A stretch of 48,387 nucleotides of DNA. Source: a virus. Below the pieces are notes generated by a model. The model did no database searches. It was not told the origin of the DNA and saw nothing but the letters and a program-made list of their open reading frames with translations. The position numbers and the translations under genes were made by a program. Position 1 is the stretch's first letter, and every line of letters starts with the position of its first letter. Below are positions 1 through 48,387 of this stretch, piece by piece. Location: positions 1-48,387 of IMG/VR virus record IMGVR_UViG_3300027733_000075; one strand, 5' to 3'.

Positions 1-42
1 TCATGGGGGTACATTAAGCACCCCCTAAATGCCAAAGTATGA
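1..42 (+). CDS. C-terminal end of an upstream gene (partial)
   Basis: This frame is open from the first base and ends in TGA, giving a tail that reads SWGYIKHPLNAKV. The stop overlaps the ATG of the next gene in an ATGA arrangement, the kind of tight coupling seen at several other junctions here, and this is the main reason to believe the frame. Only 13 residues are visible, so no function can be assigned. From T4-type gene order a tail sheath or head gene could lie upstream, but that is speculation. Confidence 0.4.
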   Translation, partial: SWGYIKHPLNAKV

Positions 43-869
43 AAAGACAACTTAAAGAAGGTTTTAAAGGTGAGGGTACACCCGATATGAAATATTATGC
101 ATTTGATTGGGATGACAACATTGTTCATATGCCAACAAAGATAGTATTAAAAACTGAAAGTGGTGATGAAGTTGGTATGAGTACTGATGACTTTGCGGAA
201 TATAGAAGTCAAATAGGTAAAGAACCTTTTGATTATAAGGGTAATACCATTTTAGGATTCGCTGAAGACCCATTTAGAAATTTTAGAACCGCAGGTGACA
301 AAGATTTTTTAGTAGATACCATGAGAGCAAAACTTGGTCCAGCGTTTAGTGATTTTAGAGAGGCAATCAATAACGGTTCAATTTTTTCAATTATTACCGC
401 AAGAGGTCACAACCCAAACACATTAAAACAAGCTGTTTACAATTACATTATTGATGGATTTCATGGTATAGATAAAGACAAATTAATTAAGAACCTTAAA
501 AAATATAGAACATTTACGGATGAAGGGGACATGAGTGACGATGAATTAATTAAGTCGTACTTGGAACTTTGTAAGTTTCACCCTGTGTCTTTTGGAGATG
601 AAACAGGTGCTGCCAATCCCGAAGAAGCAAAAGTTCGTGCAATGGAAGAATTTGTATCTTATATAAAGGCGATGGCTTCAGTTCTTAATAAGAAGGCATA
701 TATTAAAAACGATGTGTCAAATAATTTTGTACCAGAGCAACCTAGTATTGGATTTTCAGATGATGATATTAGAAATGTTGAAGTAATGAGTAAACATTTT
801 AAAGATAAACCAGATAATATAGTTAAGACTTATTCTACTGCTGGAGGCGTTAAAAAGGAATATAATTAG
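39..869 (+). CDS. HAD-superfamily phosphatase-like protein
   Basis: A 276-aa protein with the main HAD hydrolase motifs. Motif I is FDWDDN (nucleophile Asp23, acid/base Asp25), motif II is SIITARG (Thr120), and motif IV is GFSDDDIRN (Asp241-Asp243, Mg binding). Lys198 could be the motif III lysine. The region between motifs I and II probably forms a cap. HAD enzymes hydrolyse phosphate esters; phage members include nucleotidases and the phosphatase half of polynucleotide kinase, but the substrate here cannot be read from sequence. The start chosen overlaps the previous stop (ATGA); a second in-frame ATG at codon 17, just before motif I, is also possible. It sits directly before the tail tube gene, an unexpected place for a metabolic enzyme, so a role in DNA-end or virion processing is possible but unproven. 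The HAD fold is fairly sure; the function is not. Confidence 0.72.
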   Translation: MKRQLKEGFKGEGTPDMKYYAFDWDDNIVHMPTKIVLKTESGDEVGMSTDDFAEYRSQIGKEPFDYKGNTILGFAEDPFRNFRTAGDKDFLVDTMRAKLGPAFSDFREAINNGSIFSIITARGHNPNTLKQAVYNYIIDGFHGIDKDKLIKNLKKYRTFTDEGDMSDDELIKSYLELCKFHPVSFGDETGAANPEEAKVRAMEEFVSYIKAMASVLNKKAYIKNDVSNNFVPEQPSIGFSDDDIRNVEVMSKHFKDKPDNIVKTYSTAGGVKKEYN

Positions 870-919
870 ATTATAATCCGTCCAAATTAAAAGTAAAGAG
901 AAAAATTTTTTAACAAGAC

Positions 920-930
920 TATATTTATAG
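920..930 (+). promoter_or_regulatory. Candidate late promoter box before the tail tube gene
   Basis: TATATTTATAG in a 95-base AT-rich gap, starting about 45 bases before the tail tube ATG. It shares the TATTTAT core with boxes before other structural clusters. The distance to the start codon is longer than at most other sites, so this copy is less typical. Confidence 0.35.
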
Positions 931-964
931 ATATAAACTAAAGAAACAAAAAAATTAAAATAAC

Positions 965-1453
965 ATGGCTGATTTATTAATGAAAATGCCGATACCTTAC
1001 GAACCGAAACGCCAAAACCGTTTCATCTTAAGGTTTCCGTCAAGTTTGGGTATTAACGAGTGGTTTGTAGAATCTACATCAAGACCTCATATTCAAATTG
1101 CACCAGTTGAGATACCGTTCTTAAACACTTCAACTTTCGTTGCTGGTAGATTTAACTGGCAAACAATTAACGTAACGTTTAGAGACCCAATTGGACCTTC
1201 AGCGGCTCAAGCTCTTATGGAGTGGGTTCGTCTACATGCTGAATCAGTGACAGGTCGTATGGGTTATGCTGCGGGTTACAAAAAAGACATCGACCTTGAA
1301 ATGTTGGACCCAACAGGTGTTGTTGTTGAGAAATGGATTCTTTACGGAACATTCTTAACAGACGTTAACTTCAATGCGTTAGACTACAAAACAGATGCTT
1401 TAGCGTCTATTACTGCGACATTGAGAATGGATAGATGTGTACTAGTTTACTAA
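965..1453 (+). CDS. 19: Tail tube protein, T4 gp19 family
   Basis: A 162-aa protein, nearly the same length as T4 gp19 (163 aa), the subunit that stacks as hexameric rings to form the inner tube of a contractile tail. The N-terminal segment RQNRFILRFP, followed by the pattern VEIPFLNTSTFVAGRFNWQT, fits the start of gp19-type tube proteins. A middle helix around APSAAQALMEWVRLHAES-like sequence and the C-terminal strands ending DALASITATLRMDR also fit. Its codons end in C more often than those of its neighbours (TTC, AAC, GAC, CGT), as expected for a very abundant protein. A strong intrinsic terminator follows it directly, so it can be expressed apart from the genes downstream. The chaperone and tape measure genes come next, the usual order in tail operons. 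Confidence is high for a tube protein. Confidence 0.85.
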   Translation: MADLLMKMPIPYEPKRQNRFILRFPSSLGINEWFVESTSRPHIQIAPVEIPFLNTSTFVAGRFNWQTINVTFRDPIGPSAAQALMEWVRLHAESVTGRMGYAAGYKKDIDLEMLDPTGVVVEKWILYGTFLTDVNFNALDYKTDALASITATLRMDRCVLVY

Positions 1454-1485
1454 TCTTATTTACAAAATTTTACAATCAATTATAT

Positions 1486-1523
1486 TTAACCGTAAAGCAC
1501 TAAACTTTACGGTTAATTTTTTT
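1486..1523 (+). terminator. Intrinsic terminator after the tail tube gene
   Basis: A perfect 12-bp stem (TTAACCGTAAAG pairing with CTTTACGGTTAA) with a 7-base loop is followed by seven T residues. It ends two bases before the next ATG, so it would limit read-through from the tube gene into the chaperone gene. Because the arms begin with TTAA and pair with TTAA, it may partly work in both directions. Confidence 0.85.
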
Positions 1524-1525
1524 AT

Positions 1526-2269
1526 ATGGATAATCAAACAATCGACTACGGTCAACAAAATTTTACACTACCACACGATGTGGTACCATTACCTTCTCAA
1601 GGTATTTTCTACAAAAACAAAAAGAAATCATTAAAAGTTGGTTATCTTACCGCATCAGATGAAAACATTTTGATGGGTGGAACTAATGATTTAACAATGA
1701 CTTTATTAAGAGCAAAAATTTACGAACCAGATGTTAGGGTTGAAGACCTAATTGAAGGTGATGTTGAGGCAATCTTAATATTTTTAAGAAACACGGCATT
1801 TGGTCCTGAGATGACATTAAATCTTACAGACCCATCAACTAAAAAAGTATTTCAAACAAATGTTAGGTTGGATGAACTATCTATCATTAACGGACAACAA
1901 CCAAATGAAGACGGTAGTTTTACAATTCTTTTACCAAAATCACAATCAACAATTAAAATTAAACCTTTAAATTATGGTGAAATTATGGAGATTGGTAGAT
2001 TAGCAGAAACATACCCCCAAGGCAGAGTTGTTCCAAGAGTTACTTGGAGATTACAAAAAGAAATCATTGAGATTGACGGTTCAACCGATAAAGCAGTTAT
2101 TGCAAAATTCATCGAGTCAATGCCAATTGCCGATTCAAAGTTCATTAAAAATTTTATGAATGAGAACGAACCAAGATTGGATATGACTAAAATTATAATG
2201 GCCCCGTCAGGAGAAAGACTAACAGTGAATGTTGGTTTTGGGGTCGACTTTTTTCGCCCTTTCTTCTGA
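1526..2269 (+). CDS. Tail assembly chaperone / baseplate hub assembly protein (T4 gp26-like)
   Basis: A 247-aa protein whose N-terminal part (VVPLPSQGIFYKN, then LKVGYLTASDENIL) matches the pattern of the T4 base plate protein family of T4-like phages. It lies between the tail tube and tape measure genes, the place where nearly all long-tailed phages encode tail assembly chaperones, often as a short and a frameshifted long form. Here the zero frame ends shortly after GAC TTT TTT CGC, and the +1 frame continues with a conserved-looking tail (see the entry at 2229). The start codon lies just after a terminator hairpin with no room for an ordinary ribosome binding site. Its likely role, by analogy, is to bind the tape measure protein and guide tube assembly; it need not be in the finished virion. 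The family call is fairly sure. The chaperone role is an inference from position. Confidence 0.72.
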   Translation: MDNQTIDYGQQNFTLPHDVVPLPSQGIFYKNKKKSLKVGYLTASDENILMGGTNDLTMTLLRAKIYEPDVRVEDLIEGDVEAILIFLRNTAFGPEMTLNLTDPSTKKVFQTNVRLDELSIINGQQPNEDGSFTILLPKSQSTIKIKPLNYGEIMEIGRLAETYPQGRVVPRVTWRLQKEIIEIDGSTDKAVIAKFIESMPIADSKFIKNFMNENEPRLDMTKIIMAPSGERLTVNVGFGVDFFRPFF

Positions 2270-2408
2270 TTATAGAAAAAATCAGATAGATGAGTTTTAC
2301 TATCTGAATACTTTAATGAAAATTACATATCAAGATTTTGAGCGAATGCCAATATTTGTTAGAAAATATTTATTGGACAAATGGCTCGAAGATAATAAGA
2401 AGGACTAA
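2229..2408 (+). CDS. Overlapping +1-frame extension of the tail chaperone (probable frameshift product)
   Basis: This reading frame overlaps the end of the previous gene and carries a 50-residue segment beginning ALSSDYRKNQ. It contains TYQDFERMPIFVRKYLLDKW, whose MPIxxRKY pattern I associate with chaperone C-termini of related T4-like phages. It can be reached by a +1 shift at TTT CGC (2252-2257): tRNA-Phe reading UUU can move to UUC and keep cognate pairing while the rare Arg codon CGC waits in the A site. That gives a fusion of 243 + 50 = 293 aa. An ATG at 2229 in this frame would instead allow a separate 59-aa protein. Either way the segment looks coding: it is hydrophilic at the end and ends just before a hairpin. 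I favour frameshifting because of the tail-chaperone precedent. Confidence 0.65.
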   Translation: MLVLGSTFFALSSDYRKNQIDEFYYLNTLMKITYQDFERMPIFVRKYLLDKWLEDNKKD

Positions 2409-2425
2409 AATTTTTGGTCCTTCTT
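2397..2425 (+). other. Hairpin at the end of the chaperone extension
   Basis: A 9-bp perfect stem (AAGAAGGAC with GTCCTTCTT) and an 11-base loop span the stop codon of the +1-frame extension. There is no T run after it, so it is a poor intrinsic terminator. It may be an mRNA-stabilising or processing structure between the chaperone and tape measure genes. Confidence 0.4.
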
Positions 2426-2436
2426 CTATTTATATA
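2426..2436 (+). promoter_or_regulatory. Candidate late promoter box before the tape measure gene
   Basis: CTATTTATATA, with the TATTTAT core starting 27 bases before the tape measure ATG. It follows a hairpin directly, so a new transcript could begin here. Confidence 0.42.
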
Positions 2437-2453
2437 CATAACCAATTAATATC

Positions 2454-4310
2454 ATGGCAGGAAATCCAAAAGACGAAGGTAGTGCTAAAGAACTTAAAGA
2501 AACCGTTGATAGTTTAGGGTCACCTATTGAAAAAATATTAGACTCTATCGGTAACATGTACCAACAGGCCGATAAACTAAATAATTCTTTTGTTCAGGGT
2601 AGAACCAGATTAGATGAAATGAACGATGCGGTTTCTAGAGCGGCCGCAGGAGTTATTAGATTAGGTGGAGATATTAATGATGTTTCAAACACTATGGCAA
2701 AAATTGCCGAAGGTTCGAGACGAAATGTTATTGCAACTGAAGACCAAGTTAGTAAATTATATGCCGCGTCTACAGTATTAGGTGTTGGGGCTAAAGAATT
2801 GGTTGATTCTTTTTCAAAAGTTGGGTATGAAACATCTCAAATTGGACCAAATTTAGAAAAATCTATTGAATATGTTCAAAGTATTGGTTTGAATGCTAGA
2901 ACTGTAATGACCGATGTTGCTAATAACATGGAGTTAATGAATAGATTTAACTTTAACGATGGTGTTCAGGGGTTAACTAAAATGGCGGCTCAAGCTTCAA
3001 TGTTAAGATTTGACATGAAAACTACCGCTGAATTTGCTAATAAAGTTATAGACCCTGAAGGTGCTATTAACATGGCGGCATCATTCCAAAGATTAGGATT
3101 AGCTGTTGGACAATTAGGTGACCCGTTTGCCTTAATGAATGATGCAATTAACGACCCAGGTGCATTACAAGACAGTTTAATCAAAGCCACAAAACAATTT
3201 ACTGAATTTGACGAAAAAAGCAAATCGTTTAAAATAAATCCACAAGGTGTATTAACATTAAGAGAAATGTCTAAAGAGACGGGTATCTCTTATGAACAAC
3301 TTACAAAATCAGCTTTAGCTGCTGCAGATTTAGATAAAAGAGTTTCGGCCATTAATCCTTCATTGAAATTTAAAGACGAAGAAGATAAACAATTCTTCGC
3401 CAATATGGCAACAATGAAAGATGGTGAGTATGTTGTACAACTTAAAGACGATGAAACTGGTAAAGTTGAAACCAAAAAATTAGGTGATATTACTCAGGAC
3501 GAAATGGAAAAGTTAAGGGAACAACAGGCTAATGCTCCCAAAACTTTAGAAGAAATTCAAACAAGTCAATTAGATGTATTAAAAAACATCCAACGAGCAA
3601 TTGAGGGTAATGTCGCCAAAGCAACTTATGGTGTTGCGGGGTCTTCTGCGATTAGAGGTAATTTATTAGGAGCAGATAGAATTACAAGGTCACTTAGTAA
3701 AGCGGTTGATACAACTGTTCCTGGTAGCGCGGTAATAACAGAAAAAGTTAATGACGCTATTAAAGAAATGAGAGATTTATATGTTGCGAATACTTCAGGT
3801 AAGTTAAGTAATGAGGATTTATCTAAAAAAGTTAAAGCAATTGAGGAAGGTATTACAAATACTGCGAGTGGTATGGGTAATAAAGGTATGGAAGCACTTA
3901 AAGATATTCTTCAAAAAACTAACCAAGGTGTTACTGGTTCAAGTACTATTGAAAAAGAATTCAAAAAATATTCTGAAGAACTTTTAACTGCGGTAGGAAG
4001 ACCAACAACTTCCGCAGCTAGTGCGGTTAAATCAAAATCAGCCGCCACAACACAAAAACCAATATCTCTTACAGATGTTTTAGGGGAAAGAACTGTAAGT
4101 CGAAATGCTAGTTTAACAAATACTGAAAGTAAAACTACAACAAGTAAAATTGAGTTTGGTGAGTTTAAAATTACTATAGATACCCCGCCAGGAACTACAC
4201 TAACACAACAACAATTAAATGCGATTTTTAACAGTGACCAATTTAAACAATATGTTTTAAGTTTATCTGACACAAAATCAAATAAAGGTCAAGGTGTTGT
4301 CTCATATTAA
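2454..4310 (+). CDS. Probable tail tape measure protein (gp29 position)
   Basis: A 618-aa, mostly helical protein. The N-terminal half is rich in Ala, Lys, Glu and heptad-like patterns (DSIGNMYQQADKLNNSF, then TRLDEMNDAVSRAAAGV). It follows the tube and chaperone genes, where tape measure genes are found. T4 gp29 is 590 aa for a tail of about 100 nm. At the usual 1.5 Å per residue this protein would set a tail of roughly 93 nm, so length and position agree. The tape measure runs inside the tube, fixes its length and is released with the DNA. A Ser/Thr/Ala-rich linker near residues 520-565 leads to a small C-terminal domain (IEFGEFKITIDTPPG) that may anchor it to the hub or terminator. Direct similarity to gp29 is not obvious by eye, so the call depends on context. 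Confidence 0.68.
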   Translation: MAGNPKDEGSAKELKETVDSLGSPIEKILDSIGNMYQQADKLNNSFVQGRTRLDEMNDAVSRAAAGVIRLGGDINDVSNTMAKIAEGSRRNVIATEDQVSKLYAASTVLGVGAKELVDSFSKVGYETSQIGPNLEKSIEYVQSIGLNARTVMTDVANNMELMNRFNFNDGVQGLTKMAAQASMLRFDMKTTAEFANKVIDPEGAINMAASFQRLGLAVGQLGDPFALMNDAINDPGALQDSLIKATKQFTEFDEKSKSFKINPQGVLTLREMSKETGISYEQLTKSALAAADLDKRVSAINPSLKFKDEEDKQFFANMATMKDGEYVVQLKDDETGKVETKKLGDITQDEMEKLREQQANAPKTLEEIQTSQLDVLKNIQRAIEGNVAKATYGVAGSSAIRGNLLGADRITRSLSKAVDTTVPGSAVITEKVNDAIKEMRDLYVANTSGKLSNEDLSKKVKAIEEGITNTASGMGNKGMEALKDILQKTNQGVTGSSTIEKEFKKYSEELLTAVGRPTTSAASAVKSKSAATTQKPISLTDVLGERTVSRNASLTNTESKTTTSKIEFGEFKITIDTPPGTTLTQQQLNAIFNSDQFKQYVLSLSDTKSNKGQGVVSY

Positions 4311-4331
4311 TGATAAAAAATTACCTTTAAC

Positions 4332-4340
4332 CTATTTATT
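4332..4340 (+). promoter_or_regulatory. Candidate late promoter box before the 1672-aa baseplate gene
   Basis: CTATTTATT, with the TATTTAT core starting 21 bases before the ATG, the most common spacing among these boxes. Confidence 0.42.
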
Positions 4341-4353
4341 AAGAAAAGTATAA

Positions 4354-7300
4354 ATGGGGAGTCCATTAGATTATATTAGCACAGAGGGGTTTAGAAAAAA
4401 ACTAATCACCAGGAATTTAGTACCTTATGCTAAATCTCCTAACCCCGCCACGCCACCTACAACTTACGAGGTGATTCAATCGGATTATGCGGTAGTTGAT
4501 AGTCCTGATGGATTAATTGATACTACATTTTTTGCGGACAAACAATACCCACTAAATAGATGGGGTAATGATGGTGGATATGAATTGGCACCAGATATTA
4601 GTGGTAACTTAAATACAACTTCAAATCAAGGGGAGTATGGCCCTGGACAACAAGATGCTCATATTGTTGATACGGGATATGCTGCAACACAAATATGGAA
4701 ACCACTTAATGCTTACTCAACAAGTAATACCTTTGATGCGGGTGAAGCGGTTACAACATTAGAAATTGTATATCCTGATGGCGGTAGAATACCAAATGGT
4801 CAACCATACCCAACAATTATCAATCCTTCATCTTATACACCACTTTCAATTTTATTAAATCCAGACCCACAAGGTAGTAATGGTTTATTAAGTGCGGATT
4901 CATATATTGCTCGATTAGGTGCAAAAACACTTAAGAAAGAGTTTCAAGAAAGAATAGGTAGAGCGATTATTAGAGAAACAATAGGTCGTGCTAATTTTTT
5001 AAATGTTAACAGTAGTACTAATCTTGTTAATATATTAACAGGTAATGTTCCTTTAATTGAGCCAAATTATCAAATTACAGTTCCATCTAATCCTGTTTCG
5101 GCATCTGCAGATTTCTTACTTAGATTGGGTGGTAGTGTTGCTCCATTCTCATTAATTCCAGGTTCTTATTTTGACCCAAATGTTAACCCTGCACAACCAA
5201 CAACAATTGGACAATCGTTACTTGCAAATCCAATTGCAGCAGCAGGTAATTTTGTAAGTAACTTATTAGGTGCTGGTAAGACTGGTACACAAATATTTTA
5301 TAACAATACAGGTGCGGGGCAAAAATCTTTGTTGTGGAAAAATATTAACTACAACAGATATAAGCCAAATTACGACAGAACATTACTTGATAGATTAGGT
5401 GGTGCTATTGTTGGTACAGAAACAAATAATTCTAATTTTTATGTTGGGTCAACAAGTTCTGACCCTTCAAGAGTATTCTCACCAAGTAGAGCGTTACCTG
5501 TTGACTCATTTGGTAATGAACAACAATCTCCTGTTTATGGTCCATCAGAATTAGCTCAACTATATGAAGGTCCAAGTAAAGAAATTCGTTTAGGTGCTAA
5601 TGGTCCGACATATAGTAATGGTGGTGGTATTGAAGGTGGATTCACATGGGTGTCACCAAAATACAAAGGTAATGCTGGTAAGAAAGTTGGTATTGGTGGT
5701 GAAATAATCAGAGAAGATTCTGACTTTAAACCATCATCATATAATTCAACTGAATCAACAGAAAGAACATTTAAACAAGGTTCTATTCTTGATAAAACAC
5801 AAAGAATTGTTGACAGCCAACCACAAGGTGGTAAACGATTACAACATGTTGGTAATGCGATTGACCAAGTTAGTAAAGTATTCAATGACGGATATACTGA
5901 AATGACAAAAGGTTCAAGAGTTTTAACTTATGTTGGGGCAATTGGACAAGAAGTTGGTACTGAATACTGTAGAGTATTTGCCAAAGACATTCCGTATCTT
6001 CAATATAATGACCTTCAAAAAACTGATGGTATTACAACTGAAGGTAGAAGATTTTCATATTCTGTGTTAGATAAAACATATAATCTTAATATCGCTCCAA
6101 ACAAACAAGAAGGGGGTCAAGACTCAACAAATTTAATTGGAAGTTATAATAATGCTTATGCTAAAAAATATATGTTCTCATTAGAAAATTTAGCATGGGC
6201 AACTTCAAATACACCAGGATTTTCTGTTTCAGATTTACCTGTTTGTGAAAGAGGACCTAACGGTGGTAGAGTTATGTGGTTCCCTCCATATGGGTTAACA
6301 TTTAGTGAAACAGTTACTGCCAATTGGAATGCGAATGATTTCTTAGGAAGACCTGAACCAATCTACACCTATAAAAATACAAGTAGAAGTGGTAGTTTAA
6401 CTTGGAAAATTGTTGTTGACCATCCGTCAGTATTAAATGTTATTGTTAATAAAGTGTTGGCAAATGAAACTAATAAAGTTAGAGTTGATAGTATTTTAGA
6501 TTCATTCTTTGCGGGATGTAGAAAATATGATTTATACGAATTGGCTAAAAAATATTATACTATTAGTCCAAACGATTTATTTCAAATTCAACAAGCAATT
6601 TCTTCAAAAGAAGTTACTAAAGAACAAATGCAATACGCTGTTAGTACTGTAACTACAATACCACAAGTTGCTGGTAACAATGGTGATGGAGGTACTAACA
6701 AAGATTATTTTACAAAATATAAAAACATTGGATTTTATTTTTCAAATGATTATCCAAAACCTAAAACATCTCCAAACTATACTGAAATGTATACGGAATA
6801 TATTGGTGAACAACCAACATATTCAAAAAAATCAAATGGGGTTCAATTAGATGAATTTTATAATACAGTAGTTAATCCTAACTATGATATTGCACAACAG
6901 TTGGCAATTGACTTGGCATCACAATTTAAAAATAATCCTGATGGTACTGTAACAATTACTATAGATTCGAGTTGTTCTGCACCTGCAACACAATCGTATA
7001 ATAAAGAATTGGCAACACGAAGAATTAACTCTGTTATTAGATTTTTTGCTGAAAACTCAAGTACAAGTCAATATATTAAAGAAAAAAGATTAATTGTTAA
7101 TAGTGGTAAAAACTTTGGAGAAAACACATCCTCACAACCTTTAAAATCTAAAACCGCGTCAAAACCATATTCAATTGACGGAATGTCGCCAGGTACAACT
7201 GTAAACTGTACTGATAATGATGGGAAAGCTGTTGGTGGGGATACTCAAGCAGTTTCTCACGAAATATATACAACAAATGCAATGGCATGTAGAAGAGCGT

Positions 7301-9372
7301 ATATTTCTGATATACAATCAACATTGAGTGCTCCTCAACCACAACCTGTCCCTAAAAAAACAACTGTAGTTACAGGTAATGTTGTTACAACAACTGAAGT
7401 ACAACCTGTTATTGAGAATGTAGTAGTACCTAAGGATAATATTAGTAAAAGAGTTTTAAGGGCTTTATTATCTGAATGTGATTATTTTGAAACCATAAAA
7501 GAGGAGACTCCTATGGTTTATGATAATCTTAGAGATAAATTAAAATTTTTCCAACCAGCATTTCACTCAATTACGCCCGAAGGTCTTAACTCAAGGTTAA
7601 CATTCTTACAACAATGTATGAGACCTGGAGACACAATACCTACAGTTAAAGGTAGTGTTGGTGGTAAACCAATTTTACAATATAACAACGCAACCAACAC
7701 AGCTTTTGGTGCACCGCCAGTATTAGTATTAAGAGTTGGGGATTTTTATAATACTAAAATTATTCCAACTAACTTAAGTTTCCAATATGAGTCATTGGAT
7801 TTGAATCCTGAAGGTATTGGTGTTCAACCTATGATTGCAAATGTTACCCTTTCATTTAATTTTGTTGGTGGTAGTGGATTAAAAGAATCTGTTGATAAAC
7901 TACAAAATGCGTTAACGTTTAATTATTATGCAAATACTGAAATTTATGACGATAGAGCAGACCCTACGGATACAAGTTATAAAGTAATTGATAAAGATTT
8001 CTTACAATTTGCAGCGGCTAACAATATTGCACCACCAACTGTTAACCAAGCGCAACCAAACAACGGACAAACAAATGAAACTACTATTGGTACTATTATT
8101 ACTAATAATATTGTTGAAACAGGACAGACTGGAACTATAAGTTATAGTACTTTCATGGACAAATTACGTGATGAAACTCAAACGTATTTTACAAATGTTG
8201 TAAATAAAAATAGAGAGACGGTCAATCAATATAATAACGCCTTACGTCAACAATGGATGTTAGAAAGAACTTATACTGATGGTAAATTTATGATTGTGGA
8301 AAATGATACCCCACAAACAGTTTTATTTGGTAAACCATATAACACTGAAAAAAGAATTGATACAATATTTGAACAATTGATTACCGATATTAAGGCGGGT
8401 AACGAAGGGTTTATACAATTTATTTCAAACCCATCTAAAAACTTTTCATCAAGACTAATTAATCAAGTTAAAGAAAATTACTCATCAATTGTTAAGAATA
8501 AAAAAGGAACTTATCAAAATGCGGTAACTAACATAACTCAAAGTATGGTAAATGTACAACAAAGTTATATTGGGTATATTGCAAGAGCTAATACTGTTCC
8601 ATATTTCGCACCAGGAAAAACTGGTACAGGTACTGACGGATACCAACAAAAAAATGGTACGGTTAGAAGTTTTGTTTTATTACCGACAACAGAGGTTGAT
8701 ACAAATTCACAAGGTGCTTCGGACACTTTAATTGAATTAGTTAATGATATTAAAAAAATTAAAAGTGGTATAACGGCATTTAATGCGGTTACTATGAGTA
8801 CTAATAGTTTTACATATACAGGAAACAAACAAACATATAGTGGTATTTTAGTTTTTGAATCACCTTATAAGTTACCTGCAGGTCAAGAAGTGTTTGTTCC
8901 GTTTAGTAGATTACCCTTATTTGATGGTAACAGTAGTTTTACATTTAGAAGAGTTTATATGATTGTTTCTGATGATGTGGTTGATGATAAAAAATATCAA
9001 ACCTTTAAAAATGCGATGATTGGTAATATAATTAACAATACAGGTATTATTGGTAAAGGTTCCGATAATATAAGTGAAGTGTTTGATGCGTATTGGGATA
9101 AAATTGCTAAACCAGCCTTTGTTGAAGAAAATAGTATTACTAAAGAGTTTATAACTTATATGGAAAAAGAAAAACTAAAAGATTTCTTAAAGTACACACC
9201 ATACTCAACTAAGAAAAGAATGTTTAGTTATACAACTGAAGGAGCTAATTCTGACGGACAAGTTGCGTTAATTAAAGGTTTAGGTGCGACTCAAAATCAA
9301 AACACAAATAATAAAACATGGAATGATGAAATATCAAACGATGTATATATATCAAAAGCAAAACTTAACTAA
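4354..9372 (+). CDS. Giant tube/baseplate junction protein with an internal OmpA-like domain
   Basis: A 1672-aa structural protein. A central block (residues about 600-750) has the run GGRVMWFPPYGLTFSE, then FLGRPEPIYTYKNTSRSGSL, which looks like tube or baseplate beta-sandwich sequence. A later block (about 1115-1200: PPVLVLRVGDFYNTKIIPTN, then MIANVTLSFNFVGG) looks like a second tube-like domain of the gp48/gp54 kind that joins tube and baseplate. Between them, about residues 790-990, is an OmpA C-terminal-like domain: IGFYFSND strand, helix, VTITIDSS, YNKELATRRINSV, and a final CRRAYISDI. In OmpA the aligned Arg binds peptidoglycan. T4 gp48 and gp54 are only about 320-360 aa, so this protein is greatly enlarged. 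Its stop overlaps the start of the gp53-like gene (TAATG). Structural role fairly sure; exact T4 equivalent not. Confidence 0.66.
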   Translation: MGSPLDYISTEGFRKKLITRNLVPYAKSPNPATPPTTYEVIQSDYAVVDSPDGLIDTTFFADKQYPLNRWGNDGGYELAPDISGNLNTTSNQGEYGPGQQDAHIVDTGYAATQIWKPLNAYSTSNTFDAGEAVTTLEIVYPDGGRIPNGQPYPTIINPSSYTPLSILLNPDPQGSNGLLSADSYIARLGAKTLKKEFQERIGRAIIRETIGRANFLNVNSSTNLVNILTGNVPLIEPNYQITVPSNPVSASADFLLRLGGSVAPFSLIPGSYFDPNVNPAQPTTIGQSLLANPIAAAGNFVSNLLGAGKTGTQIFYNNTGAGQKSLLWKNINYNRYKPNYDRTLLDRLGGAIVGTETNNSNFYVGSTSSDPSRVFSPSRALPVDSFGNEQQSPVYGPSELAQLYEGPSKEIRLGANGPTYSNGGGIEGGFTWVSPKYKGNAGKKVGIGGEIIREDSDFKPSSYNSTESTERTFKQGSILDKTQRIVDSQPQGGKRLQHVGNAIDQVSKVFNDGYTEMTKGSRVLTYVGAIGQEVGTEYCRVFAKDIPYLQYNDLQKTDGITTEGRRFSYSVLDKTYNLNIAPNKQEGGQDSTNLIGSYNNAYAKKYMFSLENLAWATSNTPGFSVSDLPVCERGPNGGRVMWFPPYGLTFSETVTANWNANDFLGRPEPIYTYKNTSRSGSLTWKIVVDHPSVLNVIVNKVLANETNKVRVDSILDSFFAGCRKYDLYELAKKYYTISPNDLFQIQQAISSKEVTKEQMQYAVSTVTTIPQVAGNNGDGGTNKDYFTKYKNIGFYFSNDYPKPKTSPNYTEMYTEYIGEQPTYSKKSNGVQLDEFYNTVVNPNYDIAQQLAIDLASQFKNNPDGTVTITIDSSCSAPATQSYNKELATRRINSVIRFFAENSSTSQYIKEKRLIVNSGKNFGENTSSQPLKSKTASKPYSIDGMSPGTTVNCTDNDGKAVGGDTQAVSHEIYTTNAMACRRAYISDIQSTLSAPQPQPVPKKTTVVTGNVVTTTEVQPVIENVVVPKDNISKRVLRALLSECDYFETIKEETPMVYDNLRDKLKFFQPAFHSITPEGLNSRLTFLQQCMRPGDTIPTVKGSVGGKPILQYNNATNTAFGAPPVLVLRVGDFYNTKIIPTNLSFQYESLDLNPEGIGVQPMIANVTLSFNFVGGSGLKESVDKLQNALTFNYYANTEIYDDRADPTDTSYKVIDKDFLQFAAANNIAPPTVNQAQPNNGQTNETTIGTIITNNIVETGQTGTISYSTFMDKLRDETQTYFTNVVNKNRETVNQYNNALRQQWMLERTYTDGKFMIVENDTPQTVLFGKPYNTEKRIDTIFEQLITDIKAGNEGFIQFISNPSKNFSSRLINQVKENYSSIVKNKKGTYQNAVTNITQSMVNVQQSYIGYIARANTVPYFAPGKTGTGTDGYQQKNGTVRSFVLLPTTEVDTNSQGASDTLIELVNDIKKIKSGITAFNAVTMSTNSFTYTGNKQTYSGILVFESPYKLPAGQEVFVPFSRLPLFDGNSSFTFRRVYMIVSDDVVDDKKYQTFKNAMIGNIINNTGIIGKGSDNISEVFDAYWDKIAKPAFVEENSITKEFITYMEKEKLKDFLKYTPYSTKKRMFSYTTEGANSDGQVALIKGLGATQNQNTNNKTWNDEISNDVYISKAKLN

Positions 9373-9695
9373 TGGCGTATCAATATTGGAATAGATATAG
9401 TGACTTTCTCATTAATGGGGAACAAACTGTTGTGCCTTTTGTACCAATACCTCAAAAGCCAACAGATAAATCCTACATATATAAAGTTGCTAGAAGTAGA
9501 TTAGATGTTGTATCTCAAGAGTATTATAATTCACCATATTTTGGTTGGTTAATATTACAGGCAAATCCACAATTTGGTGGGTTAGAGAACTACATATATG
9601 ATGGTGCGGTATTGATTATTCCTTATCCTCTACTACCTTCATTACAAGACTATAAAGCGGCTTTAGCTGATTATTTTTATTATTATGGCAGGTAA
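9372..9695 (+). CDS. 53: Baseplate wedge protein, gp53-like
   Basis: A 107-aa protein rich in Tyr and other aromatic residues. It has the pattern YWNRYSDF at the N-terminus, then YKVARSRLDVVSQEYYNSPYFGWLILQANP and a final DGAVLIIPYP, which resembles the LysM-like core of gp53-type wedge proteins (a region ordering the residence of a short alpha-beta unit, with the ending hIIPxP typical of LysM-type tail proteins). In T4, gp53 (196 aa) binds the wedge and helps link wedges around the hub; this copy is only the core. The start overlaps the preceding stop by one base, and the next gene starts inside its last codons (11-base overlap), so the three genes are translated together. Similar small LysM proteins sit between tube and baseplate genes in many contractile systems. 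Confidence 0.7.
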   Translation: MAYQYWNRYSDFLINGEQTVVPFVPIPQKPTDKSYIYKVARSRLDVVSQEYYNSPYFGWLILQANPQFGGLENYIYDGAVLIIPYPLLPSLQDYKAALADYFYYYGR

Positions 9696-12600
9696 CACAC
9701 CAGGAGACAACAGTGGAAACATATTAGTTGAGTTTGACTACAATAATATTATTGTTGTTGACCCAAACAAGACTATTGATGCTTTCGGAAATATTCGTGA
9801 AAGATTGGTTGACCATGAAAAATTGGTTATGTATGCCAACCTTGAAGCTGAAGTTGTACCAAGAACTAAACTATCTGTAGGTGGAAGTCCTGAAGATAGA
9901 ATTAGGATTGTATCGGTTGCTAAAATGAATTTCTTAAGACCAACCGAAGGTACAAACTTAACCACAGGTTATTACGATGAATTAACGGGAAAGAACTCTG
10001 TAAATGGATTAGGTGATAATCAATTAAATATTCAAAACATTGACCCAAATGACGGTACCAAACCGTATCAAAAAGTAACGGTTAATAATCCTGGTAATAC
10101 CTCAACAGATAACGGATTGTTAGGTATTACAAATATTAATGTAACAACAAACACTTCATTTATTCCAACAGTTACAATGGAATTAGAAGATATTCAAGGT
10201 AGAGCTCTATTCCAATTAGGAGATAATTCACCATACGCAGCCTTTTTTAATTTACCATATTGTCCATTTTATTTAACACTAAAAGGTTATTATGGTCAAG
10301 CGGTAAAGTATCAACTAAATCTAAAAACATTTAATGCTAGGTTTAATTCGTTTAGTGGTAACTACCAAGTTACGTTAGAATTTATTGGATACAAATTTAA
10401 CATACTTAACGAGATTTCAATGGGTCATTTACTTGCTGCCCCACACATGTACAGTACAAGATTTGATATTTCTAAATCAACTACTTCATCTGAAGCTCCA
10501 AATAAAAATGTTGAATCTGGAACAAAACAAACAGGTGCAATATCAAAAGAATCTACAAATAGTTCAAACAACGTAGTCACTCAAATTGTTAGTGAGAAAG
10601 GTTACCAAAAAGTTGTTGAAGTTTATAGTGAATACAAAGCCAAAGGATTAATCGCTCCTGATTTTCCTGAAATAACATTTGCTCAATTAATGAATAAACT
10701 TGAAACTTTTGAGCAAACAGTAATTAATTCTTACACTAAAGTAGATGTTGAACCTTTAACAAACATTAGAACATATAAAGAAACATTACAAAATTATTAT
10801 AACGATGTTTATGGTGGTGAAAAGTCTTGGTTCAATACATACTTAAACCCAAAGCCAATAGTATTAAAAGATAAATCTTACGTTTTTACTTTTAAAGATA
10901 ACATATTAAAAGACCCAACGGCAAAACAATCTGCAAAAACATTGTTAAGTGGGTATACTACTGAGTATAATAAATTGCTGGCGGAAAATCCTACTTTAGG
11001 ATTAACGGGACCATCACCAGTTAAAAATAGTATTACAAACGATACAATGTTAATTAATGTTGTTTTGGATGATATTGATTTGGAAAAAACTACAGTTGAA
11101 CAACTTGGAATATTATCTCCAACAACTGCAGATACAAATTCAGTTAAAATTTATTTGGAGGGAGTTTTAAAACCAACAATGGAAAAATTGGCAACAGACG
11201 ACACAAATAAATCAGGTAATCTTGTTTTTAGCCCTTTGTTTACTTTTGCAACCACGACAGGAGCTTTTAACGGAACTCCAAGATTTGAAGAATTAATTCG
11301 CCAAATGGAGGCAGAAGCAAATAGACAATTAACTCAATATGAAACTGCATTAACCGCAGATTTTGCTAAAAAAATTGAAGACACGACAATTGGATTTGGA
11401 TTTAAACCTACAGTTAGAAATATTTGTGCAGTTATTATGGCGTCAGCCGAGGCGTTTATTAGATTGTTAGATGATACACATACAACCGCTTGGAATGTAA
11501 AATATGACCCTGTTAGAAAAAGTGCGATATTAGATAACACATCTTCAGCGCCTGGTACAGATACAAGAGATAACCTTAATATAAGTCAAAAATCTTTAAA
11601 TGAAAATCAAGGGTTATCAACTGCTCAAATACCTGTATACCCTTGGCCTCAGTTTTTTGTTGAAACACCTAATGATAAAAAGGGTAGATTCCAATTAAAA
11701 TATATTGCAGACCCATCAGTTGTTAATTTAACTAAAGGTTATTTATATGACAAATGGCCTGAAGTAGAATTTGTTGAAGAATATATGAGAGGATTAACTC
11801 AAAAGTTTAATCCACCAATTGCTGCGGTTCCAACAGATAGCCAATCAACTACAAACATTATTAATTTAAATGCTATTGAATACCCTTCAACAGGTATTGC
11901 ATATCTTAATAAAGAAGAAATTAAATTTTTCTATGAGATTTGGGAAAGACAATTTTTAACCGCTAACTATAATGGTTTTATTAGGGCAAATTCTAATCAA
12001 CTAAATCAATTAACAAATTTAGTACTTAGTTCAGAAACAAGTAATATTGTTACAAGTTTAGGGGTAAGCTCACCTTATTTAACTTTGAAGTTAAAAAACT
12101 ATAATTTAACTGCAGAGAATTACAAAGCCAGTTTGGAAAATTTTTCAAACCAAGGTACAGGTAGGGCGTACCAAGAATTTATTAGAGATTTTTATGTTAC
12201 ACCTTATATAAAAAATATTACAGAAAATTCTTTTAATATTTTAAGTATTGGTGATTTAGGTAAAGAACCACAACTAAGTACTAAATCTGAGGCTTTAGAA
12301 CAATTAGTTAAATCTGCAAGTAACACACCTTTAATTATTGATACATATCCGTTTACTAACCCAACATGGGTTTCGGGTAATATGAGTTTAAGTGATAGTA
12401 GTTCAAGAGATTCGGTTTATAATACAACAAATGTTTTAAAAGTTTTTAAACCAAGAACGGTAATTTCAAACTTTGAAAGTGTGTACGATTATACAACTAA
12501 TAGGCCTGTTACAAATTTTTCATATTTGAAAGTTTCAAATCCAACCACTGAAATTGTTGCAACAAATCTAACAGTATTTTATGACACCAGAAAAAATCCT

Positions 12601-15600
12601 GAAATTTTTATACCAACAGAAGGTTATGTTAGTCATATTAGACCAATAACTAACATAACAACAGAAACAACTACAACAATGTTAAACACTCCGTATCTGA
12701 TAAATGCGATACAAAATGGTGTTTATAATTGGAGAAAAAAAGACAAATATCCTTATGTACAGGCAGCATACCTTTTCATAAATGCATTACCATTAGCAAC
12801 CTTAAAAGAAAGGTATAAAACAAATGGTGCGTCAGGTGATTTAGATTATATTGCATCTTGTTTTAAAAAGTTTGGGGCTATTCATAAAATTCCATATGCT
12901 TGGATGTTAAAGTTAGGTTCTATTTGGTTTAGATATAAAACCTACAAATCTACAGGTATTGATATTTTAGAAAGTGCTTGGAAAAATTTTGATTATAAAA
13001 CAAACTTTGACCCTATAACAAGTGCGGATACAAAAACATATTCGTTTAAATTTGATGGTGAAAAGAAAATTACATTACAAGAATATGGTAACAACATATC
13101 AAAAATACAAACAGGTTTTTATCCTAAAGTAATTAACGACTTTAATGTTTTTTATAATGGTTATGATTTATATAGTGGATATACCGACACTGAAATACAA
13201 ACGAGTATTGATGGGGGTGTTAAAGTATATAATTTTACTGATTCAAATATTAACTCGTCATTACCAATAGGACTTGCTGGGTCTCAAAACTTCTCAACAA
13301 TGCAAACTTGGTCTGTAATTTTACCTAACGGAATTCAAGATATATTGGCAAATCCTAACGCATGTTCACCAAACCAAAATACCACAAGTGAAAAATATTA
13401 TATAGTACCTTCATTTGGTTCACAAATTAACCAAGTAAATACTGAATGTTTAATTAATAATATACCTATATGTCCATTCTTAGATAATCCATCAATTTAT
13501 AATGGTTCTGTTAGATTATTGTGGAGTGCACCAAATTATGGTTATTTTAATAATGACCAAATAACTAAGCCAAAACCTGATTCATATGTTAATAAAATTT
13601 TAACAGGTAATACAAAACAATCGTCTTTTAAATTATTGATTGATGACGAATATTCTAATATTGAAGAAATATTTTCAGTTTTTGATAAAAGTATTTTAGA
13701 TAAATTTGAACAGGAATTCTTAAACTTTAGTAAACCTGTTGCAGATATTGATTTAGGTCCGCAAGTTGTTGTTCCAATCGGGGCTTCTCCTGTTGACAAT
13801 AATGCAATCTTTAAAAACTTCCAATACTTATTTAGAAGTTTGATGTCGGTTAATGGAAATAATGGATTATCAACTGGTGATTATTTTAAAACACTTGGTA
13901 ATACTCAATTAACCTCATTTTCTAATACAATAAAATCATTCTTAGAATATGATGTTGTGTTAAAATATGGTAACCCCGCAAATTATAAAAGAAGAGTTGT
14001 TGATTCATTCTTAGCTTATAATGGAGGTACTAATACAATTACAGACCCAATACAATTTAATCCTTATGTTAAAAATACATTACCATCATTAAACGGTATT
14101 GTGACTTTATCTCAATCAAAAGCGGCATTCCCAAATGAATGGTTGGCTTTAGAAACAGAAGTAGGGTTTTCAACAATTACAAATCTAAAATATACAGACC
14201 AAGGTTCTTATATTACAGATTTCTTTATTGATAATAATATTCAATTTACGGTTGATAATATTGTGTTGTGTTCACAATTAATTAAACAATACGCCACTCA
14301 AAAATTATATACACCAACGATTGATAGTACTGAGTTTAAAACCAGACTTCAAACATATTTTAATGGTACAACAGAACTTCAAAATATATTCTTAAACCAA
14401 ATATTAACAAAAATTAGATTGGAACTTCCTGACCAACAAGAACTTCCTGAAAAAACAATTCAGAGTGTCATTGATGGTCAACAAAGTAAAGTTGAAAATT
14501 ATGAGATGTTTAAAGCTTTAAACGACAAGTGGATTGCTGGTGGTGACTTTACAACCAAAACATTATTTGAGGATATTTTATTTTTAGATAGAGCATCAAG
14601 AAATATTGGAGATACTATTATCATTGACATATTTGCGTTAAAAGAAACTTTATTAGGGAATAAAACAGTTGAAGAAAGTTCTCTTAATATGGACATGAGT
14701 GTTTTTACATTCATGAGTGGTTTATTAATTAAAAATAAATTTAATGTAATGCCATTACCCGCGTATGTTAACTTCTATAATGTACAAGACGCGGATGGTA
14801 CTGTTTTATCTCAAACCGCTGAAGGTTCATTACAATTTGCCGACAACATGTGGGGTACATTTTTAGATGTTGATTACAGAAAATCTGGCCCTAAAATGAT
14901 TTGTTTCTATGCGGGACTCCCATCCGCTTATTTAGATTTACCTAAAGGAAATTCTAGATTTAGAGATGATGCATTTGAGATGAGAAGAGCATCCGAAAAC
15001 CCATTAATTGAAAACCAAATTGGTAAAAAAGATTGGGCATTATCTAACAGATGTGTAGGTTTTAATGTGGATATTGGTATTAGAAATCAAAACATTTTTT
15101 ATTCGTTTAATGTATCAATGGATAGTGGTAAAGCGACTTCAGAATCTATTAACACGCAATTGAATATGGTTAATCAAGCTTCAGGTAGAAATGTTGCAAC
15201 ACAAAATGTTGGACTTTATAATTTATATAAACAAAGAAGTTATCAATGTAATGTTGTTTGTTTAGGTAACGCATTATTACAACCAACAATGTATTTTAAC
15301 CTTAGACATGTACCAATGTTTAATGGACCATATATGATTACTGAGGTTAAACACTCAATAAGTGCGGGACAATTCCAAACATCATTTAACGGTATTAGAC
15401 AAGGAATTTATGATTTACCGTCAATTGACAATTACTTACAAAGTATTAATCAAAACTTATTATCACAAATTGAAAGTGTTATTAATAAAAAAGATAATGT
15501 CACTGGTAAAGCAATAACTAATGTTAATAAATCTGCATTGTTAACACAACAAGGTGATAACACGGCAGCCGCAACAAATACTTGTACAAATAATTTAGAT

Positions 15601-17046
15601 TCAAATTATAGTACATGGGGTGATTTTGTTAAATCAGAAACAATATCTTTAACACCTTCAGAACTTGTTACTGAAATACAAAAAAAGACAACCAATACTA
15701 ACTTACAAGTTCTTATTTATATTTTATGTTATGTTAAAACATTTAATAAAGATAAATTCTACGGTTATAACAATAATTTTGCAAATGTTGCCTTAAATGT
15801 TTATTACGGAGCTGCAACAAAATATTTTATTCAAAAACAATCATCTTGTGTTAATATTCCAAATTCAACAGGAACTCCAACATCTCAACCAATTGCAAAC
15901 TTTAAAGACATTGGTTCGTTTATTGATTTCATGATTGCAAGATTAACTCCAAACCTTAATAGAATTTATTACGGAGAGAATGGAAATGCTCCTTTAGGTA
16001 TTTCAAAATATTATGTTTGTTATTGGCCTAAGGCGGATGTCGCGGAATCTTATTATGATTCAAATTTAGACCAATATAAAAAATTAGAAAAAACATTAAA
16101 AGATGCATATAAATCTGCGGGAGACGCTCAATTAAATACAGAGTCTGCAAAATCAATTAGAACTGCAGACCAAACTCAAAAACAAAAAATAGCAAACATA
16201 TATGCGGGAGTTACAGGTGCTACAAATAATATTAATACAACAACAACAGTTGTTACTACATGTCCTCCACCAACTATAACATCTTTTTCACCATTAACAG
16301 GTGTAACGGGAACAATACTTACTATTTCTGGTAAACATCTGGACACTATAACAGGTATAACAATTAATAATGTTACAACAACTACAGGAATTACAATTAA
16401 CAACCCAACAAATATTGTTGTTTTAGTTCCGTTTAGTAATACAAATGTATCACAAAATAATACAATAACAGTTAAGACTGAAAATGGTAATGCTGTTAGT
16501 ACAACAAACTTTACATACAATCCAAATCAAACATCACCCGCACAACCTACAGTAATACCTGGCTCTCCACCAAATGTTAATTCAAACCCACAACAAACGG
16601 GGCCAATTGTTTTAACCGCAAATACCACATATAACTTAGTTGGTAGTGCAATGAATATGTATGTTGGAATAAATCCTGCTTCAGGTACTTGGAATATTAC
16701 TAAACAATATACTGAATGGACTTGGAAGGCAGTTAAATTAGTACCTGGACCTAATAACACATTTGTTGAAGAAGTTGTTGGAAGTGGTGATTACAGTAGA
16801 GAACTTGAAGATTATGTTAGTAATGATAAACAATATTTTAATATAACTGCATTAGGTATATTAGATATTGTAAAACAAGATATTGATAATGATGAAGAAT
16901 ATAATAAAATAAATAAAATTTATAACAAAATATCATTAATGGCAACATCACCTAATAAGTATGTTAAATTCAATACGACTAATAATCCTAATGATGTAAT
17001 ACCTGATGCATACCAAACATTCCCATTCACGATTAAGTTAAGTTAA
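9685..17046 (+). CDS. Giant baseplate hub-like protein with IPT/TIG domain
   Basis: A 2453-aa protein, the largest complete gene here. N-terminal domain (about 160-255: VTMELEDIQGRALFQLGD, then YCPFYLTLKGYYGQ) looks like a hub/tube fold. A long region of unknown fold follows. Near residues 1850-1915 is YQCNVVCLGNALLQPTMYF, then VPMFNGPYMITEVKHSISAG, close to the pattern of gp27/gpD-type hub proteins. Residues about 1970-2115 resemble a glucosaminidase-like domain (YGYNNNFANV, then FKDIGSFIDFMIARL), but the expected catalytic Glu appears to be Lys. Residues about 2194-2281 are an IPT/TIG immunoglobulin-like domain (PTITSFSPLTGVTGTILTIS). T4 gp27 is 391 aa, so the hub has grown by added domains. 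It probably forms the central baseplate hub that meets the cell envelope. Hub assignment moderate; IPT/TIG good; enzyme-like domain weak. Confidence 0.66.
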   Translation: MAGNTPGDNSGNILVEFDYNNIIVVDPNKTIDAFGNIRERLVDHEKLVMYANLEAEVVPRTKLSVGGSPEDRIRIVSVAKMNFLRPTEGTNLTTGYYDELTGKNSVNGLGDNQLNIQNIDPNDGTKPYQKVTVNNPGNTSTDNGLLGITNINVTTNTSFIPTVTMELEDIQGRALFQLGDNSPYAAFFNLPYCPFYLTLKGYYGQAVKYQLNLKTFNARFNSFSGNYQVTLEFIGYKFNILNEISMGHLLAAPHMYSTRFDISKSTTSSEAPNKNVESGTKQTGAISKESTNSSNNVVTQIVSEKGYQKVVEVYSEYKAKGLIAPDFPEITFAQLMNKLETFEQTVINSYTKVDVEPLTNIRTYKETLQNYYNDVYGGEKSWFNTYLNPKPIVLKDKSYVFTFKDNILKDPTAKQSAKTLLSGYTTEYNKLLAENPTLGLTGPSPVKNSITNDTMLINVVLDDIDLEKTTVEQLGILSPTTADTNSVKIYLEGVLKPTMEKLATDDTNKSGNLVFSPLFTFATTTGAFNGTPRFEELIRQMEAEANRQLTQYETALTADFAKKIEDTTIGFGFKPTVRNICAVIMASAEAFIRLLDDTHTTAWNVKYDPVRKSAILDNTSSAPGTDTRDNLNISQKSLNENQGLSTAQIPVYPWPQFFVETPNDKKGRFQLKYIADPSVVNLTKGYLYDKWPEVEFVEEYMRGLTQKFNPPIAAVPTDSQSTTNIINLNAIEYPSTGIAYLNKEEIKFFYEIWERQFLTANYNGFIRANSNQLNQLTNLVLSSETSNIVTSLGVSSPYLTLKLKNYNLTAENYKASLENFSNQGTGRAYQEFIRDFYVTPYIKNITENSFNILSIGDLGKEPQLSTKSEALEQLVKSASNTPLIIDTYPFTNPTWVSGNMSLSDSSSRDSVYNTTNVLKVFKPRTVISNFESVYDYTTNRPVTNFSYLKVSNPTTEIVATNLTVFYDTRKNPEIFIPTEGYVSHIRPITNITTETTTTMLNTPYLINAIQNGVYNWRKKDKYPYVQAAYLFINALPLATLKERYKTNGASGDLDYIASCFKKFGAIHKIPYAWMLKLGSIWFRYKTYKSTGIDILESAWKNFDYKTNFDPITSADTKTYSFKFDGEKKITLQEYGNNISKIQTGFYPKVINDFNVFYNGYDLYSGYTDTEIQTSIDGGVKVYNFTDSNINSSLPIGLAGSQNFSTMQTWSVILPNGIQDILANPNACSPNQNTTSEKYYIVPSFGSQINQVNTECLINNIPICPFLDNPSIYNGSVRLLWSAPNYGYFNNDQITKPKPDSYVNKILTGNTKQSSFKLLIDDEYSNIEEIFSVFDKSILDKFEQEFLNFSKPVADIDLGPQVVVPIGASPVDNNAIFKNFQYLFRSLMSVNGNNGLSTGDYFKTLGNTQLTSFSNTIKSFLEYDVVLKYGNPANYKRRVVDSFLAYNGGTNTITDPIQFNPYVKNTLPSLNGIVTLSQSKAAFPNEWLALETEVGFSTITNLKYTDQGSYITDFFIDNNIQFTVDNIVLCSQLIKQYATQKLYTPTIDSTEFKTRLQTYFNGTTELQNIFLNQILTKIRLELPDQQELPEKTIQSVIDGQQSKVENYEMFKALNDKWIAGGDFTTKTLFEDILFLDRASRNIGDTIIIDIFALKETLLGNKTVEESSLNMDMSVFTFMSGLLIKNKFNVMPLPAYVNFYNVQDADGTVLSQTAEGSLQFADNMWGTFLDVDYRKSGPKMICFYAGLPSAYLDLPKGNSRFRDDAFEMRRASENPLIENQIGKKDWALSNRCVGFNVDIGIRNQNIFYSFNVSMDSGKATSESINTQLNMVNQASGRNVATQNVGLYNLYKQRSYQCNVVCLGNALLQPTMYFNLRHVPMFNGPYMITEVKHSISAGQFQTSFNGIRQGIYDLPSIDNYLQSINQNLLSQIESVINKKDNVTGKAITNVNKSALLTQQGDNTAAATNTCTNNLDSNYSTWGDFVKSETISLTPSELVTEIQKKTTNTNLQVLIYILCYVKTFNKDKFYGYNNNFANVALNVYYGAATKYFIQKQSSCVNIPNSTGTPTSQPIANFKDIGSFIDFMIARLTPNLNRIYYGENGNAPLGISKYYVCYWPKADVAESYYDSNLDQYKKLEKTLKDAYKSAGDAQLNTESAKSIRTADQTQKQKIANIYAGVTGATNNINTTTTVVTTCPPPTITSFSPLTGVTGTILTISGKHLDTITGITINNVTTTTGITINNPTNIVVLVPFSNTNVSQNNTITVKTENGNAVSTTNFTYNPNQTSPAQPTVIPGSPPNVNSNPQQTGPIVLTANTTYNLVGSAMNMYVGINPASGTWNITKQYTEWTWKAVKLVPGPNNTFVEEVVGSGDYSRELEDYVSNDKQYFNITALGILDIVKQDIDNDEEYNKINKIYNKISLMATSPNKYVKFNTTNNPNDVIPDAYQTFPFTIKLS

Positions 17047-17062
17047 CTTAAGTCATAAACAA

Positions 17063-17075
17063 TATATTTATATAG
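17063..17075 (+). promoter_or_regulatory. Candidate late promoter box before the 74-aa gene
   Basis: TATATTTATATAG with the TATTTAT core starting 21 bases before the next ATG. A 14-bp palindrome centred on GTTAAC (17038-17051) lies just upstream over the stop codon of the hub gene. Confidence 0.42.
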
Positions 17076-17085
17076 AAACATAATT

Positions 17086-17310
17086 ATGGACATTAAATCA
17101 GCATTAGATAACTACCTTGGTAAATCAACTAGATTTTCGCAAGAAGATAACGGTGACGGAACTAAACAAGTTTGTGACCTAGATACGGGAGATTGTTATA
17201 CTGTAAGAGAAAGAGACGGTCTTATTGAAAGAGCTGGACACCAAACAACTGCCAACAGAAAAGTTAGAGTTGAAACCTCTAAAGGTATAAAACAATTATT
17301 AAACGGATAA
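17086..17310 (+). CDS. Small uncharacterised protein
   Basis: A 74-aa protein I do not recognise. It has two Cys residues close together (VCDLDTGDCYTVRERDGLIE), an N-terminal helix (SALDNYLGKSTRF) and a basic C-terminus ending KGIKQLLNG. The segment around DCYTVRERDGLIER looks like a small beta-hairpin domain. It is preceded by a candidate late promoter box and followed four bases later by the next gene, so the two are probably one late unit and may encode minor virion or assembly proteins. The normal codon use and good spacing make it a real gene. Confidence 0.6.
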   Translation: MDIKSALDNYLGKSTRFSQEDNGDGTKQVCDLDTGDCYTVRERDGLIERAGHQTTANRKVRVETSKGIKQLLNG

Positions 17311-17314
17311 CCAA

Positions 17315-18001
17315 ATGACTTTAGATAAAAAAATACTAAGTGAAATTAAAAGATACAACAGTATCAACAAATACATTTCAGAACAAGCTGCAGAACCAGC
17401 TCCTGATGATTTAACGGCATTGGCACCTGATGCGGGGGCAGCGCCTCCACCACCACCTGCAGATGCTACGGCAACTCCACCTGAAGCGCCAGCGGCGGAA
17501 CCAGGAGGAGCTCCAACACCAATTGATGTTGAAAATGACCCTGATATTGAAAAAATAGATGGTGAAGGTAAATCTGAAGAAAAGAAAGACGGTGAAGAAA
17601 ATGATAGTGAAGAACTTGAAGTAACTGACTTAGTTGATTCCCAAAAAAACATTGAGAAAAAACAAGATGATTATTTTGAAAACTTGTTTGGTCAATTAAC
17701 TAAATTAGAATCAAGATTGGGAGAGATGGATGCGATTATGAATAAGCTTAACGCTCTTGAAAACAAAATTGAAAAATACAGAGAAAAAACCCCTGAAGAA
17801 AAATTAGAACTAAGAAGTTACGATTCATATCCTTTTAATCAAAAATTATCACAATTTTTTGATGATAAAAAAGATGAGATGGAAAAAACGGGAAAAAATG
17901 ATTATGTTTTAACCCCTGATGATGTAACAGACATTAATGTTAGTGATATTAAGAGTTCTTTCCAAGGAAATGGATTCAAAGACGAATTTGATTATAAATA
18001 A
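17315..18001 (+). CDS. Ala/Pro-rich, acidic, coiled-coil protein (possible minor virion or assembly protein)
   Basis: A 228-aa protein in four parts: a basic N-terminal helix (KKILSEIKRYNSINKYISEQ); an Ala/Pro-rich linker at about 25-70 with a run of five prolines; an acidic stretch (about 72-110); and a predicted coiled coil (YFENLFGQLTKLESRLGEM, then IMNKLNALENKIEKYREK) with a C-terminal acidic domain. The linker is coded by GC-rich codons, unlike its neighbours. I do not know a function. The shape (helix, flexible linker, coiled coil) suits a virion tether, scaffold or assembly factor. It closes the late block, since a strong terminator follows 20 bases after its stop. Confidence 0.6.
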   Translation: MTLDKKILSEIKRYNSINKYISEQAAEPAPDDLTALAPDAGAAPPPPPADATATPPEAPAAEPGGAPTPIDVENDPDIEKIDGEGKSEEKKDGEENDSEELEVTDLVDSQKNIEKKQDDYFENLFGQLTKLESRLGEMDAIMNKLNALENKIEKYREKTPEEKLELRSYDSYPFNQKLSQFFDDKKDEMEKTGKNDYVLTPDDVTDINVSDIKSSFQGNGFKDEFDYK

Positions 18002-18021
18002 TATTCTAAAACATATTAATG

Positions 18022-18048
18022 AAGGTCACCCAAAAGGTGACCTTTTTT
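18022..18048 (+). terminator. Intrinsic terminator closing the first structural block
   Basis: A perfect 9-bp stem (AAGGTCACC with GGTGACCTT) with a 5-base loop and a run of six T residues. It lies between the last late gene of this block and the host-type promoter of the replication module, so it insulates the two. Confidence 0.9.
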
Positions 18049-18049
18049 A

Positions 18050-18081
18050 TTTGACAAATGATACAAACTATACTATATTTG
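18050..18081 (+). promoter_or_regulatory. Bacteroidota-type promoter for the replication module
   Basis: TTTG at 18050-18053 and TATATTTG at 18074-18081, 20 bases apart. This matches the known Bacteroidota vegetative promoter pattern (-33 TTG/TTTG and -7 TAnnTTTG). It lies just after a terminator and 35 bases before the ssb ATG. It indicates recognition by host RNA polymerase, so this module is probably expressed early or in the middle of infection, and it is the best single clue to the host phylum. Confidence 0.75.
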
Positions 18082-18115
18082 TAAGACAACTTAACAATTT
18101 AAAATAAAGAAAAAC

Positions 18116-18976
18116 ATGATGAGTTCATTAGACGCCGTATTGGCACAGTACGAAAAAGCACAACAAGGGGGCGGGGCCCAAAGTAAAATGTCGCAAGACG
18201 AAAGAATGAAAAAGTATTTCGCTTTAATCCTTGGGGATAAAGAGAAATCAGGACAGAGAAGAGTAAGAATTCTTCCAACACAAGATGGTAGTTCACCATT
18301 TAAAGAAGCTTGGTACCACGAAATTCAAGTTGGTGGTCAATGGCAAAAATTCTATGACCCAGGAAAGAACGACAATGAGCGTTCCCCTTTAAATGAGGTT
18401 TATGAAGAATTGATGTCAACAGGTAAAGAATCTGATAAAGAGTTGGCGAAACAATACAAGTCTCGTAAATTCTATATCGTAAAAGTTATTGACAGAGACC
18501 GAGAAGAAGACGGCCCAAAATTTTGGAGATTTAAACACAATTACAAGAACGATGGTATCTTGGACAAAATCATTCCAATTTGGAGAAACAAAGGTGACAT
18601 CACTGACCCTGAAAAAGGACGTGACCTTATCATTGAATTGACAAAATCTAAAACACCTGCAGGTAAAGAATACACAAGTGTATCTACAATTATGTATGAC
18701 GACCCAACAGCAATACACGAAGAAAAAGTTCAAGGTGATTCTTGGATTAATGATGAATTGACTTGGTTAGATGTATATTCTAAAAAACCTGTTGACTATC
18801 TTGAGGCAATCGCTCGTGGAGAAACTCCAAAATGGGATAGTGAAAAAGGTGGGTACGTTTATTTAAACGATACTGAATCTACAACATCTATGGGTGGAGC
18901 AAAAAAAGATGAAGCAAAGGCACCTATCGTTGACCCCCAAGCAAATGACGAGGTTGACACTGAATTACCTTTCTAA
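18116..18976 (+). CDS. 32: Single-stranded DNA binding protein, T4 gp32-like
   Basis: A 286-aa protein similar in size and layout to T4 gp32 (301 aa): a short basic N-terminus for self-interaction (LDAVLAQYEKAQQGGG), a core binding domain (RRVRILPTQDG, then FYIVKVIDRDREEDGPKFWR), and an acidic flexible tail. It would coat single-stranded DNA during replication and recombination and load the recombinase and helicase coded next to it. Two oddities. The protein has no cysteine at all, so the zinc site of T4 gp32 (one His, three Cys) cannot form. The tail ends DTELPF, more like the bacterial SSB tip (DDDIPF) that recruits partner proteins than like T4 gp32. Two adjacent ATG codons open the gene; the first is used here. 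It is the first gene after a host-type promoter. Family call is confident. Confidence 0.85.
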   Translation: MMSSLDAVLAQYEKAQQGGGAQSKMSQDERMKKYFALILGDKEKSGQRRVRILPTQDGSSPFKEAWYHEIQVGGQWQKFYDPGKNDNERSPLNEVYEELMSTGKESDKELAKQYKSRKFYIVKVIDRDREEDGPKFWRFKHNYKNDGILDKIIPIWRNKGDITDPEKGRDLIIELTKSKTPAGKEYTSVSTIMYDDPTAIHEEKVQGDSWINDELTWLDVYSKKPVDYLEAIARGETPKWDSEKGGYVYLNDTESTTSMGGAKKDEAKAPIVDPQANDEVDTELPF

Positions 18977-18989
18977 TAAAACAAAACAC

Positions 18990-19025
18990 ATCATGTATGG
19001 TATCTTGTATGGTACCATGCATGAT
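18990..19025 (+). other. Hairpin between ssb and uvsX
   Basis: A 13-bp inverted repeat (ATCATGTATGGTA with TACCATGCATGAT, one G-T wobble as RNA) and a 10-base loop, starting 13 bases after the ssb stop. No good T run follows, so it may attenuate or process the transcript or protect the ssb message rather than end it. Confidence 0.55.
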
Positions 19026-19040
19026 TAATTTATATCATAT

Positions 19041-20045
19041 ATGGCAATAAAGAAAAACGATTTCAGCGCAGTTAAGAAGAAATTCTCAACCTCCGCAAAA
19101 TACAAACCCCAAAGATTTTTTGACTTAGGACAAGATTTCTTAGATGCGGTTGGATTACCTGGTCCTGCTATAGGACATTTGAATATGTTCTTGGGTCACT
19201 CAGATACAGGAAAAACTACAGCATTGGTTAAAACTGCCGTTGATGCTCAGAAAAAAGGTATTCTACCTGTGTTCATTATTACCGAACAAAAATGGTCTTT
19301 TGAACATGCGAAACTTATGGGTTTTGAATGTGAAGAAGTTGTTGATGAATCAACAGGTGAAGTTGATTGGGATGGTTTTTACATCTTTAATAATGACTTT
19401 GACTACATTGAGCAAATTACGGACTACATCAATAGTTTGTTAGATGCGCAAGAAAAAGGTGAGTTAGATTATAGTTTATTATTCTTATGGGATTCTGTTG
19501 GTTCAGTTCCTTGTAAGATGACTTACGAAGGTAAGGGTGGTAAACAACACAATGCATCTACGTTAGCAGACAAAATTGGTATGGGTATCAACCAACGTAT
19601 TTCAGGTTCTCGTAAAGCGGATTCAAAATATGAAAACACATTGGTTATTGTTAACCAACCTTGGGTTGAGTTACCTGACAATCCATTTGGTCAACCAAAA
19701 ATTAAAGCAAAAGGAGGAGAGGCCATTTGGTTAAACTCATCATTGGTATTTTTATTTGGTAACCAAAAAGGTGCGGGAACAAACAAGATTACCGCAACAA
19801 AAGATAAGAGAAGTGTAAAGTTTGCAATTAGAACTAAAGTTTCCGTAATGAAAAACCACATCAATGGGTTAGGTTACGAAGATGGAAAGATAATTGTAAC
19901 ACCACACGGTTTCTTAGCAGGAAAAGAAGCGTCAGAAGAGAAGGTGTCTATTGAATCATACAAAAAAGAATATGCTGACTATTGGAAAGATATTCTTGGT
20001 GTTACTTCATTGGATTTTGACTTAAAAGAAGAAAAAGAAGATTAG
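19041..20045 (+). CDS. uvsX: UvsX/RecA-type recombinase
   Basis: A 334-aa strand-exchange ATPase. Walker A is GHSDTGKTT (residues 52-60), the catalytic Glu region is IITEQKWS (Glu82), and Walker B is LLFLWDSVGS (Asp151). The RecA-type motif KAKGGEAIWLNSSLVFLF is present at about 225-242. T4 UvsX is 391 aa and RecA about 350 aa, so this is a compact member lacking a long C-terminal domain, although it keeps an acidic end (FDLKEEKED). It would form filaments on ssDNA displaced from SSB and drive recombination-dependent replication and repair. It lies after ssb and before the 5' nuclease and helicase genes, a coherent replication and recombination operon. Confidence 0.92.
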   Translation: MAIKKNDFSAVKKKFSTSAKYKPQRFFDLGQDFLDAVGLPGPAIGHLNMFLGHSDTGKTTALVKTAVDAQKKGILPVFIITEQKWSFEHAKLMGFECEEVVDESTGEVDWDGFYIFNNDFDYIEQITDYINSLLDAQEKGELDYSLLFLWDSVGSVPCKMTYEGKGGKQHNASTLADKIGMGINQRISGSRKADSKYENTLVIVNQPWVELPDNPFGQPKIKAKGGEAIWLNSSLVFLFGNQKGAGTNKITATKDKRSVKFAIRTKVSVMKNHINGLGYEDGKIIVTPHGFLAGKEASEEKVSIESYKKEYADYWKDILGVTSLDFDLKEEKED

Positions 20046-20074
20046 TATATTGTTTCACATTTTAAATCACAATC

Positions 20075-21070
20075 GTGATTAAAACATTATTAGTAGACGG
20101 AGATAATTTATTTAAGATAGGATTCCATGGAGCCAAGGATGTGTATAACGACGGGGCTCATGTGGGTGGAGTATTTCACTTTGTGAACATACTCCGCAAA
20201 TTCCTTGATGAACACAACCATGATAAAGTTGTTGTGTTTTGGGATGGAGATTCAAATTCATCTATTAGAAAAAGTCTATACCCACAATACAAAGCGAATA
20301 GAAGACAAGATATGAATGAGTACAAGTACGAATCGTATTTGTATCAAAAGTCTCGTGTTAAACAATACTTAGAAGAAGTGTTTGTTCGTCAGGTTGAGAT
20401 GGTTAGTAATGAGGCGGATGACCTTATTGCATACTATTGTAAGATATCCAAGGATGAGAATATTATTATTTTTTCTGCGGATAAAGACCTAACACAACTT
20501 ATTTCGGAAAGAGTTACAATCTATTCTCCAATTACAAAACAATACTTCAAGAATGGTGATATGATTACCATTAATAAAGTGGACATTCCACATTATAATG
20601 TATTGTTAACTAAGATATTCACTGGAGACAAATCAGATAACATTGACGGTATTGAAGGTCTTGGGGAAAAAACTTTAATTAAATACTTTCCACAAGTGCA
20701 GGAAAAACCATGCACTGTTGAGGAATTACTGTATATTGCAGGAAATATCGAGCAAAAAAAACCAATTAAAACATTGGGTAATATTTTGATTGGTAAAACA
20801 AAATCAACTATACTTGGAGAAGAGTTTTATAACACAAACAAAAAGATAGTTGACCTGACAAATCCTTTAATAACTGATGATGGAAAAGAATTAGTTGAAC
20901 AAATCCTAACTGACACTATAGACCCTACAGATAGGGGATATAAGAACTTAATGAGAATGATGATGGAAGATGGTCTCTTTAAGTATTTACCCAAAAATGA
21001 CGAAGCTTGGGTTAACTTCCTTACACCATTTATGAAATTAACAAGAAAAGAAAAAAGACACAAAAAATAA
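20075..21070 (+). CDS. 5'-3' exonuclease / flap nuclease (T4 RNase H family)
   Basis: A 331-aa nuclease of the FEN/5'-nuclease family, which removes RNA primers and flaps from lagging-strand fragments; T4 RNase H is 305 aa. Metal-binding motifs are clear: LLVDGDNL (Asp8, Asp10), VSNEADDLIAYY, IIFSADKDLTQL, and TGDKSDNIDGIEGLGEKT. The last is the helix-three-turn-helix that grips DNA. The Arg/Lys arch region is near YPQYKANRRQDM. The start is GTG; no ATG lies before the first catalytic motif, so GTG is required. There is no attached polymerase domain, so it acts as a separate enzyme. It sits between uvsX and the helicase gene. Confidence 0.88.
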   Translation: MIKTLLVDGDNLFKIGFHGAKDVYNDGAHVGGVFHFVNILRKFLDEHNHDKVVVFWDGDSNSSIRKSLYPQYKANRRQDMNEYKYESYLYQKSRVKQYLEEVFVRQVEMVSNEADDLIAYYCKISKDENIIIFSADKDLTQLISERVTIYSPITKQYFKNGDMITINKVDIPHYNVLLTKIFTGDKSDNIDGIEGLGEKTLIKYFPQVQEKPCTVEELLYIAGNIEQKKPIKTLGNILIGKTKSTILGEEFYNTNKKIVDLTNPLITDDGKELVEQILTDTIDPTDRGYKNLMRMMMEDGLFKYLPKNDEAWVNFLTPFMKLTRKEKRHKK

Positions 21071-21075
21071 AAATT

Positions 21076-21528
21076 ATGAAAGAGCAAGACAGTACCAAAA
21101 TGGAATTCTTATTGACGTTAAACGACAATATTGTGGTTCAAAGATTTTTCAATGTTAGAGGGTATAATCCTAAAGCAAAAAACTCTTTAGATTTACATTA
21201 TTTCTTGGAACAGTTCCAACAAGAATTACATTATCATTTAAAAATGAAAACCGTTATCTATATGATTGATAACAAAGACGCGATTTGTGCGGACCCAACA
21301 ATTATGGAGACATCATACACTGATGGTAAAGAAGATTTTAACATTTATGTTAAAGTTGGGGAACAGACAATTTGTCATAGAAATTTTGATGGAAAATTAT
21401 ATCCACCAAAAGTTCGTTATACCGTTGATGTACGACCATTCTTAAAAGAAGTTTTAAGAGAATTGACTGACATTTTTTCAGCCCAAAAATTAAGTTACCA
21501 ATATTTGAACTTTGACCTAAACAGCTAA
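21076..21528 (+). CDS. Uncharacterised protein of the replication operon
   Basis: A 150-aa protein I do not recognise. It starts five bases after the 5' nuclease stop, in the same operon, and precedes the replicative helicase. The sequence alternates strands and helices: MEFLLTLNDNIVVQRFFNVR, then LDLHYFLEQFQQELHYHLKM, and VRPFLKEVLRELTDIFSAQK, and contains three Cys. A second ATG at codon 9 (MEFLLTLND) could be the true start. Its place between nuclease and helicase suggests a replication accessory role such as a helicase loader or regulator, but no motif supports this. Confidence 0.6.
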   Translation: MKEQDSTKMEFLLTLNDNIVVQRFFNVRGYNPKAKNSLDLHYFLEQFQQELHYHLKMKTVIYMIDNKDAICADPTIMETSYTDGKEDFNIYVKVGEQTICHRNFDGKLYPPKVRYTVDVRPFLKEVLRELTDIFSAQKLSYQYLNFDLNS

Positions 21529-21562
21529 ATATTTAATTAAACAAGGGATGCAAATATAACAT

Positions 21563-22936
21563 ATGAACAAGAATTTCGACTACTTAGGGAACACCTTCCA
21601 AATACAACTTTTAAACCAAATTATCGTAGATAAAGAATTTTCTACATCTATTATGGATGTAATAGAAAGTTCTTACTTTGATAACAAATACTTCAAAATC
21701 ATTTTACAAATGACTAAGGAGTATCATGCAAAATACCAATCGACCCCTAACTTTGACACTCTTGACCAAATTGTTAAATCTGAAATCTCGCAAGAAATTG
21801 TTGCTAAAATAGTTCTTGACACACTTAAACAAGTTAAAGACGCTCCTTTTGAAGGAACTCAATTTGTTCAAGAAAAAGCGTTAAAGTTTTGTAAACAACA
21901 GGAACTTCAGAAGGCTATGGACAGAGCCCAAAAAATTATAACAGAAGGTGATTTTGAATCTTATGATAAAGTTGAGGGATTAGTTCGTGAGGCATTACAA
22001 GTAGGCGAAAGAGATTTGGGAACAACAGATATCTTCTCCAACCTTGAGACAGTACTTGACGAGGATTTTAGACACCCAATTCCGATGGGAATACCAGGAA
22101 TTGATAAACTACTTAAGGGTGGTTTAGCAAAGGGTGAGATTGGGGTTATATTGGCTCCTACGGGGGTTGGTAAAACTACCATCTTAACTAAGATTGCCAA
22201 CACAGCATTCAATCTTGGGTATAATGTCCTCCAAATATTTTTTGAAGACAACCCAAAGATTGTACAACGTAAACATTTTACACTTTGGACTGGTATTGAA
22301 CCTGATAATCTTGTAATACATAAAGAAACGGTTATGAGTAAAATTACCGAGATTAAAGAAACTATGAAGAACGAGTTAATTTTAAAAAAATTACCTTCAG
22401 ATTCTATGACTATGAATCAAATCAAAAACCAAATCAGAAAAATGATTGCTGATGGTACAAAGATTGACTTGGTTCTTTTGGATTACATCGACTGTGTTGT
22501 ACCTGAAAGTTCAAGTAAAGACGAATGGAAAGCAGAAGGTTCGGTAATGAGAGGATTTGAGGCAATGTGTCACGAGTTATCATTAGTTGGTTGGACAGCA
22601 ACTCAAGGTAATAGGTCATCAATTTCATCTGAAGTTGTGACTACAGACCAAATGGGTGGGTCAATCAAGAAAGCACAAGTAGGTCACGTTATCATTTCCT
22701 TGGCTAAAACTTTAACACAAAAAGAAATGAATTTGGCAACCATTGCAATTACTAAGTCACGTATTGGTAAAGATGGGGTTGTTTTTGAAAACTGTAAATT
22801 TAACAATGAATTACTTGAAATTGATACTGAAAGTTCAGTAACATTCTTAGGGTTTGAAGAACAACAGGAAGAAAGAAAACGTGATAGAGTTAAAGAACTT
22901 TTGGAAAAAAGAAAACAAAGAGAACAACAATCGTAA
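21563..22936 (+). CDS. 41: Replicative DNA helicase, gp41/DnaB family
   Basis: A 457-aa helicase with a DnaB-like N-terminal helical domain (about 1-155) and a RecA-like motor domain. Walker A is APTGVGKTT (198-206), the catalytic Glu is in IFFEDN (Glu229), and Walker B is [10 protein letters not shown] (Asp307). [10 protein letters not shown] (about 354-363) fits the DnaB motif that senses nucleotide and DNA. The [17 protein letters not shown] segment is typical of gp41/DnaB motif 4. T4 gp41 is 475 aa. It forms a hexamer on the lagging strand and unwinds the fork; a primase is not in this window. The C-terminus is a highly charged helix rich in Glu, Arg, Lys and Gln. Confidence 0.9.
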
Positions 22937-22955
22937 AAAAATAACAAAAATAACT

Positions 22956-23903
22956 ATGGAAAACATTTTAAAAGAAAACCCTAACAGGTTCGTTATCTTC
23001 CCTATTGAACACAATGATATATGGGAGTATTATAAACAACATCAAGCAGCATTTTGGACTGCAGAAGAAATTGATTTAACAAATGATATTCGTGATTGGG
23101 AGAATTTATCAGACAATGAAAAACACTTTGTTAAAAATGTACTGTCATTTTTTGCTGCTTCTGATGGTATTGTAAATGAGAATTTGGCGGAAAACTTCTT
23201 AAAAGAAGTTCAGTATCCTGAGGCAAAATTCTTTTACGGGTTCCAACTTATGATGGAGAATATACATTCATTAATGTATTCTCTTCTTATTGATACATAT
23301 GTCTCAAGTGCAGAAGAAAAAGATGAATGTTTCCATGCAATTGATAGATTACCTGCGGTACAAAAGAAGGCAAAATGGGCTCTTGATTGGATTGAAAATG
23401 CATCTTTCCAAGAAAGATTGGTTGCCTTTGCGGCTGTTGAAGGTATCTTCTTCTCAGGTTCATTCTGTTCAATTTTTTGGATGAAATCAAGAGGAATTAT
23501 GCAAGGGTTATGTAATGCTAATTCATTAATCTTTAAAGATGAAAATCTACACTGTGATTTTGCAATTCACTTGTTGAATAATCACATAGAAAACAAACCA
23601 AGTGAAAAAAGAATTAGAGAAATCTTATTATCTGCATTGGAAATTGAAAAAGAATTTATCACCGAATCATTACCAGTTTCACTTATTGGTATGAACTCAA
23701 ACTTAATGAAACAATATCTTGAGTTTGTTGTTGATGGATTGTTAATTAAGCTTGGTTGTAAAAAAGAATTTAATGTTGAACAACCCTTTAAATTCATGGA
23801 ACAAATTGCGGTTGAAACTAAAGGAAACTTCTTTGAGTCAAGAACCGTAGAATACCAAAAAGCTAAATTAAATGAGACAATTTCTTTTGAGGAAGATTTC
23901 TAA
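22956..23903 (+). CDS. nrdB: Ribonucleotide reductase class Ia, small (beta) subunit
   Basis: A 315-aa radical-generating subunit that works with the large subunit coded next. All di-iron ligands can be seen: Asp40 (WTAEEID), Glu101 and His104 (MENIH), Glu162 (VEGIFF), Glu196 and His199 (DENLH). The radical Tyr is Tyr108 (MYSLL). The sequence style ([24 protein letters not shown]) is closer to eukaryotic R2 than to T4 NrdB, a pattern also seen in Bacteroidota. The C-terminus FEEDF is the likely docking peptide for the large subunit. The frame is open upstream into the helicase gene, but the ATG at 22956 begins the conserved sequence and has an A-rich leader, so it is chosen. Confidence 0.93.
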
Positions 23904-23914
23904 TATAAAACAAT

Positions 23915-26341
23915 ATGATGTCATTAAAAATTAAAAAAAGAGATGGAGAGGACGCTTCCTTTAATCCACAAAAAATTTACAATAGAATTAAAAGAGCTGC
24001 AAAAGGGTTAAATGTTAATTCGGACGAGATTTTTATTAAAGTTATAACTTCAGTACCAACTGAAGGGTTAATTACAACAAAAGAGTTAGATAAACTTGTA
24101 TATGAAATTGCTGCCGCTTATACTGGTAGTCATCATGACTATTCAAGATTAGCATCTTCAGTTGCAATTTCTTCTTACCATAAGGAAACTAAAGATAGTT
24201 TTTGTGAAACTATTATGGAATTACATTCTACTGGCGTAATCAATGAAAAGTTAATTGAAGTTATGAGCTCTTATGGTCATGACAAAATTGATGAGGTTAT
24301 TAATCATGAGAAAGATTATAACTTTGATTACTTTGCGTGGCGTTCATTACAAGAAATGTACTTGTTAAAGACACCTCAAGGTAAAGTAGTTGAAAGACCA
24401 CAACACATGTATATGAGAGTTGCTTTATGGGTAACAAATTCATTTGAAGAAGCTGTTGAATACTACAACTCATTGTCAAACCAACTTATTTCACCAGCAA
24501 CACCAATCATTATTAATTCAGGAACAAAAGTCCCTCAATTAGCATCTTGTGTATTACATTATAATAACTCAGATTCACGTAATGGTTTATTACAAACCCT
24601 GAATGATATTTCAACTTATTCTTCAGACGCTGCGGGAATTGGATTATCAATGTCTAATATCAGAAGTAAAGAAAGTCGTATTAATTCATCAGGTGGATTT
24701 GCGGGTGGATTGTTAAAGTATTTAAAAATTGTTAACGAGTCATTGAGATTCTTTAACCAACAAGGAAGACGACCTGGTAGTGCTGCTATATATATTGAAC
24801 CATGGCACAAAGATGTTATGGACTTGTTAGATATCAAAAAGAACACAGGTGCGGAAGAATTAAGAGCAAGAGATTTATTCACAGCTCTTTGGATTCCCGA
24901 CAACTTCATGAGAGCAGTAAAGGAAAGTGCTGATTGGTATTTATTCTGCCCTAACGATATTATTAAAGCTGGCATTAAACCACTTCAAGAATGTTACGGT
25001 AGTGAATATGAAACAAATTATAACAAAGCTGTTGAGTTAGGTATTGGTAAAAAAGTTAAGGCTCAAGATATTTGGACTAAGATTATTGAATCACAAGTTG
25101 AGACAGGTGTCCCTTACTTATGTTCTAAAGACAATGCTAATAAGAAAACAAATCACCAAAACATTGGTGTGATTAAACAATCAAACCTTTGTAATGAGAT
25201 TTACCAATATACTGACGAGGATACTACGGCAATCTGTACATTATCTTCAATGGTGTTGAAAAACTTTATTGAAAAAGGTGAGTTTGATTTTAATTTACTT
25301 TATAGTGAAGTTAGAAAAGTTGTTAGAGCTCTTAACAAAGTTATTGACATTAACAGTTACTCAACTGAAAAAGGTAGAAAAGGTGGATTGGACCAAAGAG
25401 CAATTGCGATTGGTACTCAAGGTTTAGCTGACGTATTTTATTTGATGGATTACATTTTCACATCTGAAGAAGCTAAGAAATTAAATAAAACTATTTTTGA
25501 AACTATATACTTTGCAGCAATCACTGAAAGTATGGAATTATGTAAAATAATGATACACAAACCATACGCTCACTTTAAAGGTTCACCAATGTCAAAAGGG
25601 GTATTCCAATTTGATATGTGGGGGTTAGATTATGAAGGGTTAAGTGGTCTTTGGAATTGGGATTCTTTAAAAGAAGAAGTTAAAACTTACGGTGTTTGTA
25701 ACTCATTATTTACAGCTCAGATGCCAGTTGCATCTTCAGCAAAGATTACAGGTTCATTTGAAATGACAGAACCAGCTCACTCTGCGTTATTTAACAGACG
25801 AGTTGTTGGTGGTGAGATTATGATTGTAAACAAGTATCTAATTAATGACTTTGAAAAAATCGGTATTTGGAGTGAAGAGTTAAAGAATGAAATTATTATG
25901 AACGAAGGTTCTATTCAGAATATAAACTTTAATAACCATCTTGACACTGAAGATAAAAACTATATAAAGAAAGTTAAACGAACTGAACATTTGATAAGTA
26001 AGTATAAAACAATTTGGGAGATATCTCAAAGAGAATTAATTGATATGGCGGCAGATAGAGCTCCATTTATCGACCAATCTCAATCAATGAATATCTATAT
26101 GGCTAATCCAACATTGTCTAAGATTACTTCATCTCACTTTCATTCATGGGAGAAAGGTTTGAAAACTTTATGTTATTATGTTAGAACTAAAGCAATTTCA
26201 ACAGGAGCAAAACATTTGGCGGTAGATGTGTCAAAAATACAAAAACCTAAAGTTAAACTTGAAGTTCCAAAATTTGAAGTTACTGAGTTAACAACAAAAC
26301 CTGAAGATAGTCCATTTGATTGTTTTGGATGTTCATCATAA
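23915..26341 (+). CDS. nrdA: Ribonucleotide reductase class Ia, large (alpha) subunit
   Basis: An 808-aa catalytic subunit that reduces ribonucleoside diphosphates to deoxy forms for phage DNA synthesis. An ATP-cone-like regulatory domain lies at about 1-95 (KKRDGEDASFNPQKIYNRI). The active site has Cys212 (LASCVLHY), Asn424-Cys426-Glu428 (NLCNEI) and Cys441 (AICTLSS). The C-terminal redox pair is Cys803 and Cys806 (CFGCSS). The 15-residue gap between Cys426 and Cys441 matches mouse R1 rather than E. coli NrdA. It follows nrdB by 11 bases; the nrdB-nrdA order is the reverse of T4. Two ATG codons open the gene; the second may be used. A terminator follows immediately. No glutaredoxin or thioredoxin gene is in the window, so host reductants may be used. 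Confidence 0.95.
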   Translation: MMSLKIKKRDGEDASFNPQKIYNRIKRAAKGLNVNSDEIFIKVITSVPTEGLITTKELDKLVYEIAAAYTGSHHDYSRLASSVAISSYHKETKDSFCETIMELHSTGVINEKLIEVMSSYGHDKIDEVINHEKDYNFDYFAWRSLQEMYLLKTPQGKVVERPQHMYMRVALWVTNSFEEAVEYYNSLSNQLISPATPIIINSGTKVPQLASCVLHYNNSDSRNGLLQTLNDISTYSSDAAGIGLSMSNIRSKESRINSSGGFAGGLLKYLKIVNESLRFFNQQGRRPGSAAIYIEPWHKDVMDLLDIKKNTGAEELRARDLFTALWIPDNFMRAVKESADWYLFCPNDIIKAGIKPLQECYGSEYETNYNKAVELGIGKKVKAQDIWTKIIESQVETGVPYLCSKDNANKKTNHQNIGVIKQSNLCNEIYQYTDEDTTAICTLSSMVLKNFIEKGEFDFNLLYSEVRKVVRALNKVIDINSYSTEKGRKGGLDQRAIAIGTQGLADVFYLMDYIFTSEEAKKLNKTIFETIYFAAITESMELCKIMIHKPYAHFKGSPMSKGVFQFDMWGLDYEGLSGLWNWDSLKEEVKTYGVCNSLFTAQMPVASSAKITGSFEMTEPAHSALFNRRVVGGEIMIVNKYLINDFEKIGIWSEELKNEIIMNEGSIQNINFNNHLDTEDKNYIKKVKRTEHLISKYKTIWEISQRELIDMAADRAPFIDQSQSMNIYMANPTLSKITSSHFHSWEKGLKTLCYYVRTKAISTGAKHLAVDVSKIQKPKVKLEVPKFEVTELTTKPEDSPFDCFGCSS

Positions 26342-26350
26342 ATAATAATA

Positions 26351-26382
26351 AAAATCCCAACTATGTTGGGATTTTGTTTTTT
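26351..26382 (+). terminator. Intrinsic terminator after nrdA
   Basis: An 11-bp perfect stem (AAAATCCCAAC with GTTGGGATTTT), a 3-base loop TAT and a G-T6 tail. It ends the replication and nucleotide module and separates it from the second structural block. Confidence 0.9.
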
Positions 26383-26385
26383 AAT

Positions 26386-26394
26386 CTATTTATT
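26386..26394 (+). promoter_or_regulatory. Candidate late promoter box (distal) before gp25
   Basis: CTATTTATT directly after the nrdA terminator and 38 bases before the gp25 ATG (counted from the TATTTAT core). It is one of two boxes in this gap. Confidence 0.4.
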
Positions 26395-26411
26395 AGAAAA
26401 AACTAGGACAT

Positions 26412-26422
26412 TATATTTATAG
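26412..26422 (+). promoter_or_regulatory. Candidate late promoter box (proximal) before gp25
   Basis: TATATTTATAG almost touching the gp25 start codon. It is too close to the ATG for a normal leader if it is a -10 element, so the distal copy may be the working one, or this one makes a leaderless message. Confidence 0.3.
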
Positions 26423-26424
26423 GT

Positions 26425-26895
26425 ATGGCAGATGGAATTACTTACGGTATTAATTTTCCTTTTAGAGATTCTAGAAGGGGTGATTATTTAGAGTTAACAG
26501 AACTTGAAGCTCAAGAAATTAAAGCTGATTTAGTTCACTTGTTGTTAACAAGAAAGGGGTCACGATATTTTTTACCTGGTTTTGGTACAAGATTATATGA
26601 ATTTCTTTTTGAACCCTTTGATGGTTTAACATTTAATGCGATTGAATCTGACATAAGAGACGCTATTGAGAATTTTATGCCAAACTTATTAGTTAATAGT
26701 TTAAGTATAACGCCAGCTGACCCTCAAGAAGAAATTGACATTGCAACAGGACAAAATACTGTTGGAACTAGTGAGTCATCAATTTATAGATTCCCTGGTA
26801 AAGGTACTTCAGAGTATACTGCAAAAATAAGATTAGATTATTCTACAAATGGTTCAACATATGCTCAGAGTGATTTTGTGATTATTAATATTTAA
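26425..26895 (+). CDS. 25: Baseplate wedge protein gp25 family
   Basis: A 156-aa protein of the gp25 (lysozyme-like fold) family, a core wedge and sheath-initiating protein in all contractile tails; T4 gp25 is 132 aa. The typical pattern is present: LVHLLLTRKGSRYFLPGFGT, then RLYEFLFEPFD, and FNAIESDIRDAIENFMPNLLV. Most family members have a Glu-Pro-Arg (EPR) motif at the last position, which pairs with the wedge partner. Here the segment reads FMPNLLV, so Glu and Arg are missing. A C-terminal segment of about 50 residues includes a polar loop (about 107-135). It opens the second structural block and is followed after five bases by the gp6 gene, the same order as gp25 and gp6 homologues in many contractile systems. 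Confidence 0.87.
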   Translation: MADGITYGINFPFRDSRRGDYLELTELEAQEIKADLVHLLLTRKGSRYFLPGFGTRLYEFLFEPFDGLTFNAIESDIRDAIENFMPNLLVNSLSITPADPQEEIDIATGQNTVGTSESSIYRFPGKGTSEYTAKIRLDYSTNGSTYAQSDFVIINI

Positions 26896-26900
26896 TAGAA

Positions 26901-28739
26901 ATGGCAAATAACAAAATATCATACACTACTAGAGATTATCAGTCAATTAGAACTGAACTCTTAAATTATGCTAAAACTTACTATCCTGATTTAATTCAAG
27001 ATTTTAATGACGCTTCGGTGTTTTCGGTATTTTTAGATTTAAATGCTGCGGTTGCAGATAACTTAAATTATAATATTGATAGAAGTATTCAAGAGACTGT
27101 TTTACAATATGCTCAACAAAGGTCTTCAATTTATAATATAGCTAGAACTTATGGTTTAAAATTACCAGGTCAAAGACCATCAGTTTCATTAGTTGATTTT
27201 TCTATTACTGTACCAGCATATGGTGATAAAGAAGATGAAAGATATCTTGGAACTTTATTAAGAGGTTCGCAAGTTGTTGGGGCTGGAGTTGTTTTTGAAA
27301 ATGTTTATGATATTGATTTTGCGTCCCCATATAATGCACAAGGTTTTCCTAATAGATTAAAAATACCAAATTTTAATGCTAATAATGTATTAGTTAATTA
27401 TACTATTACTAAAAGAGAAGTTGTTGTTAACGGGATAACTAAAGTATTCAAAAGAGTTATTGGTGCAAATGATGTAAAACCTTTCTTTGAATTATTTTTA
27501 CCTGAAAAAAATGTGTTAGGTATTACAAGCGTTTTGTTAAAGAATGGAACTCAATATACAAATACACCTACAACAGCTGAATTTTTAGGTGCGGAGAATA
27601 GATGGTATGAAGTAGATGCCTTAGCTGAAGATAGAGTTTTCATTGAAGACCCAACAAAAGTTTCAGACCAACCAGGTATTAAAGTTGGTAGGTATATTCA
27701 AACACAAAATAGATTCATTACTGAGTATACTCCTGAAGGTTTTAAAAAGATGACATTTGGTGGAGGTACAAACACTGCACAAGACCAATTAAATCAATTT
27801 ACAACTTTAGGTACAACATTAGAGTTACAAAAATACTCAAATAATTTTTCATTAGGTTCTACGTTAGCACCAAACTCAACTTTATTTATTCAATATAGAA
27901 TTGGTGGTGGATTAGCGACAAACTTAGGAACAAACGTAATTAACCAAATTGGTACCGTTTCATTTTTTGTTAATGGACCGTCAGAGACAACAAACTCTGC
28001 GGTGGTTAATTCATTGAGATGTGTTAACGTAACTGCAGCGGTTGGAGGTGCGGGAGTTCCTTCATTAGAAGAAATTAGGAATTATGTATCATTTAACTTT
28101 GCAGCACAAAAAAGAGCGGTAACAGTACAAGATTACGAATCAATTATTAGAAACATGCCAGCTCAATTCGGGGCACCTGCAAAGGTATCAATCACTGAAA
28201 ATGACAATAAGATTTTAATTCAAATATTATCTTATGATACTTCAGGTAAATTAACAAACATTGTTTCAAACACATTAAGACAAAATATTGCAAATTATTT
28301 ATCAAACTATAGAATGATGAATGACTATATTTCAATATTCAGTGCTGAGGTTATTGACTTAAGTGTAGATATTTCAATTGTGTTAGATTCTGCTCAAAAC
28401 TCAGGACAAGTTATATCAAGTGTTGTTGATAAGATTTCTGCTTACTTTAACCCACAAACGAGAGAGTTGGGTCAAAATGTATACCTTTCTGAACTTAGAA
28501 GTATTGTTCAGAATACTAATGGGGTATTAACAGTTGCAGGATTAGATGTGTTTAATGAAGTTGGAGGTCAATACTCTTCGGCAGAAACTTCTATGGTTTA
28601 TACAAATGAGGAGACAAAATTAATAGGGCCTGTTGATGATACCATCTTTGCTCAACCATCTCAAGTTTACCAAATCAGATACCCAGGTAAAGACATTAGA
28701 GTGTCGGTAAAAAATTTCCAATCAGTTACTTTTTCGTAA
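26901..28739 (+). CDS. 6: Baseplate wedge protein gp6 / baseplate J family
   Basis: A 612-aa wedge protein; T4 gp6 is 660 aa. The N-terminal helix and loop pattern (YTTRDYQSIRTELLNYAKTY, then DFNDASVFSVFLDLNAAVAD) is typical of gp6/gpJ proteins. The C-terminal half has the conserved block KRAVTVQDYESIIRNMPAQF, then LRQNIANYLSNYRMMNDYIS and LSELRSIVQNTNGV. In T4, gp6 dimers form the inner ring that holds the wedges together and starts the conformational change on contraction. The gene lies between gp25 and a giant protein in the gp7 position, which agrees with T4-type wedge gene order. Confidence 0.88.
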   Translation: MANNKISYTTRDYQSIRTELLNYAKTYYPDLIQDFNDASVFSVFLDLNAAVADNLNYNIDRSIQETVLQYAQQRSSIYNIARTYGLKLPGQRPSVSLVDFSITVPAYGDKEDERYLGTLLRGSQVVGAGVVFENVYDIDFASPYNAQGFPNRLKIPNFNANNVLVNYTITKREVVVNGITKVFKRVIGANDVKPFFELFLPEKNVLGITSVLLKNGTQYTNTPTTAEFLGAENRWYEVDALAEDRVFIEDPTKVSDQPGIKVGRYIQTQNRFITEYTPEGFKKMTFGGGTNTAQDQLNQFTTLGTTLELQKYSNNFSLGSTLAPNSTLFIQYRIGGGLATNLGTNVINQIGTVSFFVNGPSETTNSAVVNSLRCVNVTAAVGGAGVPSLEEIRNYVSFNFAAQKRAVTVQDYESIIRNMPAQFGAPAKVSITENDNKILIQILSYDTSGKLTNIVSNTLRQNIANYLSNYRMMNDYISIFSAEVIDLSVDISIVLDSAQNSGQVISSVVDKISAYFNPQTRELGQNVYLSELRSIVQNTNGVLTVAGLDVFNEVGGQYSSAETSMVYTNEETKLIGPVDDTIFAQPSQVYQIRYPGKDIRVSVKNFQSVTFS

Positions 28740-28808
28740 CAAGTTTATTTATTTTTTCTTTGGTTTATTATTTAATGGTGTGGATTAACTGTAAAAGTTA
28801 TACATAAA

Positions 28809-28818
28809 CTATTTATTA
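28809..28818 (+). promoter_or_regulatory. Candidate late promoter box before the 1780-aa baseplate gene
   Basis: CTATTTATTA with the TATTTAT core starting 22 bases before the ATG, in a 92-base AT-rich gap with no clear terminator. Confidence 0.42.
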
Positions 28819-28831
28819 ACTAAAGAGATTA

Positions 28832-31800
28832 ATGGGTCAATCGTATAGAATTAGAACTGAATTAGGGGTCAACAAAACAATAAATGTACAACTAGACCAA
28901 GAATTTGAAGAATTAGAGATTTTATCTTTAAAACTTCAACAATCAGATGTGTACACAAGAAGTTGTGCGGACTACGGTGTACTAGTAGGAAGAGTTACTG
29001 CAAACAATGGATTTGGATTACCAAATGCAAGAGTATCTATATTCATACCAATAGAATCGGTTGATGAATCTAACCCTTTAATTTCAAGTATATATCCATA
29101 CAAATCTCCGACAGATAAGAATGAAGATGGGTATAGATATAATTTATTACCTTACGAACAATCTTATTCAACCCACGCAGCCACAGGTACATTACCAACA
29201 AGATTAGATGCTTTAACAGGTAATACCGCAATTGAAATATATGACAAATATTATAGGTTAACCGCAAAAACAAATGACAGTGGTGACTATATGATTTTAG
29301 GTGTACCATTAGGGTATCAAACCGTAGTTATGGATGTTGACTTATCAGACATTGGTGAGTTTTCACTAACACCACAAGATTTAATTAGGATGGGTCTTGC
29401 AACTGAAGGACAAGTTGCGGGTAATCGTTTTAGAACTTCAAACAATTTAAATTCCCTACCTCAGTTAGTTAACTTAGTTAAAAATTTGGAGATATCTCCA
29501 CTTTGGGGAGAACAACAAGTTTGTGATATTGCTATTAACAGACTTGATTTTGATTTGAGAGATGAGGCAAATATTGATATACAACCTACATCTGTTTTTA
29601 TGGGTTCAATATACTCAACACCAGATAGTTTTAGAGTTAGACGAAATGCTAGACCACCTGATGACATGGGTAATCTATGTAATTTATCTACAGGACCTGG
29701 TCAAATACTTGCAATCAGACAAACAATTTATCAAGACACTACAGGTAAGCCAGTATTAGAACAATACCAATTAGAACAGTCGGGTAATATTATTGACGGT
29801 AATGGTGTTTGGTTAACTGAACTACCAATGAATTTGGATTATTATATCACCAATGAATTTGGTGAAAAAGTATTATCAAATGACCCAACAGTTGGTATAC
29901 CAACTAAAGCCAAATATAGATTTAAAATTAAATGGGCTCAACCTCCAAGTATTACAGAACAAACAAGAAGAGCCTATTATTTGGTACCAAATGTTAGAGA
30001 ATATGGTTGGTCTAATACATTGTCTGACCCAAATTACGACTCAACGTCATCACCAAATGGGATAAAACTTGCTGGCTCTTATTATTTTGGACTTGATTGG
30101 ACTGGATATACAAATACTCAAGCAGCTATAAATTGTGATGATACATTTTATCAATTTGAGTATAATAGAGTTTATACTGTATCAGGATTAATTGATGAAT
30201 TTAAAAATGGTGGTAGAGGTAGATTCATTGGGATTAAAGAAATTGATAGTCAAGATTGTGAAAGTACTGTAAACAAATTCCCTGTTAATGAAGGGTTCCG
30301 AAATTTTGATTTACTATATTTCATATTCTCAATTATTTTTACAGTAATACAAATTATTGGAGTACCTCTTTTAATTGTTTTTGAATTTTTAGCTTGGTTA
30401 TGGAATAATTTTGCAGTACCAATATTAATATATCTTATTTATTTGGCGTTTAGAGAATCCGCCCAAAATTTTATTGCTGCGGCAACTTCATGGCCAGCAT
30501 TAGGGTTAATCTTCTCATTTGCGGTTAAAGGAGCTTTATGGTTAGCTGCGGCGATTTATATGTTAACAAACTTTACTGAATTGGTGAAATATAGATTTGG
30601 TAGAGTTAAATTACCAATGTTAACATATCCCGATTGTCAAGCGTGTGAGTGTACTTCGGAAACTACAGGACCTGGTGGTAATGGTCCTGATGACATAGTA
30701 CCATCTGCAGGAGCTCTTTCCCAATTGTCAAATTCTGGATTATATTATGATAACTTATTAACTTACGAAGAAGATACAACTTCAACACCAACAACTGACC
30801 CTGATTATGATACTATTAATCAAGTTAGTGTTCTAATTAAATCACAAGCACTTGCTGGTTATTCGGCTAACGCTAGTAATCCTAGAAAATTTAAAGTACC
30901 TGTATCACAAATAGGTACTTACCCCAGTAACGATAAACAATTTGCATTTTCAAATACTTTACCACCAGGAGAAAGAATTAATGTTTATAATACCAGAAAA
31001 AAATATTTTGATGGTGTAAATAGAATAAAAGTAACCTTTGCATCAAATCAAAACACTGCACATCACTTTGATAATACATTGACAATGTTAACTGGTTTTG
31101 ATTTTGAACCTGGTACCTTACTTAGTTTTGTTAGTCCCACTAATACTACTGATAAAAATTATAGATGGAGTGGTCAAACAGGTGGAGGAACAATACAAAA
31201 TAGTATTAACGGTAAAATAAAAGTTAGCGCATTTACTGCTAGTGTTAATTATGCTGACCCAAATAACCCAAGTCAAAATACTAATTTAGTAACAACATAT
31301 TTAATTCCAACTGGAGAAACAACATGTGTTGATAGTATTACATTAAACATTACAAATTCTGGTACTGTAACTTATAATACTTGTAGTACTGTTAAAGTGA
31401 CTCTAACTGCGACAACTTTAGGACCATTTTCAATTGTTAATAATGATTGTATTAATATTTCAACGTTAGCGGGTACCGCATCATATGATATAACAGGTAG
31501 TGGAGATACTTGTCAAAGATATGCATACCCATCAGACATTGAATATTTTCAAGTATTAACGGCAATTACAATAACAAAAACAGTGGTTGCTGGAGTCACA
31601 CAATATTCAATACCAAATTTAGGTTCTGGTACTAGTATATGGTCAACTTTAAATTCGTTAAATCAAATCAGTGTTTTTTATGAGGCAACATGTGACGGAG
31701 ATAAATTTGGGTGGAAATATAATTATACTAATCAGTTACAAACATCCACTTACGCGGATTTTAGCGACCAAAAAATATTAATTTTACAAAGAGGTGTTGA

Positions 31801-34174
31801 CCCATATTCTCAGAAGTTAACTAACAAATATGGTATTGGTAAAATATTAGGACATGCAAATGAAAATGATGTTGTTTTCACTGCATCAACTAGGATGAAT
31901 ATTCCTATTCAAAAATTACCTACAGGTTCATATACGTCAGTACAGCAACATGACAATCAAGATAATATATATCATCCATCATATGTGTACACTCCAGGCT
32001 TTGCAGGTTCAGCAACACCAGGGTTGCAATTTTCATCATATACCACAAGTAATGTTGGATATTATGGGGCTTTAGATGCAAAAACGCCATACAGAAAAGT
32101 TACAACTAAAAATTACGGTACATTTTATTCTAACAATTATGTTAATACAATACCAATTGGTTCTTCATATGGAGTTGTAAGTAAAAATAATAATCTTTAT
32201 AATACTAATTATTCTCACATGCCAGGACCAACCATTGGTTTTTATAATCCAGCAATTTCCGATAGTTCATATGATTTATCTGAAGATTTATCAGGTGCGG
32301 CAATACTTGACTATGATGTATTAAACTGGTACCATAAGTGTAAAAAATCGTTCTTTTCTTTTAATTGTAATATATGTGATTATTATTATGTTGAAGGTCC
32401 ACCAAACGGTCTTTATTTTAGTCCTATATTGTATCCAACACTAACAGGCACAAGTGCGTTGAACATTACCAATCCAACTAAGAATGTTATGAGAACCGAT
32501 AGATTACCTTCATCAGATTATATTGATAATGGTGGAGACCTTAATGGTAGTGTTAGTTTATTACAACAAAATTTAGGGTTTGCGATGTATTTAATCACTG
32601 AAAATGGTTTTAGTGCTACATCACCAGGAAATAGTACTGGTGGTTCACAGGTAACACCAAATATTGAGGGACAATTAGCGGCTCAAAATGTGTTAAGAAC
32701 GATGAACACTTGTGAAAACATGGTTGGTTTAACTTGTTATAGTGGTAATGGTACTAATTTTGGAGTTTCATCAGGTTGTCAATCTGAAGATACTGTTGAA
32801 AATGGTTGTTATGTTATGATGAATAGACCACTAACTGATTTAAAACAAGATTTGAATACATTCGCTGAATGGGGATATAGATTTAGATTTTATTATGGTT
32901 TATGTAGAGGAGTACTATCACAATCATTTACAAACAATTGGGTTAATGGTTCATTATATACATTCCCAATACAAGTTGATACTTATTTTGATTCCCAAAA
33001 TAAACCATTACCTCCAGAGTTTGCGAAAGAGTTAATATATTTTGATGAAAAAACAAATAATTTCTATTATAGAAGCTCACCTTATTATTCGGGTTCAACG
33101 TCTCAGAGGTTTATTGGAAGACCTGTTTCAGGATTGGAAGACCCTGTAAACAGTAGAAACCTATTGTTCCCAACAACAATTGTTAATTTAGGTATTAAAG
33201 ATGATTTCTATCAAGAAATAATTTTTGACCCATCTGCTAAGGGGTATATTATGAAAAGCTTGGCACCGACAAGTTATTCAGATACATCTGATTTGGTTAA
33301 TTTATTTGTTATTTCAAGAATCACGGATGAAGGATTTTTAAAAAAGATTATATCAGGACTTAATAATAGTTTAAATCAATTATTTAGTAGACCAAAATTA
33401 AGAATTGATGGCGATTTAGCTCAAAGTATGTCAATAAATTCTGAGTATGGGGTAATACCATTTTCACCTGAGTTTTATAGTGTGTACGGTACTTCAGATG
33501 ACCCTGTGGTTATTTTAGGTGGATTAGATAATCCTACTATGGGTATTTTCTTCTCTTCAACAACAGTTGATTTACAGAATAAAGATTATTTAAGTCCTGG
33601 TGTTATTGATTTTAGACCATCCAACAATGCAAATGCGATAACATACCCTTATGGTATTAAATCACAATATGTTCCATTCTACCAATGGCAATTAAAACAA
33701 CCTGGAATCCAAAGTATTTTTGGTTCACAAGATAATAATTGGAAGACAAATCAGTCGGCGGATATTAATAATACAGGTATTTTCGGATACTACTATCAAT
33801 CTTTAGATAGGAGAAACATTAATAGTCCAACTTATTTCATTGGTTCAAATACTCAAGTAAGTGACATATATGAAAGAGGTTATATATACAACGTAGGTCC
33901 TTGTTATGAGGGTACTACAAATGGTAACTATTCGTATTATGATTGTGAACATGTATTACGCACAGGTAATAATGTTGGAACTACGGTATTCTATACCAGT
34001 ATTGGATTTGGTGTTACACCATCAGGTAATCCACCTGTGATGAGATATTCATATTATGCTGGTACTTATCCTGAAAAGTTTTTAGTTAGTGCTCCTAATC
34101 ATTTCTATTTTGGATTAATTAAAGGGGAAACTGCTTTAGATAAATTTAAAACAAAATACTCAGTAGATGAATAA
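28832..34174 (+). CDS. Giant baseplate/virion protein with a hydrophobic multi-helix segment
   Basis: A 1780-aa protein following gp6, the position of gp7 in T4 (1032 aa), though similarity to gp7 is not visible by eye. The N-terminus has a carboxypeptidase-regulatory-like beta-sandwich (about 45-165: YGVLVGRVTANNGFGLPNAR, then TNDSGDYMILGVPLGYQTV). Residues about 491-590 are strongly hydrophobic and could form three to four membrane helices (LYFIFSIIFTVIQIIGVPLL, AVPILIYLIYLAF, ALGLIFSFAVKGALWLAAAI). A Cys cluster follows (YPDCQACECTSE, about 598-608), and a second lies near 1170 (CKKSFFSFNCNICDYYY). The rest is beta-rich and ends with LIKGETALDKFKTKYSVDE. No signal peptide is seen. A membrane-like block is unusual in a baseplate protein and might insert into the host envelope at ejection. 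Its stop overlaps the next gene by 8 bases. Virion role inferred from position. Confidence 0.62.
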   Translation: MGQSYRIRTELGVNKTINVQLDQEFEELEILSLKLQQSDVYTRSCADYGVLVGRVTANNGFGLPNARVSIFIPIESVDESNPLISSIYPYKSPTDKNEDGYRYNLLPYEQSYSTHAATGTLPTRLDALTGNTAIEIYDKYYRLTAKTNDSGDYMILGVPLGYQTVVMDVDLSDIGEFSLTPQDLIRMGLATEGQVAGNRFRTSNNLNSLPQLVNLVKNLEISPLWGEQQVCDIAINRLDFDLRDEANIDIQPTSVFMGSIYSTPDSFRVRRNARPPDDMGNLCNLSTGPGQILAIRQTIYQDTTGKPVLEQYQLEQSGNIIDGNGVWLTELPMNLDYYITNEFGEKVLSNDPTVGIPTKAKYRFKIKWAQPPSITEQTRRAYYLVPNVREYGWSNTLSDPNYDSTSSPNGIKLAGSYYFGLDWTGYTNTQAAINCDDTFYQFEYNRVYTVSGLIDEFKNGGRGRFIGIKEIDSQDCESTVNKFPVNEGFRNFDLLYFIFSIIFTVIQIIGVPLLIVFEFLAWLWNNFAVPILIYLIYLAFRESAQNFIAAATSWPALGLIFSFAVKGALWLAAAIYMLTNFTELVKYRFGRVKLPMLTYPDCQACECTSETTGPGGNGPDDIVPSAGALSQLSNSGLYYDNLLTYEEDTTSTPTTDPDYDTINQVSVLIKSQALAGYSANASNPRKFKVPVSQIGTYPSNDKQFAFSNTLPPGERINVYNTRKKYFDGVNRIKVTFASNQNTAHHFDNTLTMLTGFDFEPGTLLSFVSPTNTTDKNYRWSGQTGGGTIQNSINGKIKVSAFTASVNYADPNNPSQNTNLVTTYLIPTGETTCVDSITLNITNSGTVTYNTCSTVKVTLTATTLGPFSIVNNDCINISTLAGTASYDITGSGDTCQRYAYPSDIEYFQVLTAITITKTVVAGVTQYSIPNLGSGTSIWSTLNSLNQISVFYEATCDGDKFGWKYNYTNQLQTSTYADFSDQKILILQRGVDPYSQKLTNKYGIGKILGHANENDVVFTASTRMNIPIQKLPTGSYTSVQQHDNQDNIYHPSYVYTPGFAGSATPGLQFSSYTTSNVGYYGALDAKTPYRKVTTKNYGTFYSNNYVNTIPIGSSYGVVSKNNNLYNTNYSHMPGPTIGFYNPAISDSSYDLSEDLSGAAILDYDVLNWYHKCKKSFFSFNCNICDYYYVEGPPNGLYFSPILYPTLTGTSALNITNPTKNVMRTDRLPSSDYIDNGGDLNGSVSLLQQNLGFAMYLITENGFSATSPGNSTGGSQVTPNIEGQLAAQNVLRTMNTCENMVGLTCYSGNGTNFGVSSGCQSEDTVENGCYVMMNRPLTDLKQDLNTFAEWGYRFRFYYGLCRGVLSQSFTNNWVNGSLYTFPIQVDTYFDSQNKPLPPEFAKELIYFDEKTNNFYYRSSPYYSGSTSQRFIGRPVSGLEDPVNSRNLLFPTTIVNLGIKDDFYQEIIFDPSAKGYIMKSLAPTSYSDTSDLVNLFVISRITDEGFLKKIISGLNNSLNQLFSRPKLRIDGDLAQSMSINSEYGVIPFSPEFYSVYGTSDDPVVILGGLDNPTMGIFFSSTTVDLQNKDYLSPGVIDFRPSNNANAITYPYGIKSQYVPFYQWQLKQPGIQSIFGSQDNNWKTNQSADINNTGIFGYYYQSLDRRNINSPTYFIGSNTQVSDIYERGYIYNVGPCYEGTTNGNYSYYDCEHVLRTGNNVGTTVFYTSIGFGVTPSGNPPVMRYSYYAGTYPEKFLVSAPNHFYFGLIKGETALDKFKTKYSVDE

Positions 34175-35867
34175 GTTTACAATAATACCAAGTAGTCAGG
34201 AGTATAAATCGGCACCTGCTGTTGACCAAGAAATTAATATCTCTTTAGAACAACAAAGTCAACAAATGGTTGAATATGATAGAAGTCAAAGTATTAGTTT
34301 GGCTCAAGTATTTGATGACGAAAGACAAGCTAGTACTGTTTTTAGACCAACATTTAAAATTAATTATTTATATGGTAATACCTATTCAGGTACAACTCAA
34401 TATGTTCCATTTAAAAACAATTTATTTTATGTGAATCCTGAACAGTCAAGTGTTAGTAATATTTGGAAAGGATTCCCTCAATACTATGAGTTTGATTTTT
34501 ATAGACCATATATTGATGACCAACATGTTGAATATAGAGCTAAGAGTGCTTATACCTACAATTGGACTTACTACGTTAGTTACGCCTCTGAAAACAATTA
34601 TACAAAACAATTATCATATGTTTTAAATAATACAAGTTATGTGTGGACGGCTTCAACTGGTATTGCGTTCTCAATTAAAAATTCAACAGAAAATGGTAAT
34701 AATGTTATTGGATTCCAATGTATTGCACCACATGGGTTAACTGTTGGCGAGTATGTTGAACTATCTTTCAAATATAACGGAAACAATTTATTCCAAGTTT
34801 ATTCACTGGGTAACGGATTATTTGATAGTGAAAAATATATTTTTAATTTATATAATGTTGGGTACACAGGAACTACGTTTGCCAATAATGTTACTGGTAC
34901 ATTTAAAAGAGTTATTAATCCTGACAATTTATTAGAGACAACATCAAAATATTATATTAGAGAACATAAAATTCTTACTAATGTTGATGATTGTATCATG
35001 GTTAAAAACGGTTTTGAAAAAAATGTATTTAATGAAGAAAGAAAATTTGAATACAGTTCAATAACCCCAAACTATATCTCAAGAGTTTCGCAAAAAACAA
35101 GTAGTAACTCTTATAACGTTACAGTTAATTATGATTTAGATTTAAATAATATTTTAGATAATCAAAAACGACCTGTAAGTGAATTATTTTTAACGGTAAT
35201 CAATAGAGGTTTTACGGGATATTTTAATCAACCAAATAATGGTATAGGTTTAAAACAAGGTTGGGGGTTTAATCTAACCAAACTTTCAAATTTTTGGTGG
35301 GATTTAACAAATCCGTTATCAGATACTAGTATACCGACATACAATTACACTTTAACTGATGTTAGTGGTAATACTAAAACTTTCTACTATAACCAAGATT
35401 TAAAATCTGGAGATTTAATTGACGGGGATTTTTGTGAGTGGAATGACTATGAACAGGTGGAAAGAGTAATCTCACCGTATTTTCAAAAGTTGAATTATAA
35501 TCAAGATATCTTCCAAACAACTGACGTTTATTCAACTAACACACCTGGTTTTTATTATGAACCACATCACTCAATGACAATTAGAGTATTCTCTGATTAT
35601 ATTGAAACGGGTGATGTCGGATTTGTTGACCAAGTTCCAAGTTATTCATTTTATTCAACATCTGACCAACAATTTAGATGGAGAGATATATATTCATATG
35701 GGTTTAAAGATAATCTTGGTAGAGGGGTTGATTATCCATTTTTAAACAGTGCCCAATATCCTTTCAAGGAAGTTATTTTTAGATTAATACCTGAAGGACT
35801 AAACTATAACTCTGATTTACTTGGAGTGGATTACCCTGTTAAACCATTGATTGATGAGTGTGAATAA
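34167..35867 (+). CDS. Baseplate/virion structural protein
   Basis: A 566-aa protein with many Tyr, Asn, Phe and Ser residues in beta-strand patterns (QYVPFKNNLFYVNPEQSS, HGLTVGEYVELSFKYNG, PSYSFYSTSDQQFRWRDIYS). It has no signal peptide or membrane segment. It overlaps the preceding and following genes by 8 and 14 bases, so it belongs to a translationally coupled wedge/fibre block. In T4 the gene after gp7 is gp8 (334 aa), a wedge protein, and this could be its functional counterpart, but sequence alone does not show it. The HGLTVGEYV segment resembles small Ig-like or beta-tail domains found in tail proteins. Confidence 0.6.
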   Translation: MNKFTIIPSSQEYKSAPAVDQEINISLEQQSQQMVEYDRSQSISLAQVFDDERQASTVFRPTFKINYLYGNTYSGTTQYVPFKNNLFYVNPEQSSVSNIWKGFPQYYEFDFYRPYIDDQHVEYRAKSAYTYNWTYYVSYASENNYTKQLSYVLNNTSYVWTASTGIAFSIKNSTENGNNVIGFQCIAPHGLTVGEYVELSFKYNGNNLFQVYSLGNGLFDSEKYIFNLYNVGYTGTTFANNVTGTFKRVINPDNLLETTSKYYIREHKILTNVDDCIMVKNGFEKNVFNEERKFEYSSITPNYISRVSQKTSSNSYNVTVNYDLDLNNILDNQKRPVSELFLTVINRGFTGYFNQPNNGIGLKQGWGFNLTKLSNFWWDLTNPLSDTSIPTYNYTLTDVSGNTKTFYYNQDLKSGDLIDGDFCEWNDYEQVERVISPYFQKLNYNQDIFQTTDVYSTNTPGFYYEPHHSMTIRVFSDYIETGDVGFVDQVPSYSFYSTSDQQFRWRDIYSYGFKDNLGRGVDYPFLNSAQYPFKEVIFRLIPEGLNYNSDLLGVDYPVKPLIDECE

Positions 35868-36675
35868 ACTAACTATAAGAAAAGACGGATTTGTAGACAA
35901 ACAACTTACAATCCCTGTCCAATTTACTTGGGATTACTTAGGGTTAGACCAAAGTATTGACGAGTATGAGAGTGAAATGATTACTCAAGTAATTGGTGTT
36001 GGTAGGGACTTTGAAGTTACTAGGTTTTCACATGCACCTCAAACAGGGGCAACTCAAGCGACCGACATTCAATATGAATTTAATTTTTATTCAGGAGGTT
36101 CTTTAAATGATGTTGCAAATTGGAAATCTAACTATCAGATGGAAGGTTTTACCACACAAGAGATTTATTATTACACAAACAATTTTACAAATTCGTTCTT
36201 TAAATTGGATTTGTATGATAATGTTGATGAAAAAAGACAGAAAAACTATATAACAATTATTATTCCAACACAACAAGGTTTAAAAATGGATGCAATCATG
36301 CAGACAACACCTGTGACTATTAAGAAACCATATTTTATTTTAGATTATGTTGGGGATAAAGAAGGATTTTTTCTTTATTGGTTAAAGAAAAGAAATTTTT
36401 TAGACATTAGTACTTTTTTTATGACCGCCAAATTTTATGACGCAAAGACTGGTCGTTTTACTAAGATGATGAATATGCCACAGTCATCTATTTCAGGTAA
36501 CAAATATAGTTTTGATTCAACACAATTCTTTTATTATAGAGTTCAATTGGATTATGAAAAACACAATTATCAAGTTTTTAATATGAATCAAAATCAACAT
36601 ATTTATGATTCATTTGACCAAAGAGCGGGGGCGATAGTACCCATAAAATGGTATGAATATGTTAACCCACAATAA
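35854..36675 (+). CDS. Baseplate/virion structural protein
   Basis: A 273-aa protein I do not recognise. It begins MSVNKLTIRKDGFVDKQLTI and is rich in aromatic residues and short strands (VTIKKPYFILDYVGDKEGFF, YRVQLDYEKHNYQVF). The ATG at 35854 is chosen; the TTG codon just before it is a less likely start. It overlaps the previous gene by 14 bases and its stop shares a base with the next ATG (TAATG), so it is made together with its neighbours. The two-domain shape, with an N-terminal sandwich and a C-terminal part ending PIKWYEYVNPQ, suits a wedge or fibre-attachment protein. Confidence 0.58.
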   Translation: MSVNKLTIRKDGFVDKQLTIPVQFTWDYLGLDQSIDEYESEMITQVIGVGRDFEVTRFSHAPQTGATQATDIQYEFNFYSGGSLNDVANWKSNYQMEGFTTQEIYYYTNNFTNSFFKLDLYDNVDEKRQKNYITIIIPTQQGLKMDAIMQTTPVTIKKPYFILDYVGDKEGFFLYWLKKRNFLDISTFFMTAKFYDAKTGRFTKMMNMPQSSISGNKYSFDSTQFFYYRVQLDYEKHNYQVFNMNQNQHIYDSFDQRAGAIVPIKWYEYVNPQ

Positions 36676-37784
36676 TGGAAGATTTTTATAATATAATAAT
36701 TTCCCCCGAAACAATTAAGGGTGATTTGTTTACTGTTAATATGAAGGGTCAAAATGTTGGACCATCATATACTGGTGAAACGACAGGGGTTTACTCTGGT
36801 ATGACCCAAGTGCTGACCGCAGGTCCTAATGGTAGTTCACTATTGTCAGGACTAACCATACCAATTTTAATTAGACAAACCGCAGTTGATGTAGGATACT
36901 TTAGTCCTTTTGATGGGGCGGTTTTACAGAAAGATGTTGTTGCTAATTTTATATTTTCATCAACAACTTCAAATCCTTATGTATATAACATTTATAATAC
37001 ATCAAGTGAATTTCAAAAATTTCTTGATTTATCTGCCTATAAAGTAGATTGGGGGGATGGTTCACCAAAACAAACCATTACAACATATGCACCAAACTCA
37101 TTAAACCATACTTACCCAACTGCAAATAAAAAATATACTATAACATTAGAACAAACAAATCCATGGGGAATTACAAGAGTTTCTAAAGTTATTACGACAC
37201 CATATAGTGATGTTGTGATTAACAATCCAAATGGAGAGGCATTTTTTATTCCTGCAGGTGGTAATTGGTTAGAAACTCCTATTAGTTATAACTACATATT
37301 TTCGGGGGATGCGGTTAATGAGGTGTCGGCCCAAACTTCAAACAATTTCACAACGGTACCATTTACAGTATCAGGGTTAACTAAATCAAGAATTACTGAA
37401 CTTGCGTTATATGGTACACCAAAATATCAAGTTGGTGTTCCTGTAATTAAGAATGGTCAGATATGGGGCGCGATAACAAACACAGCAACAACCTATACTG
37501 CCTATACAATTAATTTAGTTGATTACTATGATTATATTGACGGAACAACAATATTTTTTGGACAATCATCAGGATTTACTGAAAATAACTTAAGTCAAAG
37601 ACCTATTACTAAAGAAGAGGTTTTAATTAATGTTGTTGACCAACCACAAATTCAAACTAATGTTTTTGTGGAGAGAGGAAAAAATTCTGCATACGAAAGA
37701 GTTCAAAGATTAGGTGAGGTTGATAATCTTGGGGACATGATTAATTACGGATATGGATTTTTTAATGTTGAAAAAAAGAACTAA
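36675..37784 (+). CDS. Structural protein with a PKD-like domain
   Basis: A 369-aa protein. Residues about 122-175 have the PKD immunoglobulin-like pattern: VDWGDGSPKQTITTYA, then LNHTYPTANKKYTITL. PKD domains are common in Bacteroidota surface and secreted proteins. The C-terminal segment VFVERGKNSAYERVQRLGEV, then LGDMINYGYGFFNV, is polar and probably a fixed contact site in the baseplate. It starts on the last base of the previous stop and is the last gene of its coupled block; a new candidate promoter follows. Likely an outer baseplate or fibre-attachment protein. Confidence 0.62.
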   Translation: MEDFYNIIISPETIKGDLFTVNMKGQNVGPSYTGETTGVYSGMTQVLTAGPNGSSLLSGLTIPILIRQTAVDVGYFSPFDGAVLQKDVVANFIFSSTTSNPYVYNIYNTSSEFQKFLDLSAYKVDWGDGSPKQTITTYAPNSLNHTYPTANKKYTITLEQTNPWGITRVSKVITTPYSDVVINNPNGEAFFIPAGGNWLETPISYNYIFSGDAVNEVSAQTSNNFTTVPFTVSGLTKSRITELALYGTPKYQVGVPVIKNGQIWGAITNTATTYTAYTINLVDYYDYIDGTTIFFGQSSGFTENNLSQRPITKEEVLINVVDQPQIQTNVFVERGKNSAYERVQRLGEVDNLGDMINYGYGFFNVEKKN

Positions 37785-37785
37785 A

Positions 37786-37795
37786 CTATTTATAA
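37786..37795 (+). promoter_or_regulatory. Candidate late promoter box before the 302-aa gene
   Basis: CTATTTATAA with the TATTTAT core starting 21 bases before the ATG. The whole gap is only 23 bases, so a transcript starting here would have a leader of about ten bases or fewer. Confidence 0.42.
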
Positions 37796-37807
37796 GATAA
37801 AGAAACT

Positions 37808-38716
37808 ATGGCAATCGGTTCATACGGCACAATACGACCAAGTGATGTTTCACCTGAGGACGTACAAATAATAATGAATTACACACCTTCAAGGGATGTA
37901 ACGGACAATTTTGTCTTAACACAACTTGATGCTCAAACAGTACTTAAACCATATTTTAATAATACTCAGACAGGCGGAAATGCTGGTGTTGAGGTTTTAG
38001 GTGGTTTATATAACTTAACATTACCTGCAGAACAATTTAATGCTCTTGGGATTTATACATTATATTTAAGACCCGCACAAATTAGAACTGTAATTACAGA
38101 TTGTGGTGTTTTAAGCGCATTACCTAACGTAAAAGGAATTGTTATTGATATTACAAATGTACCAACTCAATATCAAAACAAATTCGTTCCTCAAGGACTT
38201 GTAGGATTTAGAATTGAGTATTTAAATGCCGACGGTTCTAAAATACCTAACTTTTTTAGAGTGGTTACGTCATCTTTCTTTTGCGAGCCAGTTGTAACTA
38301 ATGAGGTTAATACAACTCAAAAATCAATAAGATATAGATATGTTGATGGAGATTCTAATTTAATATTTTTAACTCTTTCACCTTCATCTTCACCAACTAA
38401 TAAGCCAAACGCAACACCTTATATTGGGCAACCAAATCAAAATATTATTATTTCAAACACATTTTTTAATCCAATTACATTGGAGATTGAAATGGTAGAA
38501 TACGATGTATCGTCTCTTGCTATTGCACTTTACGGTAATCAAACCAAATCTATTGATGATGGTATCTACACAATTTACGATTCTCAAAATAACATATACA
38601 GACAATACAACTTATATGAAATTAGAGACCAATTTAACGCGTTGCTTTATGAGGTTAGACAAAGTAGAGGAAATAATATTGATTTCAGTAAAAACTTCAC
38701 AAATATAACTAGTTAA
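37808..38716 (+). CDS. Baseplate/virion structural protein
   Basis: A 302-aa protein I do not recognise. It begins MAIGSYGTIRPSDVSPEDVQ and has beta-rich sequence, for example LYNLTLPAEQFNALGIYTLY and VVTSSFFCEPVVTNEVNT. Its C-terminal part is a charged amphipathic segment (YNLYEIRDQFNALLYEVRQS). Its stop overlaps the ATG of the 992-aa gene (TAATG), so the two are translated together. Its place before a tail-protein-I-like gene suggests a wedge or fibre-attachment role. Confidence 0.6.
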   Translation: MAIGSYGTIRPSDVSPEDVQIIMNYTPSRDVTDNFVLTQLDAQTVLKPYFNNTQTGGNAGVEVLGGLYNLTLPAEQFNALGIYTLYLRPAQIRTVITDCGVLSALPNVKGIVIDITNVPTQYQNKFVPQGLVGFRIEYLNADGSKIPNFFRVVTSSFFCEPVVTNEVNTTQKSIRYRYVDGDSNLIFLTLSPSSSPTNKPNATPYIGQPNQNIIISNTFFNPITLEIEMVEYDVSSLAIALYGNQTKSIDDGIYTIYDSQNNIYRQYNLYEIRDQFNALLYEVRQSRGNNIDFSKNFTNITS

Positions 38717-41694
38717 TGGCAAAATCTAAAAGTAAATATTTTTACCCGCCTAGACCTGGTAACGGTTCTGGTACCTTTTCCGACAACATTGTAGGGTTAC
38801 AAACTGTTGAGGGTGGAGGACTTACGCAAGGTAATTTTGAGTTTACTACAGGAGTAACTGAAAAAGTTAATAGGACTTTTAATGTTGGTGCTTTTTCAGA
38901 GCCAATGACTTTGGACATGATGGATGTTGAAAGTTTAGAAGAGAGTAGAAGAATACTTGCAACACAATTTAGAGTTTACCCTAATTATGATGTATCACAA
39001 GTTTTAAATTTCTCAATGTATGGTTCATTATCTGAAAGATTTAGAGTTTCTATTACAAGAATCATTAATTATTTCCCAGCGTCTTTAGACGTTCAATTTA
39101 GTAACGGTGATTATGTTACGGGTAATACTGCATACAACATTGTATATGATGTACAAAGTGATGAAACATATTTTAAAGTTAGTGTTGATAGGATTAATAA
39201 CCCTTTTGATATAGATTATTCTGTTAGTGCTTCGACTAATTTATCTATCAGAGAATTAGTTGTGTCCAATTATAGAAATATTAATGAGACATATTTGGAC
39301 TATTGTATTAGTATTAATGATAATATATACAAAGTTCTTGCCTTTACACCTTCAGATACATTATCTTCAGGTGAACTTACTTTTTATGTGTCAGGAGACC
39401 CTTTTGGTGCAACCGCAACAACATCTAATGAGGACTTTCAAATAAGACCAAATGATTATATTGTTGATAAAATTTTTCAAGAGTCATTTGATGAAGTTGA
39501 GAAATTTTTAGTTAACAGATTAGTTAGACCTGAATATACTGCGGTATTTCAAGTACCACAACAAAATGAATATGGCCAAATATACACCGAATATCAACAA
39601 GTAACTTGGCCAAAAGATGGTGTATGGAACTTAGATATCAAATCATTTTTATTTGACTATTACTTGGAACAAATTCAAGCGATTGCGATTAATCTTGATT
39701 CATTTAAAACAAATTTAATTTCAAGATTTTTAGTTACGGATTCATTAAAAGAATTTGATACTTTAGGTCAAAAAGTTGAAAAGATATTTCAAATATACGG
39801 TAGAAGTTTTGACCAAATAAAACAATTCATTGATGCGTTGGCTTACATGAATTCTGTGAACTATAATCCGTCAAACGACATACCATCTGAGTTGTTAGTT
39901 AATCTTGCACGAACTTTGGGTTGGTCATCAAACTTTTCGCCAATAACAAATGAAGATTTTTTATCTTCAGTTTTTGGTAATACATCAACTCCAACATATC
40001 CTGGATATGCAAGGGCTTTAACTCCAACTGAATTAAATTATGCTTACTATAGAAATTTAATTCTAAACGCGTCATATCTTTTTAAATCAAAAGGAACGAG
40101 AAGGTCGGTTGAATTCTTATTAAGATTAATAGGGGCACCTGATTCATTAATAGAATATAATGAACACATTTATTTGGCGGACCAAAAAATTAATCTTGAC
40201 CAATTTTACAATCAATGGACTCAAATTTCAGGAGGTACATATGCTCAAGAATCTCCAAGTTATTTAACGGGTCAGACTTATAAAATTAAAGGACAGTTAT
40301 TTACTGCATTTACTGCTACCTCAACATACCAAGATACTAATATTACATTAGAGGATTATCCTATGGATTTTGAAGGTTATCCTAAAGCTCCTGTTAACAC
40401 TGAAACGTATTTCTTTCAAATAGGGGCTGGTTGGTATGAAACAACACCATCACATAGAAGTCCCGACCAAGTACAACTTACAGGAAATGTTTATACAGGA
40501 CAAAATTTTGATATACAAACACAATTAACTCCTTTTACTTATGGTCAAACATATTTGAATAGATTTAGAGATTTCCCATATATGAATGAAGGGTTTAAAC
40601 TTCAAAAAGTTGTTGATAATAATAAATCTTGGTTAGCGGACGATGAAAAAATAAGAGTATCAACTCAAGGAGATTACAATGCTTATTATTATGTTGATAA
40701 TGAAAAGTTAGTGTTAAACGTTAAAAATGTTGATTTATTTTTAAATCCTGCTCAAGGACTTGTTTACGATGTTTGGGACCAATCAAGAAGATATGATTAT
40801 CCAATTCCTGAATCAGGATTAACTGTTGGTTATCCTGTACCAGGTGGAGTTGATTGGACTTATGTTGACCCACAACCAAAGAAAAAAACATTTTTTGAAT
40901 TTACACAAACTTTTTGGCAAAACATGATTAACACCAGAAATAGACAATATATTTCAGATGGTAAAACAGGTGGGTATCCAACACTACAATCTATTTTTTG
41001 GAAGTATATTGAGTCAGAACAAACTGTTGGATTACCAAATAACAAATACACATACCAAAAGTTAATTGATTATGTTAATGGTATTGGACCTTATTGGACT
41101 AAATTGATTGAACAAATGTTACCTGCAACTACAATATGGAATGGCGGAGTAAGATTAGAGAACTCAATTTTTAATAAACAAAAATTTGTTTATAGAAGAC
41201 AAAGAGGTTGTCAATTTATACCAGTTCCTGTTGACCCTTGTTATATTATATCAAACATTTTTGATTATACATGTAGTACGGAGTATGTTGATTTTTATAT
41301 TTATCCATGGTTAAATGGAGACATTCAAGTTAGTAATTTTAGTAGCATTTTAGCTAACAGAGTTAATAATATGTTAGCGGAAAGTGGACTAACCCTTAAC
41401 GACTGTTATCAAAATTCAGTACAGACAGAATGGTTTGTTGATTTAAGAATTGCGGGGGACATCCTTATCCAAGATACTTTTTATAACGGTTATGGGTTAA
41501 CAGATGTTCCATTAAATAACCAATGGAGAAATGCCTTAATTAATTATCTACCTACTTTGTATGATTATGGCTACACATATTACCTAAATGGTAATAAATT
41601 AACGATAACCAATTTAAATTGTTTACCTCAGAATATTGAAGAGACGGTTATTTTAAATGTGGGGATAAATATTAGTATTAACTGTACCAACTAA
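38716..41694 (+). CDS. Large baseplate wedge protein with a tail-protein-I-like core
   Basis: A 992-aa protein. Near residues 454-485 is YLFKSKGTRRSVEFLLRLIG followed by APDSLIEYNEHIY. This resembles the KGT-x-x-(A/S)-(I/V)-x-x-L-L-x-x-(I/L)-G core of P2 gpI-type and related wedge proteins of contractile tails, which link gpJ/gp6 to the fibres. Before it is a helical stretch (VEKIFQIYGRSFDQIKQFID, then LVNLARTLGWS) also typical of that family. The N- and C-terminal parts are aromatic and beta-rich; the C-terminus has several Cys residues (FDYTCSTEYVDFYIYPW). It would link wedge and fibre. Overlaps with both neighbours suggest fixed amounts of the products. Confidence 0.65.
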   Translation: MAKSKSKYFYPPRPGNGSGTFSDNIVGLQTVEGGGLTQGNFEFTTGVTEKVNRTFNVGAFSEPMTLDMMDVESLEESRRILATQFRVYPNYDVSQVLNFSMYGSLSERFRVSITRIINYFPASLDVQFSNGDYVTGNTAYNIVYDVQSDETYFKVSVDRINNPFDIDYSVSASTNLSIRELVVSNYRNINETYLDYCISINDNIYKVLAFTPSDTLSSGELTFYVSGDPFGATATTSNEDFQIRPNDYIVDKIFQESFDEVEKFLVNRLVRPEYTAVFQVPQQNEYGQIYTEYQQVTWPKDGVWNLDIKSFLFDYYLEQIQAIAINLDSFKTNLISRFLVTDSLKEFDTLGQKVEKIFQIYGRSFDQIKQFIDALAYMNSVNYNPSNDIPSELLVNLARTLGWSSNFSPITNEDFLSSVFGNTSTPTYPGYARALTPTELNYAYYRNLILNASYLFKSKGTRRSVEFLLRLIGAPDSLIEYNEHIYLADQKINLDQFYNQWTQISGGTYAQESPSYLTGQTYKIKGQLFTAFTATSTYQDTNITLEDYPMDFEGYPKAPVNTETYFFQIGAGWYETTPSHRSPDQVQLTGNVYTGQNFDIQTQLTPFTYGQTYLNRFRDFPYMNEGFKLQKVVDNNKSWLADDEKIRVSTQGDYNAYYYVDNEKLVLNVKNVDLFLNPAQGLVYDVWDQSRRYDYPIPESGLTVGYPVPGGVDWTYVDPQPKKKTFFEFTQTFWQNMINTRNRQYISDGKTGGYPTLQSIFWKYIESEQTVGLPNNKYTYQKLIDYVNGIGPYWTKLIEQMLPATTIWNGGVRLENSIFNKQKFVYRRQRGCQFIPVPVDPCYIISNIFDYTCSTEYVDFYIYPWLNGDIQVSNFSSILANRVNNMLAESGLTLNDCYQNSVQTEWFVDLRIAGDILIQDTFYNGYGLTDVPLNNQWRNALINYLPTLYDYGYTYYLNGNKLTITNLNCLPQNIEETVILNVGINISINCTN

Positions 41695-43835
41695 TGCAAG
41701 CTGCGTCACTTTTTTATAGAATATCGGTAACAGGAGATTGTTCAAATACAGACTCAGGTGCAATTAGTTTGTTTGTGTCAGGAGGTACGTCTCCATATAC
41801 AGTACAATGGTTATCACCTGTATTATCGCCAGATATTGTTACAGTTGACCCAGTAGTTAAAACAGGATTAAGCGCTACAACTTATTCAGTAAGGGTAAAT
41901 GATAGTACATTACCATTAAATAATGAATTTTACATTAACATACCCATTTCAAGTGGAGTGTGTGCAAATATTTTAGCAGTTCAAGGAACAACATGTTCTC
42001 TAAATAATGGTTCAGTTACAGGTAGTTCTAGTTCAGATTATTCTTCTACTGATTTTTATGTTTATCGTTTAGATGATTCATTTGTAATGTCGGCGACAAC
42101 AAATCAAGGTACAGTAGTTTTTGGTAGTCTTACTGCGGGAACTTATTATATGAAAGCCGTTGATTTAGGTGGATGTACAGGACAAAGCCAAAGTTTTATT
42201 GTTGAAGAATCAGATACTTTAAATTATGGGTTATATGCGGTGCCAAATTCGGGATGTAATGGTGTACCTGTAGGTAAAATTACCGTTACAGGATTAACAG
42301 GAACGCCACCATACACTTATTTGTGGAATACAAGTGCCACAGGGTCCACAGTAACTGGTTTAACAGCAGGCGCATATTCAGTTAATGTTACAGATAGTTA
42401 CGGTTGTACTAATACTCAAACCGCAACAATTGTGGATGTTGGACAAGTTGGTCTTGGGTCTTTTACTACGACACAACCAAGTTGTTTTTCTGCGGATGGA
42501 GTATTAACAATACAAATTACGGGAGGTACTGCACCATATTATTATTCTGCAAACACGGGAGACGTTGTAATTCAATATGGGACATCGTGGTCATTATCAG
42601 GATTATCGCCAGGTACATATACAATCCAAGTTACAGACGCAGCATTATGTACATTTGTTGCGGGAACAACACTAAGTACTCCAAATGGAATTACATCGGT
42701 TAATATTGGAACTAAAGGTTCTACATGTTCAAGTAATGGTGGTTCAATAACCGTTTCAGTCCTTGGAGGTTCGTCACCATACACTTATACTTTAATTTAT
42801 CCTGATGGGAATGTGTTGAATGTTAGTAATAATCAAACAACTCAATTATTTCCAAATTTATATTCAGGGACTTATGGGGTTGCGGTTCAAGACTCAACAA
42901 ATTGTTCTTACTTTGATGAGGTAACATTATACGCGACAGATACTTTTACAATATCAACAGATATTACAGGAACAACATGTAATATATCTAATGGTACTGT
43001 TTTAGTTACCAAATCACAAGGTGGTTCTGCTCCATTCAATTATTCTTTAGATGGATTAATAGACGTTTACAATACAAATTTATCGGCAATTACATTTAAT
43101 AATGTTTCTGCAGGTCAACATACAATAACTGTTTCGGATTCAACAGGATGTACTCAAACAAAACAAATATATGTCGATTCAAGTCCATCGTTAGATTACA
43201 CATTATATAGTACTTCATGTGGTACAGGTTCTGACGGAACACTAACTGCATTTATTTCATCAGGTACTCCGCCATACACTTACAATTGGTCAAGTAATGT
43301 TGCGGGTAATCCACAACAAATACAAGTCCAAGGATTATCAGGAGGAACTTATAGTTTAACTGTTATTGATGACAACGGATGTTCTTTAACTAGAACAACA
43401 AATATTAATTGTAGTGAATTATATGTTTCATACCAAACTTATGTTATGGGCTCTGAAACATTTAATATACAATCACAAACTAAATACGGTTTATTACAAA
43501 TGTTAAATGAGGGTTACGACGATTTAATTTCAGGTAATACAAATTGTAATTTAATTTCTGCAACATTTAGTGTTAAAGTTTCGGTTAATCCTTTAGGATT
43601 AACAACAAGTCAAACTTTCTTTACATCAACATCTTTAGTTACCGCTCCAAGTGATAACTTATACTATGATACGGTTGTTAGTTTATTGGAATCAATTCCT
43701 GGTATTGGTAATGTAACCATAGATGCCTTAAATAACCAAATAATTATTACAACAAGTGCGGGTAACGATTCATTAAATGGTCAAGAAATCATTGTTGAGT
43801 TAGTAATTGTTTATGACATAATTTGTTTATCATGA
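41694..43835 (+). CDS. SprB-repeat fibre/adhesin protein
   Basis: A 713-aa protein built of about seven repeats of roughly 75-85 residues, each ending in a glycine-rich strand pattern. Clear SprB-type repeats include GTPPYTYLWNTSATGS then GLTAGAYSVNVTDSYGCTN, and GTPPYTYNWSSNVAG then GLSGGTYSLTVIDDNGCS. Most repeats carry a Cys near the start and another in the GC motif near the end. SprB repeats are known from the gliding adhesin SprB of Flavobacterium and other Bacteroidota surface proteins. A different C-terminal domain (about 580-713: YGLLQMLNEGYDDLISGNTN) follows. There is no signal peptide or type IX sorting domain, so it is a virion component, not a secreted host-type protein. It probably forms a fibre or side adhesin. 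Its ATG overlaps the previous stop. Confidence 0.75.
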   Translation: MQAASLFYRISVTGDCSNTDSGAISLFVSGGTSPYTVQWLSPVLSPDIVTVDPVVKTGLSATTYSVRVNDSTLPLNNEFYINIPISSGVCANILAVQGTTCSLNNGSVTGSSSSDYSSTDFYVYRLDDSFVMSATTNQGTVVFGSLTAGTYYMKAVDLGGCTGQSQSFIVEESDTLNYGLYAVPNSGCNGVPVGKITVTGLTGTPPYTYLWNTSATGSTVTGLTAGAYSVNVTDSYGCTNTQTATIVDVGQVGLGSFTTTQPSCFSADGVLTIQITGGTAPYYYSANTGDVVIQYGTSWSLSGLSPGTYTIQVTDAALCTFVAGTTLSTPNGITSVNIGTKGSTCSSNGGSITVSVLGGSSPYTYTLIYPDGNVLNVSNNQTTQLFPNLYSGTYGVAVQDSTNCSYFDEVTLYATDTFTISTDITGTTCNISNGTVLVTKSQGGSAPFNYSLDGLIDVYNTNLSAITFNNVSAGQHTITVSDSTGCTQTKQIYVDSSPSLDYTLYSTSCGTGSDGTLTAFISSGTPPYTYNWSSNVAGNPQQIQVQGLSGGTYSLTVIDDNGCSLTRTTNINCSELYVSYQTYVMGSETFNIQSQTKYGLLQMLNEGYDDLISGNTNCNLISATFSVKVSVNPLGLTTSQTFFTSTSLVTAPSDNLYYDTVVSLLESIPGIGNVTIDALNNQIIITTSAGNDSLNGQEIIVELVIVYDIICLS

Positions 43836-44167
43836 TACAAGTAAGAATATCTAACATATCAGGGGGAACTTACCCAATTAATGTTTACATAGCAGATGTT
43901 TATGGAAATAATCAATCATTGCTTGGAACTATTAATTCAGGTCCAGTACCTCCCACAGTTGAATATAATTCAACAATACCTTCAATATTTGAAACCGCAC
44001 CTGAAATCATGATATTATTAACGGATGCTAATAATTGTAGTGTCTTTAAAATTTTAGATTGTACTTACGGATGTTCTTTCCAAATCACAATTCAATTAAC
44101 CTCTTGTGTGGTTAATATGAATATAGAAAACTCAACCTGTTCATTTTCAATTACAACGTCAGACTAA
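43832..44167 (+). CDS. Small Cys-containing fibre-region protein
   Basis: A 111-aa protein I do not recognise, starting at an ATG that overlaps the previous stop (ATGA). The N-terminal half is beta-rich (MIQVRISNISGGTYPINVYI); the C-terminal part has five Cys (NNCSVFKILDCTYGCSF, then LTSCVVNMNIENSTCSF). The sequence style resembles the repeats of the preceding protein, so it may be a capping domain or accessory of that fibre. The frame is open a few codons further upstream (TTG), but the coupled ATG is preferred. Confidence 0.58.
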   Translation: MIQVRISNISGGTYPINVYIADVYGNNQSLLGTINSGPVPPTVEYNSTIPSIFETAPEIMILLTDANNCSVFKILDCTYGCSFQITIQLTSCVVNMNIENSTCSFSITTSD

Positions 44168-44209
44168 GAATAATAGTTTTTTATTTTTTACTTAAATAAG
44201 ATAGTTGAA

Positions 44210-44219
44210 GTATTTATTT
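44210..44219 (+). promoter_or_regulatory. Candidate late promoter box before the Thr/Pro-hinged gene
   Basis: GTATTTATTT with the TATTTAT core starting 24 bases before the ATG at 44235, in a T-rich 67-base gap. Confidence 0.38.
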
Positions 44220-44234
44220 AATAAAAAACATCTG

Positions 44235-45248
44235 ATGTCAACATATTCTATATTAGTAACAAATAACGCCCCTGGATGTGGAACTGAAATTGAACAACAA
44301 TTAACAGTTACAGGTTGTACATCCTACATTGTTAGATTAGATTCTAACTCAAACGCAATAGGACCATTCAATGTTTATGTTGATAGTGTTATATATTATT
44401 CCGCTCAAACAAGAACAGAAATGATAAATGGTGTTGTTGTTAATTTACAATGTGCAACTCCAACACCAACTCCAAGTACAACACCGACCTCAACGCCAAA
44501 TAGTGTAACACCAACTCAAACTCCAACAAATACTGCGACACCAACCAATACACCAACACCAGGATTATCTCCAACGCAAACACCAAGTCATACACCAACA
44601 CCAACAGTTACTCCAAGTATAACTTCAAGTCCTGCGCCTGCTACGTTCAGTGCTTACTTATTCCCTGAACCACAAGACAGTACGTCATTAAATAATTTAG
44701 GTCAATTTATGTTTGATACTGGTGCTATTTCATTCTTTGGATGGGGTAACAGTGGTACTCCTGCAGGTGTAAACTATGCAACTGATTTGGCAATTTATGC
44801 TAGATATCCAGGATGGACAGGTAATTCAGGTAATTTTAAAACAAATGTTACTTCATTGGCTGGCGCAATTAGACAATCGTCAGGTGCTGGTGTAGATAGC
44901 TACGGATGCCCACAAAATCAATATACTTTTGGTAGTATACAAGTTACAACGGCTCAAGTTGAACCTACAATACAGTATACGTACACAGTTTGGGTACCAT
45001 TAACAGGTGTTGGAGGAACTCTTAATAATTTGACTCTTGACGTTGGCTTTGGTAGTCCTTGTTCAACATCAGTTATTAATGATGGTGTACCAGATGCAAC
45101 AAATGCTGGTATTAACGTAACGGTACCAAGTGGATGTGCAATTCCTTCAGGAACTTACAGAGTTTTATGGATGAACGAATTGTATTCTGAACCATCAGGA
45201 GTACCATTAACCACAACATTTTGGGTTAAAGGAGACACTAAATCATAA
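44235..45248 (+). CDS. Fibre protein with a Thr/Pro-rich hinge
   Basis: A 337-aa protein in three parts. The N-terminal domain (about 1-73: STYSILVTNNAPGCGTEIEQ) has several Cys and resembles the sequence before it. Residues about 74-137 are a Thr/Pro/Ser-rich linker built on TPTP and TQTP units, an extended and flexible hinge. The C-terminal domain (about 138-337) is beta-rich (FSAYLFPEPQDSTSLNNLGQ, then PSGTYRVLWMNELYSEPSG) and may be a receptor- or sugar-binding head. The ATG at 44235 is chosen over an upstream TTG. Such hinges are common in surface proteins and would let the head move freely. No enzyme motif is seen. Confidence 0.65.
   Translation: MSTYSILVTNNAPGCGTEIEQQLTVTGCTSYIVRLDSNSNAIGPFNVYVDSVIYYSAQTRTEMINGVVVNLQCATPTPTPSTTPTSTPNSVTPTQTPTNTATPTNTPTPGLSPTQTPSHTPTPTVTPSITSSPAPATFSAYLFPEPQDSTSLNNLGQFMFDTGAISFFGWGNSGTPAGVNYATDLAIYARYPGWTGNSGNFKTNVTSLAGAIRQSSGAGVDSYGCPQNQYTFGSIQVTTAQVEPTIQYTYTVWVPLTGVGGTLNNLTLDVGFGSPCSTSVINDGVPDATNAGINVTVPSGCAIPSGTYRVLWMNELYSEPSGVPLTTTFWVKGDTKS
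44453..44645 (+). repeat. Thr/Pro-rich hinge coding repeat
   Basis: Imperfect repeats of ACN CCN codons code for TPTP, TQTP and TNTP units inside the 337-aa fibre gene. The stretch is low in complexity and prone to length change. Confidence 0.7.
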
Positions 45249-45277
45249 TAACATAATTAAAAATAATATAATAACAT

Positions 45278-48200
45278 ATGTCATTTCCGTATAAAAACCC
45301 CTTATCGTCATCACAGCTTGCAGGGCCTAATAGTGTTGTAAGAACTAGTACGTTTGGTACTAATTTCTCTGTATTACAGACGGGTGGTTACATGGAGGTT
45401 TATAATTTGCATGACTTAGGATTAACACTAACTGCGGCAACTTATCCTTCAAACATCCAATTATCTGCTAACACAATACCTATTAACTTTACAAAAGGTA
45501 CTGGTACTTCATTTTCACCTGATTTTATTACATTAAATTCGGATAATATTTCTTCAGGTAGAAGAAGATTGGGTATGCTAGCTTACGTTCAAGAAACTGA
45601 TACGGTTTACCAATATTCAATTTTAAATTATGACGCATTATGGGGTAATGTTACTGGACTTACGGGTAGTTCTGCTATAACTGTTAGTGATTATGGTACG
45701 GTTGTTAACAGTCGTTCACAAGCAGGTAGAGATTTCATTGCCGCTTGGACAGGTTCAACAATTGAAGGTGTTAATGGTGTTAGTCATGTTGATGCGAGAT
45801 GGAAAATATTTTATGGTTCAGATGTTCAAATTACAGGTGGTACATATTATTCGGCCACAACAACTTTAGATTTATATAATAGTACGGGAGGAACAGTAAC
45901 TGTTCCAGGATTTGCCGCTGCGGTAGTTAGTGGAACTTATGATAGTGGAACTAACGAGTTAACATTATACATGAGTGATGATGATAATATCGTTATTACT
46001 GGAATCACATCAGGAGGAGGAAGTCCTCTTAGTGTTGGAGACGGCGCAACAACCGTTACTAATGTAACTGGAATCACATTTAATGGTGGTACGGTTGTAG
46101 ATGATGGTTCAGGTGCGATTACTGTAACTGTAAATGGAAGTGGTACTTCAGGTAGTGATGGAACAAGTGGTTCAAGCGGAACTTCAGGAACAAGTGGTAT
46201 TGATGGTTCAAGTGGTACTTCAGGAACAAGTGGTATTGATGGTTCAAGCGGTACTTCAGGTACAGATGGTTCATCAGGGATTAGTGGAACAGATGGTACT
46301 TCAGGAACGAATGGTTCAAGTGGTACTTCAGGAACGGATGGCTCAAGCGGTACTTCAGGTACTGACGGAACAAGTGGAATAGATGGTACTTCAGGAACAA
46401 GTGGAATAGATGGTTCTTCAGGAACTAGTGGTACAGACGGAACTAGTGGAACATCAGGTACTGATGGTAGTTCAGGAACAAGTGGTACAGACGGAACTAG
46501 CGGAACGGATGGTTCTTCAGGAACTAGCGGAACAGATGGTTCTTCAGGAACTAGCGGAACGGATGGTTCGTCAGGAACAAGTGGTACAGACGGAACTAGC
46601 GGAACGGATGGTTCTTCAGGAACAAGTGGTACAGACGGAACTAGTGGAACATCAGGTACTGATGGTAGTTCAGGAACAAGTGGTACAGACGGAACTAGTG
46701 GAACATCAGGTACAGACGGAACTAGTGGAACATCAGGTACTGATGGTAGTTCAGGAACAAGTGGTACAGACGGAACTAGCGGAACGGATGGTTCTTCAGG
46801 AACTAGCGGAACGGATGGTTCGTCAGGAACAAGTGGTACAGACGGAACTAGCGGAACGGATGGTTCTTCAGGAACTAGCGGAACAGATGGTTCTTCAGGT
46901 AGTGATGGAACAAGTGGTTCTTCAGGAACATCAGGTAGCGATGGAACAAGTGGAACTTCAGGTTCAGATGGAACTAGTGGTTCAGATGGAACAAGTGGTA
47001 CTTCAGGTAGTGATGGAACAAGCGGTTCTTCAGGAACTAGTGGTACATCAGGAACTAGCGGCTCAGATGGTACAAGCGGTACTTCAGGTAGCGATGGTAC
47101 AAGCGGTACTTCAGGTAGCGATGGTACAAGCGGTACTTCAGGTACTGACGGAACAAGTGGAACTTCAGGTTCAGATGGAACTAGTGGTTCAAGCGGTACT
47201 TCAGGTAGCGATGGAACTAGTGGTTCTTCAGGAACTTCAGGTTCAGATGGAACTAGCGGTTCATCAGGTACAAGTGGTACTTCAGGTTCAGATGGAACTA
47301 GCGGTTCAGATGGAACTTCAGGAACAAGTGGTACAGATGGTTCTTCAGGTACTAGCGGTTCAGACGGAACTAGCGGTACTTCAGGTTCAGATGGAACTAG
47401 CGGTTCAGACGGAACAAGTGGTACTTCAGGTTCAGACGGAACTAGTGGTTCTTCAGGTACTAGCGGTTCAGACGGAACTAGTGGTACTTCAGGTTCAGAC
47501 GGAACTAGTGGTTCTTCAGGAACTTCAGGTAGCGATGGAACTAGCGGTTCAGATGGAACAAGTGGTACTAGCGGAACTTCAGGTAGCGATGGAACTTCAG
47601 GTTCAGATGGAACTAGCGGTTCAGACGGAACTAGCGGAACTTCAGGTAGTGATGGAACATCAGGAACTAGCGGTACAGATGGTAGTTCAGGAACTAGTGG
47701 AACTTCAGGTAGCGATGGAACATCAGGTACTAGTGGTTCAGATGGAACTAGCGGTACTTCAGGTTCAGACGGTACAAGTGGTACTTCAGGTTCAGATGGA
47801 ACTTCAGGAACTAGCGGTTCAGACGGAACTTCAGGTTCGGATGGAACATCAGGTACATCGGCCTTAATTTGTACACCATTCTTAGCAGGTGATTATTATT
47901 TTCAAGCGGTAGCACAGCCTTACAATGGACCTTCGTATCCAAATATGTCATGGGGTCCTGGACAAACATTAAGTGTTTATGCTCCTGATGACATTATAGA
48001 ATATATGTTAATTAGTGGTTATACCGCTTCAACAGGAGCTTTGGTTGCGGTTATTACATATTCTCAAAATCCTGGTTATAAAACACAGGCAGGAGTTACT
48101 CTTTGTCTTGTAGGTACACAAGGTTCAAATGGTACGTCAGGTTCAAGTGGTACGTCAGGTTCAAGTGGTACGTCAGGTTCAAGTGGTACGGATGGTTCGT

Positions 48201-48387
48201 CAGGAACTAGCGGTACAGACGGCTCAAGCGGAACTTCAGGAACTTCGGGTACAAGTGGAACAGATGGTTCTTCAGGAACTTCGGGAACAAGTGGAACAGA
48301 TGGTACTTCAGGAATTAGCGGAACAGATGGTTCTTCAGGAACTAGCGGAACGGATGGTAGTTCAGGAACTAGCGGAACTTCAGGTAC
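45278..48387 (+). CDS. Collagen-like Gly-X-Y tail fibre protein (3' end outside window)
   Basis: The frame stays open from an ATG with an A-rich leader to the end of the window: at least 1036 residues with no stop. Residues 1-288 form an N-terminal part (MSFPYKNPLSSSQLAGPNSV, then GRRRLGMLAYVQETDTVYQY) that probably attaches to the baseplate. Residues 289-861 are 191 consecutive Gly-X-Y triplets, X nearly always Thr or Ser (rarely Ile) and Y Ser, Asp or Asn, with no proline. Residues 862-945 are a folded insert with two Cys (LICTPFLAGDYYF, then GVTLCLVG). A second Gly-X-Y array starts at 946 and runs off the end. Collagen-like repeats are known in phage tail fibres, where they form trimeric rods. 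The receptor-binding tip lies outside the window. Confidence 0.82.
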   Translation, partial: MSFPYKNPLSSSQLAGPNSVVRTSTFGTNFSVLQTGGYMEVYNLHDLGLTLTAATYPSNIQLSANTIPINFTKGTGTSFSPDFITLNSDNISSGRRRLGMLAYVQETDTVYQYSILNYDALWGNVTGLTGSSAITVSDYGTVVNSRSQAGRDFIAAWTGSTIEGVNGVSHVDARWKIFYGSDVQITGGTYYSATTTLDLYNSTGGTVTVPGFAAAVVSGTYDSGTNELTLYMSDDDNIVITGITSGGGSPLSVGDGATTVTNVTGITFNGGTVVDDGSGAITVTVNGSGTSGSDGTSGSSGTSGTSGIDGSSGTSGTSGIDGSSGTSGTDGSSGISGTDGTSGTNGSSGTSGTDGSSGTSGTDGTSGIDGTSGTSGIDGSSGTSGTDGTSGTSGTDGSSGTSGTDGTSGTDGSSGTSGTDGSSGTSGTDGSSGTSGTDGTSGTDGSSGTSGTDGTSGTSGTDGSSGTSGTDGTSGTSGTDGTSGTSGTDGSSGTSGTDGTSGTDGSSGTSGTDGSSGTSGTDGTSGTDGSSGTSGTDGSSGSDGTSGSSGTSGSDGTSGTSGSDGTSGSDGTSGTSGSDGTSGSSGTSGTSGTSGSDGTSGTSGSDGTSGTSGSDGTSGTSGTDGTSGTSGSDGTSGSSGTSGSDGTSGSSGTSGSDGTSGSSGTSGTSGSDGTSGSDGTSGTSGTDGSSGTSGSDGTSGTSGSDGTSGSDGTSGTSGSDGTSGSSGTSGSDGTSGTSGSDGTSGSSGTSGSDGTSGSDGTSGTSGTSGSDGTSGSDGTSGSDGTSGTSGSDGTSGTSGTDGSSGTSGTSGSDGTSGTSGSDGTSGTSGSDGTSGTSGSDGTSGTSGSDGTSGSDGTSGTSALICTPFLAGDYYFQAVAQPYNGPSYPNMSWGPGQTLSVYAPDDIIEYMLISGYTASTGALVAVITYSQNPGYKTQAGVTLCLVGTQGSNGTSGSSGTSGSSGTSGSSGTDGSSGTSGTDGSSGTSGTSGTSGTDGSSGTSGTSGTDGTSGISGTDGSSGTSGTDGSSGTSGTSG
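46142..47860 (+). repeat. Gly-X-Y array 1 (191 triplets)
   Basis: Uninterrupted 9-base units coding Gly-(Thr/Ser)-(Ser/Asp). Long blocks recur nearly unchanged, such as those at about 46436-46500, 46630-46690 and 46687-46760, which shows recent internal duplication. The G+C content is clearly higher than in the surrounding genes. Array length is likely to vary between close relatives and to be hard to assemble from short reads. Confidence 0.85.
48113..48387 (+). repeat. Gly-X-Y array 2 (cut by the window end)
   Basis: The same Gly-(Thr/Ser)-(Ser/Asp/Asn) triplets resume after the folded insert and continue to the last base: about 30 triplets are visible. It begins with three nearly identical GGTTCAAGTGGTACGTCA units, a fresh tandem duplication. 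Confidence 0.82.

What the first reader, a model, noticed from the sequence alone, without database searches (positions are those of the whole stretch)
2229..2408. Programmed +1 frameshift at UUU_CGC in the tail chaperone gene
The 247-aa chaperone frame reads GAC TTT TTT CGC CCT and stops four codons after the second TTT. The +1 frame carries on for 50 residues with a conserved-looking chaperone tail (MPIFVRKY). tRNA-Phe can slip from UUU to UUC with perfect pairing, and CGC is rare here (most Arg codons are AGA), giving the slow A site needed. The same UUU_CGN motif drives +1 frameshifting in influenza PA-X. Tail chaperones of many phages use frameshifting, but mostly -1 (lambda), with -2 and +1 rarer. 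A +1 UUU_CGC site in a T4-like chaperone would be notable.
Basis: partly seen in the sequence, partly recalled or inferred. Interest (0 to 1): 0.75.

Follow-up and report, generated by a model that had tools for sequence, protein, structure and literature searches.

The report
Plus-one frameshift in tail-chaperone gene
A virus of bacteria makes two versions of a tail-building helper protein from one gene by having ribosomes skip one base at the sequence UUU-CGC, a rare kind of frameshift that turns out to be kept across a very large group of relatives of phage T4.

Summary
At 2249-2257 the tail-assembly chaperone gene (PF12322/phrog_150, the T4 gp26/gp51 family) reads TTT TTT CGC CCT TTC TTC TGA. 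The +1 frame, entered at TTT_CGC, carries a 50-residue three-helix domain.

Across 73 dereplicated relatives, slip codon TTT (73/73), A-site CGC/CGT (73/73), CCT and the +1 extension are kept. A sister group (71 lineages) uses TTT_TGG_CCT. Cultured Streptococcus, Bacillus and Flavobacterium phages use TTT_CGT, TTT_CAC and TTT_CTT. The extension evolves as protein only in the +1 frame (dN/dS 0.18; other frames 0.84 and 1.73). In 27 of 71 sister lineages no ATG/GTG/TTG could start it separately. It is homologous to the C-terminus of T4 gp51, so the products are the short and long chaperone forms.

New here: a conserved hairpin (RCCCC/GGGGY) just upstream of the slip site in the window's lineage, and an SD-like GGAG 31-49 nt upstream in both groups.

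Known before: tail-chaperone frameshifting in general; short/long genes in T4; apparently -1 poly-T sites in other T4-like phages (Vladimirov 2022, seen only through citing papers). I found no report of the +1 version. Frameshifting itself was not measured.

The parts
1526..2269 (+). Frame-0 product, short tail-assembly chaperone (TAC-N, T4 gp26-like), 247 aa
   Evidence: PF12322 E=5.6e-6; phrog_150 E=3.7e-9; AlphaFold2 pLDDT 85, Foldseek match to SP-15 baseplate hub subunit TM 0.81; lies between gp19-like tube and tape measure candidate
2249..2257 (+). Slippery site TTT TTT_CGC; P-site slip codon TTT 2252-2254, A-site CGC 2255-2257
   Evidence: slip TTT 73/73, CGC 41 / CGT 32 of 73 dereplicated relatives; only in-frame TTT CGN among the listed genes
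2258..2269 (+). Invariant CCT TTC TTC and frame-0 stop TGA (double-coding stretch)
   Evidence: CCT 73/73, TTC 73/73, TTC 72/73; stop TGA/TAA, or a few codons later in rows reading GGA
2256..2408 (+). +1-frame extension (50 aa + stop), C-terminal three-helix domain of the long form (TAC-NC)
   Evidence: dN/dS 0.18 in the +1 frame versus 0.84 and 1.73 in the other frames; AlphaFold2 pLDDT 90.5, three helices; profile match to T4 gp51 tails plus cyanophage/KVP40 domain E=4.7e-7
2201..2205 (+). 5' arm (GCCCC) of the conserved upstream hairpin
   Evidence: RCCCC in 73/73
2240..2244 (+). 3' arm (GGGGT) of the upstream hairpin, ending 7 nt before the slip codon
   Evidence: GGGG 73/73; end pair G-U 38, A-U 23, G-C 11, A-G 1, never A-C; sole RNAalifold structure of the 138-nt region
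2209..2213 (+). SD-like AGGAG 31-49 nt upstream of the slip codon (here GGAG at -42)
   Evidence: GGAG at -42 in 73/73; synonymous shuffles give 36% of rows
965..1453 (+). Tail tube protein (gp19-like), neighbour upstream
   Evidence: phrog_4542 E=2.6e-25; Pfam gp19 below cut-off
2454..4310 (+). Candidate tape measure protein, neighbour downstream
   Evidence: weak phrog_10613 E=0.027 and position; the gene at this place is annotated tape measure in LIS04 and immuto

Best explanation
This is the tail-assembly chaperone locus of a T4-like myovirus. Most ribosomes read frame 0 and make the short chaperone (247 aa). A minority pause with tRNA-Phe on UUU in the P site and a rare CGC codon in the A site. 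The tRNA-Phe moves one base forward onto UUC, where its GAA anticodon pairs perfectly, and translation goes on at GCC in the +1 frame. This gives a 293-aa long form with a C-terminal three-helix domain. By analogy with lambda G and GT and with T4 gp26 and gp51, the short form coats the tape measure protein and the long form's extra domain recruits the tail tube. In this lineage a hairpin folding just behind the ribosome (RCCCC/GGGGY) probably favours the forward step. Shown by sequence: conserved site, protein-coding +1 extension, homology to gp51, absence of a usable start in many relatives. Inferred: the ribosomal slip itself, its rate, the roles of the rare codon and hairpin, the molecular roles of the two products.
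For: Same arrangement in 80/80 first relatives and in 73 dereplicated lineages. Synonymous codons frozen exactly at the site: TTT 73/73 where TTT is 66% of Phe codons in these genes, CGY 73/73 where AGA dominates, CCT 73/73. Independent lineages with UUU_Y sites at the same position: TTT_TGG/TAC/TTC in 71 lineages; Streptococcus phage GXN1 TTT_CGT, Bacillus phage SP-15 TTT_CAC, megaphage LR756508 TTT_CTA; Flavobacterium phage immuto TTT_CTT_TGG. No ATG for the +1 frame in 23/73 and 37/71 lineages, and no ATG/GTG/TTG in 2/73 and 27/71. dN/dS of the extension 0.18 versus 0.16 for the main frame, 0.84 and 1.73 in the other frames. Extension homologous to the T4 gp51 C-terminus plus the cyanophage/KVP40 domain: E=4.7e-7, score 34.9 versus at most 15.5 for column-shuffled controls. 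Lineages with short U-runs (L198; L170, L172, L175, L177, L180; GXN1; LR756508) keep the +1 extension. +1 users are compatible with one clade.
Against: No protein or ribosome-profiling data. The codon before the slip codon is also nearly always TTT (72/73), which pure P-site slippage does not strictly need. In distant contigs L179 and L185 the domain is a separate ATG-started gene. The window itself has a +1 ATG at 2229. RNA structure support rests mainly on invariant pairs. The AlphaFold2 fold of the fused protein could not be run.
Confidence: 0.86

Rival explanations
1. The same long product is made by a -2 ribosomal shift: tRNA-Phe on the second UUU moves back two bases onto UUU in the U6 run, adding one extra Phe (DFFFALSS).
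For: U-run of 6 in 71/73 and 7 in 62/71 lineages; the E-site codon is also fixed as TTT.
Against: L198 (TTC TTT CGC), L170/L172/L175/L177/L180 (TTC TTT TGG), GXN1 (TTC TTT CGT) and LR756508 (AAC TTT CTA) cannot re-pair at -2 yet keep the +1-frame extension.
Confidence: 0.05
2. Transcriptional slippage on the T6 run removes one U from some mRNAs, which fuses the frames without ribosomal frameshifting.
For: Homopolymer T6-T7 in most lineages; single-base loss gives exactly the +1 frame.
Against: Lineages with T3 or T4 keep the same arrangement; T6 is short for RNA polymerase slippage (general knowledge).
Confidence: 0.05
3. The +1 frame is an independent small gene started at ATG 2229 (59 aa), translated separately as in contigs L179 and L185.
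For: ATG present in the window and in most close relatives; a separate ORF with its own ATG exists in L179 and L185; in cyanophages an ATG 3 codons after the -1 site is conserved 36/36.
Against: No ATG in the +1 frame in 23/73 and 37/71 lineages, no ATG/GTG/TTG in 27/71; some relatives have a +1 stop directly before the slip site, e.g. L113, L204. Separate initiation gives no reason for TTT_CGY to be frozen.
Confidence: 0.04

Closest known systems
Lambda G/GT and other tail-assembly chaperone frameshifts
   Same: Gene between tail tube and tape measure; short and long forms sharing the N-terminus; [quoted passage not shown]
   Different: Lambda shifts -1; here +1 at UUU_YNN; chaperone of the T4 gp26/gp51 family
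T4 gp26 and gp51, and T4-like TAC-N/TAC-NC (Vladimirov, Gautam and Davidson 2022; read only through PMC10885494 and PMC12846349)
   Same: Homologous proteins; gp26 stops where the slip site lies, gp51 has the extra C-terminal domain
   Different: T4 uses two genes; cyanophages, KVP40, Atu_ph07 and PA5oct have U_UUU_UUC with the domain in the -1 frame; the window group shifts +1
Influenza A PA-X (UUU_CGU +1 frameshift)
   Same: UUU_CGY motif, P-site tRNA-Phe slip to UUC expected
   Different: Unrelated gene and ribosome (eukaryotic); review PMC5009743 notes no evident stimulators there, whereas the window lineage has a conserved upstream hairpin
RF2 (prfB) +1 frameshift, CUU_UGA with SD 3 nt upstream
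   Same: P-site +1 slip in bacteria with upstream help
   Different: A-site is a slow sense codon, not a stop; the helix next to the slip site is a hairpin within the mRNA; the SD-like motif is 31-49 nt upstream
+1 frameshifts of Listeria phage PSA and HSTV-2
   Same: +1 frameshifting in tail genes
   Different: PSA shifts at a proline codon, in its tail shaft gene next to a stop codon (PMC5009743)

Membership tests
Frameshifted phage tail-assembly chaperone (G/GT, TAC-N/TAC-NC) | Lies between tail tube and tape measure genes | tested here: met
   gp19-like tube 965-1453 upstream; 618-aa ORF downstream in the tape measure position; the tape measure call in the window itself rests on position and a weak hit
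Frameshifted phage tail-assembly chaperone (G/GT, TAC-N/TAC-NC) | Second frame encodes a conserved C-terminal domain overlapping the end of the first | tested here: met
   dN/dS 0.18, 73 + 71 lineages
Frameshifted phage tail-assembly chaperone (G/GT, TAC-N/TAC-NC) | Slippery sequence conserved at the overlap | tested here: met
   TTT_CGY 73/73, TTT_YNN 71/71
Frameshifted phage tail-assembly chaperone (G/GT, TAC-N/TAC-NC) | Both products made in a fixed ratio and absent from the virion | not testable with these tools
   needs protein data
T4 gp26/gp51 family (PF12322) | Profile match above the curated cut-off | tested here: met
   26.6 bits versus 24.5; phrog_150 37.4 bits
T4 gp26/gp51 family (PF12322) | Long form shares the gp51 C-terminal domain | tested here: met
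   ext versus gp51 tails alone E=4.1e-4; versus gp51 tails plus -1-frame domains E=4.7e-7
Canonical -1 heptamer X_XXY_YYZ frameshift | Heptamer in phase and domain in the -1 frame | tested here: not met
   Phase is C_TTT_TTT and the domain is in the +1 frame; met instead in P-SSM2, S-SM2, KVP40, Atu_ph07, PA5oct
UUU_CGN +1 frameshift (PA-X type) | UUU_CGN with the functional domain in the +1 frame | tested here: met
   resemblance in mechanism only, not homology
RF2-type +1 frameshift | Stop codon in the A site and SD 3 nt upstream | tested here: not met
   A-site is CGC; nearest SD-like motif at -42

The most novel reading that the evidence does not exclude
The +1 shift is driven by a new kind of stimulator: an mRNA hairpin (RCCCC/GGGGY) that re-forms directly behind the ribosome, in the place where an SD helix would sit, and pushes it forward, with an SD-like element 31-49 nt upstream holding a trailing ribosome in stacked position. 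This would be an SD-independent counterpart of the RF2 push, possibly suited to hosts that make little use of SD sequences.
Probability: 0.3. Interest if true: 0.78.

Novelty: new variant of a known kind. Interest (0 to 1): 0.66.

Why it matters
A 2016 review (PMC5009743) calls T4 the exception to tail-chaperone frameshifting. In 2022 the T4-like chaperones were identified under a title pointing to a mechanism other than frameshifting. Here a very large, mostly uncultured group of T4-like phages appears to frameshift, in the less usual +1 direction, with a simple UUU_YNN rule. A recent predictor paper (PRFect) states that no general motif has been identified for forward frameshifts. The 144 dereplicated lineages are a large comparative sample of a natural bacterial +1 site, make the roles of P-site, A-site and upstream RNA testable, and suggest one switch from -1 to +1 at a homologous position.

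Tried and rejected
Sequencing error: rejected, at least 120 contigs. Independent start in the +1 frame: rejected as a general explanation. A downstream stimulatory structure: RNAalifold finds none. Pairing of the loop GGAGAA with downstream UUCUUC (a pseudoknot around the site): compatible in sequence, but the outer pairs vary without compensation and the 3' arm would be inside the ribosome, so not adopted. Single-sequence folding of 2195-2290 prefers other pairings, z-score -2.2, so the hairpin rests on the comparative evidence. Hairpin in the sister (TGG) group: none convincing. Whole fused profile against whole gp51 by hhalign: weak (prob 9.6); the tail-only comparison was informative. PHROG gain from adding the extension: +6.8 bits in the window, +3 to +5 bits over reversed controls in L084 and L082, none in SP-15, LIS04 and immuto. 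PDB: no significant match; the HK97 tail-assembly chaperone is second at E=0.8, prob 0.60, a hint only. Vladimirov 2022 is not held in the library.

Full report
Observation. Frame 0 of the 247-aa gene (1526-2269) ends GTC GAC TTT TTT CGC CCT TTC TTC TGA; the +1 frame is open from 2229 to 2408 and gives 50 residues after the slip codon. The gene is PF12322 (E=5.6e-6) and phrog_150 'baseplate hub' (E=3.7e-9). It lies between a gp19-like tube protein and a 618-aa ORF in the tape measure position. CGC is 1.2% of Arg codons in the window, and this is the only in-frame TTT CGN among the listed genes.

Close relatives. All 80 best IMG/VR relatives keep TTTTTTCGY, the frame-0 stop and the +1 frame open past it; two of these contigs (L018, L054) end inside the extension. 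To reduce bias I searched IMG/VR with a pattern that allows every synonymous codon. In the 80 contigs read, the slip codon is TTT 80/80, the A-site codon CGC or CGT 80/80, then CCT TTC TTC 80/80, while neighbouring Gly and Phe codons vary. After dereplication of both sets, 73 lineages remain: TTT 73/73, CGC 41 and CGT 32, CCT 73/73.

Distant relatives. Six records in the phage collection, 23-30% identical, were read. Five carry a +1 extension at the same position: GXN1 TTT_CGT, SP-15 TTT_CAC, Mel-JY01 TTT_TGG, LR756508 TTT_CTA, LIS04 TTT_TTT_A. Flavobacterium phage immuto has TTT_CTT_TGG. Among 71 dereplicated relatives of Mel-JY01 the site is TTT_TGG 68, TTT_TAC 2, TTT_TTC 1, always followed by CCT. 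The common rule is UUU_YNN, where tRNA-Phe (GAA) can re-pair with UUU or UUC after a +1 move.

Coding and start codons. The extension past the frame-0 stop has dN/dS 0.18 in the +1 frame, like the main frame (0.16); the other two frames give 0.84 and 1.73. In the sister group it is 0.47 against 0.18 (few pairs). [quoted passage not shown] in 27/71 and 2/73 not even GTG or TTG. Independent initiation is therefore not a general explanation.

What the two products are. T4 has two PF12322 paralogues: gp26 (208 aa) ends at LKEFFELL, the place of the slip site, and gp51 (249 aa) goes on about 40 residues. The +1 extension aligns with that gp51 tail (E=4.1e-4) and with gp51 tails plus the equivalent domain of cyanophages and KVP40 (E=4.7e-7; column-shuffled controls score at most 15.5 versus 34.9). 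KVP40's own annotation calls that domain similar to 40 residues at the C-terminus of gp51. AlphaFold2 gives the extension as three helices, pLDDT 90.5, and the frame-0 protein a fold like SP-15's baseplate hub subunit, TM 0.81. T4 gp26 and gp51 are listed as hub assembly chaperones, gp51 as essential and of unknown function (PMC3004832).

Other solutions. P-SSM2, S-SM2, KVP40, Atu_ph07 and PA5oct carry U_UUU_UUC and have the domain in the -1 frame; the heptamer is present in 36/36 dereplicated P-SSM2 relatives. Contigs L179 and L185 have a separate ATG gene. In a tree of the shared part, T4-type gp26 and gp51 form one clade (98/95) inside a larger one with KVP40 and cyanophages; the +1 users are compatible with a single clade, with -1 users on both sides of it (deep support is moderate).

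Upstream signals. In the window lineage codons 226-227 always read RCC CC and codon 239 is always GGG. They pair as RCCCC/GGGGY 7 nt before the slip codon. The end pair is G-U 38, A-U 23, G-C 11, A-G 1, never A-C (permutation p=0.008, ignoring relatedness). RNAalifold finds this as the only structure of the 138-nt region; the window sequence folded alone prefers other pairings. GGAG stands at -42 in 73/73, and between -48 and -25 in 73% of sister lineages, against 36% and 32% in synonymous shuffles. Its function is unknown: it is too far for an RF2-type push but would suit a stacked second ribosome (inference).

Mechanism. A P-site +1 slip is the best reading. A -2 shift or transcriptional slippage would need the U-run, but lineages with U3-U4 keep the arrangement. 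The near-fixed TTT before the slip codon (72/73) remains to be explained; weak E-site pairing is one possibility.

Known and new. Tail-chaperone frameshifting, mostly -1, is classical; PMC5009743 calls T4 the exception. PRFect (PMC10885494) and PMC12846349 cite Vladimirov et al. 2022 for short and long chaperone genes in T4-like phages, and the latter for poly-T -1 signals in T4-like phages. That paper was not available. I found no report of a +1 version, nor of UUU_CGY as a programmed site in bacteria, in the library; this is not proof of absence.

Noticed in passing
L323, L324, L325, L326, L327 (P-SSM2, KVP40, Atu_ph07, PA5oct, S-SM2), end of the gp26 gene: U_UUU_UUC heptamer with the gp51-like C-terminal domain in the -1 frame; the PA5oct -1 frame has no ATG. 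Annotated as a separate small 'gp51' in KVP40 and cyanophages.
   Followed up: yes
L179 2501-3350 and L185 2501-3350: The C-terminal domain is a separate ORF with its own ATG just after the frame-0 stop; no slippery site.
   Followed up: partly
L169 and L087 (LR756511): Distant members with the domain in the -1 frame after T_TTT_TTC.
   Followed up: partly
window 2209-2213 and the same region in the sister group: SD-like GGAG/AGGAG 31-49 nt upstream of the slip site, enriched over synonymous shuffles, spacing not fixed; role unknown.
   Followed up: partly
window 2249-2251: The codon before the slip codon is TTT in 72/73 relatives although a P-site slip does not require it.
   Followed up: partly
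window 18116-28739: T4-like replication and baseplate genes: gp32-like SSB, UvsX-like recombinase, exonuclease, DnaB-like helicase, ribonucleotide reductase, gp25 and a baseplate wedge protein.
   Followed up: no
Genome contigs L191, L192, L193: The sister-type chaperone gene with TTT_TGG or TTT_TTC occurs on contigs binned into Flavobacteriales and Winogradskyella MAGs (and one unnamed bacterium), pointing to Bacteroidota hosts for that group.
   Followed up: no
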